From Deltaproteobacteria bacterium (GTDB lineage Bacteria; Myxococcota_A; UBA9042; PHBI01): a stretch of 38,528 bases of DNA. A program made the translations under genes and the position numbers. Location: the NCBI GenBank assembly GCA_006226565.1, contig SBGO01000684.1:1-38528 (forward strand), given 5' to 3'. The notes below the pieces were generated by a model. It was not told where the DNA came from. It saw only the letters and a list, made by a program, of their open reading frames with translations, and did no database searches. Positions 1-38,528 of this stretch are shown in pieces (positions within the stretch are counted from its first letter, which is position 1; each line of letters begins with the position of its first letter).

Positions 1-2
1 CC

Positions 3-149
3 GGACAGCGCCTCGCCGTCATCGCCCGCGCCCTGGCCGACGACGCCCCCGCGACGGCGCTGGTGCCGCTCACCGCGCGCGCGTGGCGCATGCTGGATGA
101 GCGCTACGCCACCTTCGACGACGACGACGGCTCGGCCCCGCCGCAATGA
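3..149 (+). CDS. C-terminal end of an unidentified protein (5' end outside window)
   Basis: Reading frame 3 is open from the window edge to a TGA at 147-149 and gives about 48 residues. The stretch is a leucine/alanine/arginine-rich helix followed by a highly acidic run (FDDDDG) and a short Ser-Ala-Pro-Pro-Gln tail. It has the third-position G/C bias of the neighbouring genes. No family can be named from so little. It runs convergent to the redoxin gene that ends at 177, with only 27 bases between them. Confidence 0.55.
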   Translation, partial: GQRLAVIARALADDAPATALVPLTARAWRMLDERYATFDDDDGSAPPQ

Positions 150-176
150 CCGCGTGGCGCGACGCCGGCGCGCAGC

Positions 177-812
177 TCAGTGACAGGTCGGGACGGGCTC
201 GGGCTCGGGCTCGGGCATCGTGCAGCGGCGCGCTTCGGTGAGCGAGCGCGTGATGGTGCAGCCCCACACGGGCGTGGCCGCGCGCGGGGAGCCCCCGGCG
301 AGCAAGGTGTCCACGGCCTCCTCGAGCCAGGGCTCGCGGTCGGGGTCGCCCGGGACGCGCTCGTTGTCGATCCAACCGCGGAAGCGGACGGCGCCGGCGC
401 GGTCGACGAGGACGGCCGTCGGCGTGCTGATCACCCCGAGGGTGCGCGCGAGGACGCCCGCCGGGTCCTTCACCAGGGGCAGGACCTCGCGCCCGGCCGC
501 GCGGGCGGCGGTCAGCGCGGCGAGGTCGTCGTCGGCGTTGGAGGCGACGTAGCGGAAGGCGACCCGCCCGTCGTGGTAGCGCTCGCGGAGCGCGGCGACC
601 CGGCCTTCGTAGCGCTTCACGCAGGGGCAGGTGCTGCCCCAGAAGACGAGGACCGTCGCGTCGTGGGCGCGCCACGTGTCCGCGAGGGCCACGGGCTCGC
701 CGGCGGGGGTGAGGAGCGCCCCGTCGTCGGCGGTGAGGCGGCCGGCGCCGCCCATCGCGCCGCAGGCGCCGAGGAGGAGGGCGAGGGCGCCGAGGAGGGC
801 GGCAGCGCGCAT
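177..812 (-). CDS. Redoxin (thioredoxin-fold) lipoprotein
   Basis: The product is 211 residues. The N-terminus is a lipoprotein signal with lipobox LLGAC (Cys17), so the mature protein should be membrane-anchored on the outer face of the inner membrane or in the outer membrane. Residues 35-170 read as a thioredoxin/AhpC-TSA fold: VLVFWGSTCPCVKRYEGR places a CPC pair at Cys62/Cys64, and STPTAVLVD at 129-137 is the cis-proline segment. A tail with TPVWGCTITR (Cys185) and two more cysteines resembles redoxins with a resolving Cys near the C-terminus. The ATG at 812 shares one base with the stop of the barrel gene upstream (TGATG), so the two are probably translationally coupled. The frame is open much further upstream, but the signal peptide and the overlap fix this start. 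Its substrate is unknown; thiol or metal (copper) redox work in the envelope is an inference. Confidence 0.8.
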   Translation of the reverse strand: MRAAALLGALALLLGACGAMGGAGRLTADDGALLTPAGEPVALADTWRAHDATVLVFWGSTCPCVKRYEGRVAALRERYHDGRVAFRYVASNADDDLAALTAARAAGREVLPLVKDPAGVLARTLGVISTPTAVLVDRAGAVRFRGWIDNERVPGDPDREPWLEEAVDTLLAGGSPRAATPVWGCTITRSLTEARRCTMPEPEPEPVPTCH

Positions 813-1726
813 CAGAAGACCCCGTAGCGGAGGCCCAGGGTGCCGGTGAGGCGCCCGGGCTGGTTGTCGCCCAGGCCGTCGACGAAGAGCCCGGTGTCGA
901 CGGCGAGCTGGAGCGTCCAGTGGTACGCGAAGCGCCAGGACAGGGCCGCGCCGAGACCGACGTCGAGCCGGCCGGAGCCGTCGACCGACGCGCCGTCGAG
1001 CACGATCTCGCTCGCCCAGGTGAGGCGCGCGACGAGGCTCGTCACGAGCCCCTCGGTGAGCTCGACGCCGCCGGCCACGTCCGTCACGAGCTCCGGGCCG
1101 AAGCGCTGGTCGACGCCGAGGTCGGGTCGCTCGGCCGGCAGCGGCACGGTCGCCCCGACGTCGACGCGGACGAACCACGGCATCGCCGTGTGCTCGAGGC
1201 TGAGCCCGGCGCCCAGGGCCCAGGCGCCGCGCCCGGTGACGTCGACCCCGAGGGGCGTCGCCGCGTCCCAGGTCGGGCGGCCCGTGGGCGCCGTCACCGA
1301 GACGGTCACGGCGATCGCCGGCAGCTCCAGGACCTCGCCGATCGACAGGATCTCGTAGCGGAGCCCGGCGGAGACGTCGGCGAGCCCGCCGTCGAAGCCG
1401 TCGAGGGCGCCGGCGTGGCGGCGCGTCGCGACGAAGGGCGCCCGGGCGAAGAGCGAGGCGCGGCGCGAGAGCGCGGCCATGCCCCAGAGCTCGGAGCGCC
1501 ACTCCAGCTCGTCGTAGCCGTCGTAGGGGCGCCACTGCCCGTCACCGTCCCACTGCCCGAGGCCCCGCGCGAGGCTCGTGCGGAGGCCGACCGCCGCGTC
1601 CTCCCAGATGAGGAGGCGGCCGGTGCCGAAGGCCGTCGCCGACATGCAGCACGGCGCCGCCTCCGCGCGGGACGCGAGGGCGGCGAGGCTGGCGAGCGCG
1701 GCGAACGCGACGGGCAGCGCGCGCAC
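812..1726 (-). CDS. Predicted outer-membrane beta-barrel protein
   Basis: The product is 304 residues with a cleavable signal peptide (residues 1-23, ending SRAEA). The mature part starts with a notable Cys-Cys-Met (APCCMSATAFGTGRLL). The rest consists of alternating hydrophobic/polar strands with many Gly, Trp and Tyr residues and ends in LGLRYGVF, a terminal Phe typical of outer-membrane barrels. It resembles transporter-like barrels often annotated only as hypothetical. It is the middle gene of a three-gene unit, three bases after the YtkA-like gene and overlapping the redoxin gene by one base. The Cys pair at the mature N-terminus and the redox partner suggest that metal or thiol chemistry could be involved, but this is inference. 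Confidence 0.75.
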   Translation of the reverse strand: MRALPVAFAALASLAALASRAEAAPCCMSATAFGTGRLLIWEDAAVGLRTSLARGLGQWDGDGQWRPYDGYDELEWRSELWGMAALSRRASLFARAPFVATRRHAGALDGFDGGLADVSAGLRYEILSIGEVLELPAIAVTVSVTAPTGRPTWDAATPLGVDVTGRGAWALGAGLSLEHTAMPWFVRVDVGATVPLPAERPDLGVDQRFGPELVTDVAGGVELTEGLVTSLVARLTWASEIVLDGASVDGSGRLDVGLGAALSWRFAYHWTLQLAVDTGLFVDGLGDNQPGRLTGTLGLRYGVF

Positions 1727-1729
1727 GGC

Positions 1730-2137
1730 TCAGTTCACCGTGTAGTCGAGGTCGACGCTGCCGGTCCGCTCGCCGTGGGTGGCGGTCACGGTGACGGTCC
1801 ACATGCCGGGCATCTGGAAGGTCACCGGGAAGGCCGTGTAGACGCCGCCGCCGACCTCGGTGACGACCGCCGTCTCGCTCGAGCCGTGCCCGTGCATCGG
1901 CATCTCGGGGTCGACGGTGACGGTCGCGCCCTCGACCGCCGCGCCGGCGCCGTCGACGACGGTGATGGTCAGCGTGTGCTGGCCGGTGGCGGGCTCGGCG
2001 ACGTCGAGGCTGCCGCTCAGGGCGAGCGCGTCGGTGACGGTGTCCTCGCCCTTGGGGTCGTTGGCGCAGGCGCCGAGGCTCAGCGGGAGCAGGACGGCCA
2101 GGGCGAGGAGGGTGCGGCGCAGGGTCGCGACGTGCAT
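1730..2137 (-). CDS. YtkA-like domain lipoprotein
   Basis: The product is 135 residues: a lipoprotein signal (LSLGAC, Cys24) followed by one immunoglobulin-like beta domain. The segment TLTITVVDGAGAAVEGATV, then PEMPMHGHG, then FQMPGMWTVTVTA matches the YtkA/FixH-type fold found next to copper and cytochrome-oxidase assembly genes. The Met/His-rich HGHG loop would suit copper, as inference. A GGAG element about eight bases before the ATG at 2137 supports the start. It is the first gene of the operon with the barrel and redoxin genes. Confidence 0.8.
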   Translation of the reverse strand: MHVATLRRTLLALAVLLPLSLGACANDPKGEDTVTDALALSGSLDVAEPATGQHTLTITVVDGAGAAVEGATVTVDPEMPMHGHGSSETAVVTEVGGGVYTAFPVTFQMPGMWTVTVTATHGERTGSVDLDYTVN

Positions 2138-2243
2138 CGGGTCGTTCTCCGGGAAGGCGTGAGGCGCACGGGTAGCATTGCGGCCCGCGGGTCGGAATGT
2201 GGCGAATTGTCGCGATTGCGCCCCGCCGCCCCGGAGGACCGAC

Positions 2244-3197
2244 TCAGGCGGCGGCGCGCCCGGCTCCGTAGCTCGCGCGCGCCCAGGCCAGGGTCGCCCG
2301 GAGGACCTCGTCGACGGGCGTCGGGGCGGCGTCCCAGGCGGCGCGGAAGCGGGCGTCGTCGAGGGCGAAGGGGCCGCGCCACTGGTAGAGCATCTCGGGG
2401 AGCTCCCGCGCCTCCGGCAGGAAGAGGCCGGCGAGGCGGAGCTTGAGGGGCGTCAGCTCGGTCGTGCGCGGGGCGACGCCGACGGCGGCGGCGAAACGCT
2501 CGATCCAGGCGCGGGTCGGCTCGGCCGGCAGCGCCGGCAGGTGCCACAGGCCGCGCGCCTCCCCGAGGGCGAGGGTGACCAGCCCGTCGGCCACGTCGGG
2601 GCCGTAGGAGTAGGTGTGCGGCTGGTCGACGTCGCCGAGCACCTCGACGGGCTTTCCGGCGAGGAGGCGCCGCCAGAAGCGCTCGCCGAGGACCGAGTTT
2701 GTCATGCCGGGGCCGACGAAGTCGCTGGCGCGGCCGATGGCCACCGGCACGTCGCCGGCGCGATCGGCGGCGAGCATCACCTCGGCCGCCTCGGCCCGCA
2801 GCGCCCCCTTCTTCGAGCAGGGCCGGACCGGGGTGTCCTCGGCGAGGCGGCCGTCGGCCGGGACCTCGTACATGTAGAGGTTGTCGAGGGCGACCAGGCG
2901 CGCGCCGGCCTTCGCCGCGCCGTGGACGATGCCGCGGGCGAGGGGGACGAGCTCCTCGGCCCAGCGGTAGTAGCGCGGGTTGGCGCAGTGGTAGACGACC
3001 GAGGCGCCGCGGAGGGCCTCGGCGGCCTGGGCCGGGTCGGAGACGTCGGCGCGTACGCTCTCGGCGCCCTCGGGGACGCCGTGGGCGAAGGCGCCGCGGC
3101 GCAGGATGCGGACGCGGAGGCCGCGGGCGATGAGGCGCTGGGCGATGAGGGGGCCGATCTGGCCGGCGCCGGCGATGACGTGGAGGGGTGCGGTCAC
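2244..3197 (-). CDS. NAD(P)-dependent epimerase/dehydratase family protein
   Basis: The product is 317 residues and starts at a GTG (3195-3197) preceded by GGAGAG. The N-terminal beta-alpha-beta motif VIAGAGQIGPLIAQRL binds NAD(P). Further signs of the extended short-chain dehydrogenase group are VYHCANPRYYRW at about residue 71, LDNLYMYEV, and an unusual SKKG where this subgroup often has WKG before an RAEAAE helix. The ending, with RWGPFALD-type sequence and an Asp/Arg helix, is typical of nucleoside-diphosphate-sugar epimerase relatives. The substrate cannot be read from sequence. It lies downstream of, and on the same strand as, the phosphatidyltransferase gene, with a 155-base gap, so it probably has its own promoter. 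Confidence 0.8.
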   Translation of the reverse strand: MTAPLHVIAGAGQIGPLIAQRLIARGLRVRILRRGAFAHGVPEGAESVRADVSDPAQAAEALRGASVVYHCANPRYYRWAEELVPLARGIVHGAAKAGARLVALDNLYMYEVPADGRLAEDTPVRPCSKKGALRAEAAEVMLAADRAGDVPVAIGRASDFVGPGMTNSVLGERFWRRLLAGKPVEVLGDVDQPHTYSYGPDVADGLVTLALGEARGLWHLPALPAEPTRAWIERFAAAVGVAPRTTELTPLKLRLAGLFLPEARELPEMLYQWRGPFALDDARFRAAWDAAPTPVDEVLRATLAWARASYGAGRAAA

Positions 3198-3352
3198 GGG
3201 GTCTCTCCCTGCGCCGGTGGGGTGGAGCGTCCGGCGCCCCCTCACCGTAGACATGGCGCAGGTGCAAATAAATGCCCGTGCATGCAAGGCATCATTGCGT
3301 GTGTGCAAGACACGCGGGCCCCTCGGCGGGTCGGCGCCGGGGGCCCCGGTCC

Positions 3353-4360
3353 TCAGCGGTCGGGGGCGGCGCCGATGGCCTTGGCGGCGGTGATCATCGT
3401 CGTCAGGTAGAAGCCGAAGATGGTCACGATGGCCGCGATGGCGAAGATGTCGGCGAGCTCGGGGTCGTCGAGGGCGAGCGCCGGGATGACGGGCAGGGCG
3501 ATGATCCAGCGGGACCACGGCAGGGGCGTGGCCTCGCGCTCCTCGCGGCGCAGGTGGATGAGCCGGGCGGCGACGTCGCTGCCGACGAAGGCCATCGCCA
3601 GGGCCGCGTAGAGCGGGTGTGCCCCGGCGACGCTGTAGAGCGCGAGCACGGCGACGAGCAGGACCACCGGCAGGAGCTCCATGGGGTTGGCGCCGAACTT
3701 CATCGTGCGGACCACCGGCGGGACCATCGCGACGAGGTACATCGTGAACGCGAAGGCGAGGACGCCGTTGGACGCCGAGATGAGCTCCGAGCCGTCGTAG
3801 TGGAGCCACGCGGGGTCGCCGAGGGCGAACACCACGATGTCGAGGGCCAGGACCAGGGTCACCCCCTCGGTGCCGCTGACCGCGGGGATGACGAGGAGGT
3901 TGGTGCGATACTGCTCCCACATCGTCAGCGCGAAGGCGACCGAGCCGATGCCGACGAGCACCGTCAGCGGGACGGCGTCGAGGCGCAGCACGATGCCGCC
4001 GCACAGGAGCAGCGCGCCGCTCGCGATGCCGTCGAGGCCGTGGTCGAGCAGCTCGCCCACCGGGCTCGCGCGGCCGGTCCGGCGCGCGTGGGGCCCGTCG
4101 ACGTTGTCGCAGGTCAGGTAGATGACCAGCAGGATGCCGCTGACCATGAACAGCCACGGCTGGCCGAGGTTGACCGCGAGGATCGCGGTCACGACGGCCA
4201 GGGCGTTGACGATGCTGCCCGTGATGGTGATGGCGTTGGGGGTGATCCAGCGCGGGATGAGCGGGATCATCCAGCGCCAGAACAGCCACTTGTAGACCCC
4301 GACGAGGACCTCGCGGTCGTCGGATTGGTAAGCGGATTTCGGCTGATCGTGCCGCGGCAT
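3353..4360 (-). CDS. CDP-alcohol phosphatidyltransferase family membrane protein
   Basis: The product is 335 residues with many hydrophobic helices. It carries the complete CDP-alcohol phosphotransferase signature DG-x2-AR-x8-G-x3-D-x3-D at residues 88-110 (DGPHAR, then G102, D106 and D110). Those Asp residues bind the metal and the CDP group. The enzyme moves an alcohol or phosphoalcohol between CDP and a lipid acceptor in the inner membrane. Length and the TPNAITITG start of helix 1 look like choline/ethanolamine phosphotransferase relatives, but the alcohol is not predictable. The frame is open well upstream; the ATG at 4360 is chosen because the hydrophilic lead-in and the first helix fit there and GGGAAAGG precedes it. 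A palindrome 36 bases upstream may be its operator. Confidence 0.85.
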   Translation of the reverse strand: MPRHDQPKSAYQSDDREVLVGVYKWLFWRWMIPLIPRWITPNAITITGSIVNALAVVTAILAVNLGQPWLFMVSGILLVIYLTCDNVDGPHARRTGRASPVGELLDHGLDGIASGALLLCGGIVLRLDAVPLTVLVGIGSVAFALTMWEQYRTNLLVIPAVSGTEGVTLVLALDIVVFALGDPAWLHYDGSELISASNGVLAFAFTMYLVAMVPPVVRTMKFGANPMELLPVVLLVAVLALYSVAGAHPLYAALAMAFVGSDVAARLIHLRREEREATPLPWSRWIIALPVIPALALDDPELADIFAIAAIVTIFGFYLTTMITAAKAIGAAPDR

Positions 4361-4395
4361 CGTGGGCCTTTCCCGGTGGGGGCTCGGTCGGGGCG

Positions 4396-4417
4396 CTCGG
4401 TCGATGAATCGACCGAG
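4396..4417. promoter_or_regulatory. 22-bp perfect palindrome, candidate operator
   Basis: The arms CTCGGTCGAT and ATCGACCGAG are exact reverse complements around a two-base centre (GA). The site lies 36 bases upstream of the phosphatidyltransferase start and 134 bases upstream of the divergent LysR gene. On the minus strand a GATAAG (-10-like) sits just upstream of it, so a protein bound here would cover the start of transcription. There is no T-run, so it is not a convincing terminator. The bound regulator is unknown; the LysR product is the obvious candidate, although LysR boxes usually have the form T-N11-A. Confidence 0.5.
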
Positions 4418-4550
4418 GTACGGCTTATCACGAAACCGCTGACGTGTTGACGAAGACCTGCGCTCCTTTGCACAGCTGGCGCGATCCTTGCGTTGACGCG
4501 GTCCCACGGGCGAGTTCGACAACCTGCTTGCGGCAGCGCAAGATGCGCCC

Positions 4551-5519
4551 ATGCCGCACTCCGATCTCTCCGGGCTCGACTGGGACCAGGTCCGCGTCTT
4601 CCTCGCCATCGCCCGCGAGGGGCGCCTGTCGGGCGCGGCCGAGCGGCTCGGGCTCGACATCTCGACGGTGAGCCGGCGCCTCGATCGGCTCGAAGCGGAC
4701 CTGGGCGTGCACCTCTTCGACCGGAGCCGCGGCGGCACGGTGCCGACGGCGGCGGCGGAGGCGATGCTGCCGCCGGCCGAGGCGATGGAGCTGGCGCTGG
4801 CGGAGTTCGCGGCGACGGCGGACGCCGTCGAGACGACGGCCGAGGGGACGGTGCGGCTGACGGCGCCGCCGGGGCTCGCCGACGCCTTCGTCGCGCCGGC
4901 GCTCGCGCGCTTCCACGAGCGCTTCCCGCGGGTGGTGGTCGAGCTCGACGCGAGCGTGGGCTACGCGGACCTGACGCGCCGCGAGGCGGACCTGGCGCTC
5001 CGGGCGACGCGGCCGACCCGCGGGGATCTGGTGGCGACGCGGGTCGTGCGGACCGCCTCGATCCCGCTCACCTCACCGGCCTACGCCGAGGCGCTGGGCC
5101 CGCTCGAGCGCTGGGCGGACGCGCGCTGGATCACCTGGGGGAGCGACCTGATGCACCTGCCGACCGGGCGCTGGCTGACCGCGCAGCTCGGCGACGTCGC
5201 GCCGGTCCTCCGGACGAGCCACTTCGCGAGCCAGCTCGCCGCGGCCGAGGCCGGCCTCGGGGTCACGCTCGCGGCCGAGCCGTACTGCGCCATCCGCCGG
5301 CTGATGCCCCTCCGCGTCGCGCCGGCGCTCCAGGCCGGCTGGGACGCCCTGCCGGTCGAGGAGCTGTGGCTGGTCGGCCACCGCGCCCTCCGCCAGGTCC
5401 CGCGCATCGCCGCCCTCTGGGACTTCCTGCGCGAGCTCTTCGGCGACCCGACGGCGCTGGGCCGCCTCGACGGCGCGCCGGCGCGCGACGCTCAGTCGAG
5501 CGACTCGCGCCAGAAGTAG
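4551..5519 (+). CDS. LysR-family transcriptional regulator
   Basis: The product is 322 residues. Residues 9-66 form the LysR winged helix-turn-helix (LDWDQVRVFLAIAREGRLSG, then AAERLGLDISTVSRRLDRLE, then LGVHLFDRS), followed by the linker helix and a periplasmic-binding-protein-like effector domain (about 95-300) with the usual GVTLAAEPY segment. It should bind DNA as a dimer or tetramer and sense a small molecule. It is divergent from the phosphatidyltransferase gene, the classical arrangement for a LysR target, with the palindrome at 4396-4417 in between. The last 28 bases overlap the end of the convergent cti gene. Confidence 0.9.
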   Translation: MPHSDLSGLDWDQVRVFLAIAREGRLSGAAERLGLDISTVSRRLDRLEADLGVHLFDRSRGGTVPTAAAEAMLPPAEAMELALAEFAATADAVETTAEGTVRLTAPPGLADAFVAPALARFHERFPRVVVELDASVGYADLTRREADLALRATRPTRGDLVATRVVRTASIPLTSPAYAEALGPLERWADARWITWGSDLMHLPTGRWLTAQLGDVAPVLRTSHFASQLAAAEAGLGVTLAAEPYCAIRRLMPLRVAPALQAGWDALPVEELWLVGHRALRQVPRIAALWDFLRELFGDPTALGRLDGAPARDAQSSDSRQK

Positions 5520-7981
5520 CCGACGAGGTCGAGGAGGCCGGCCTCTTGCCCGTTCGCGGCGAGGTTCCAGGTGTGGAGCCAGTCGACGAAGGGCCAGAAC
5601 GCCGGGTCGTCGCGGAGGATGACGCGGATCTCGCGGACCCCGTCGCCGCCGGTGTTGCGGTCGACGAAGTGGCGGAAGCTCTTCTTGTCGTAGACGGTCT
5701 GGAGCTCGGTGACGAGCGTGTAGACGCGGTGGAGCGGGACGTCGATGAAGAGGTTCGGGTAGCTGCCGACGAGGCCGCGCTCGACGGACATCGTGTCGAG
5801 CTCGGGCGTGCGGGCGAGCTTCTGCAGGAACGTCCGGTTGTGGGCGTCGTAGGCGCGGTTGGCGAGCAGGGTGTAGACCGAGGTCCCGCCGACGCGTAGC
5901 ACGGTCACGTCGGGGAGGTAGGCCGCGTGACCGCCCCGGAAGCCGGTCAGCATGCTGAGCGCGCGCTCGGCCGAGGGCAGGTCGTCGACCGGCTCCGACA
6001 GCGCGTAGGGCGGGTCGAGCGGGTTGAGGCGCGGGTTGACGCTGCCGAGGAGGTACGGCATCCGCGCGGTGACGAGCTGGCCGATGTTCGACAGGGGATC
6101 GACGCCGCCGGGGAACGGGACCTGCGACGGGAGGTCCGCCGACGGGAAGAGGCGCTGCACGCCCTGCGAGAAGGCGCCGACCCACAGGCCGCGGTAGTAC
6201 TCGCGCATCTCCGGCGGCATGAACATGAGGAACTGGTCCTCGGCGGAGGAGCGCACGAAGCTCATCATCTGCCAGGTGTCGAGCTTGTGGGCGACGTTGC
6301 CCCACGGCTGGAAGTTGACGACGAGGCTGTAGTAGAGGCGCTCGAAGTTGGCGTAGCTCAGGACCCAGATGGTCTCGGGCAGGCCGGCGATCCCGCCCTG
6401 GTGGACGGTCGCGCTCTCGCCGTGGCGCAGCACCGTGAGCCAGGCGTCCTTGTCCTCGCGGTCGCCGTACCAGAGGTCCTCGAGGGCGAGGCCGGCCGGG
6501 TGCATGGCGCGCAGGGCGTCGTTGAACGCGAGAACGTGGACCTCCTCCCGGCTCTCCTTGGCGACCGAGGGGTCGACGTGGTCGAGGTCGTCCTGGCCGA
6601 GGTAGGGGTCGATGGCGGAGGGGTCGCTGCCGGGGTCGAAGCCGCCGGGGGTCGGCGCCCAAGGGGCCGGGTAGACGTCGCTGCCGGGGTCGTAGAACCA
6701 GATCCAGAAGCGGTCGCGGATGGCGTAGGTCGCGGACGAGCCGACGCAGACGTCGCCCTTGACCATCGCCTCGATGAAGTGGCGCGAGTTCTCGAGCATG
6801 AAGCGGTTGCGGATGCGCGCCGGGATCTGCTCGAAGTAGGCGAACGGGTTGGCGTTTCCGTAGCCGGGGGCGCGCACGTCGACGCCCCAGTCGGTGTCGA
6901 GGAAGAGCTCCTGCCAGCGGTCGAGGGTCGCGTCGTCGAGGAGCCACGGGATGTGGTTCTTCTGCATCACGACGGCGGTGTACTTGCGCAGGCGGTAGTA
7001 GATGCGCTCGCCGGCCGGGTCCTGGTTGGCGTGGAAGGTGACGACCTCGTCGATCGGCGCCGGCGCGGGGGTGCGCGAGCGGACGAGCTCGTAGAACTCG
7101 CCGGGCGCCTCCGGGAAGTGGAGGTGCGCGAAGAAGAGGTGCTCGTAGAGGTAGCGCGCGGCCAGGGCCGCCTGGGCGGGCTCCTGGTTGAGGAAGGCCT
7201 CCCAGCGGGCGATCACGTCGGCGTCGGCGGGGCGCGCGAGGACGCGCTGCGCCTCCCGGGTGGGGCCGTAGGCGCCGTCGTCGAGCCACTCGGCCAGCCG
7301 CTCGTAGTCCTCGTTGGCCAGGGGCTCGACGGCGAACGGCATCCCCCGCGGCTCGGTCAGGGCGTCGCTCGGGCCGGCGGGGCCGGCGTTCCGCAGGCCG
7401 ATGCACGCGAACTTGCGGTCGGTCGGGCCGTCCTCGAAGAGCGCGTACTCGGTGCGGAGGTCGTGGGGGTCGGGGTTGGTGCGGGCGCGCTCGATGAAGC
7501 GGCGCATCGGCGAGGCCGAGCCCTGCTCGGTGACGCCGTAGAAGCCGCGCGCGCGCCACGAGGCGCGGGTCGCCTCGAAGTCGATCAAGCCCTCGCTGTC
7601 GGTGATGCGGCCATCGGCCATGCGGCTCGCCGGGATGGACATGAGCCGCGAGCCGAAGAGGTCGTCGCCGTTCGAGCCGCGCACGACCGCCTCGTAGCTC
7701 GTGAGCTTGAGCTGACACGGGGCGTCCGAGCAGCCGTGGCAGTTGACGCAGCGGCGCGCGAAGACCAGCTGGACCTCGTCGAGGTACGGGTCCGCGCCGC
7801 CCCAGCCGTAGCGGTTCCCCGCGCGGTAGAGGCTCGGCGCCTCGCCGAGGCCGTCGGCCGGCCCGTCGCCCTTGCCGACGACCGGCGGCTCGGCGGTCGC
7901 CGCGTCATCGCTCGGCGCCTCGCAGCCGAGCACGGACGCCGACATCGCCAGGACCAGGAGCGCCCTGTGTACCGAAATCAT
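5492..7981 (-). CDS. cti: Fatty acid cis/trans isomerase, cytochrome-type lipoprotein
   Basis: The product is 829 residues from the ATG at 7981. Cti converts cis-unsaturated acyl chains of membrane phospholipids to trans, making membranes stiffer under solvent or heat stress; known enzymes are periplasmic and contain covalent haem. Here CVNCH at residues 78-82 is the CXXCH haem-c site. Family stretches are HLFFAHLHF, NPFAYFEQIPARIRNRF and YYSLVVNFQPWGNVAHKL. The length is slightly above the usual ~770. Unlike the usual soluble form, the N-terminus ends in a lipobox (SVLGC, Cys20), and an acidic/Pro-rich linker precedes the haem domain. A start 13 codons upstream (8020) is possible, but the signal peptide fits 7981 better. 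TTGACA lies upstream on the same strand without a clear -10. Confidence 0.9.
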   Translation of the reverse strand: MISVHRALLVLAMSASVLGCEAPSDDAATAEPPVVGKGDGPADGLGEAPSLYRAGNRYGWGGADPYLDEVQLVFARRCVNCHGCSDAPCQLKLTSYEAVVRGSNGDDLFGSRLMSIPASRMADGRITDSEGLIDFEATRASWRARGFYGVTEQGSASPMRRFIERARTNPDPHDLRTEYALFEDGPTDRKFACIGLRNAGPAGPSDALTEPRGMPFAVEPLANEDYERLAEWLDDGAYGPTREAQRVLARPADADVIARWEAFLNQEPAQAALAARYLYEHLFFAHLHFPEAPGEFYELVRSRTPAPAPIDEVVTFHANQDPAGERIYYRLRKYTAVVMQKNHIPWLLDDATLDRWQELFLDTDWGVDVRAPGYGNANPFAYFEQIPARIRNRFMLENSRHFIEAMVKGDVCVGSSATYAIRDRFWIWFYDPGSDVYPAPWAPTPGGFDPGSDPSAIDPYLGQDDLDHVDPSVAKESREEVHVLAFNDALRAMHPAGLALEDLWYGDREDKDAWLTVLRHGESATVHQGGIAGLPETIWVLSYANFERLYYSLVVNFQPWGNVAHKLDTWQMMSFVRSSAEDQFLMFMPPEMREYYRGLWVGAFSQGVQRLFPSADLPSQVPFPGGVDPLSNIGQLVTARMPYLLGSVNPRLNPLDPPYALSEPVDDLPSAERALSMLTGFRGGHAAYLPDVTVLRVGGTSVYTLLANRAYDAHNRTFLQKLARTPELDTMSVERGLVGSYPNLFIDVPLHRVYTLVTELQTVYDKKSFRHFVDRNTGGDGVREIRVILRDDPAFWPFVDWLHTWNLAANGQEAGLLDLVGYFWRESLD

Positions 7982-8044
7982 GGAGGTCCCCCGCAACTTG
8001 GACCCGTCCATTCCGCGCACGGAACCGCGTCCGTTGTCAATCCA

Positions 8045-8066
8045 GAGTTACTCATCGGTGAGTTAC
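8045..8066. promoter_or_regulatory. Direct repeat and small dyad upstream of cti
   Basis: GAGTTAC occurs twice (8045-8051 and 8060-8066), with starts 15 bases apart. The interval also holds the dyad ACTCA-TCGG-TGAGT (8050-8063). The region is 64 to 85 bases upstream of the cti start in a 131-base intergenic gap, a sensible place for a regulator-binding site. No -10 box is clear, so a regulatory role is a suggestion only. Confidence 0.3.
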
Positions 8067-8112
8067 GCTGTCGCGTCGCGGCGGGCCGGCCCGTCGACCA
8101 CGCAGCCTTCCG

Positions 8113-10731
8113 CTACCACCGCGGATCGAAGGTGGGCGCCACGTGCAGGAAGAGGAGTGCGTCGTGGTTGGCGGCAGGGACGTAGCGGAGCCAGTCCGCG
8201 AAGGTGAGCTGGGTGTCCGGCGGGATCACCGTGGCCGCGCCCGGGTCGTGGAGGTCGACGAGCAGGGCGTCGTGGCCGAGTGGGCCGAGCAGCGCCTCGA
8301 CGTCGTCGTCACCGCTCGGCGGCGACGCGTAGCCGTCGCGTGACCCGCCATTGGCGATGTCGGCTGCCCAGTAGCCGGCGAGCGCGATCGACACGTAGTC
8401 CGAGCCGAGGTCCTCGGCGAGGAGGCTGCCCATCGAGCGCGCACCGTTGCCGAAGCCGACCGCCCACCCCTCCTCGGTGTGCGTGGCGATGTGCCAGTTG
8501 TGGGCCCAGACCGCGACCCTCTTTCCCGGATAGCGGAGCTCCCAGAGCCGGCGGAGGACCTCGGCCATCCCGGCTTCGTGGTAGACGAGGTCGGGGCCAC
8601 CGCCGTGGGTGGTGAAGAAGTTGTAGCGCGCGCCCGCCCGGAGGCTCACGAGGTGGACGCGGGCCAGGGCGAGGGCCTCGGCGGAGGTCGCGGCCACGAG
8701 CTCGGCCTCGTGCTCGGTGAAGTAGGCCTCGAGCTCGTCGAGCGCGTGGACGCACGTGAGGAACTCCCCGTTCTCCGGGACGGGGTGGTCATAGACCCAG
8801 TACGTCGCCCCCGGGAAGCGCTCGGTGTACCCCACGTAGGGACAGCCCGCGATCGCCTCGTCGAAGGCCGTCGGATCCGGGATCACCTCGTCCACGTAGG
8901 CCACCAGCGGCGGCGCGTCGGTCCATGCCTCCTGGACGTCGAAGCCGAAGAAGCCCACCGGGTCCTCGGGGTGCGCCTGGTTGTACTCGCAGAGCCAGAC
9001 GAGGAGCTCCTCCACCTCGCGGCTACGCCACACGGGCCAGAGCTCGACCAGGGTGTCGAGCAGGTCCCCGTCACAGCTGGCGACGTAGGCGTTGACGGCG
9101 TCTGCGCGCGCCCAGGTCGTCTCGAAGGCGACCGCGCGGAAACCGAGCTCCTCGACGAGGTAGCGCAGGACGCGGTGCTTCATCCGCTGGAAGCCTCCGA
9201 CGTAGTGCACGGACTCGCCGAGCGCGACGAGGCGGGCGTCCCCGATGAGGTCGGCGAGCGGCGCGAGGTCGTCGGCGGGGAGGGTCGGCTCGGCGCCGCC
9301 CAGACCGTAGACGCCATCCGGGAGCGGCTCGGACGGCGGCGGGGCGGCGAGGGACACCGGGGTGCTCTCGGCCTCCCGCGTGCAGCGGGCGCCGTCCCAG
9401 GCGCAGAGCCGCACACGTGCGACGAGCAGCTGCGCGGCGAGGGGGCTCGTGGCGCCGCTCGGCGGTGCGGGGAAGGTCAGCGACGCAGTGGCGGGGGGGA
9501 GCTCCAGGCGCCAGCGGAGCGCCTTCGAGACCGGGTCCCGGAGGTCGACGAGGACGGTGAGAGCGCCATCCTCGGCGTCGGCGGTCGAGAGCTCCCAGGC
9601 GAGGCCGGCGCCGAGCGGCAGCGGGTCGCTCGCGAAGCGCGGCGGCGTGGGGAAGGCGGGCGCGGCGGGGCCGGAGGCGACCCCCGGGACCACGACGGTC
9701 GACCGCTCGAACCCGAGGTTCAAGGTGAGCCGCGTCTCGAGCTCGAACCCCTCCGGGGCGACGTAGCGCAGCTCATAGGCGCGCGTCTGCAGATCGCCGG
9801 CGACGTCGCTCCGAGCCGTGAGCCCCATCACCGCCCCCTTGGCACCGGCGACGGTGACCGAGATGTTGGCCCAGGCCCGCGCGAAGAAGCCGAGAGGATC
9901 GTGCTCGTCGTCCGGGAGCGTCAACGTCCCGGTGGCGGTGAGCGGGATCACGGTGTGGGCCGCCAGGTCGAGGGTGTGCGTGCCCGCGACCTCGTCGGCG
10001 GAGAGCGGGAGGTAGCTCCAGTCTCCGAAGTCGAGGCCGAAGCCGCGGTTGGAGAGGCCCTCGGGGGCGTACCCCCACGCGATGGCGAGGAGCCCGACGT
10101 CGCGGTCGGGGAGGACCGACAGGGACCAGTCGAACAGCGCACCGTCGATGAAGCGCGGCATGTCCCCCGGCAGCTCGGCGGGCTCCAGGTAGGTGAGGCT
10201 CGGCGCCGTCGCGGTGACCATGACCGCGAACACGGCCCCCGGGTCGTGCGCGACGGTGCCGTCGACCTCGACCAGCGCGGGCGGCGCGTCGCTCCGGACG
10301 TCGAGGGTCACGACGCCGGCCGCGGCCATCGCCGCCGTGATGCCGAGCCGGCTGTGGAGCGTGTCGTCCTCGAGCGCGACCGTGACCGCCGCCGTGGCAC
10401 CGTCCGGCCAGTCGAGGTCGGCGAAGGTGACCTGACCGTCGCCGTCGGTGACCGCTTCGAGGTGTGCCCCGTCCGGAGCGTCGAGCGCGACGCTGAGGTT
10501 GGCGCCGGGGCGGACCGCGACACCGAGGGCGTCGTGGACGTCGACCCGGAGCGCGAGGGTGACGATCGCGACGGTGTCCCCGGCGTCGGAGTCGCCGACG
10601 TCCGTGGCGTCCACCGTGGTCGAGGTGTCCTGCGGCGCGCTCGCGTCGTCGCCACAGGCAGGCAAGACGATGCCGCCACTCCAGCCAGTGGCCACGAGCA
10701 CGAGCACGATCCATCTGTTCATCGCGTGCAT
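8113..10731 (-). CDS. Erythromycin-esterase-family lipoprotein with N-terminal beta-sandwich region
   Basis: The product is 872 residues from ATG 10731, preceded by AAGGGG. The lipobox ends at Cys26 (VLPAC) and is followed by a Thr/Asp-rich linker. Residues 55-470 look like several Ig-like or carboxypeptidase-regulatory-like beta domains (DGQVTFADLDWPDG). Residues 495-870 match the erythromycin esterase family: LVALGESVHY places Glu506 and His509, FETTWARADA holds Glu537, and VWAHNWHIAT places His744 and His747, equivalent to the catalytic residues of EreA/EreB. Those cytosolic enzymes hydrolyse macrolide lactones, but most family members have other, unknown substrates. An anchored, ~870-residue surface form makes drug resistance doubtful and suggests hydrolysis of an external ester. 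The frame stays open upstream to 11013. Confidence 0.82.
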   Translation of the reverse strand: MHAMNRWIVLVLVATGWSGGIVLPACGDDASAPQDTSTTVDATDVGDSDAGDTVAIVTLALRVDVHDALGVAVRPGANLSVALDAPDGAHLEAVTDGDGQVTFADLDWPDGATAAVTVALEDDTLHSRLGITAAMAAAGVVTLDVRSDAPPALVEVDGTVAHDPGAVFAVMVTATAPSLTYLEPAELPGDMPRFIDGALFDWSLSVLPDRDVGLLAIAWGYAPEGLSNRGFGLDFGDWSYLPLSADEVAGTHTLDLAAHTVIPLTATGTLTLPDDEHDPLGFFARAWANISVTVAGAKGAVMGLTARSDVAGDLQTRAYELRYVAPEGFELETRLTLNLGFERSTVVVPGVASGPAAPAFPTPPRFASDPLPLGAGLAWELSTADAEDGALTVLVDLRDPVSKALRWRLELPPATASLTFPAPPSGATSPLAAQLLVARVRLCAWDGARCTREAESTPVSLAAPPPSEPLPDGVYGLGGAEPTLPADDLAPLADLIGDARLVALGESVHYVGGFQRMKHRVLRYLVEELGFRAVAFETTWARADAVNAYVASCDGDLLDTLVELWPVWRSREVEELLVWLCEYNQAHPEDPVGFFGFDVQEAWTDAPPLVAYVDEVIPDPTAFDEAIAGCPYVGYTERFPGATYWVYDHPVPENGEFLTCVHALDELEAYFTEHEAELVAATSAEALALARVHLVSLRAGARYNFFTTHGGGPDLVYHEAGMAEVLRRLWELRYPGKRVAVWAHNWHIATHTEEGWAVGFGNGARSMGSLLAEDLGSDYVSIALAGYWAADIANGGSRDGYASPPSGDDDVEALLGPLGHDALLVDLHDPGAATVIPPDTQLTFADWLRYVPAANHDALLFLHVAPTFDPRW

Positions 10732-11250
10732 CTCGAACCCCTTGGTGAGAGCAGTGGGGCCGCGCACGGCGCCCCCGACCTCGCGCGAGCCGGACGCGGG
10801 CATGCGCCGACTCGCCTGCGCTACCGGATTGCCAGCTCCCGGCCCGGCATGCGGCACCGGGCTCGCGCCGGACGGGCACCCGGCCGGCGATCCGCAGCTC
10901 CGCGGCCCCCGCACGGGCGCGCACGAGCGATGTCCAGCCGAGGCGCCGAGCGCCTTTCGGCTCACGCCGAGCTCGCGACGACGACGACGCAGCGCGTCGG
11001 CATCGAGAATCACACCGCTCGGTGATGTGAGTCTTGAAGACTCGGAGGCCTCGGCCGTGGAGCCCGGGGAGACTCCTCATCGACGCACCCATCTTCTCCC
11101 TCGAGATGGGAAGCTGCAATGCCCCCGACGGAGAATGTCGAGGCTCTCTCGGCGGCGGTTTCGGGCAGGGCGCGGACGGCGTCCTGGCAAGGTCCGCCTG
11201 GCCTCAAATCGGAACTCGACGTAGAGTCACGGTCGCCGTTGGAGGTCGCC
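10732..11250. other. 519-bp gap between divergent genes; no convincing gene
   Basis: The gap separates the esterase-like gene (-) from the glycoside hydrolase gene (+). On the minus strand, 10930-11013 encodes 28 residues (GTG start; ADALRRRRRELGVSRKALG) that resemble the first two helices of an XRE-type DNA-binding domain, but the similarity ends there although the frame remains open into the esterase gene. The palindrome at 11029-11043 lies 16 bases upstream of that start. Other long frames here have shadow-like composition. No tRNA or repeat was seen. Confidence 0.4.
11029..11043. promoter_or_regulatory. 15-bp perfect palindrome
   Basis: GAGTCTTGAAGACTC is an exact odd-length palindrome (7+1+7). 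It lies between the divergent esterase-like and glycoside hydrolase genes and next to the XRE-like fragment at 10930-11013. The size and symmetry suit a dimeric repressor. There is no T-run, so it is unlikely to be a terminator. Confidence 0.35.
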
Positions 11251-13476
11251 GTGCGGAACCCCCTCCCCCTGCCCTGCCTCACTCTCACGATCGCGGTCGC
11301 CCTCGCGGGCTGCCCGAGCGACGCCGACCAGGCGCCGGACGCGGACACCGGAGCGCCGGAGGACACGGTCGTGCCCGACACCGGGGCGCCGAACGACACC
11401 GGCGAGGACCCGGGCGACGCCTTCACGCCGGACACCCTCCCCGACGCCGACGTAGGCGACGACGCCGTGTGCGGGGCCGACGATCCCGCCGACGGCGCCT
11501 TCCCCGAGGCCGCGCCGACCGCCGACCTCCTCGCGTCCTTCGTCGACCTCAACCACGGCTGGCGCTTCCACACCGACCCCGACGGCGCCGGCGAGGCTGC
11601 CGGCTGGGCCACGCCCGGCTTCGACGACGGCGCCTGGGAGACGCTGTCGGCCACCGCGACCTGGGAGGACCAGGGCCACCCCGGCTACGACGGTGACGGC
11701 TGGTATCGCCGCGCGGTGGACATCCCCGCCGACTGGGACGGCGACCCGGTGATCTTCGAGGCCAACGGCGTCGACGACGCCTACGACCTGTGGGTGAACG
11801 GCGTCTGGGTCGCCCACCACGGGGACGCGCCCGACGCCTCGGTCTGGTCGCTGACCACCAAGGACCGCGTCGAGGCGCAGCTCGTCGCCGGCCAACAGAA
11901 CGTCCTGGCGCTGCGCGTCCGCGACTGGGGCGGCGGCGGCGGCCTGTGGCGAAAGACCCTGCTCCGCCGCGTCCTGCCGCTCGCGCCCTACGAGGACCTG
12001 CTCCCGAGCCCGATCCTCGACGGCGAGCCGGCGCTCGTCGACCTCTACTGGCGCGCCTGGGGGATGGCGTGGGCCAAGATCGGCCGCGGCACCGCCGACA
12101 ACGGCTTCGCCCCGCTCTACCTCGACGAGGGCTTCAACGAGCAGATCTATCAGTGGGACAGCTCGTTCATCTGCCTCTTCGCCCGCTACGGCGCCCGCCT
12201 CCTGCCGGTCATGGCGACCCTCGACGACTTCTACGCCAAGCAGCGCCCCGACGGGTACATCCAGCGCGTCTACTCCGAGACGACCGGCGGCGAGCTGGCC
12301 GAGCCGAGCGCCGACGAACCGATGGTCAACCCGCCGCTCTTCTCGTGGGTCGAGTGGGAGTACGCGCGCTTCACCGGCGACACCTCGCGCCTCGCCGGCG
12401 TGCTGCCGCATCTCACCGCCTACGACGCCTGGCTCGACGCCAACCTGCGCACCGGGACCGGCCAGGGGCTCTACTACCAGACCGAGCTCGGCAGCGGCAT
12501 GGACAACACCCCGCGGGGCGACTCGTGGCAGTCGGCCTGGGTCGACATGTCCCTCCAGCAGGTGCTCTCGGCGCGGATGATCGCCCGGGTCGCCGACGCC
12601 TCCGGTGACGCAGACGCGGCCGCGAGCTGGGTGGCGAAGGCCGAGGCCCGCGCGGCCCTGGTCGACAGCCTGCTCTGGGACGACAACGACGGCTGGTACT
12701 ACGACATGAAGGTGAACGGCGAGCACACCGGCATCCGCCACGCCGGCGCCTTCTGGGCCTTCCTCGCCGAGGTCGCCACTCCGGCGCAGGCCGACCGGGT
12801 CGCGGATCACCTGGCGAACCCCGAGGAGTTCTGGCGCGCCCACCCCTTCCCGACCCTGTCCGCGCGCGACCCGCTCTACGACCCGAACGGCCACTACTGG
12901 CGCGGCGGCGTCTGGGCCCCGACGAACTACGCGGCCATCCGCGGGCTCGCCCAGGCGGGCTACGACGCCCTCGCTTACGACGCCGCGCTCGCCCACGTCC
13001 GCACCATGCGCGCCGTCTACGACGCGCCTCCCACCGACACCGACCGCCTCGCCCCGCAGGAGCGCGACGGGGACTACGCGACGATCTGGGAGTGCTACGC
13101 CCCGGACGCGACCACGCCGTGCACCCGCTGGGACGCGACCTACTACGGCCGTCAGGACTTCGTCGGCTGGTCGGGGCTCGGCCCCATCGCGCTGCTGATC
13201 GAGGAGATCCTCGGCCTCGACGTCGACGCCCTCGACGGCCGCGTCACCTGGCGCATCCGCCGCACCGACCGCCACGGCGTCGAGCGGCTCCCCCTCGGAG
13301 CCGGCCACCAGGTGTCGCTGGTCGCCGACGCGCGCGCCGCCGGGGCCACCGAGGTTGTCGTCCACGTTACCGCGTCACGCGCCTTCACCCTGCACGTCGC
13401 CGGCGCCGCCACGCCGCGGGACTACCCCATCTGCCCGGGCACGAGCACCCTCCGGGTCCCGCTCGCGACGCCCTAG
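11251..13476 (+). CDS. Secreted glycoside hydrolase (MGH1/GH63-like alpha-toroid) lipoprotein
   Basis: The product is 741 residues from GTG 11251, with GGAGG five bases before it. A lipoprotein signal ends at Cys21 (VALAGC), followed by an Asp/Thr-rich linker to about residue 80. Residues 95-240 look like a GH2-type jelly-roll sugar-binding domain (GWRFHTDPDG, WYRRAVDIP, LWVNGVWVAHHGDA). Residues 260-655 read as a six-hairpin toroid of the mannosylglycerate hydrolase/GH63 type: IYQWDSSFICLF, RPDGYIQR, GSGMDNTP (Asp418, probable general acid), HYWRGGVWAPTNY and IWECYAPD (Glu614, probable base). It would cut an alpha-linked sugar outside the cell; the sugar is unknown. It is convergent with the gene ending at 13495. 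Confidence 0.8.
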   Translation: MRNPLPLPCLTLTIAVALAGCPSDADQAPDADTGAPEDTVVPDTGAPNDTGEDPGDAFTPDTLPDADVGDDAVCGADDPADGAFPEAAPTADLLASFVDLNHGWRFHTDPDGAGEAAGWATPGFDDGAWETLSATATWEDQGHPGYDGDGWYRRAVDIPADWDGDPVIFEANGVDDAYDLWVNGVWVAHHGDAPDASVWSLTTKDRVEAQLVAGQQNVLALRVRDWGGGGGLWRKTLLRRVLPLAPYEDLLPSPILDGEPALVDLYWRAWGMAWAKIGRGTADNGFAPLYLDEGFNEQIYQWDSSFICLFARYGARLLPVMATLDDFYAKQRPDGYIQRVYSETTGGELAEPSADEPMVNPPLFSWVEWEYARFTGDTSRLAGVLPHLTAYDAWLDANLRTGTGQGLYYQTELGSGMDNTPRGDSWQSAWVDMSLQQVLSARMIARVADASGDADAAASWVAKAEARAALVDSLLWDDNDGWYYDMKVNGEHTGIRHAGAFWAFLAEVATPAQADRVADHLANPEEFWRAHPFPTLSARDPLYDPNGHYWRGGVWAPTNYAAIRGLAQAGYDALAYDAALAHVRTMRAVYDAPPTDTDRLAPQERDGDYATIWECYAPDATTPCTRWDATYYGRQDFVGWSGLGPIALLIEEILGLDVDALDGRVTWRIRRTDRHGVERLPLGAGHQVSLVADARAAGATEVVVHVTASRAFTLHVAGAATPRDYPICPGTSTLRVPLATP

Positions 13477-13498
13477 CCCGCGTCCGCGGAGGCGCTAG
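13473..13498. terminator. Possible bidirectional terminator between convergent genes
   Basis: CTAGC (13473-13477) and GCTAG (13494-13498) pair, enclosing a G/C-rich segment with CGCG repeats. Both TAG stop codons, of the hydrolase and of the facing esterase gene, sit in this hairpin. With only 18 bases between the two genes, a shared terminator is plausible. There is no T-run. Confidence 0.35.
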
Positions 13499-14682
13499 TC
13501 GCGCGGGTGCGCCTCGAAGAAGGCGACCGCGAGGGCGGCGTAGTCGAAGGTGCCGGTGTCGGCGCAGCCGAAGGCGACCGGGAAGGCGATGAGCTGGGGG
13601 CTCCCGGGGAAGCAGTGCCCGCGCAGAAGGACGCTCGTCGCCTCGTAGTCGTGGGCCCAGTGCTCGAGGACGGTGCCGGACGGGGTCGTCCAGCGCGTGA
13701 CCGTGTGGTCGGCGTCCTCCTCGACGACGACGCCGGCGCCGAAGGGCCAGTACGCGACGGCGGCGTCGACCTGGGGGCGGCCGGTGGTGCTGTAGCTGAC
13801 GACCGCGTCGTTGCGGCCGTGGACGTCGAGGATGTCGACCTCGCCGGCCGGGGCCTGGTCGCCGGCGAAGCTGCAGCCGGTGATGGGGCCGATGGGCGCG
13901 GCCGAGGCGTAGACCTCGGGGTGGGTGCAGAGGAGGCGCCAGGTCATGCCGCCGCCCTGGGAGAAGCCCATGACGTGGACGCGGTCGGTGTCGATGCGGA
14001 GCGCCGTGATGGCGTCGAGGACGAAGGCGTGGACGCGCGGGGCGTCGGCGTCGAGGCCCCAGGTCGGGACGCCGACGAGGAGGCTGGCCGTGGGCTGGAT
14101 GACCACGAAGCCGCGGTCGCGGCCGCGGGCGCGCATGTCGGTGTTGGCGTCCTCGCTGGCGGCCGTCATGGTCCAGCCGTGGATGTCGACGATGAGCCCG
14201 CACGGCGCCGTCGTGCAGGCCGCGGGGATCTCGACGTCGTAGAGCAGGCCGCCCTCGCAGGAGACCACGTGGTGCCCGGCGCTGACCTCGGTCAGGCAGC
14301 CGACCGGCTCGGGCGGGGTCCAGGCGGAGGCCGTGTCGCTCTCGGCGTCCGCGGCGGCGAGGGTGTCGACCGGGTCCGTCGCGTCGGCGTCGGCGACCTC
14401 CTCGATCACGTCCTCGGCGACGTCCTCGATCGCGTCGGCGCCGTCGGCCTCGACGGTGTCCTCGGGCGTCGCGGTGTCGGTGACGCCGGTGTCGTCCGCG
14501 ACCTCCCGCGTGTCGTCGGGCGTCGTGTCGGCCTCGGCGCTGTCGGCCTCCGCGATCGCGTCGGCCTCGGCCGTGTCGAAGATGTCGGTCGCGTCGGAGA
14601 CGTCGTGTCCATCGAGCGTGGCGCCGTCCCCGCACGCCGCGACCGACGCCACCACCCACAGGATCAAAAGGCTGGCTCGCAT
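13495..14682 (-). CDS. PHB-depolymerase/feruloyl-esterase-like (LpqC type) lipoprotein
   Basis: The product is 395 residues. The signal ends at lipobox SVAAC (Cys17). Residues 20-120 form a low-complexity Asp/Glu/Ala/Thr linker. Residues 125-395 form an alpha/beta-hydrolase of the LpqC/poly(3-hydroxybutyrate) depolymerase/feruloyl esterase type: LIVDIHGW supplies the oxyanion region, GFSQGGG the nucleophile Ser241, HGRNDAVV the Asp292 and RGHCFPG the His356. Several paired cysteines suit a secreted enzyme. It would hydrolyse esters such as PHB or plant feruloyl esters outside the cell; sequence alone does not choose between them. It lies near a secreted glycoside hydrolase, which suggests polymer breakdown. 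Confidence 0.85.
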   Translation of the reverse strand: MRASLLILWVVASVAACGDGATLDGHDVSDATDIFDTAEADAIAEADSAEADTTPDDTREVADDTGVTDTATPEDTVEADGADAIEDVAEDVIEEVADADATDPVDTLAAADAESDTASAWTPPEPVGCLTEVSAGHHVVSCEGGLLYDVEIPAACTTAPCGLIVDIHGWTMTAASEDANTDMRARGRDRGFVVIQPTASLLVGVPTWGLDADAPRVHAFVLDAITALRIDTDRVHVMGFSQGGGMTWRLLCTHPEVYASAAPIGPITGCSFAGDQAPAGEVDILDVHGRNDAVVSYSTTGRPQVDAAVAYWPFGAGVVVEEDADHTVTRWTTPSGTVLEHWAHDYEATSVLLRGHCFPGSPQLIAFPVAFGCADTGTFDYAALAVAFFEAHPRD

Positions 14683-14752
14683 CGGGTCAAGGTGCCAGAC
14701 CCGGCCCGCGTCCGCGAGGCCAAACCACACGAACGCGTCGGCCGCGGCCCGG

Positions 14753-17746
14753 TCAGTCGCAGAGGCCGTCGCCGTCGAGGTCCCCGAGGGGGTCCGCGGG
14801 ACACGGGTCACAGTGATCGGGGTGTCCGTCGCCGTCGCTGTCGAGGGTGCCGTCCGGCGGGCAGTCGGTGTTCCAGGGCCACGACCCGCCGCCGGTGCCG
14901 ACGCTCGAGGGCGTGCCGTCGACGTCGAGCAGGGTCGGGTCGCCGGCGTTGCGCAGGTCGACGGGCATCGACGGCCAGTACCAGTCGGCGGTCGTCGTCG
15001 CGCGCGTGACGCAGCCGGTCTTCGTCCCGGCGGTGGGCGTCGCGCTGAAGAGGCTGCTGAAGTAGTGGGGCGCGCCGCTGTAGTCGCTGTACTGGAGGGC
15101 GTGGGCCTCGAAGACGCAGTTGTAGACCCAGGGCGCGCCGCTGCTGTTGTTGTCGTAGCTGTACGCCCACTTGATCGACGGGGAGCGGTTCTCGAAGCGG
15201 ACGTTCCGGACCGACCCGCCGGCGACCCAGTGCGAGAAGAGGGCGTTGGAGTAGTTGGTGGTCTTGCCCGGGTAGAAGAGCACGGTGAGGTTCGAGAGCA
15301 CGCTCCCGCCTGCCTTGAAGACGACGGCGTTGCCGTCGCGGAGCGCGGACTCGGCGCCGTAGACCTCGAGGAGGGTGTGCTCGTTGGCGCCCCAGATGTG
15401 CAGGGCCTTGGCCGCGTCGTACACGCCCGCCTGGGTCGAGCCCCCGGCCGTCTGCATGACGGTGTGGTACCGGCCGGGCCAGACGTAGATCCCGTCGCCG
15501 CTGGCGGCGGCCGCGACCGCCACGTGGAGCGAGGCGAAGGGCGCCAGCGCCGAGCCGTCGCCGCCGACGTCGTCGCCCCAGGTCGCCACGTTCCAGACCG
15601 TCGGGTAGTCGGCCGGGTTCGGGAGGTAGGCGCAGCGGTTCGTCGCGTCGTCCGGGCACAGGTCGCAGGCGTCGGGGGCGCCGTCGCCGTCCGCGTCGAG
15701 CCCGTCGGCGCCCCAGGGGCAGACGTCGTCGCTGGCGCAGACGCCGTCGTCGTCGCTGTCCCCGCCGACGTCCTGGGGGCACACGTCGCAGCTGTCGGGG
15801 TGACCGTCGCCGTCGCCGTCCGCGCCGCCGTCCGGCGGGCAGCACGTGTCCCAGAGGTAGGTGCCGCCGCCGGGGCCGATGTGGGCCGCGCCGCCGAGCG
15901 GGTCGAGGAGGTCGGCGGGGAGGCTCGAGAGCCAGCGGTCGGCCGGGGTGACCGTGCGCGTGAGGGTGTCGGTGCGGGTGCCCCGGGTCGGCGTCGCGTC
16001 GAAGAGGGTCTTCGTGTAGGTCGGCGTGCCCGAGTAGTCGCTGGTGCTGAGCCCGTTCGAGACGAAGAGGCAGTTGAAGACGTCGGGGCCGCCGGTGTTG
16101 TTGTTGTCGTAGATGTACGACCAGTTCTGGCTGCCCTTGTGGATGACGGCGAGGTTGCGGAGCTGCGAGGTGCCGCTCGAGAAGCGCATGATGGCGTTGC
16201 TGTAGTTGTTGCCGTGGGTCGGCCAGTAGTGGACGAGCAGGTTCGAGACGACCGTGCTCGCGCCCTGCAGGCGGAAGACGTTGTAGTCGCGGGCGGTCGA
16301 GTCGGGGCCGTAGACCTCGAGGATCGTCTCGTCGTTGTCGCCGAAGACGTGGAGCGACTTGCCCATGTCGTAGAGGCCGGAGGAGCCGCCATCCATCGGC
16401 ACCAGGCGGTAGACGCCCGGGTGGATGTGGATGGCGTCCCCCGTGCTCGCGGCGGCGATGGCGAGGTCGAGCCGCCGGTAGGGCGCGGTCTCGGTCCCGT
16501 CCGCGGTGGCGTCCACGCCCCAGCGCGCGACGTGGAGCACGCGGGGGTAGCTGGCCTCGTCGGGGCGGACGCTGTCGGCGAAGCAGCTCGGGAACGGGGT
16601 GGGGCCGCCGGGGTCGAGCGGGCCGAGCACCTCGCCGGTCGCTGGGGCGTAGCGGTGGCGGAGCGCGATGACCGTGTCGGACCAGGTGAACTGGTTGGGG
16701 GCGGTCAGGAAGCCGAGGTACTCGGTCGCGACGCGGCCGTCCGGGTCGTCGAGGGCGTGGCGCGTGCAGGCGCGGCCGGCGGCGGTCGACAGCGGCGCGC
16801 TCCACGTGATGACGGGGTAGACGCTCGCCTCGGGCAGCGGGAAGCCGTCGAGGGTCTGGGGGAAGGGCTCGGAGGAGGCCGTCGCGCGGCCGCTCACGGT
16901 GCAATCCCCGGCGGTGACGAAGGCGGTGTCGTCGAGGCCGAGGCTGATGTTCCAGTAGGCCACGCCGCCGGGCTGCCCGCCGCGGTAGACGCTGGCGCCG
17001 AAGAGGTAGCCGCCGGGGTTGGCGTTGGGGGCGACGGTGAGGTCGACGTTGCCGCTCGCGCCCGCGTCGACGCGGACCGGCTCGGCGAGGCCGGTGCAGG
17101 TGATGACCGGGTCGTCGAGGTAGAGGTAGGTCGGGCCGCCGGTCGCGTCGGCGGCGCAGGCGAGCCCGAGGACCGCGGTCATGTCGCGGGCCTCGGTGCC
17201 GGGGTTGTAGAGGAGATCGAGGTCGCCGCCGGTGTCGGCCGCGCAGTCGAGCTTGGCCGAGCAGAAGACGTCGCCGAAGGTGACGGCGACGTCGAAGAAG
17301 CCCTGCTGGGCGGCGCGGCTGATGGTCATGTCGAAGGTCACGGGGACGTCCGCACCGGCGACGCAGAGCGCCTGGAGGGTGACCGGGGTGGGGTTGGCCC
17401 AGCTCCCGGCGGGGAGCTCGGCGCCGCCCGGGCCGTAGAGGGCGTCGAGGACGAGCGTGATGGTGGTCAGCGGCTCGTCGGCGTCGCAGGGGCCGACGTA
17501 GGAGAGCGAGCCCGCGCCGTCACCGTAGCGCGACGACGCGAGGGCGCGCGTCCAGACCACCTCGTTGACCTGGTTGGTCACGGTGATCGTGTAGTCGGCG
17601 TCGGACACGCCCGGGAGCTCGAGGGGCGCCACGGCGATCGACACGCGCCCGGTCGGGGCGACGGCCGCATCCCCCGAGAGGCAGCCGGACGTCGCCACCG
17701 CGCTCGCCGCGATGCCGAGGATCCCAGCCATGACGACGGCCCGCAT
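14753..17746 (-). CDS. Modular surface lipoprotein A: shared N-module, two beta-helix units, thrombospondin type 3 repeats
   Basis: The product is 997 residues with lipobox ATSGC (Cys22). Residues 32-375 are a module shared with the genes at 24657-27041 and 32846-37225; its marks are YGDGAGSLSYVG, FFDVAVTFGDVFCSAKLDC and YWNISLG. Two similar units follow (about 400-660 and 712-986). Each holds parallel beta-helix-like sequence (AIHIHPGVYRL, LEVYGPDS, YSNAIMRF, IYDNNN) of the type used to bind or cleave polysaccharides, though no lyase active site is recognisable. Calcium-binding thrombospondin type 3 motifs (DGDGDGHPDSCDVCPQD) lie between and after the units. GAGGA before the ATG supports the start. 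A TATGCT -10-like box lies at 17807-17812 on this strand. Function unknown; adhesion or carbohydrate binding is inferred. Confidence 0.8.
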   Translation of the reverse strand: MRAVVMAGILGIAASAVATSGCLSGDAAVAPTGRVSIAVAPLELPGVSDADYTITVTNQVNEVVWTRALASSRYGDGAGSLSYVGPCDADEPLTTITLVLDALYGPGGAELPAGSWANPTPVTLQALCVAGADVPVTFDMTISRAAQQGFFDVAVTFGDVFCSAKLDCAADTGGDLDLLYNPGTEARDMTAVLGLACAADATGGPTYLYLDDPVITCTGLAEPVRVDAGASGNVDLTVAPNANPGGYLFGASVYRGGQPGGVAYWNISLGLDDTAFVTAGDCTVSGRATASSEPFPQTLDGFPLPEASVYPVITWSAPLSTAAGRACTRHALDDPDGRVATEYLGFLTAPNQFTWSDTVIALRHRYAPATGEVLGPLDPGGPTPFPSCFADSVRPDEASYPRVLHVARWGVDATADGTETAPYRRLDLAIAAASTGDAIHIHPGVYRLVPMDGGSSGLYDMGKSLHVFGDNDETILEVYGPDSTARDYNVFRLQGASTVVSNLLVHYWPTHGNNYSNAIMRFSSGTSQLRNLAVIHKGSQNWSYIYDNNNTGGPDVFNCLFVSNGLSTSDYSGTPTYTKTLFDATPTRGTRTDTLTRTVTPADRWLSSLPADLLDPLGGAAHIGPGGGTYLWDTCCPPDGGADGDGDGHPDSCDVCPQDVGGDSDDDGVCASDDVCPWGADGLDADGDGAPDACDLCPDDATNRCAYLPNPADYPTVWNVATWGDDVGGDGSALAPFASLHVAVAAAASGDGIYVWPGRYHTVMQTAGGSTQAGVYDAAKALHIWGANEHTLLEVYGAESALRDGNAVVFKAGGSVLSNLTVLFYPGKTTNYSNALFSHWVAGGSVRNVRFENRSPSIKWAYSYDNNSSGAPWVYNCVFEAHALQYSDYSGAPHYFSSLFSATPTAGTKTGCVTRATTTADWYWPSMPVDLRNAGDPTLLDVDGTPSSVGTGGGSWPWNTDCPPDGTLDSDGDGHPDHCDPCPADPLGDLDGDGLCD
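14789..16549 (-). repeat. Two-fold internal repeat of beta-helix plus Ca-binding unit
   Basis: Copy 1 (15767-16549) and copy 2 (14789-15613) encode matching strings in the same order: YPRVLHVARWG / YPTVWNVATWG, AIHIHPGVYR / GIYVWPGRYH, ETILEVYGPDS / HTLLEVYGAES, NNYSNAIM / TNYSNALF, YIYDNNN / YSYDNNS, VFNCLFVSNG / VYNCVFEAHA, CCPPDG / DCPPDG. The copies are clearly diverged, so this is an old in-frame duplication rather than a recent one. Confidence 0.8.
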
Positions 17747-17855
17747 GTGATGTTCCTCGCTGCGTTTTCGTGATCTCGCGCGTCTGGGGCGGCGCGCGTG
17801 CGACGCAGCATAGCAGACCCGAGGCCGGAGAGCCTCACCCCGAGTCGGCGCGCGC

Positions 17856-18929
17856 TCAGCGGGGGTCGGTCTCGGCGTCCGCGCACCAGTCGGGAAGCGG
17901 CGGCGCCAGCAAGGTGCAGAAGCGCGGGGTGGCCACGACCTCGCCCGCGGTCGTGACGAGGACCGCGGCGTAGTCGCCGAAGCGCGCCATGAGCTCGGCG
18001 AGCGCGGCCGGGCCGGCCACCATCAGCGCGGTCGACAGGCCGTCGGCGAGGGTCCCCTCGGGGCCGACGACCGTGACCGCCCGGGCGCCGAGGCTCGGGT
18101 AGCCCGTCCGCGGATCGAGCACGTGGTGATAGCGGCGGCCCGCGACCTCGAAGAAGCGCTCGTAGTCGCCGCTCGACGAGACGCTCAGCGGGGCGTCGCG
18201 GGCGACCAGCGCCAGGGTGGCGAGCCGGGCGTCGGGCCCGCCGCGCGGGGCGCGCACGCCGACGTGGAGCGGCCGGCCGCTGGCGTCGAACGCCGTGACC
18301 TGGCCACCGGCGCTGAGCGTGAAGCGGTCCGCGCCGTCCTCCCGGAGGCGCGCCGCGGCGACGTCGAGGGCGTAGCCCTTGGCGATGGCGCCGAGGCCGA
18401 GCTTCATCCCCGGGCGCGGCAGGAAGATCGTGCCGGCGTCGGGGTCGACCACGACCGCGCGGAAGTCGACGAGGGGCAGGCGAGCGGCGACGTCCTCGGC
18501 GCTCGGGACGCGCGGCGGGTCGGCGCGGAAATCCCACAGACCCCAGAGGGCGGCCCAGCTGGGGTCGAAGGCGTCGTCGGTGGCCTCGGCCAGCGCCAAC
18601 GATCGGCCGACGAGCGCGAGGAGCTCCGGCGGAACCGGGACCGGCGCCACGCCGGCCTGGGCGTTGACCGTCGCGAGGGGCGAGCCCTCGCGCCACTCAC
18701 TCATGGCGGCGTCCACGTCTCCGAAGGCGTCGAGCACGAGGCGCGCCCGGGCGGCGGCGCGGTCGTCGTCGGGGACCGCGACCTCGATGACCGTCCCCAT
18801 CATGGGCAGCGCGAAGCGCGCGAGGTCAGGGGACGGCGGCGGCGGCGGCGGCGGCACGGAGACGCCGCCACAACCCAGGAGGATCGAGGTGAGCGCGAGC
18901 AGAGCGGGTGAGGGGGCGTGAAGGACCAT
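17856..18929 (-). CDS. apbE: FAD:protein FMN transferase (ApbE), lipoprotein
   Basis: The product is 357 residues from ATG 18929. ApbE moves FMN from FAD to a Ser/Thr in target proteins outside the cytoplasm. Family motifs are PMMGTVIEVAV, GLGAIAKGYALD (about 178), SAGGQ, DPRTGYP (272) and DGLSTAL (296); the last holds an Asp of the Mg/flavin site. The lipobox ends at Cys20 (ILLGC), followed by a polyproline linker. An ATG at 18947 is an alternative start; neither has a clear ribosome site. It is divergent from a porin with a Fur box in between. Its target is probably the FMN-binding protein encoded three genes away at 20342-20938. Confidence 0.92.
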   Translation of the reverse strand: MVLHAPSPALLALTSILLGCGGVSVPPPPPPPSPDLARFALPMMGTVIEVAVPDDDRAAARARLVLDAFGDVDAAMSEWREGSPLATVNAQAGVAPVPVPPELLALVGRSLALAEATDDAFDPSWAALWGLWDFRADPPRVPSAEDVAARLPLVDFRAVVVDPDAGTIFLPRPGMKLGLGAIAKGYALDVAAARLREDGADRFTLSAGGQVTAFDASGRPLHVGVRAPRGGPDARLATLALVARDAPLSVSSSGDYERFFEVAGRRYHHVLDPRTGYPSLGARAVTVVGPEGTLADGLSTALMVAGPAALAELMARFGDYAAVLVTTAGEVVATPRFCTLLAPPLPDWCADAETDPR

Positions 18930-18982
18930 GCAGAAGTCTGTTGACATCACGGGGCGGGCAGTTCAAGTTCCACCCAGCTCTT

Positions 18983-19001
18983 GATAGTGATTCTCAATAG
19001 C
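18983..19001. promoter_or_regulatory. Fur box between apbE and porin genes
   Basis: GATAGTGATTCTCAATAGC matches the 19-base Fur consensus GATAATGATAATCATTATC at 14 of 19 positions; as a 7-1-7 dyad, TGATAGT-G-ATTCTCA matches 12 of 14. This AT-rich patch stands out in a very GC-rich region and lies 17 bases before the porin ATG and 54 bases before the apbE start. A Fur-Fe dimer here could block both directions, so both units would be switched on when iron is scarce. Confidence 0.7.
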
Positions 19002-19017
19002 AGAGAGCATCTCCCCC

Positions 19018-20244
19018 ATGCGAATTTCCAAGCTCATCGCCCCCGCACTCTTCCTCCTCGCGGCCTCGTTCAGCCACGGCGCGTTGGCCCAGCCGGCCCT
19101 CGACCTCCCGCCCGACCCGCCGCCGGCGCCGCCGACCCGGGTCCTCGGGCTCAGCAACGTGACGCTGGGGGGCTACGGCGAGCTCCACTTCAACCACCTC
19201 ATCCCCGCCGAGGGGGACAGCTCCTCGGAGATCGACCTCCACCGGCTGGTGCTCTTCGTCGGCTACACCTTCACCGACGCCATCCGCTTCATGTCGGAGA
19301 TCGAGGTCGAGCACGCCCACGCCCGCGCCGACAAGGCCGGCGAGGTCGCCATCGAGCAGGCCTACATCGACTGGGACCTGGCGGGCGCCGCGCTGACCCT
19401 GCGCGCCGGCGTCGTCCTCGTCCCGATGGGCATCATCAACGAGACCCACGAGCCGCCGACCTTCCACGGGGTCGAGCGCCCGAACGTCGAGAAGAACATC
19501 ATCCCGAGCACGTGGCGCGAGGGCGGCATCGGCCTCGTCGGCCGGATCGGCGACAGCTTCCGCTACCAGGCCTACCTGCTCGGCGGCCTCGACGCCTCGG
19601 GCTTCTCGACCAGCAGCGGCATCCGCGGCGGCCGCCAGACCGTCTCCGAGGCGCGGGCGGACGGCCTCGCGTTCGCGGGCTCGGTGGCGTACCAGCCGGT
19701 CGTCGGGCTCAACCTCGGCCTGTCCGGCTACCTCGGCAACTCCGGCGCCAACGCGGACCCGTACTTCGACGACGCCGGCGCCGCGCTCGACCTCTCGGTC
19801 CTGACCGCCGGCGTCGCGGCCCACGCCCAGTACAAGGGCTACGGCGTCGAGGCGAAGGCGCTCTTCGCGAGCTTCTTCATCAGCGACACCGAGGCGCTCC
19901 GGACGGCCAAGGACGCCGACGGCGAGGACGCCGGCAAGGACGTCCCGGCCCAGACGATGGGCGGCTACGTCGAGGTCGCCTACAACGTGCTGCAGTCGGT
20001 CGAGTCCACCCAGCTCCAGCTCCTGCCCTTCGTCCGGGCGGAGTTCTACGACACCGCCGCCTCCATCGAGGGCCGCGAGCGCACGAACGCCGACGACAAC
20101 CGCGCGGTGACCGAGCTCGTCGTCGGGCTGTCGCTGCGGCCGGCACCGCAGCTCGTGTTCAAGGCGGACGCGATCTTCCGGAGCTTCGGTGGCGACCGCG
20201 ATGGCGAAACCGTGATCGACCTGGGCGTCGGTTTCAACTTCTAG
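19018..20244 (+). CDS. Outer-membrane porin, OprO/OprP-like or related beta-barrel
   Basis: The product is 408 residues with a clean signal peptide (cleavage after ALA, about residue 24) and a Pro-rich stretch before the barrel. The repeated strands GYGELHFNH, HRLVLFVGYTF, RFMSEIEVEHA and QAYIDWDLAGAALTLRAGVVLVP, the WREGGIGLVGR segment and the final Phe (VGFNF) mark an outer-membrane barrel of the phosphate-porin/putative porin group. In this setting (Fur box, ApbE, FMN protein) it may pass iron complexes, siderophores or reduced iron rather than phosphate; that is inference. The short leader lacks a strong ribosome site. A hairpin follows at 20253-20292. Confidence 0.82.
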   Translation: MRISKLIAPALFLLAASFSHGALAQPALDLPPDPPPAPPTRVLGLSNVTLGGYGELHFNHLIPAEGDSSSEIDLHRLVLFVGYTFTDAIRFMSEIEVEHAHARADKAGEVAIEQAYIDWDLAGAALTLRAGVVLVPMGIINETHEPPTFHGVERPNVEKNIIPSTWREGGIGLVGRIGDSFRYQAYLLGGLDASGFSTSSGIRGGRQTVSEARADGLAFAGSVAYQPVVGLNLGLSGYLGNSGANADPYFDDAGAALDLSVLTAGVAAHAQYKGYGVEAKALFASFFISDTEALRTAKDADGEDAGKDVPAQTMGGYVEVAYNVLQSVESTQLQLLPFVRAEFYDTAASIEGRERTNADDNRAVTELVVGLSLRPAPQLVFKADAIFRSFGGDRDGETVIDLGVGFNF

Positions 20245-20252
20245 GATCCGGT

Positions 20253-20292
20253 CGTGGCGGCCGTCCTCGCCGACGCGGGGCCGGCCGCCACG
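20253..20292 (+). terminator. Hairpin after porin gene (terminator or attenuator)
   Basis: CGTGGCGGCCG (20253-20263) and CGGCCGCCACG (20282-20292) form a perfect 11-bp stem with an 18-base loop, starting nine bases after the porin stop. There is no T-run. It could end most porin transcripts and leave the next two genes at a lower level or on their own promoter. Confidence 0.55.
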
Positions 20293-20341
20293 CACGTTGC
20301 GTATTGATTCCGGGGTCATGATGCTTATGATGCGTCGCGTG

Positions 20342-20938
20342 ATGAGAATGCCTTTCAATAGCAAGCCCCACGCGGCCCGCGTCCTCGCGGCCCTCCTGGT
20401 CATGACCGCGGTCGCGCTGCCCAGCGCGACCGCGCACGCGGCGGGCGTGTACTTCACGCGGACGGAGCTCCTGAAGAGCTTCTTCCACGACAGCGACCGC
20501 GTGAGCTACAAGACCTTCGACCTCGACGCCGCCCAGAGCCGCCGCATCGCGACGCGCCTCGGCTACGCGGTCACGGGCCGCCGCACCGTCTATTACGGCG
20601 AGAAGGACGGCCAGGTGACGGGCTACGCGGTCCTCGACGAGGAGCTCGGGCAGCACAAGCCGATCTCGTTCGGCGTCCTGCTCGGTCCCGAGGGTCAGGT
20701 GCAACGGGTCGAGGTCATGGTCTACCGCGAGCCCAAGGGCGAGGAGATCCGCCGCGCCCAGTTCCGCGACCAGTTCGTCGGCAAGGACGCCGAGGCGCCG
20801 GTCCGCTCCGGCCACGACATCGTGGCCATCTCGGGGGCGACCATCTCGTCACACTCGCTGTCCGTCGGCGTCAAACGCGCGCTCGTGCTCGTCGACGAGC
20901 TGCTGCTCGCGGGCCACAGCGTCAGCGGCGCGCGGTGA
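20342..20938 (+). CDS. FMN-binding domain protein, predicted ApbE target
   Basis: The product is 198 residues from ATG 20342; in-frame ATGs at 20318, 20321, 20327, 20330 and 20348 make the start uncertain, and none has a good ribosome site. A signal peptide (ALPSATAHA) leads to an FMN-bind domain like those of NqrC and RnfG. The flavinylation motif is VAISGATISS (Thr167 as FMN acceptor). The Asp usually three residues before the Ser-Gly-Ala-Thr is Val here, with an Asp two residues earlier, so attachment should be checked. The domain would carry electrons in the periplasm as a covalent flavoprotein. Its stop overlaps the next gene by four bases (GTGA). Confidence 0.88.
   Translation: MRMPFNSKPHAARVLAALLVMTAVALPSATAHAAGVYFTRTELLKSFFHDSDRVSYKTFDLDAAQSRRIATRLGYAVTGRRTVYYGEKDGQVTGYAVLDEELGQHKPISFGVLLGPEGQVQRVEVMVYREPKGEEIRRAQFRDQFVGKDAEAPVRSGHDIVAISGATISSHSLSVGVKRALVLVDELLLAGHSVSGAR
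20344..20362. promoter_or_regulatory. Weak second Fur-like site at start of FMN-protein gene
   Basis: GAGAATGCCTTTCAATAGC matches the Fur consensus at about 12 of 19 positions and shares TCAATAGC with the stronger box at 18983-19001. It overlaps the candidate start codons of the FMN-binding gene and may instead be coding sequence only. Confidence 0.3.
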
Positions 20939-21561
20939 GGCTCTTCACCAGCAAGGGCTACCACCTGTCGAGCCTGTCGCCCCTCGCCAAGCTGGTCTAC
21001 AGCCTGTTTCTGGTGTTCACCGCCGTGGGCCTCTGGACCTCATGGGAGATCTACGCCACCCGCATCGGCGGATCCCTCGACGGCCCGTCCGGGACGCCGA
21101 GCGTCGCCGAGCGCTACGTCGCCGGGTCGCGAGCGGACGAGGCGACGACGTCGAGTGACGGCCCCGCGCTCGACCTCCCGCCGGAGCCGGGGATGGAGGC
21201 CGCCGGCGCCCCGGTCGAGGACGTCAAGGGGCCGTGGATCCTCGACGTCTTCCATCAGCACACCTTCAGCGTGTCGGTCGTCTTCCTGATCCTCGCGCAT
21301 CTCTTCATGCTCACCCGCCTCCACGCGGTGACCGCGGGCGTGGTCATCGGCGTCGCGGGCGTGTCGGCGCTCGCCCACGTGCTCGCGCCACCGCTCATTC
21401 ACGCGAGCGACGGCGGCTGGCTGTGGCTCATGCCGGTGAGCGGCGCGCTGATGGGGGTGAGCTGGACCGCCATGGTGCTGTGGTCGGCCCTCGCGATGTG
21501 GTTCCGGGTCGGCGCCCGGCAGGGCTCGCGACCCAACGGCGCGGCCGCCGACGCGAGCTGA
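20935..21561 (+). CDS. Four-helix, His-rich inner-membrane protein; partner of the FMN-binding protein
   Basis: The product is 208 residues. It starts at GTG 20935, overlapping the stop of the FMN-binding gene by four bases, so the two are coupled. Hydrophobic segments lie at about 17-40, 110-127, 131-152 and 162-190, with an acidic periplasmic-type loop (45-100) after the first. Histidines cluster around helices 2 and 3 (107, 109, 122, 130, 148, 156). His109 and His122 are 13 residues apart, the spacing of haem-b ligands in many cytochrome b helices. No named family is recognised. The position suggests a membrane electron donor to the flavoprotein, comparable to the PepSY or cytochrome-b partners seen in other ApbE systems; this is inference. 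Confidence 0.75.
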   Translation: MRLFTSKGYHLSSLSPLAKLVYSLFLVFTAVGLWTSWEIYATRIGGSLDGPSGTPSVAERYVAGSRADEATTSSDGPALDLPPEPGMEAAGAPVEDVKGPWILDVFHQHTFSVSVVFLILAHLFMLTRLHAVTAGVVIGVAGVSALAHVLAPPLIHASDGGWLWLMPVSGALMGVSWTAMVLWSALAMWFRVGARQGSRPNGAAADAS

Positions 21562-21582
21562 GCCCTCCGGACGAGGTGACGC

Positions 21583-22611
21583 TCAGGCCGTGACCCCCGG
21601 GATGAGCAGGTTCTCGTAGGCGATGGGGCGCGTCCCCGCCTCGATCTCCTTCACCATCCGGACGAGCGCCGCGTTCACCGGCGTCGGGACGCCGTGCTTT
21701 TCGCCCGTGGCGACGATGTAGCCGTTGATGAAGTCGATCTCGGTCGGCTTCTTGCGCTCGAGGGACTGGAGCGTCGACGACTTGAGGCGGCGGTACTTGA
21801 AGCCGACCAGGCGGATGATCGCGTGCCGTCGGAACCGCGCCAGGAGGCCGTCCCCGGCGACGAAGCGGTAGAAGTCGAGCTTGCCGCCGCCGCCCTTCTC
21901 GACGTGGATGCCCATGGCGTCGGCGACCGCCATCGCCTCGCGCATCACGGCGATGAAGAGCTCGCGGGCCGGGCGGCGGGCGAGCATCTCGCCGAGCAGG
22001 AGCCCGCATACGCCGCCGAGGGTCGTGATGCAGGCGTTGATGATGAGCTTCGAGTAGCGCTCGCCCATGAGGTTGTCGGCGACCCGCGTGGGCACGACCG
22101 CCGACAGGAGCGACGCGATCGGCGCGAGGCGGCCGCGATCCCCCTCGAGGACGCCGAGGACGAACTCGCCCTCGGAGGTCATCTCGAGGGTGCCCGGCTC
22201 GACCATGGTCGCGCCCCACACGACGACGCAGGCCGCGACGCGGTGCGCGCCGACGATCTCGGCCACCGCGTGCTCGGTGATGCCGTTCTGCATCGTGAGC
22301 ATCACGCCGTCGTCGGCCAGGAGCGGCAGGCACTCCCGCGCGACGGCGAGCACCTCGGTCGACTTCGTCGCGAGCAGCACGATGTCGAGCGGGCCCTCGA
22401 GCTCGCCGACGGTCGCGACCGCGCGCAGCTTCGCGCGATGCTCGCCCCGCACGCCGCGGACGCGGAGCCCCTCCTCGCGCGCCAGGGTCGCGACGGAGGC
22501 GTGCTTGGTGACGATCTGCACCGGGTGGCCCGCCTCCGCGAGGAAGACCGCGGTCACCCCTCCGATGGCCCCAGCACCGATCACGGCGATCCTCGGCCCC
22601 GACTCCGTCAT
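21583..22611 (-). CDS. 2-dehydropantoate 2-reductase family (ketopantoate reductase-like)
   Basis: The product is 342 residues, slightly longer than classical PanE (about 300). The N-terminus IAVIGAGAIGGVTAVFLAEAG is a Rossmann NADP site. MLTMQNGI, the catalytic-lysine segment ERYSKLIINAC and PTEIDFINGYI (active-site Glu) followed by HGVPTPVN are the family's signatures. PanE reduces ketopantoate to pantoate for coenzyme A. Because of the length and the lone location, it may be a paralogue acting on another 2-keto acid, so panE is not assigned. GGAGGCGAGGC just before the ATG is a strong ribosome site. Confidence 0.85.
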   Translation of the reverse strand: MTESGPRIAVIGAGAIGGVTAVFLAEAGHPVQIVTKHASVATLAREEGLRVRGVRGEHRAKLRAVATVGELEGPLDIVLLATKSTEVLAVARECLPLLADDGVMLTMQNGITEHAVAEIVGAHRVAACVVVWGATMVEPGTLEMTSEGEFVLGVLEGDRGRLAPIASLLSAVVPTRVADNLMGERYSKLIINACITTLGGVCGLLLGEMLARRPARELFIAVMREAMAVADAMGIHVEKGGGGKLDFYRFVAGDGLLARFRRHAIIRLVGFKYRRLKSSTLQSLERKKPTEIDFINGYIVATGEKHGVPTPVNAALVRMVKEIEAGTRPIAYENLLIPGVTA

Positions 22612-22673
22612 GCCTCGCCTCCGCGCTGCGTGGCCGCGAGTCCGGCCGCGCGAGGTGAGTGTCCAAGCGCGAC

Positions 22674-22705
22674 GAGGCCGCCGTCAAGGACCCGACGGCG
22701 GCCTC
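22674..22705. other. Perfect 12-bp hairpin in a divergent intergenic region
   Basis: GAGGCCGCCGTC (22674-22685) and GACGGCGGCCTC (22694-22705) pair perfectly around AAGGACCC. It lies between the divergent reductase and lipoprotein genes (gap 22612-22904), so it does not follow any gene's stop. It could be an RNA leader structure of either transcript or part of a small RNA; no T-run is present. Nothing else was seen in the gap except a TTGACT at 22827 without a matching -10. Confidence 0.45.
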
Positions 22706-22904
22706 CGTCGCGGGCGCTTCGGAGCCACAGGACGCTCGGGTGTTGGAGGCGGCTTCGACACGACGCGATCGCGGAGCGGGTGGCGCGCCGCAAAGCTTGC
22801 TGCGGTGCGGCGTCAAGCGCCCGGGTTTGACTTGCCGCAGGCCCTGCGCGACCGTGCGAAGGTCTCCTCACAGCTTCGTTCCAGCTCAAGACACGAGGCC
22901 CCTG

Positions 22905-24047
22905 ATGAAGGTCCTTGCCTGGCTCGGTCTCTGCGCCGTCCTCATCGCCGGGTGCGGCGGCACCGACCCCTACCTCCCCGCCCCCCCGCCGGCCCCCGTC
23001 GACACCGACGGTGACGGTGTCGTCGACACGGAGGATGCCTGCCCCACCGTCGCCGGCGTCGGCCTCACCGGCTGCCCCCGGGCGGCGACCGCTCGGACGC
23101 GCGGCCTCGCGACGAAGCCGCAGCGCTGCGACCGCGACGCCGACTGCCCCGCGGGCCAACGCTGCGTCGAGGACTGCTCCGCCGCGTCGGGGCGCTCCCT
23201 GGGCCCGTGGTTGGCGCAGCCCGCGTCCTGCCCTTCGGTCTGCAAGGCCGACCCCGCCGAAGACGACGAGGAGCGCCAGGAGCTCGAGGCCGAGGACGAG
23301 GGCGAAGACGAAGGCGAGGGCGACTTCAAGACCCGGCTCGCCAAGCGGATGAAGGAGCCGCCGCGGCCATGGACGCCGCAGCCGCGGCCCGAGCCCAGCG
23401 AGCCGTCGACGCCCGCGCCGACGACCGATACGGCCCTCCTCTTCCCCTACGAGACCGTCGCCAAAGGCGACGGCAAGGTCGTGCGCGCCCTCGAGGACGC
23501 CGTCGCCGTCCAGGACGAGGCCAACGCCGCGATCGCCGCCGCGTCCGGCTGTGAGAGCCGCGCGCGGGCCCTCGAGCGCTGGGGGCGAGCCAACGCCGCG
23601 CGCGCCTCGCGGGTCAATCACCGCGTCGAGCACCTCACCGCGCGCCTGATCTACGACTACACCCCGGAGGAGAAGGGCCTCATCGCCCGCCACGAGCAGG
23701 CGTACGAGCGCATGAACGAGCTCCTCCTCGCCGTCTGCGCCGAGGACGGGCCGGAGCTCGAGCGCCTCGGCACGCTCGACCTGGACCTCCGCCACACCTT
23801 CCACCGGAGCAAGCCCCGCGAGCCGATGGACGACGTGAAATGCGGCCAACTCCAGGAGCTCCGAGACCGCGCGATGATGGCGCCCGAGACCCTCTTCGGC
23901 GAACGCCAGCGAGACGGCAGCTACCTCACCACCGTGGAGCTCCCGGCCTTCGCGTGCTTCGTGAACGCCGGCCCGTGGCGGGACGCTCGGCCGCCGAGCT
24001 CGTCGTCGCCTGCCTCGACCTCGGGCGGAGCGGCGATCAGTTCGTGA
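22905..24047 (+). CDS. Lipoprotein with calcium-type Asp repeat; 3' end frameshifted
   Basis: This frame encodes 380 residues from ATG 22905. The lipobox ends at Cys17 (LIAGC). Residues 33-58 (DTDGDGVVDTEDACP, then GLTGCP) resemble the calcium-binding segment found before OmpA-type domains. A Cys-rich stretch (residues 75-110), an acidic run and a Pro-rich linker follow, then an alpha-helical domain (about 190-310) with Cys residues. The frame is convincing to about base 23987 (FACFVNAGPWRDA) and then turns into a Pro/Ser run ending at 24047. The expected continuation lies in the -1 frame (see 23981-24274), so one base appears to be missing. The family is not recognised. Confidence 0.7.
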   Translation: MKVLAWLGLCAVLIAGCGGTDPYLPAPPPAPVDTDGDGVVDTEDACPTVAGVGLTGCPRAATARTRGLATKPQRCDRDADCPAGQRCVEDCSAASGRSLGPWLAQPASCPSVCKADPAEDDEERQELEAEDEGEDEGEGDFKTRLAKRMKEPPRPWTPQPRPEPSEPSTPAPTTDTALLFPYETVAKGDGKVVRALEDAVAVQDEANAAIAAASGCESRARALERWGRANAARASRVNHRVEHLTARLIYDYTPEEKGLIARHEQAYERMNELLLAVCAEDGPELERLGTLDLDLRHTFHRSKPREPMDDVKCGQLQELRDRAMMAPETLFGERQRDGSYLTTVELPAFACFVNAGPWRDARPPSSSSPASTSGGAAISS

Positions 24048-24274
24048 CGCACCCGATCCTGGGCACCCCGACCGACATGTGGCTCTCGCGGACGCAGTAC
24101 CTCAAGAAGCTCGTCTCGAGCTGCCTCGAGGTGACGTCGTGGGGGCGCTACACCGCCGAGGAGTCGACCCTGAACGAGGTCCGCCTCCGAGCGCCCGATC
24201 ACACCGTCGACGCCCGCCGCTCCCCCCAGCAGGAAGGCCGCTTCTTCATCTCCATCGTCCGGCCCCGCCGATAG
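23981..24274 (+). pseudogene. Out-of-frame C-terminal continuation of the lipoprotein at 22905
   Basis: In the -1 frame the sequence reads SAAELVVACLDL, then GDQFVTHPILGTPTDMW, then YLKKLVSSCLEVTSWGRY and ends FFISIVRPRR at a TAG. It has balanced residue use, cysteines and hydrophobic spacing like a real domain end and no start codon of its own. Adding one base near 23987 joins the two frames without a gap. This is either a true frameshift mutation, a sequencing error or, less likely, a programmed shift; no classical slippery heptamer was seen at the junction. Confidence 0.6.
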
Positions 24275-24350
24275 GCGCGGGCGGGGCGTCGGCGCGCCGA
24301 CGATCCTGTTAGGATGCGGCTCCGACACGCGAAGAACAGGGGGGAGAGAT

Positions 24351-24560
24351 ATGGGCGGCGCGGGCGAGCCCCTTCGCGTCGAGGACGTCATCGACTTCGA
24401 CCTCTGCTGGGCGTACGACCTGAGCGACCCGTGGGGCAACCGCTACGAGCTCAACTGCTACGACTACGATCGCGTCCGCGTCGAGCTCATCGACGCCGAC
24501 GGGATCGAGCCCGTGCGGTACTGGCCCCACGAGCTCTACACGGCGTTCTCGCAGCCGTAG
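24351..24560 (+). CDS. Small protein resembling the C-terminal part of a VOC/glyoxalase fold (probable remnant)
   Basis: The product is 69 residues with a strong ribosome site (GGGGGAGAG) before ATG 24351 and a TAGGAT -10-like box at 24310-24315. The segment DLSDPWGNRYELNCYDYDRV is typical of the last strands of vicinal-oxygen-chelate proteins, in which the Glu is a metal ligand. A complete VOC domain needs about 120 residues, so the N-terminal half-site is missing and the protein is unlikely to be active alone. It is either a decayed gene that has kept a start, or a short partner of another VOC subunit. Confidence 0.5.
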   Translation: MGGAGEPLRVEDVIDFDLCWAYDLSDPWGNRYELNCYDYDRVRVELIDADGIEPVRYWPHELYTAFSQP

Positions 24561-24621
24561 GGGGTCGCCGACTTCTATTGCAGCACCGCGAGGAGGGCCG
24601 GAGCCCAGTTACATCACGCAC

Positions 24622-24650
24622 TTTGGAGCGATGGTGCAGTGTGCTAGCGT
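24622..24650 (+). promoter_or_regulatory. Candidate promoter giving a leaderless or near-leaderless transcript
   Basis: TAGCGT (24645-24650) within TGCTAGCGT could be a -10 box, and TTTGGA (24622-24627) a weak -35 box 17 bases upstream. The ATG of the next gene is seven bases after the -10 box, where transcription would start. No ribosome-binding site is present before that ATG, which supports leaderless translation. Confidence 0.4.
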
Positions 24651-24656
24651 CGCCCC

Positions 24657-27041
24657 ATGGGACGTGACCTCCACGGCTTCGCGCTCGGCGCGGCGCTCTG
24701 GCTCGGAGGCTGTGCCGCGGGCGCCGACGGTGGTCCCGCCGGTGAGGTGGCCATCTCCGTGGCGCCGCTGCAGCTCGACAGCCTCACGGACGCGACCTAC
24801 ACCCTGGCCGTCTACAACGGGGCGAGCCAGCTGGTCTGGAGCCGCTCGAGCCTGCGCTCGACGGCCTTCGGCGACGGCGCAGGGTCGCTCAGCTACGTCG
24901 GCACCTGCGACGCCGACTCGAACCCCAACGTGATCCGACTGACCCTCGAGGAGCTCGAGGGCAGCGGCGGCCCCCTCCCGGTGGGCGACTGGGTGAACCC
25001 GACGCCCATCGAGCGGACCTTCCCCTGCGTCGCCGACGAGGACGTCGCCGTCGCCTTCGAGCTCACCGTCCTTCAGCGCGCGCGTCAGGGCTTCTTCGAC
25101 GTCGCCGTCAGCTTCGACGACGTCTTCTGCTCCGCCAAGCTCGACTGCTGCGTCGAGGAGGGCGGGGCCTGCACCTCGGACATCGCGCTCCTCCACGACG
25201 ACGCGGGCGCGCGCGGGACCACCTTCGTCCTCGGCTTCGCCTGTACCGCCGGGCCCTTCGGCGACGCCCTCACCACCCTCTGCCTCGACGACCTCGAGCT
25301 CGACTGCACCGACCCCGAGGGCGCCGACGCCTTCGACCCGCCCGACCTCGTCCTCAGCCCGGGCGGCGACCCCGCCGGGAACCAATGCACCGCCGGCGCG
25401 ATGGGGGCATGCACCGACGCGGTGACCGAGCTGTCCGCGGTCCAGGCCGACGACCTCCTCTATCAGCTCGCGGTGTACCGCGGGACCGAGGCGCTCACCT
25501 CCGCCGGCGTCGACGCCGAGAAGGTCTACTGGAACGTCGCCCTCGGTGTCCGGCGCCCGGCTGTCGCAGGCTGCCGCCTGCGCGCGCGCGCCACCGCCGA
25601 CGACGGCCTCGCTCCGGCGCTCACCCTCGGGGCCATCCCCGCCGACCGCGTCTACCCGGTCGTCGTCTGGGACGCCGATCTCGGCGCCTGCCAGGCCGAG
25701 CCGCTCACCCTCAACGACCCGACCGCCGCCGTGCGCGCCGAGTACGACGCCGGCGGCGGCGCCTTCGCCAGCTGCTTCGCGCCGCCCGGCCCGCCGACGC
25801 CCCCGGGAGAGCGCCAAGCGAGCTGCGTGGGGCTGCCCACCAACGCCACCTGGAACACCGTCGACACGATCACCCAGACCTGGTCCGGGGCCGCCTGGGA
25901 GCCGACCGCGACCGCGGTCTTCGACGCGACCCCGTCGACGACCGAGTGCCGCTTCCGCTGCGTCGACAACTACGCCTGGTCCGGCGCCGCCTGCGACCCG
26001 ATTCCCAACCCGCCGAGCCTCGCGACCCTCATCCCCGACCACGGCAGCCTCGGCGGCCAGGAGGAGACCCTCCTCTGGGGCGCGGGCTTCGTCAGCGGCG
26101 CCACGGTCACCATCGGCGGCGAGCCGGCGGCCGTCGTCTCCACGAGCAGCACCGTCCTGCGCGTCATCGTGCCCGCCGGGCTCGTCGACGGGCTCCACGA
26201 CGTGCGCGTCACCAACCCGGACACGGGCACGGTCACCCTCGTCGGCGGCTACGAGGTGGGTGCGGCCCGGACCGTCACCCACTGCAGGGCCTCGGGGACG
26301 ACGACGGTCTCGACCGCCGCCTACACCCACGCGTTCACGGCGTCCGAGTGCTACGGCGCCCTACCACCCGCGGACGCGCAGCCCGGGGTCGGCTGGGCGT
26401 CGTCGACCGACGGCATCCTGACCTTCCGGGCGTACGCCGGCGCGACGCCGAGTGAGCGGATCCTCTCGAAGATCACCGGCTCGCGAAACTACTTCACGAC
26501 GTCGGTGTATCTCCCGGCCTCGAACGCGATTCTCTGTAGCTCCACGTTCACCGCCGGCGCGGTCACCTCCATGACGCGGACCTTCACCGCCGCGGACTGC
26601 GGGGGCGTCCTGCCCGACGCGTCCTACGTCGGCGTGATCCAGCGCCTCGAGCCCTGCGGCGGCGCCATCACCTTCCGCGTGCTCGACGCCGGCCAGGGGG
26701 GCCCGGGCGTCTTCTTCGCCTCGACCTCCACCGTCTGCGCCACCAACTCGGTCCTCAGCGCGGTCTACTACCCCCGGGCCGACGTGATCGTCTGCGCGAA
26801 GGCGATCCCCACGGTCGTCGGCGACGGCCTCGCCCAGCTGGACTTCTCGGCCAGCGACTGCGGCGGAACCCTGCCAGACGTCCACTACGCGGCGATGCTG
26901 AGGCGGATCCAGGTCTGCGGCGGCGCCCACTCCTTCCGCAGTGACGATCGCTTCACCGCCCCCGGCGCCAGCGTCTGGTCAGCGAGCGGCGGCTTCTGCG
27001 CCGGCACCTTCACCGCCGAGGTCGTCTACGTCCGCCTCTGA
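24657..27041 (+). CDS. Modular surface lipoprotein B: shared N-module, Cys-rich domain, TIG domain, three-fold C-terminal repeat
   Basis: The product is 794 residues with lipobox WLGGC (Cys19). Residues 30-372 are the module also present in the genes at 14753-17746 and 32846-37225 (FGDGAGSLSYVGTCDAD, FFDVAVSFDDVFCSAKLDC, YWNVALG). It carries extra cysteines after the FCSAKLDC motif and an inserted Cys loop near 240-255. Residues 389-447 form a small Cys-rich domain (CVGLPTNATWNT, then QTWSG, then CRFRCVDNYAWSG). Residues 455-535 are an IPT/TIG immunoglobulin-like domain (IPDHGSLGGQEETLLWGAGF). The C-terminus (538-794) holds three related units, each with a DCGG-LP and a CGG-FR type core. It is predicted to be cell-surface; a binding role is an inference. 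Confidence 0.8.
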   Translation: MGRDLHGFALGAALWLGGCAAGADGGPAGEVAISVAPLQLDSLTDATYTLAVYNGASQLVWSRSSLRSTAFGDGAGSLSYVGTCDADSNPNVIRLTLEELEGSGGPLPVGDWVNPTPIERTFPCVADEDVAVAFELTVLQRARQGFFDVAVSFDDVFCSAKLDCCVEEGGACTSDIALLHDDAGARGTTFVLGFACTAGPFGDALTTLCLDDLELDCTDPEGADAFDPPDLVLSPGGDPAGNQCTAGAMGACTDAVTELSAVQADDLLYQLAVYRGTEALTSAGVDAEKVYWNVALGVRRPAVAGCRLRARATADDGLAPALTLGAIPADRVYPVVVWDADLGACQAEPLTLNDPTAAVRAEYDAGGGAFASCFAPPGPPTPPGERQASCVGLPTNATWNTVDTITQTWSGAAWEPTATAVFDATPSTTECRFRCVDNYAWSGAACDPIPNPPSLATLIPDHGSLGGQEETLLWGAGFVSGATVTIGGEPAAVVSTSSTVLRVIVPAGLVDGLHDVRVTNPDTGTVTLVGGYEVGAARTVTHCRASGTTTVSTAAYTHAFTASECYGALPPADAQPGVGWASSTDGILTFRAYAGATPSERILSKITGSRNYFTTSVYLPASNAILCSSTFTAGAVTSMTRTFTAADCGGVLPDASYVGVIQRLEPCGGAITFRVLDAGQGGPGVFFASTSTVCATNSVLSAVYYPRADVIVCAKAIPTVVGDGLAQLDFSASDCGGTLPDVHYAAMLRRIQVCGGAHSFRSDDRFTAPGASVWSASGGFCAGTFTAEVVYVRL
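26268..27038 (+). repeat. Three-fold repeat at the C-terminus of lipoprotein B
   Basis: Three units of roughly 80-90 residues share the order: hydrophobic strand with Cys, FTASECYGALP / FTAADCGGVLP / FSASDCGGTLP, a short gap, then (in units 2 and 3) CGGAITFRV / CGGAHSFRS. Unit 1 has lost the second Cys pair. The pattern suggests disulphide-linked beta units. No known family is recognised. Confidence 0.65.
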
Positions 27042-27061
27042 GCCGTCGTCGGCTCAGAGGC
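27034..27061 (+). terminator. Terminator hairpin overlapping the stop of lipoprotein B
   Basis: GCCTCTGAGCCG and CGGCTCAGAGGC form a perfect 12-bp stem around TCGT. The gene's TGA is inside the left arm. No T-run follows, as is common in very GC-rich genomes. Confidence 0.7.
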
Positions 27062-27164
27062 TCCGTTCGACTCCCCGAGAACAGCGCCGCCGGGCCCTTC
27101 GACGGGGTGCCGACGGTGCGGCCGTGCTGGCCGAGATCCCCGCGGGCGCCGTGGGTCGGCGCGT

Positions 27165-27193
27165 TTGACAGCTCGGTCAACGGCCGCTAACAG
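27165..27193 (+). promoter_or_regulatory. Sigma-70-type promoter for the lipoprotein at 27223
   Basis: TTGACA (27165-27170) is a perfect -35 box. TAACAG (27188-27193) follows after exactly 17 bases. Transcription would start near 27200, leaving a leader of about 23 bases that contains GGAG before the ATG at 27223. This is the clearest consensus promoter in the window. Confidence 0.65.
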
Positions 27194-27222
27194 CGAGGGC
27201 TCACCGTCACGATGGAGTCCAG

Positions 27223-28425
27223 ATGCCCCTCCTCGGCCTGCGGTCGGCTTCCGCCGCGCCCCTCCTTGCCCTCGCGGGCACGAGCCTCTTCCTCTCCTGC
27301 GCGCTCGCCGCGTGTGGCTTCTCCGGCACGGTCAAGCGCCAGGACCTCAGGGACGCGATCGCCGACAAGGACTACGGCTTTCTGCGCGAGATCTGCAACG
27401 GCGAGCACCGCCTCGAGCGCGACAGCTACAAGCGCGACGCTTGCACGGTGCTCAAAGACGAGGACGAGCGGCTCGCGAAAGCCGAGCGCGCCAAGCAGCG
27501 CGAAGGGGCGAAGGGCGTGCGCGACTCCTTCACCCTCGAGTCGATGACGTCCTGCGGGCTCGGAGATCAGGGCACGGACGCTGAGTTCTCCAGGGAGGTC
27601 GAAGACACCGGGCAGAGCTGGACCGCCATGAGCAACAAGGGCGTCTCGGCGCGGTCACTCTCGCTCTGGGACGAGATCGGCGTCCGCTACCAGCACAGCA
27701 TCAAAGGAAAGTTCTTCATTGGCCACCTTCGCATGCGCTACCGGGCGGTCTACTGGGAGCCGCGGAGCGGCCACGCGGGGGAGACGGAGCCGGGGCATTG
27801 CGTGCGGCACGACGAGCACCATCGCCCGATCCCGTGCCTCATCGGCCGCGAGGTCGGCGTGCAGGACGAGCCCGTCTGCGCCAAGCCCGACGCCAACGGG
27901 AAGATCTACTGGCGTCCCGAGATCAGCTCGCTCAGCCTCACCTGGGCGGGCGCGGGCATCCCCGAGGTCGCGGGCGAGTGCCACCGGGCCTGGCTCTCCC
28001 TGAGCCCCGATCCCGACGAGCTGCCGCACCTGGACATGGCTCGCCACACCGAGAAGCGCTACGGCCGGGACGACAGCTGCGAGCAGTACGTCATCGAGGC
28101 CTCGGCGAAGCCGGTCACCGGCGACGTGACCGGGGACCGCGAGGTCTCCGCCGCCGAGCTGACCGAGGCGCAGGCCCTGATGAGCGAAGGGCCGCTCTAC
28201 TACCACGCATGCGGCAAGACCGTGCGCATCCCGGACGCCATGCGGGCCGCGATGCGGGACGCGGTCGGCTCGGTGGACCGCGAGGGGGACGGGATCTACA
28301 TGGATCCCGACGGCTGGGAGCCCATCCAGACCTTCTACGAGATCCCCGACGACCAGCGCTCCTACGCGGGCTACCGATGCTTCCGGACCAAGCGCACCGA
28401 CGGCGTCACCTGGTGGCCCTGGTAG
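27223..28425 (+). CDS. Lipoprotein of unknown function with EF-hand-like loop
   Basis: The product is 400 residues; GGAG five bases before the ATG supports the start. The lipobox ends at Cys31 (ALAAC). Residues 35-100 are charged and helical (a run of Lys/Glu/Arg after CTVLKDEDERLAKAE). The middle part is rich in aromatic residues and His with several cysteines (GHCVRHDEHHRPIPC), suggesting a folded, disulphide-containing domain. Near residue 302, GDVTGDREVSAAELTEAQ has the spacing of a calcium EF-hand or dockerin-like loop. No family is recognised. It stands alone between two hairpins, with its own promoter at 27165. Confidence 0.7.
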   Translation: MPLLGLRSASAAPLLALAGTSLFLSCALAACGFSGTVKRQDLRDAIADKDYGFLREICNGEHRLERDSYKRDACTVLKDEDERLAKAERAKQREGAKGVRDSFTLESMTSCGLGDQGTDAEFSREVEDTGQSWTAMSNKGVSARSLSLWDEIGVRYQHSIKGKFFIGHLRMRYRAVYWEPRSGHAGETEPGHCVRHDEHHRPIPCLIGREVGVQDEPVCAKPDANGKIYWRPEISSLSLTWAGAGIPEVAGECHRAWLSLSPDPDELPHLDMARHTEKRYGRDDSCEQYVIEASAKPVTGDVTGDREVSAAELTEAQALMSEGPLYYHACGKTVRIPDAMRAAMRDAVGSVDREGDGIYMDPDGWEPIQTFYEIPDDQRSYAGYRCFRTKRTDGVTWWPW

Positions 28426-28467
28426 CCAAGGTCGCCGAGGACCGCCGGTACGAGCGCCCAGAAGCAA

Positions 28468-28500
28468 CGACGCCGGGCCCCCACACGGGGTCCGGCGTCG
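28468..28500 (+). terminator. Terminator hairpin after the 27223 gene
   Basis: CGACGCCGGGCCCC and GGGGTCCGGCGTCG form a 14-bp stem with one G-U pair around CACAC, 42 bases after the stop codon. It is the strongest hairpin in the 316-base gap 28426-28741. The rest of that gap holds the second hairpin at 28645 and a TATACT -10-like box at 28687-28692 that may serve the OmpH-like genes. Confidence 0.65.
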
Positions 28501-28644
28501 GCGTCTCGTCCGGGGCGCGCCTCCGGGCGCCGGCGGGCTCAGGCCTGGCGCTTCTCCCGCGACCCTCGACAGCTACGACAACGGCGAGCTCGGGTCGGAA
28601 CACTGCGACTGACGTCGCGGGTTGAATGCCCTATCGCGAATGGT

Positions 28645-28678
28645 GGGCTCCCGGCGCGCCACGGTGCGCGGGGAGCCC
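28645..28678. other. Imperfect hairpin upstream of the OmpH-like genes
   Basis: GGGCTCCC (28645-28652) pairs with GGGAGCCC (28671-28678). The inner GGCGCGC and GTGCGCG extend the stem with a wobble and a mismatch. It ends nine bases before the TATACT at 28687, so it could be a second terminator or a site overlapping the promoter. Confidence 0.35.
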
Positions 28679-28741
28679 TCCGGCTGTATACTGCGAGCCG
28701 CGGCTCCGCCGCCCCCCACTCCCAGCCCCAAAGGACGCCCG

Positions 28742-29287
28742 ATGAAGACCTCGCTGGCCCTCGCGGCCTTGTTGTTCCTGTGTGGTCTGAGCGCGCCCGC
28801 GCTCGCGCAGGTGAAGATCGGCTACACGAACGTGGAGCTCATCCTCGCGTACATGCCCGAGTCGCGGGCCGTCGAGAAGGGGCTCCAGACGTTCGAACAG
28901 AAGCTCGCGACGAAGCTCAAGGCCCAGGAGGGCTTCGCGCAGGGCAAGCTCGCCGAGTACCAGGACCTCGAGGCACGGGGGAAGCTGACGCCGGAGCAGC
29001 GGGCCGAGCGGGAGCGCGAGCTGCAGAAGCTGGACGAGGAGCTGAAGAAGGCGGGGGCGGACGCCGAGTACGAGCTCGCGACCAAGCGCCAGCAACTCCT
29101 CGATCCGGTGCTCCAGAAGCTGCAGAACGCCATCGACGAGGTCGCGAAGGCCGGCGGCTACACCCTGGTCCTGAATCAGACGACGAGCGCCGGCGTGTCG
29201 ACCATCCTGTACGGCCCGCCCGAGGACGACCTCACCGAGCGCATCCTGACAAAGCTCGGCATCCCGGTGCCGAAGGAGGAGCGGTGA
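28742..29287 (+). CDS. OmpH/Skp family periplasmic chaperone, copy 1
   Basis: The product is 181 residues with a signal peptide (APALA, about residue 22). The order KIGYTNVELILAYMPESRAVEKGL, a long charged coiled coil (about 50-125), then DEVAKAGGYTLVLN is that of Skp/OmpH, which holds unfolded outer-membrane proteins in the periplasm. The usual family length is about 160-170 residues. AAAGGA before the ATG supports the start. Typical skp genes follow bamA and precede lpxD; here there is no such neighbour, so this may be a specialised paralogue. Its TGA shares one base with the ATG of copy 2. Confidence 0.88.
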   Translation: MKTSLALAALLFLCGLSAPALAQVKIGYTNVELILAYMPESRAVEKGLQTFEQKLATKLKAQEGFAQGKLAEYQDLEARGKLTPEQRAERERELQKLDEELKKAGADAEYELATKRQQLLDPVLQKLQNAIDEVAKAGGYTLVLNQTTSAGVSTILYGPPEDDLTERILTKLGIPVPKEER

Positions 29288-29835
29288 TGAAGGCGCTCGT
29301 CATCGCGGCCTTTGCGCTGCTCCTCGTCCCTGCGGTCGCCCGTGACGCCGAGGCGGCGGAGCCCAAGGTGGGCTACACGAACGTGGAAGCGCTCTTGGGC
29401 TACCTCCCTGAGTCGAAGGCCATGCAACAGCAGCTCGAGGTCCTCGAGAAGAAGCTCCTCGAAAGACTCCAGATCAAAGAGCGCTACTACCAGTCCAAGC
29501 TGCAGACCTACGCGGAGATGGAGCGCGAGCAGAGGTGGCCCTCGCAGGAGGCCAAGGCCGCCCTCGAGCGGGAGCTCGAGAAGCTCCAGAAAGAGCTCCA
29601 GGACGGGCTGAAGGCGGCGGAGGAGACGCTCGCGCGCCGCCGGAGGGAGCTCCTCGCGCCGATCCAGGCCAAGTTCCAGGCAGCGGTCGACGCCGTCGCC
29701 GTCGAGGGCGGCTACACCTACATCCTGAACCAGGCGGGCGGGAACGGCGTCCCGAGCATCCTCTACGGCGTCGAGAGCGCCGACGTCACCGTGGCGATCT
29801 TGAAGAAGCTCGGGATCCGGGTGGGGGCGGAGTGA
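29287..29835 (+). CDS. OmpH/Skp family periplasmic chaperone, copy 2
   Basis: The product is 182 residues starting at ATG 29287 (TGATG overlap with copy 1). The signal peptide ends near AEA (residue 23). The same plan is present: KVGYTNVEALLGYLPESKAM, coiled coil with many Lys/Glu/Leu (about 45-125), then VAVEGGYTYILNQ. Both copies end with an ILYG motif and a short helix (LTKLGIPV / LKKLGIRV). The pair arose by tandem duplication and has since diverged. Skp works as a trimer, so the two could form mixed trimers; this is inference. Confidence 0.88.
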   Translation: MKALVIAAFALLLVPAVARDAEAAEPKVGYTNVEALLGYLPESKAMQQQLEVLEKKLLERLQIKERYYQSKLQTYAEMEREQRWPSQEAKAALERELEKLQKELQDGLKAAEETLARRRRELLAPIQAKFQAAVDAVAVEGGYTYILNQAGGNGVPSILYGVESADVTVAILKKLGIRVGAE

Positions 29836-30043
29836 CGGCCGGGGCCGCCCCGAATCGCTGGCTCCACCTCCGCCCCCCTCACCGAGACCACCGACCCCGC
29901 CCGCGGGCCGACGACCCACTGGCGCCCGGTGCTGACGCTCGAGCGCCCGGCTCCCGACTCGCCTCGCGCTCCGGGCTGACGCCGGACTCGATCCGGGACG
30001 TTCCAGCTTTACAGGAGAGCGCTCGAACCGTCACCGTGGCGAC

Positions 30044-31963
30044 ATGAAGATCGCCACTATCTTCGGGCTTCTCCACCTCCTCGTCGCCGCCACGGCGCCC
30101 GACGCCCGCGCCGAGTTCGTCCCCAAGACGTTCTCCTGCGACATCGCCGCCGACGCGCTCGCCTATTACGCCGGGCAGAGCCAATGCCTGGCGACGCCGC
30201 GCCCCGGGGTCGCCGACTTCCGCGCCATGGTGCTCGCCGCGTTCCCGTCCACCGGCGACCTCGGCATCATGCGCGGCTGCAACGTCGGCGGCGACAGCGA
30301 GCACAAGGAGGGGCGCGCCTGGGACTGGGCGGTCAGCGTCTACGATCCGAGCGACAAGGCGATCGCCGACGCCTTCCTCGCCCAGCTCCTCGCGACCGAC
30401 GGGTGCGGCAACAGCTACGCCCTCGCCCGGCGCTTCGGCATCATGTACATGATCTGGAACAAGAAGATCTGGAAGGCCTACAAGCCCTGGGCCGGCTGGG
30501 CGGCGTACACGGGCTCGAACCTCCACACGGATCACGTCCACTTCAGCTTCTCCTGGGACGGCGCCAACGAGGACACCACCTGGTGGACCGAGGAGGGCGC
30601 GCCCCCCGAGGACGAGGAGCAGCCGGTCTGCACCTCCTCGGCGGTCGGCGCCGCCGCGGGCGAGCCGTTCAAGGACATGCCGCCGGGCAGCTTCGGCCAC
30701 GACGAGGCGATAGCCCTCCTCGAGGCGGGCATCACCCACGGCTGCCGGAGCGATCCCGACCCGCTCTTCTGCCCCAACTGCCCCGCGACCCGCTACCAGG
30801 CGGTCGTCTTCGTGCTGCGCGCGATGGGCGCCGACGTGTCCAGCCCCCCGGCGACCTCGTCCTTCACCGACGTGCCGACCAGCGTCTGGTACTGGCCCTA
30901 CGTCGAGAAGGCCAAGGCCCTCGGCCTGACCCACGGCTGCACCGCCACCGAGTTCTGCCCCGACGGCGAGACGACCCGCGCCCAGATGGCCAAGTTCCTC
31001 GTCCAGGGCGCGGGCTGGGCGCTCGTCGACCCGGCCACGCCGACCTTCGCCGACGTCGCCAAGGGCTCGACCTTCTACAAGCATATCGAGACCTTGAAGT
31101 CGAAGTGCGTCACGAATGGCTGCGGCGACGGCACCAACTTCTGCCCCACCGACTCCCTCACGCGCGCCCAGGCCGCGATCTTCATCGCGCGCACCTTCGA
31201 CCTCGACAACGCCAACGGCTGCCTCGACTACTGCGACCCGAGCCTCTGCAACGAGGGCGTCCAGTGCGGCGCCTGGGGCGCGTGCGGCGGCTTCAGCGAC
31301 GCCTGCGACGAGACCGGCACCCGCGCCCGCACCTGTCGCGACTTCGACGACTGCAGGTCGACCTCCCTCGACGCGACCTGCGGCGCCTTCGACGTGAGCG
31401 AGACCGGCGCCTGCTCCCGCGACACCGACGGCGTCGTGGCCGCCCCCTACGGCGCCTGGAGCGCCTGCGGCGGCTTCGACGATGCCTGCGACACGACGGG
31501 GACCCACACCCGCACGCGGGTGATCTGCTCCGCCGGCGCCGCCCTCGAGGAGAGCCAGACCGAGGCCTGCACCCGCACGGTCAGCGGCTGCGAGCCGGCC
31601 GACGTGGTCGAGGACACCGGCGGCGGCGAGGACACGGCCGTCGCGGCAGACACGGCCGTCGCCGAAGACACGGCCGCGGGGGACACCGGGGCCGCGCCCG
31701 CCGACGTCGCGCCCGTCGAGGACTCGGCGGCGGCCGGCGACGAGGACGCGGATCCAGGCGCAGACAGCGTCGTGGACACCGGCGCCGGCGACGTCACGGT
31801 CTCGGTGGACGTGCGCACCCGCTCGGACGCAGGGGGCTGCGCGGGTGGCCCCGCCGGCTCCGGAGCCGGGCTGCTCCTGGGCCTCGCCGGCCTCCTCGCC
31901 GCCCTCTGGCGGCGGCGCCGCGCCCGCGGCTCGGCGGGAAGCGCAATCGCTGATCCAGCCTAG
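30044..31963 (+). CDS. Secreted peptidase-like protein with SLH repeats, thrombospondin-1-like repeats and MYXO-CTERM tail
   Basis: The product is 639 residues with a signal peptide (1-23). Residues 30-175 resemble the ARB_07466/D-Ala-D-Ala carboxypeptidase-like fold: SEHKEGRAWDW (His87) and HTDHVHFSF (161-169) are the likely metal-binding histidines. Residues 205-390 hold three S-layer-homology-type units (FKDMPPGSFGHDEAI, FTDVPTSVWYWPYVEKA, FADVAKGSTFYKHIETL), each with a Cys pair. Residues 405-515 hold two thrombospondin type 1-like repeats (CGAWGACGGFSDAC, AWSACGGFDDAC). An Asp/Thr/Ala linker leads to GGCAGG, a hydrophobic helix and WRRRRARG, the MYXO-CTERM sorting signal. It is predicted to sit at the cell surface and bind or trim wall material. 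The start lacks a clear ribosome site. Confidence 0.85.
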   Translation: MKIATIFGLLHLLVAATAPDARAEFVPKTFSCDIAADALAYYAGQSQCLATPRPGVADFRAMVLAAFPSTGDLGIMRGCNVGGDSEHKEGRAWDWAVSVYDPSDKAIADAFLAQLLATDGCGNSYALARRFGIMYMIWNKKIWKAYKPWAGWAAYTGSNLHTDHVHFSFSWDGANEDTTWWTEEGAPPEDEEQPVCTSSAVGAAAGEPFKDMPPGSFGHDEAIALLEAGITHGCRSDPDPLFCPNCPATRYQAVVFVLRAMGADVSSPPATSSFTDVPTSVWYWPYVEKAKALGLTHGCTATEFCPDGETTRAQMAKFLVQGAGWALVDPATPTFADVAKGSTFYKHIETLKSKCVTNGCGDGTNFCPTDSLTRAQAAIFIARTFDLDNANGCLDYCDPSLCNEGVQCGAWGACGGFSDACDETGTRARTCRDFDDCRSTSLDATCGAFDVSETGACSRDTDGVVAAPYGAWSACGGFDDACDTTGTHTRTRVICSAGAALEESQTEACTRTVSGCEPADVVEDTGGGEDTAVAADTAVAEDTAAGDTGAAPADVAPVEDSAAAGDEDADPGADSVVDTGAGDVTVSVDVRTRSDAGGCAGGPAGSGAGLLLGLAGLLAALWRRRRARGSAGSAIADPA

Positions 31964-32154
31964 CGCCGTAGCGGCAGACAACCCAGCCCTCAGGCGTCTC
32001 CCGGTCGAGAGCGAGCGGCGGGTCCCGGGCCAACCGGAGCGTTCGTCGTGTTCGTGCCCGACCCTGCGGCGAGCGCCCGCGCACCCCTACCCCTTGCCAT
32101 CGCGGCCCGCGGGCGCGACGGTGGGCTGCGAGCAACCTCGCTTCGGAGGGAACC

Positions 32155-32826
32155 ATGAAGTGCCTGCTGATGGGCGGGAGCGGTGAGGTCGGTGGGGCCG
32201 TGGCCCGGGCGCTGGTCGCGAGCGACGCGTGCGCCGGGTTGACCCTGCTGGGGCGCCGCGCGGTCGCGTCGCTGGAGGGCGAGCCGAAGGTGGCGCAGGT
32301 CGTGGTCGACACCGACGCCGACGACTTCGAAGAGGTCGTCAGGAGCACCGCGGAGGGGCACGACGTCGCCATCAGCTGCCTCGGCATCGGCAGCGGGACC
32401 GCCAGGATGTCCGAGGCCCAGCTGCTAGCGGTCGAGGTCCACCTGCTGGGTCGCTATGCCCGCGGCTGCAAGGCGGCCGGGATCGAGGTCTTCGAGCTCC
32501 TGACGGCCGTCGGGGTCAAGACGGCGTGGGCCGACTCCCGGATCAAGGCGTTCCGGGTGATGGGCAAGAAGCTCGCGACCGTACAGGAGGTCGGCTTCGA
32601 GAAGCTGGCGGTCTTCGAGCCCGGGATGATCGTCGGCAACGCCCACACGCCCCGCTGGCTCGCCTTCTTCACGGCCGCCATCCCGGACGCCCTCGGCTGG
32701 GGGAACATCCACCAGGACCAGCTCGCGCAGGCCTTCGTGGCCCACCTGACGAAGCGGGCGCCCACACAGACCGAGCCGGTCGTGCACTACGGGAACAAGG
32801 CGATGAAGGCGCTGATCGCCGAGTGA
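32155..32826 (+). CDS. Small NAD(P)-binding protein, atypical SDR (HTATIP2-like)
   Basis: The product is 223 residues with GGAGG before the ATG. It starts with a Rossmann motif (MGGSGEVGGAVARAL) and LTLLGRR, which selects NADP-type cofactors. ISCLGIGSG and the following AEVHLLGRYARGCKAAGIE and FEPGMIVGN segments match the NAD(P)H-binding, YxxxK-poor relatives of TIP30/HTATIP2 that are widespread in bacteria. The substrate is unknown. It stands alone, and its stop is 19 bases from that of the facing lipoprotein gene. Confidence 0.8.
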   Translation: MKCLLMGGSGEVGGAVARALVASDACAGLTLLGRRAVASLEGEPKVAQVVVDTDADDFEEVVRSTAEGHDVAISCLGIGSGTARMSEAQLLAVEVHLLGRYARGCKAAGIEVFELLTAVGVKTAWADSRIKAFRVMGKKLATVQEVGFEKLAVFEPGMIVGNAHTPRWLAFFTAAIPDALGWGNIHQDQLAQAFVAHLTKRAPTQTEPVVHYGNKAMKALIAE

Positions 32827-32845
32827 CAAGCGGCTCTTCCTGGGG

Positions 32846-35800
32846 CTAGCGGATCCAGGTCGCGGTGAAGGGGAACCAGGTCGGGTTGGGGGTCCAGAAG
32901 GGCTGGTGGAAGAACCCTTCCAGGTAGCTGCCCGCCGCGAGCCAGTGGACGCCGGCGCCGTTGGTGCACGAGTGGTACATGAGCGGCCAGCCGCCGAGCG
33001 GGGGTTGGCCCCCGCAGTCGTTGCGCGCCGCCCAGATCCAGGTGCCGGTCCAGTCACCGCCCCGGTCGGTCGCGTAGTAGTCGCCGCGGTGCCAGTCGCC
33101 GCCGGTCTGGAGCGCGGCGATGGGGTAGGTGTTGGCCGAGAAGACCGTCTGGTCCCAGGTGCCGAAGGTGGCGCCCACGGTCAGGCGCACGCCGCTCGAC
33201 ACGAGGGCGACCGCGCGGACCGTCGGCTCGGGCAGGTACTTGCACTTGTCCGCGGGGCCGAGGGTCGAGACGACGCCGATGCTCGCCGTGGGGCAGGGCG
33301 CGCCGCCCACGGACAGCAGGGTCCAGCCGCCGCCATCGGTCGTCATGTCGCAGTAGGCGTCGAAGGCGGCGACGCCCGCGGGGGCCAGGGTGTAGGTCCC
33401 ACTCTGGGTCTGGCCGAGGGTCTTGAGCGCCTGGCAGCTCGTCTGCGGGGCGGCGCAGGCGCCGTAGGCGTAGCAGTAGCCCGACGCGCAGTCGGCGTGC
33501 GAGGCGCAGCTGCCCTCGCGGACCCACACCTCCAGGCCGTTACCCCAGTGACCGTCGATGGCGTCGTCGTGCCAGGCGTTGCTGTCGTAGTTCGAGGTCG
33601 AGCTACAGACCGCGTCGAAGTTCGGTGACGCGTCGAGGTTCTGCCGCATGTGGATGTTGCCGCTGGCGGTGTAGCCGTAGTGCGAGAGGTGCATGCCGTC
33701 GAAGTTCGTCGTCCCGCCGATGTTCCCCTGGATGTCGCCGGTGCTGCAGTTCTGGGTCATCGCCACATCGGAGCAGACCTGCGTTGCGGCGTGCGCCGTC
33801 GAGGACATCCAGTCCCAGAAGCCGCCGTCGACGGTCTTGAACCACTGCGCGGTCTGCGCGGTGTCGTCCTCGGCGACGATGCGGAAGCGGGAGAGGCCCG
33901 GCTGGGCGGTGAGGCCGCTCAGGCGCGCCTGGCCGTGGGAGGCCTGGCCCGGCACGCGGTCCTTGTAGCTGGTCGCGTCGAGGAGGCTCGCCTCGTCCCG
34001 GAGGGTCCGGAACCAGCCGTCGGGCTCGTCGAGCGCCGTGTCGGCGCCCTGCCGGTGGACCTTGGCGACCAGGGTCCAGCCGCCGCCGTCGTTCACCATG
34101 TCGCAGTAGACCTCGACGGGGCCGTTGCCCGGCGGCTCGATCGTATAGGCGCCGCTGGTCGTCTGGCCGGCGTTGTAGAGGCTCAGGCAGCTGGTCTGGA
34201 CGGCGAGGCAGGTGCCGTTGGCCTGGCAGTAGCCGCTGGTGCAGTCGGCGTCGGTCGCGCAGGTGTCCTCGCGGATCCAGTAGAGGCCGGCCATCTGGGC
34301 GCCGGTCACGCCGTAGACGGTGTTCGCCTGGTGGACGTAGGCGAGGTCGTGGGTGCCGGTGGAGTAGGTGTGGGGCATCCAGGAGGCGGCGGGATCGCCG
34401 CCGACGGTCGAGGTGCCGATGATGCCGGCGTCGCCGTAGCGGCGCGCCTCGGGGACGGTCATCCCGCAGCCCGACGGGCCGAATTCGTAGCCGCCGCAGC
34501 CGCTGTAGAGGTTGCCGGTGGCGTCGCCGCCGAAGGGGAGCCAGAAGAGCTGGTCGTCGCTCGTGTCCCAGGTGATCCCGGTGGTGTTGACGAGCTCCTG
34601 GCGGTCGTCGAGGGGCCAGACGCGGGAGGCCTCGGGCGTCGTCGGGGCCTGGGTCGTGTAGCCGTTGTAGTCGAAGCCGTAGTGGACATCGAGCTCGGCG
34701 GCAGGGCTGGCCCAGGTGCCCTTGAAGAGCTGCTGACGGAGGCGGTAGTGCTTGCCGGTCACGAGGTAGTCGGCCCAGTCGGCGCTCTCGATGACGTACG
34801 ACGCCAGGTAGTCGGGCTCGGGGGTGGTGGGGGTGCCGTCGGAGGCGCCCTCGATCCACAGGGCGTTCTTGAAGTAGGCGTCGTAGGTCGTCTGGGGGAG
34901 GCCGTCGATGCCCTGGTTCTGGGTGAACTTCGCCATCAGCATCCAGCCGCCGCCGTCGTGGGCGGGATCCATGTCGCAGTAGAAGTCGCCGACGGCGACG
35001 ACGCCCGCGCCGTCGGGATCGATGGCGTAGAGGCCGCTCGTGGTCTCGCCGTGGGCGAGGGCGTCCATGCAGCTCGTGTAGACGGTCTTGCAGGTGTCGG
35101 CGACCTCGTCGCAGGACTCGGTGACCGGCGTGCAGGGGGCGCTGGCGGTGGCGCAGGCGCCGGCGGCGCAGGTCTCGGCGCCGTTGCAGAAGGCGCCATC
35201 GGAGCAGGAGGTGCCGTCGAGCTCGAGGTTGTCCTGGCAGAGACCGCTACCGTCGCAGGTGTCGGCGTGGTCGCAGGTGCTCTCGCTCGCGTCGCCGCAG
35301 GCGGCGCCGGCGGTGACGAAGCCATTGTCGGTGCAGGCGCCGAGCCCGTCGCAGGTGTCGTCGACCACGCACGCGCCCCCCTGATCGCCGCACGGCGCGC
35401 CCGCGTCCTTGTGGTTGTCGAGGCAGGCGCCGGCGCCGTCGCAGGTGTCGGCGCTGGTGCAGGCGTCGACCGTCGCGTCGCCGCAGGCGGTGCCGGCGCT
35501 GACGAAGCCGTTGTCGGTGCAGGCGCCGGCGCCGTCGCAGGTGTCCTGGACGACGCACTCGGTGCCAGCGTCGCCGCAGCTCGTGCCTGGGGGCTGGTGG
35601 TTGTCGAGGCAGGTGCCGGCGCCGTCGCAGGTGTCGGGGGCGGTGCAGGCGTCGTCGGTGGCGTCGCCGCAGGCCACGTCGAGGGCGAGGGGGGCTTGGC
35701 CGCAGGCGCCGGCGACGCAGGTGCGCTCGGTGCAGTCGTTGCCGTCGTCGGGGCAGTCGCTCGGGGCGAGGCAGGCGACGCAGCCGCCGGCGCCGTCGGG

Positions 35801-37225
35801 GAAGTAGCCGCCGTCGCAGGTCGCGCAGACCGAGTCGGTGCCGTCGGTGCAGGTCGGCGTGACGGCGCAGTTGGCGACGGCGTCGCAGACGCCGGCGCAG
35901 GCGGGGCCCCAGAAGCCGTCGGCGCAGTCGCAGGTGTCGGGGGCGGAGCAGACGCCGCCGTTCTCGCACGGGGTGGCGCACTGGGGGGTGACGCAGTTGG
36001 CGCCGTCCTCCCAGCCGGGGAGGCAGGCGCAGACGTCGGTCGCGACGCAGTCACCGCCGTGGGCGCAGGTGGGGTTGCAGATGGCCGCCGCGGCGCGCAG
36101 GACCTGCTGGGTGGCGGGCTCGTAGCGGGAGGCGATGTAGATGGGGTCCGGCCCCCAGGTGAAGGCGTTGAGGGCTGGCAGGTAGCCGAGGTAGTTCGTG
36201 GCGACGTAGCCGTCGGCCTGGTTGACGGCGTGGGTGGTGCAGACGCGCCCGGCGCTGTTGCTGATCGGGACGCTCCAGTCGATGACCGGGTAGACCGAGC
36301 CCTCGGGCAGGGGGAAGCCGTCGACGGTCTGGGGCCAGGCCCAGTCCGAAGCGGTCGCGCGGGCGACGAGGGTGCAGGCGCCCGCCGCGGCGAACTTGGT
36401 GTCGTCGAGGCCGAGGGAGATGTTCCAGTAGGCCTTGCCGGCGAAGCCCTCGACCCCGCGGAAGACCGAGGCGCCGAAGAGGTAGTCGTCGGCGTTGGCG
36501 TTGGGGGAGGCGTGGGTGTCGACGTTGCCGAGGCTGGTGGGGTCGATGCGGACGTCGGCGGCGTAGCCGGAGCACTGGATGACGATGTCGTCCATGTACA
36601 GGTAGGTCTGGCCCGCGGGCGCGCCGGTGCAGGCGAAGCCGAGGACGGCCGTCATGTCGCGGGCGCCGCTGGCGTTGTGGAGCAGCTCCAGGTCTCCGCC
36701 GCCGTCGCGCTCGCAGTCGAGCTTGGCCGAGCAGAAGATGTCGCTGAAGTTGACCGCGACGTCGAAGAAGCCCTGGCTCGCCTCCTGGACGATGGTGATG
36801 TCGAACGTCACGGCGACGTCGGTGTTCTCGACGCAGACGATCTCGCGGGTGAGCGCGTTCGGGAGGGTCGGGTTCTGGTAGGTGGCGGGATCGACGGTCC
36901 CGGAGGCGTTGGTCAGCTCGAGGAGGGTCAGCTTGACGGTGTTGACGCCGCCCGGGACGTCCGCGTCGCAGGTCCCGACGTAGGCGATCGAGCCGGCGCC
37001 GTCGCCGTACTGCGACGACGTCAGGGTCTTCGTCCAGACGGTCTCACCCGCGCCGGCGGCGGCGTTCGTCACCTCGAGGGTGTAGGTCGCGTCGGTCACG
37101 CCCTCGAGGCTCAGGGCGGCCACGTCGATGCCCAGACGCCCGGTCGGCCCCGGCGCCGGGGTCTCCTGCAAACAGCCGGAGAGTGCGATGGAGAGCGCCA
37201 AGCCGGCGCCGAGGATGCGACTCAC
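32846..37225 (-). CDS. Modular surface lipoprotein C: shared N-module, EGF-like and Cys-rich repeats, three fibrinogen-like domains
   Basis: The product is 1459 residues from GTG 37225; the frame is open upstream but the lipobox (ALSGC, Cys18) fits this start. Residues 27-375 are the module shared with the genes at 14753-17746 and 24657-27041 (YGDGAGSIAYVGTCDAD, FFDVAVNFSDIFCSAKLDC, YWNISLG). Then come two EGF-like units (CNPTCAHGGDCVATDVC and CATPCENGGVCSAPDTC, 383-443), a Cys-rich repeat region (515-690) and three fibrinogen C-terminal-like domains, at about 718-985, 1012-1237 and 1263-1459. Each of these begins SC-x-L/A and carries YCDM-x-DGGGW (for example 1040-1050). TATAGT (37305-37310 on this strand) could be its -10 box. 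Cell-surface binding of a ligand or glycan is inferred. Confidence 0.85.
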   Translation of the reverse strand: MSRILGAGLALSIALSGCLQETPAPGPTGRLGIDVAALSLEGVTDATYTLEVTNAAAGAGETVWTKTLTSSQYGDGAGSIAYVGTCDADVPGGVNTVKLTLLELTNASGTVDPATYQNPTLPNALTREIVCVENTDVAVTFDITIVQEASQGFFDVAVNFSDIFCSAKLDCERDGGGDLELLHNASGARDMTAVLGFACTGAPAGQTYLYMDDIVIQCSGYAADVRIDPTSLGNVDTHASPNANADDYLFGASVFRGVEGFAGKAYWNISLGLDDTKFAAAGACTLVARATASDWAWPQTVDGFPLPEGSVYPVIDWSVPISNSAGRVCTTHAVNQADGYVATNYLGYLPALNAFTWGPDPIYIASRYEPATQQVLRAAAAICNPTCAHGGDCVATDVCACLPGWEDGANCVTPQCATPCENGGVCSAPDTCDCADGFWGPACAGVCDAVANCAVTPTCTDGTDSVCATCDGGYFPDGAGGCVACLAPSDCPDDGNDCTERTCVAGACGQAPLALDVACGDATDDACTAPDTCDGAGTCLDNHQPPGTSCGDAGTECVVQDTCDGAGACTDNGFVSAGTACGDATVDACTSADTCDGAGACLDNHKDAGAPCGDQGGACVVDDTCDGLGACTDNGFVTAGAACGDASESTCDHADTCDGSGLCQDNLELDGTSCSDGAFCNGAETCAAGACATASAPCTPVTESCDEVADTCKTVYTSCMDALAHGETTSGLYAIDPDGAGVVAVGDFYCDMDPAHDGGGWMLMAKFTQNQGIDGLPQTTYDAYFKNALWIEGASDGTPTTPEPDYLASYVIESADWADYLVTGKHYRLRQQLFKGTWASPAAELDVHYGFDYNGYTTQAPTTPEASRVWPLDDRQELVNTTGITWDTSDDQLFWLPFGGDATGNLYSGCGGYEFGPSGCGMTVPEARRYGDAGIIGTSTVGGDPAASWMPHTYSTGTHDLAYVHQANTVYGVTGAQMAGLYWIREDTCATDADCTSGYCQANGTCLAVQTSCLSLYNAGQTTSGAYTIEPPGNGPVEVYCDMVNDGGGWTLVAKVHRQGADTALDEPDGWFRTLRDEASLLDATSYKDRVPGQASHGQARLSGLTAQPGLSRFRIVAEDDTAQTAQWFKTVDGGFWDWMSSTAHAATQVCSDVAMTQNCSTGDIQGNIGGTTNFDGMHLSHYGYTASGNIHMRQNLDASPNFDAVCSSTSNYDSNAWHDDAIDGHWGNGLEVWVREGSCASHADCASGYCYAYGACAAPQTSCQALKTLGQTQSGTYTLAPAGVAAFDAYCDMTTDGGGWTLLSVGGAPCPTASIGVVSTLGPADKCKYLPEPTVRAVALVSSGVRLTVGATFGTWDQTVFSANTYPIAALQTGGDWHRGDYYATDRGGDWTGTWIWAARNDCGGQPPLGGWPLMYHSCTNGAGVHWLAAGSYLEGFFHQPFWTPNPTWFPFTATWIR
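32849..35074 (-). repeat. Three tandem fibrinogen-like domains
   Basis: The units at about 34256-35074, 33506-34192 and 32849-33439 each begin with a cysteine, then TTSGLYAIDPDG / TTSGAYTIEPPG / TQSGTYTLAPAG, then YCDM and GGGWMLM / GGGWTLV / GGGWTLL. Short Cys linkers (CATDADCTSGYC, CASHADCASGYC) separate them. In animals such domains bind sugars, acetylated groups or proteins, often with calcium. Confidence 0.8.
35156..35683 (-). repeat. Cys-rich DTCDGxGxC repeats in lipoprotein C
   Basis: About six units of 27-32 residues carry the pattern CGD...C..ADTCDGAGACLDN, alternating between two slightly different forms. Several are near-identical in DNA as well, which suggests expansion by slippage or recombination. 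The spacing of cysteines and aspartates suits small disulphide- and metal-stabilised knots. Confidence 0.7.
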
Positions 37226-37697
37226 GGGGACCCCCGAGTCTCCGCGCGCGAGGAGACCGTAGGCGTGCTGTTGGGTGGGCGCCTGCAGAACCGAAGGCGG
37301 CCTCACTATACTTCACTTCTCGGCACTGCACAGTCCGAGGCGCGAGACCTCGGTTACGGGCCGCCATTGGTCTCTACACAGCGGATGTGTCGCGCCGCGG
37401 CATGATCTCGCGATCCGCGCAGGATCGGCCGGCCGAGGGCGGTCGCAGGGGCCGCGCCAGCTTCGCCGCCAAGAGGCCGGCGCTCGGCCAGGGGCCGTCA
37501 GGGGGCGGTCGGCGCCGCGGTTTCTTCTCGGCGCGCGATCTGGTCTAGTGACCGCGCCAGCACGCGCGCTGAGCTCACGGCGCCTCCGGCTGACCGGGCC
37601 GCGGACCGAAGCGAGTGCCGGGCGTTGTGCTCGGAGCGCGGTTGGTCGACCATCGAGCCTCCCCCGTCACTCCTCACCGTCACCCCGGAGTAGACCC
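37226..37697. other. 472-bp gap without a convincing gene
   Basis: The gap separates lipoprotein C (-) from the Thr-rich protein gene (+). It contains the ACTATA at 37305-37310 that reads TATAGT on the minus strand. An open frame from 37275 runs into the Thr-rich gene but has shadow-like Arg/Pro composition before 37698. No tRNA, repeat or strong hairpin was seen. Confidence 0.4.
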
Positions 37698-38105
37698 ATG
37701 CGCTCGCCAAAGCACCTCGTCCTCGCCGCCCTCTCGCTCGCCCTCGTGCTCGCCCTGCCCCACGGCGCCTTGAGCGCGCCGGAGACGGCCAAGCCGTTCA
37801 AGGCGCGGTTGAACATCGACGGCAACAAGAAGCCGATCCAGGCGTCCCTCGTCCGCCTCGTCGTGATGAGCAACACCGACAACGCCCCGCAGTGCTCGAC
37901 CACCACCGAGCCGACGGTCGGCGGCGGGACCATCACGACGACCAAGAGCGGTGGCACCACCACCGAGACGATCTCGTACCCGGGCGGGCGGACCCGGACG
38001 ACCACGACCTCGCCTGACGGCACCACGACGACCACGGACACCATCCCCGACGGCGAGGGCGGGTCGACGACGACCACGACGACCACCAAGCCCGACGAGA
38101 AGTAG
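37698..38105 (+). CDS. Small secreted Thr-rich protein
   Basis: The product is 135 residues; GGAG eight bases before the ATG supports the start. A signal peptide ends near GALSA (residue 27). Residues 28-66 form a small basic segment with one Cys (KARLNIDGNKKPIQASLVRL). From about residue 66 the chain is low-complexity Thr with Gly/Ser/Asp/Pro (GGGTITTTKSGGTTTET, then DGTTTTTDT, then GGSTTTTTTTK). Such tails are extended and often glycosylated or wall-spanning. No family is recognised, and a role as a surface spacer is a guess. It is followed after 85 bases by the tRNA gene. Confidence 0.65.
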   Translation: MRSPKHLVLAALSLALVLALPHGALSAPETAKPFKARLNIDGNKKPIQASLVRLVVMSNTDNAPQCSTTTEPTVGGGTITTTKSGGTTTETISYPGGRTRTTTTSPDGTTTTTDTIPDGEGGSTTTTTTTKPDEK

Positions 38106-38176
38106 GAGCCGGACGGTGGGGCCGCGCCGAGCGCCCCACCGCCCGCCCGCCGCGGTGGCAGCGGCGTCCCGCGTGC

Positions 38177-38182
38177 TATCTT
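38177..38182 (+). promoter_or_regulatory. Possible -10 box of the tRNA gene
   Basis: TATCTT lies eight bases before the first base of the tRNA-Pro, the right distance for a start of transcription at or just before the mature end. No -35 match was seen. Confidence 0.35.
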
Positions 38183-38190
38183 CCGGCGGT

Positions 38191-38265
38191 CATGGAGTGG
38201 CCCGGCGGTAGGGCGACCGGCTTGGGACCGGTAGGGCGCGGGTTCGAATCCCGCCTCCATGTCCA
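38191..38265 (+). tRNA. tRNA-Pro (anticodon UGG), atypical
   Basis: The cloverleaf is complete. The acceptor arms CATGGAG and CTCCATG pair over seven bases. D stem GCCC/GGGC closes a seven-base loop. Anticodon stem ACCGG/CCGGT closes loop CTTGGGA, giving anticodon TGG (Pro, reading CCA/CCG by wobble) with G37. Variable loop AGGGC. T stem GCGGG/CCCGC with TTCGAAT. CCA is encoded. Oddities: the base before CCA is T instead of the A usual in bacterial tRNA-Pro, position 14 is G instead of A (which normally pairs with U8), and the D loop is short, so the gene is 72 bases plus CCA. It may be a minor or specialised tRNA. Confidence 0.8.
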
Positions 38266-38528
38266 GACCTCGGAGAAGTTCAGCGGTGAACGCCCGGCTC
38301 GTAGCCGGGAGGACTTCAGCTTCGAGGTGCGCGCCCGCGCCTCGACCGGTGCCGTGAGCGCGCCGGCAGCGTTGAGCCCCGCCGGCCGCGCCGGAGCCCC
38401 CGGCCCGGGAATTCGGTCAGAGGACGCCCTCGTCCGCACCGGGCGCCGAAGCGCCCGCGGAGCGTGACTGAACCACCGGCGCCGAGGCGCCGGGCGACAT
38501 CAGCCGGCGGTGCCGAGGAGCGCCTTGG
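38266..38528. other. Region after the tRNA: tRNA-like remnant and GC-rich hairpins
   Basis: At 38271-38339 a sequence resembles tRNA D and anticodon arms but lacks T and acceptor pairing (see findings). Perfect hairpins lie at 38440-38457 (CGGGCGC/GCGCCCG) and 38476-38493 (CCGGCGCC/GGCGCCGG), and a related GGTGCCGAGGAGCGCC at 38509-38524. On the minus strand, 38500-38528 could be the last codons of a gene entering from outside (KALLGTAG then TGA). No complete gene was seen. Confidence 0.4.

Follow-up and report, generated by a model that had tools for sequence, protein, structure and literature searches.

Results

A tandem of tRNA-like elements at the end of the window

The window analysed here, i.e. 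the whole stretch of 38,528 nucleotides formed by contig SBGO01000684.1 of a deltaproteobacterial draft genome, carries a tRNA-like element on the forward strand close to its end (element 1, 38191-38262), followed by an encoded CCA (38263-38265). ARAGORN called a tRNA-Pro(TGG) at 38191-38265 (+), and RF00005, the sole Rfam family matched in the window at the gathering score, matched positions 38191-38262 with 64.7 bits. All stem pairs (7+4+5+5) were formed in the ARAGORN drawing. The element begins with C1-G72 and has the anticodon TGG (38223-38225), a variable loop AGGGC and a T loop TTCGAAT of the normal type. The initial annotation, which described a perfectly paired tRNA-Pro(UGG) with T before CCA, G at position 14 and a short D loop, was borne out in all of these points: the discriminator at position 73 (38262) is T (U73), position 14 (38204) is G, and the D loop (GGCGGTA) is 7 nt long.

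The annotation had regarded A73 as a prolyl identity base and U73 as abnormal. This agrees with a review stating that A73 is strictly conserved across bacterial tRNAPro (PMC9976931); the same review gives C1-G72 as a mark of tRNA-Pro in bacteria and A73 as a further need of prolyl-tRNA synthetase (ProRS). The poor charging that was suggested is also plausible, since an A73U change in a bacterial-type tRNAPro cost about 31-fold with one enzyme (PMC12152171). When element 1 was compared with the table of bacterial proline determinants in the review, G72, G15-C48, G49, G35, G36 and G37 were found to be kept, and the listed determinants that are absent are A73 and U17a only, the 7-nt D loop having no position 17a. 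Element 1 further has U33, U34 and A21.

A second tRNA-like element (element 2, 38268-38328, +), absent from the initial annotation, lies directly downstream with a spacing of 5 nt. It was recognised by a covariance model (R1), by pairwise alignment and in a tree. Its acceptor stem of 8 bp, the ends of which were set by eye, begins with C1-G72. The D arm is GTTC-AGCGGT-GAAC and the anticodon arm is CCCGG-CTCGTAG-CCGGG (anticodon CGT); the T arm is absent, and T stands at the place of position 73. R1, which was built from 14 other elements with the window held out, gave 40.2 bits at 38269-38327, the T arm being deleted in the alignment. In pairwise alignment element 2 scored best, at 18, with an element of Nocardia concava; the top-scoring tRNA of its own genome reached 2. 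Promoter and terminator scans around the pair found nothing.

Two ORFs upstream of the pair may be mentioned in passing. The ORF at 37698-38105 (+) encodes 135 aa with a signal-peptide-like start and a threonine-rich sequence, and had no Pfam match. The ORF at 32846-37306 (-) encodes 1486 aa and matched the fibrinogen C-terminal domain, here in a bacterium.

Ordinary tRNA-Pro genes and the rarity of U73

The window's genome is a draft of 7.71 Mb in 780 contigs, with 94.8% completeness and 3.83% estimated contamination. It has 49 tRNA-family matches, and ARAGORN was run on DNA covering all of them. The initial annotation had proposed a check for another tRNA-Pro(UGG). Contig 15 was found to carry an ordinary copy, which has A73, A14 and a D loop of 9 nt; a tRNA-Pro(GGG), likewise with A73, lies on contig 76. 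Element 1 is therefore not the sole and normal tRNA-Pro(UGG) of this genome, and its features are not those of every tRNA-Pro of the genus, since A73 was found both in the genome's own copy and in copies of the class. The sole complete ProRS found in the genome is of family I (contig C635, 489.5 bits). A family-II-like ProRS fragment, cut by a contig end, was also seen (C129:37687-38691; 125 bits, below the cut-off); judged by eye, its motif 3 region seems altered.

A pattern for tRNA-Pro(UGG) with G72 and U73 matched nine stretches in genome_contigs (84,980 species). According to ARAGORN, five of these are tRNAs, a lower bound because the pattern fixes GGTA and other bases, and four are not. 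The five come from Nocardia concava (L066), Saccharopolyspora spinosa (L067), Clostridia, Sphingomonadales and Bacilli. The last three have ordinary backbones (L068:3637-3709, L071:16-92 and L072:2288-2364, respectively), as a side observation. The U73 pattern searches demanded an encoded CCA, so that few tRNAs were visible to them. A pattern that left position 73 free but required CA at 75-76 was run on 52 genomes of the window's class and found a matching tRNA-Pro(UGG) in only 11 of them; A73 was present at 11 of the 12 sites, and T73 in the window only. The window's tRNA cloverleaf with U73 is more than a product of chance.

The short D loop of the window RNA is also found in the N. concava and S. 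spinosa copies. Each of these two has an adjoining second tRNA of the same build and the same acceptor type with U73, the anticodons being those of Lys in N. concava and Gly in S. spinosa. A blastn search with the window tRNA yielded nothing beyond weak matches to tRNAs in general, which lends no support to a phage or plasmid origin; a DNA search for a shared neighbourhood in three genomes (the window's own and two others) gave only a 25-base match in one of them (G002). This match was rejected as a conserved neighbourhood; it lies inside an apparent coding sequence and was taken as chance. Apart from these, a tRNA-Pro(UGG) that combines U73 and a 7-nt D loop with a backbone closer to the ordinary type is carried by two IMG/VR contigs (L055:499-573 and L056:11650-11724).

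A family of tRNA-like RNAs upstream of one protein gene

In both N. concava and S. spinosa, a gene of one and the same kind, hereafter the partner gene, starts some 30 nt after the tRNA pair. It encodes a protein of roughly 700-810 aa without a recognised domain (779 aa in the example P0001). At all 24 loci that were reached via the protein, in Actinomycetota and in the window's phylum, at least one tRNA-like element was present upstream on the same strand; this count leaves out the N. concava and S. spinosa loci, which had been found via the tRNA. Our own scan gave 33 elements at the 24 loci, with two or more at nine of them, and family members other than those of the window occur singly, in pairs or in threes. 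R1 was then scanned over 332,353 bases around 16 loci. It gave 24 matches at E up to 0.001 (39.7 to 93.7 bits), some of them elements that are in the model by construction; by their coordinates, each lay a short way upstream of the partner gene, at no more than about 340 nt from it, and there were none elsewhere. The distance from position 73 of the last element to the start codon was 1-112 nt in 23 loci (median 13), where the start codons were partly chosen by hand and the 112-nt gap, at L092, holds a further degenerate element.

For the family set, candidates were kept if they had C1 and an anticodon loop starting with CT, which left 38 elements including that of the window. Five low-scoring candidates were dropped; they overlap no real element. 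Our scan had missed one element at L076 and the degenerate one at L092, and R1 found both (L076, L117). The first pair, 1-72, is C-G in all 38 kept elements, C1 being the filter. Position 73 in the 37 elements besides the window is U in 19, G in 12 and C in 6, and is never A. The anticodon loop has 7 nt in 32 of the 38 elements and 6 nt in the other six. Among the 32 with 7-nt loops there are 19 different anticodons, including UUA and UCA, which correspond to stop codons. G14 was seen in 4 of the 37 other elements, and six of the 38, the window included, have CCA after position 73.

The fold was analysed on 15 elements of equal length, in which 99.4% of the pair cells form and 13 of the 21 pairs change on both sides. 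The covariation score was 0.498, against 0.159 (sd 0.022) after shuffling, and none of 500 shuffled sets reached it. The tRNA elbow is held by the contacts G18-psi55, 19-56 and 15-48 (PMC4810234). Positions 18 and 55 in the 38 elements, with position 18 assigned by an ad hoc rule, are G/U in 21, A/G in 15 and A/U in one, with one unassigned and no case of G18 with G55; this joint switch has a Fisher p of about 2e-9, uncorrected for kinship. Positions 15 and 48 are G-C in 35 elements, A-U in one and other combinations in two, and all 38 have C at position 56. Since the pairing, the covariation and the elbow contacts are kept, the L shape is preserved while the anticodon is free. At the level of sequence, then, this is a family that keeps the tRNA fold but not the anticodon, with its members directly upstream of one partner gene on the same strand. 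In an Rfam search of ten loci the elements matched the general tRNA family only, besides one unrelated match. An Acido-Lenti-1 RNA match (38.6 bits; gathering score 37) was noted downstream of a partner gene at L090:4234-4280.

The partner protein

The partner is distributed sparsely. Its profile matched 4 of 396 genomes in the phylum of Saccharopolyspora, that genome included. With a limit of E 0.01 it also matched 21 of 377 genomes in the phylum to which the window belongs, probably Myxococcota; 15 of these matches were strong, and the six weak ones (E 8.8e-6 to 0.0072) were set aside. One of the strong matches, in G285, is split over two contigs. A tblastn search of 72,556 plasmid records found the partner on six actinobacterial plasmids. 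In viral contigs, none of the 26 pattern matches obtained with the partner profile was confirmed, and no contig matched the backbone patterns of the RNA family.

When 17 partner proteins were searched against Pfam, the best E-value of any family was 0.065, and there was no TROVE match. Searches against Pfam, NCBIfam and PADLOC together gave no match of weight, and no relative was found in the PDB up to E 10. The AlphaFold2 model of the partner, made from two sequences, had a mean pLDDT of 38, too low to be of use. The 20 neighbouring proteins that were scanned were mixed, with no repeated neighbour and no RNA-repair gene among them. A YhcG-type PDDEXK nuclease (YhcG_C; L119:8172-9233) and an HNH nuclease (L116:11466-12389) were seen beside partner genes; these are possibly defence neighbourhoods.

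The window pair compared with the family

R1 scored element 1 at 88.8 bits, against 67.3 bits for the next tRNA scored from its own genome, the ordinary tRNA-Pro(UGG); the sources of this comparison did not include the truncated tRNA C403. In pairwise alignment the window RNA was 89% identical to the S. spinosa element (score 53), whereas the best tRNA of its own genome, again the ordinary tRNA-Pro(UGG), reached a score of 22 with 72% identity. In a FastTree phylogeny, from which the genome's own Leu, Ser and Tyr-type tRNAs and one truncated call were left out, the 38 elements and element 2 grouped apart from 35 own tRNAs with an SH-like support of 0.937. The window shows C1-G72 with a non-A discriminator (U73) and, in elements 1 and 2, the tandem arrangement; no partner gene was found directly downstream.

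These comparisons of sequence leave little doubt that the RNA pair of the window belongs to the tRNA look-alike family, and element 1 is probably not mainly a decoding tRNA-Pro. Its description in the initial annotation as a mis-marked tRNA-Pro(UGG) thus holds for the odd identity positions and is incomplete where it implies a lone tRNA-Pro, as R1 places the element in a family of which a second member adjoins it. The window contains a member of the RNA family and not an intact module. No partner gene was found in the window's genome with the profile, and a single partner protein as query gave E 0.19. The last 200 bases of the contig (38329-38528), where the partner gene would be expected, showed no trace of it in a six-frame hmmsearch with the profile (best E 0.96).

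Discussion

The pair may be compared with several known systems. Element 1 resembles ordinary bacterial tRNA-Pro (RF00005) in its cloverleaf, C1-G72, G15-C48, G49, G35, G36, G37, normal T loop and CCA. It differs in U73 instead of A73, G14 instead of A14 and a 7-nt D loop without U17a, as well as in its tandem neighbour without a T arm and in its relatives, which carry any anticodon and have a fixed protein neighbour. The tRNAProX/ProRSx system of Streptomyces and Kitasatospora is similar in its prolyl acceptor features, its odd identity and its link to a protein gene. The marks described for tRNAProX, namely an Ala, Asn or Thr anticodon with A34, together with A33, A15-A48 and G21 (PMC11415595), are not those of element 1, which has UGG, U33, U34, G15-C48 and A21. 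Unlike ProRSx, the partner of the present family matches no Pfam or NCBIfam model and is not a recognisable synthetase. A pairing of the ProRSx type was considered for the window itself and rejected, as no synthetase was found in 20 window ORFs scanned with Pfam and the marks of tRNAProX are missing.

The YrlA Y RNA with Rsr, a relative of Ro60, is perhaps alike in being a non-coding RNA with a tRNA-like domain that is encoded beside a protein (PMC7790460). The RNAs of the present family, in contrast, consist of the whole tRNA shape only; the partner, unlike Rsr, has no TROVE match in Pfam above the cut-off, and the scanned neighbours contain no RNA-repair genes. It is possible that the partner is a divergent TROVE relative missed by Pfam. 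The pseudo-tRNA tRNAOther of Bacillus cereus is likewise a tRNA-like RNA that is poorly charged and acts outside translation (PMC3399842). It differs in being a single RNA within a longer regulatory RNA, and the account of it given in that report describes no such partner protein.

Several other explanations of element 1 have to be weighed. It might be a genuine second tRNA-Pro(UGG) that decodes CCN and is less well charged owing to U73. The perfect cloverleaf, the normal T loop and the encoded CCA fit this idea, and because most prolyl determinants are kept (G72, G15-C48, G49, G35, G36, G37), element 1 could be weakly charged with proline and decode; the genome's ProRS is of family I, and the 31-fold loss upon A73U was observed with one enzyme of this family and is not a loss to zero (PMC12152171). 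Nor does element 1 have beside it the partner gene, the family's most constant trait. We nevertheless consider this explanation unlikely, given that the held-out R1 score greatly exceeds those of all own tRNAs scored, that the tandem neighbour has no T arm, that the anticodons of relatives sharing its acceptor end stand for many amino acids and for stop codons, and that a tRNA-Pro(UGG) with A73 already serves the genome. A device that misreads proline codons, by receiving another amino acid such as cysteine or glycine through U73 or from a special synthetase, seems very improbable. U73 is indeed a major determinant of bacterial tRNACys and tRNAGly (PMC9976931), tRNAProX/ProRSx is an existing device of this kind (PMC11415595, PMC10365949), and the genome holds a fragment of a second, family-II-like ProRS. 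The fragment lies on another contig, however, and the synthetase-free Pfam scan of the 20 window ORFs, the lack of any readable tRNAProX mark, and the absence from element 1 of the Gly determinants G1-C72, C2-G71, C35 and C36 and of the Cys anticodon GCA (PMC9976931) all speak against such a device.

The elements could also be leaders that act only in cis, i.e. tRNA-shaped structures controlling translation or processing of the partner mRNA without a separate RNA, in which case the window copy would be a dead leader. All elements lie on the strand of the gene, 12 of the 23 loci have the start codon 1-13 nt behind the last element, and a Shine-Dalgarno-like motif was found in 4 of the 23, with some start codons chosen by hand. 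In the other 11 loci, on the other hand, the gap is 19-112 nt, two or more elements at 9 of 24 loci would be unneeded for a single control structure, and the tRNA shape is preserved in full, with the elbow. We regard the cis-only leader as doubtful, though an alternative of some weight. A tRNA of phage type, or one otherwise transferred without a link to the family, would recall the two IMG/VR contigs with U73 and 7-nt D loops described above. The Pfam scan of 20 window ORFs revealed no phage gene, the viral contigs contained neither a match to the family patterns nor a relative of the partner profile, and R1 and the tree assign the RNA to the family; such an origin is hardly credible. It is also very improbable that the contig strayed by a binning error from an organism with an intact module, even though contamination of this draft genome is estimated at 3.83%. 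In GC content and tetranucleotides the window correlated with nine loci of its own genome at r 0.915-0.972, a range into which two foreign loci (0.937 and 0.951) also fell.

We therefore favour, with moderate confidence in the explanation as a whole, the reading that elements 1 and 2 represent two tRNA-like RNAs in tandem, orphaned from their partner, and not an ordinary tRNA-Pro. For the family itself, the anatomy of the loci suggests that the RNAs would be transcribed as the 5' leader of the partner gene, fold into the tRNA L shape and have their ends cut by tRNA-processing enzymes. They would be charged little or not at all, since C1-G72 is joined by a base that is not A at position 73; as the family keeps C1-G72 and avoids A73, charging would be blocked across anticodons. 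Removal of the RNAs would leave the partner mRNA almost leaderless, and the partner protein would bind them. That the family works as such an RNA-protein pair is a suggestion that we make with considerable reserve.

A tentative hypothesis can be put forward. The loci may represent a new RNA-protein module made up of one to three uncharged, L-shaped tRNA mimics with exchangeable anticodons, the processing of which would be tied to expression of the large partner, and the partner may bind the mimics and sense or attack the tRNA pool; the mimics might serve, for instance, as bait for tRNA-cutting enzymes. The module would be spread patchily over at least two phyla and actinobacterial megaplasmids, with the window as an orphaned copy. 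In the open part of PubMed Central, i.e. outside subscription journals and preprints, we recognised no description of such RNAs.

Under the labels that tRNA finders give them (Pro, Gly, Arg, Lys, Ser, Leu and others), the RNAs of this family are counted towards decoding. Should they prove to be mimics linked with a single protein, these RNA genes would form a class wrongly filed among ordinary tRNAs. A protein family without a recognised domain would at the same time gain a lead, in that it would probably handle tRNA-shaped RNA. The purpose of an uncharged tRNA shape with a free anticodon could be tested in the culturable S. spinosa, N. concava and Streptomyces yangpuensis.

As regards the window, the pair is called orphan because no partner copy was found in its genome, from which the partner gene appears to have been lost. 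The gene could instead be present but unassembled, the genome being a draft and the contig ending 200 nt after element 2. Most likely the pair is either a relic or acts as an RNA without the partner, and we lean moderately towards a relic, to which the lack of a T arm in element 2 points. A weak second element alone is no sign of a dead module, since the second element at the intact locus L117 is weak too, being partly degenerate (39.7 bits with R1).

A separate observation was made at a locus of another genome of the window's class (L103 in G043), which is among the 15 strong matches of the partner profile. There the partner gene, preceded by a tRNA-like element that looks intact, contains two in-frame stops; this module is decaying.
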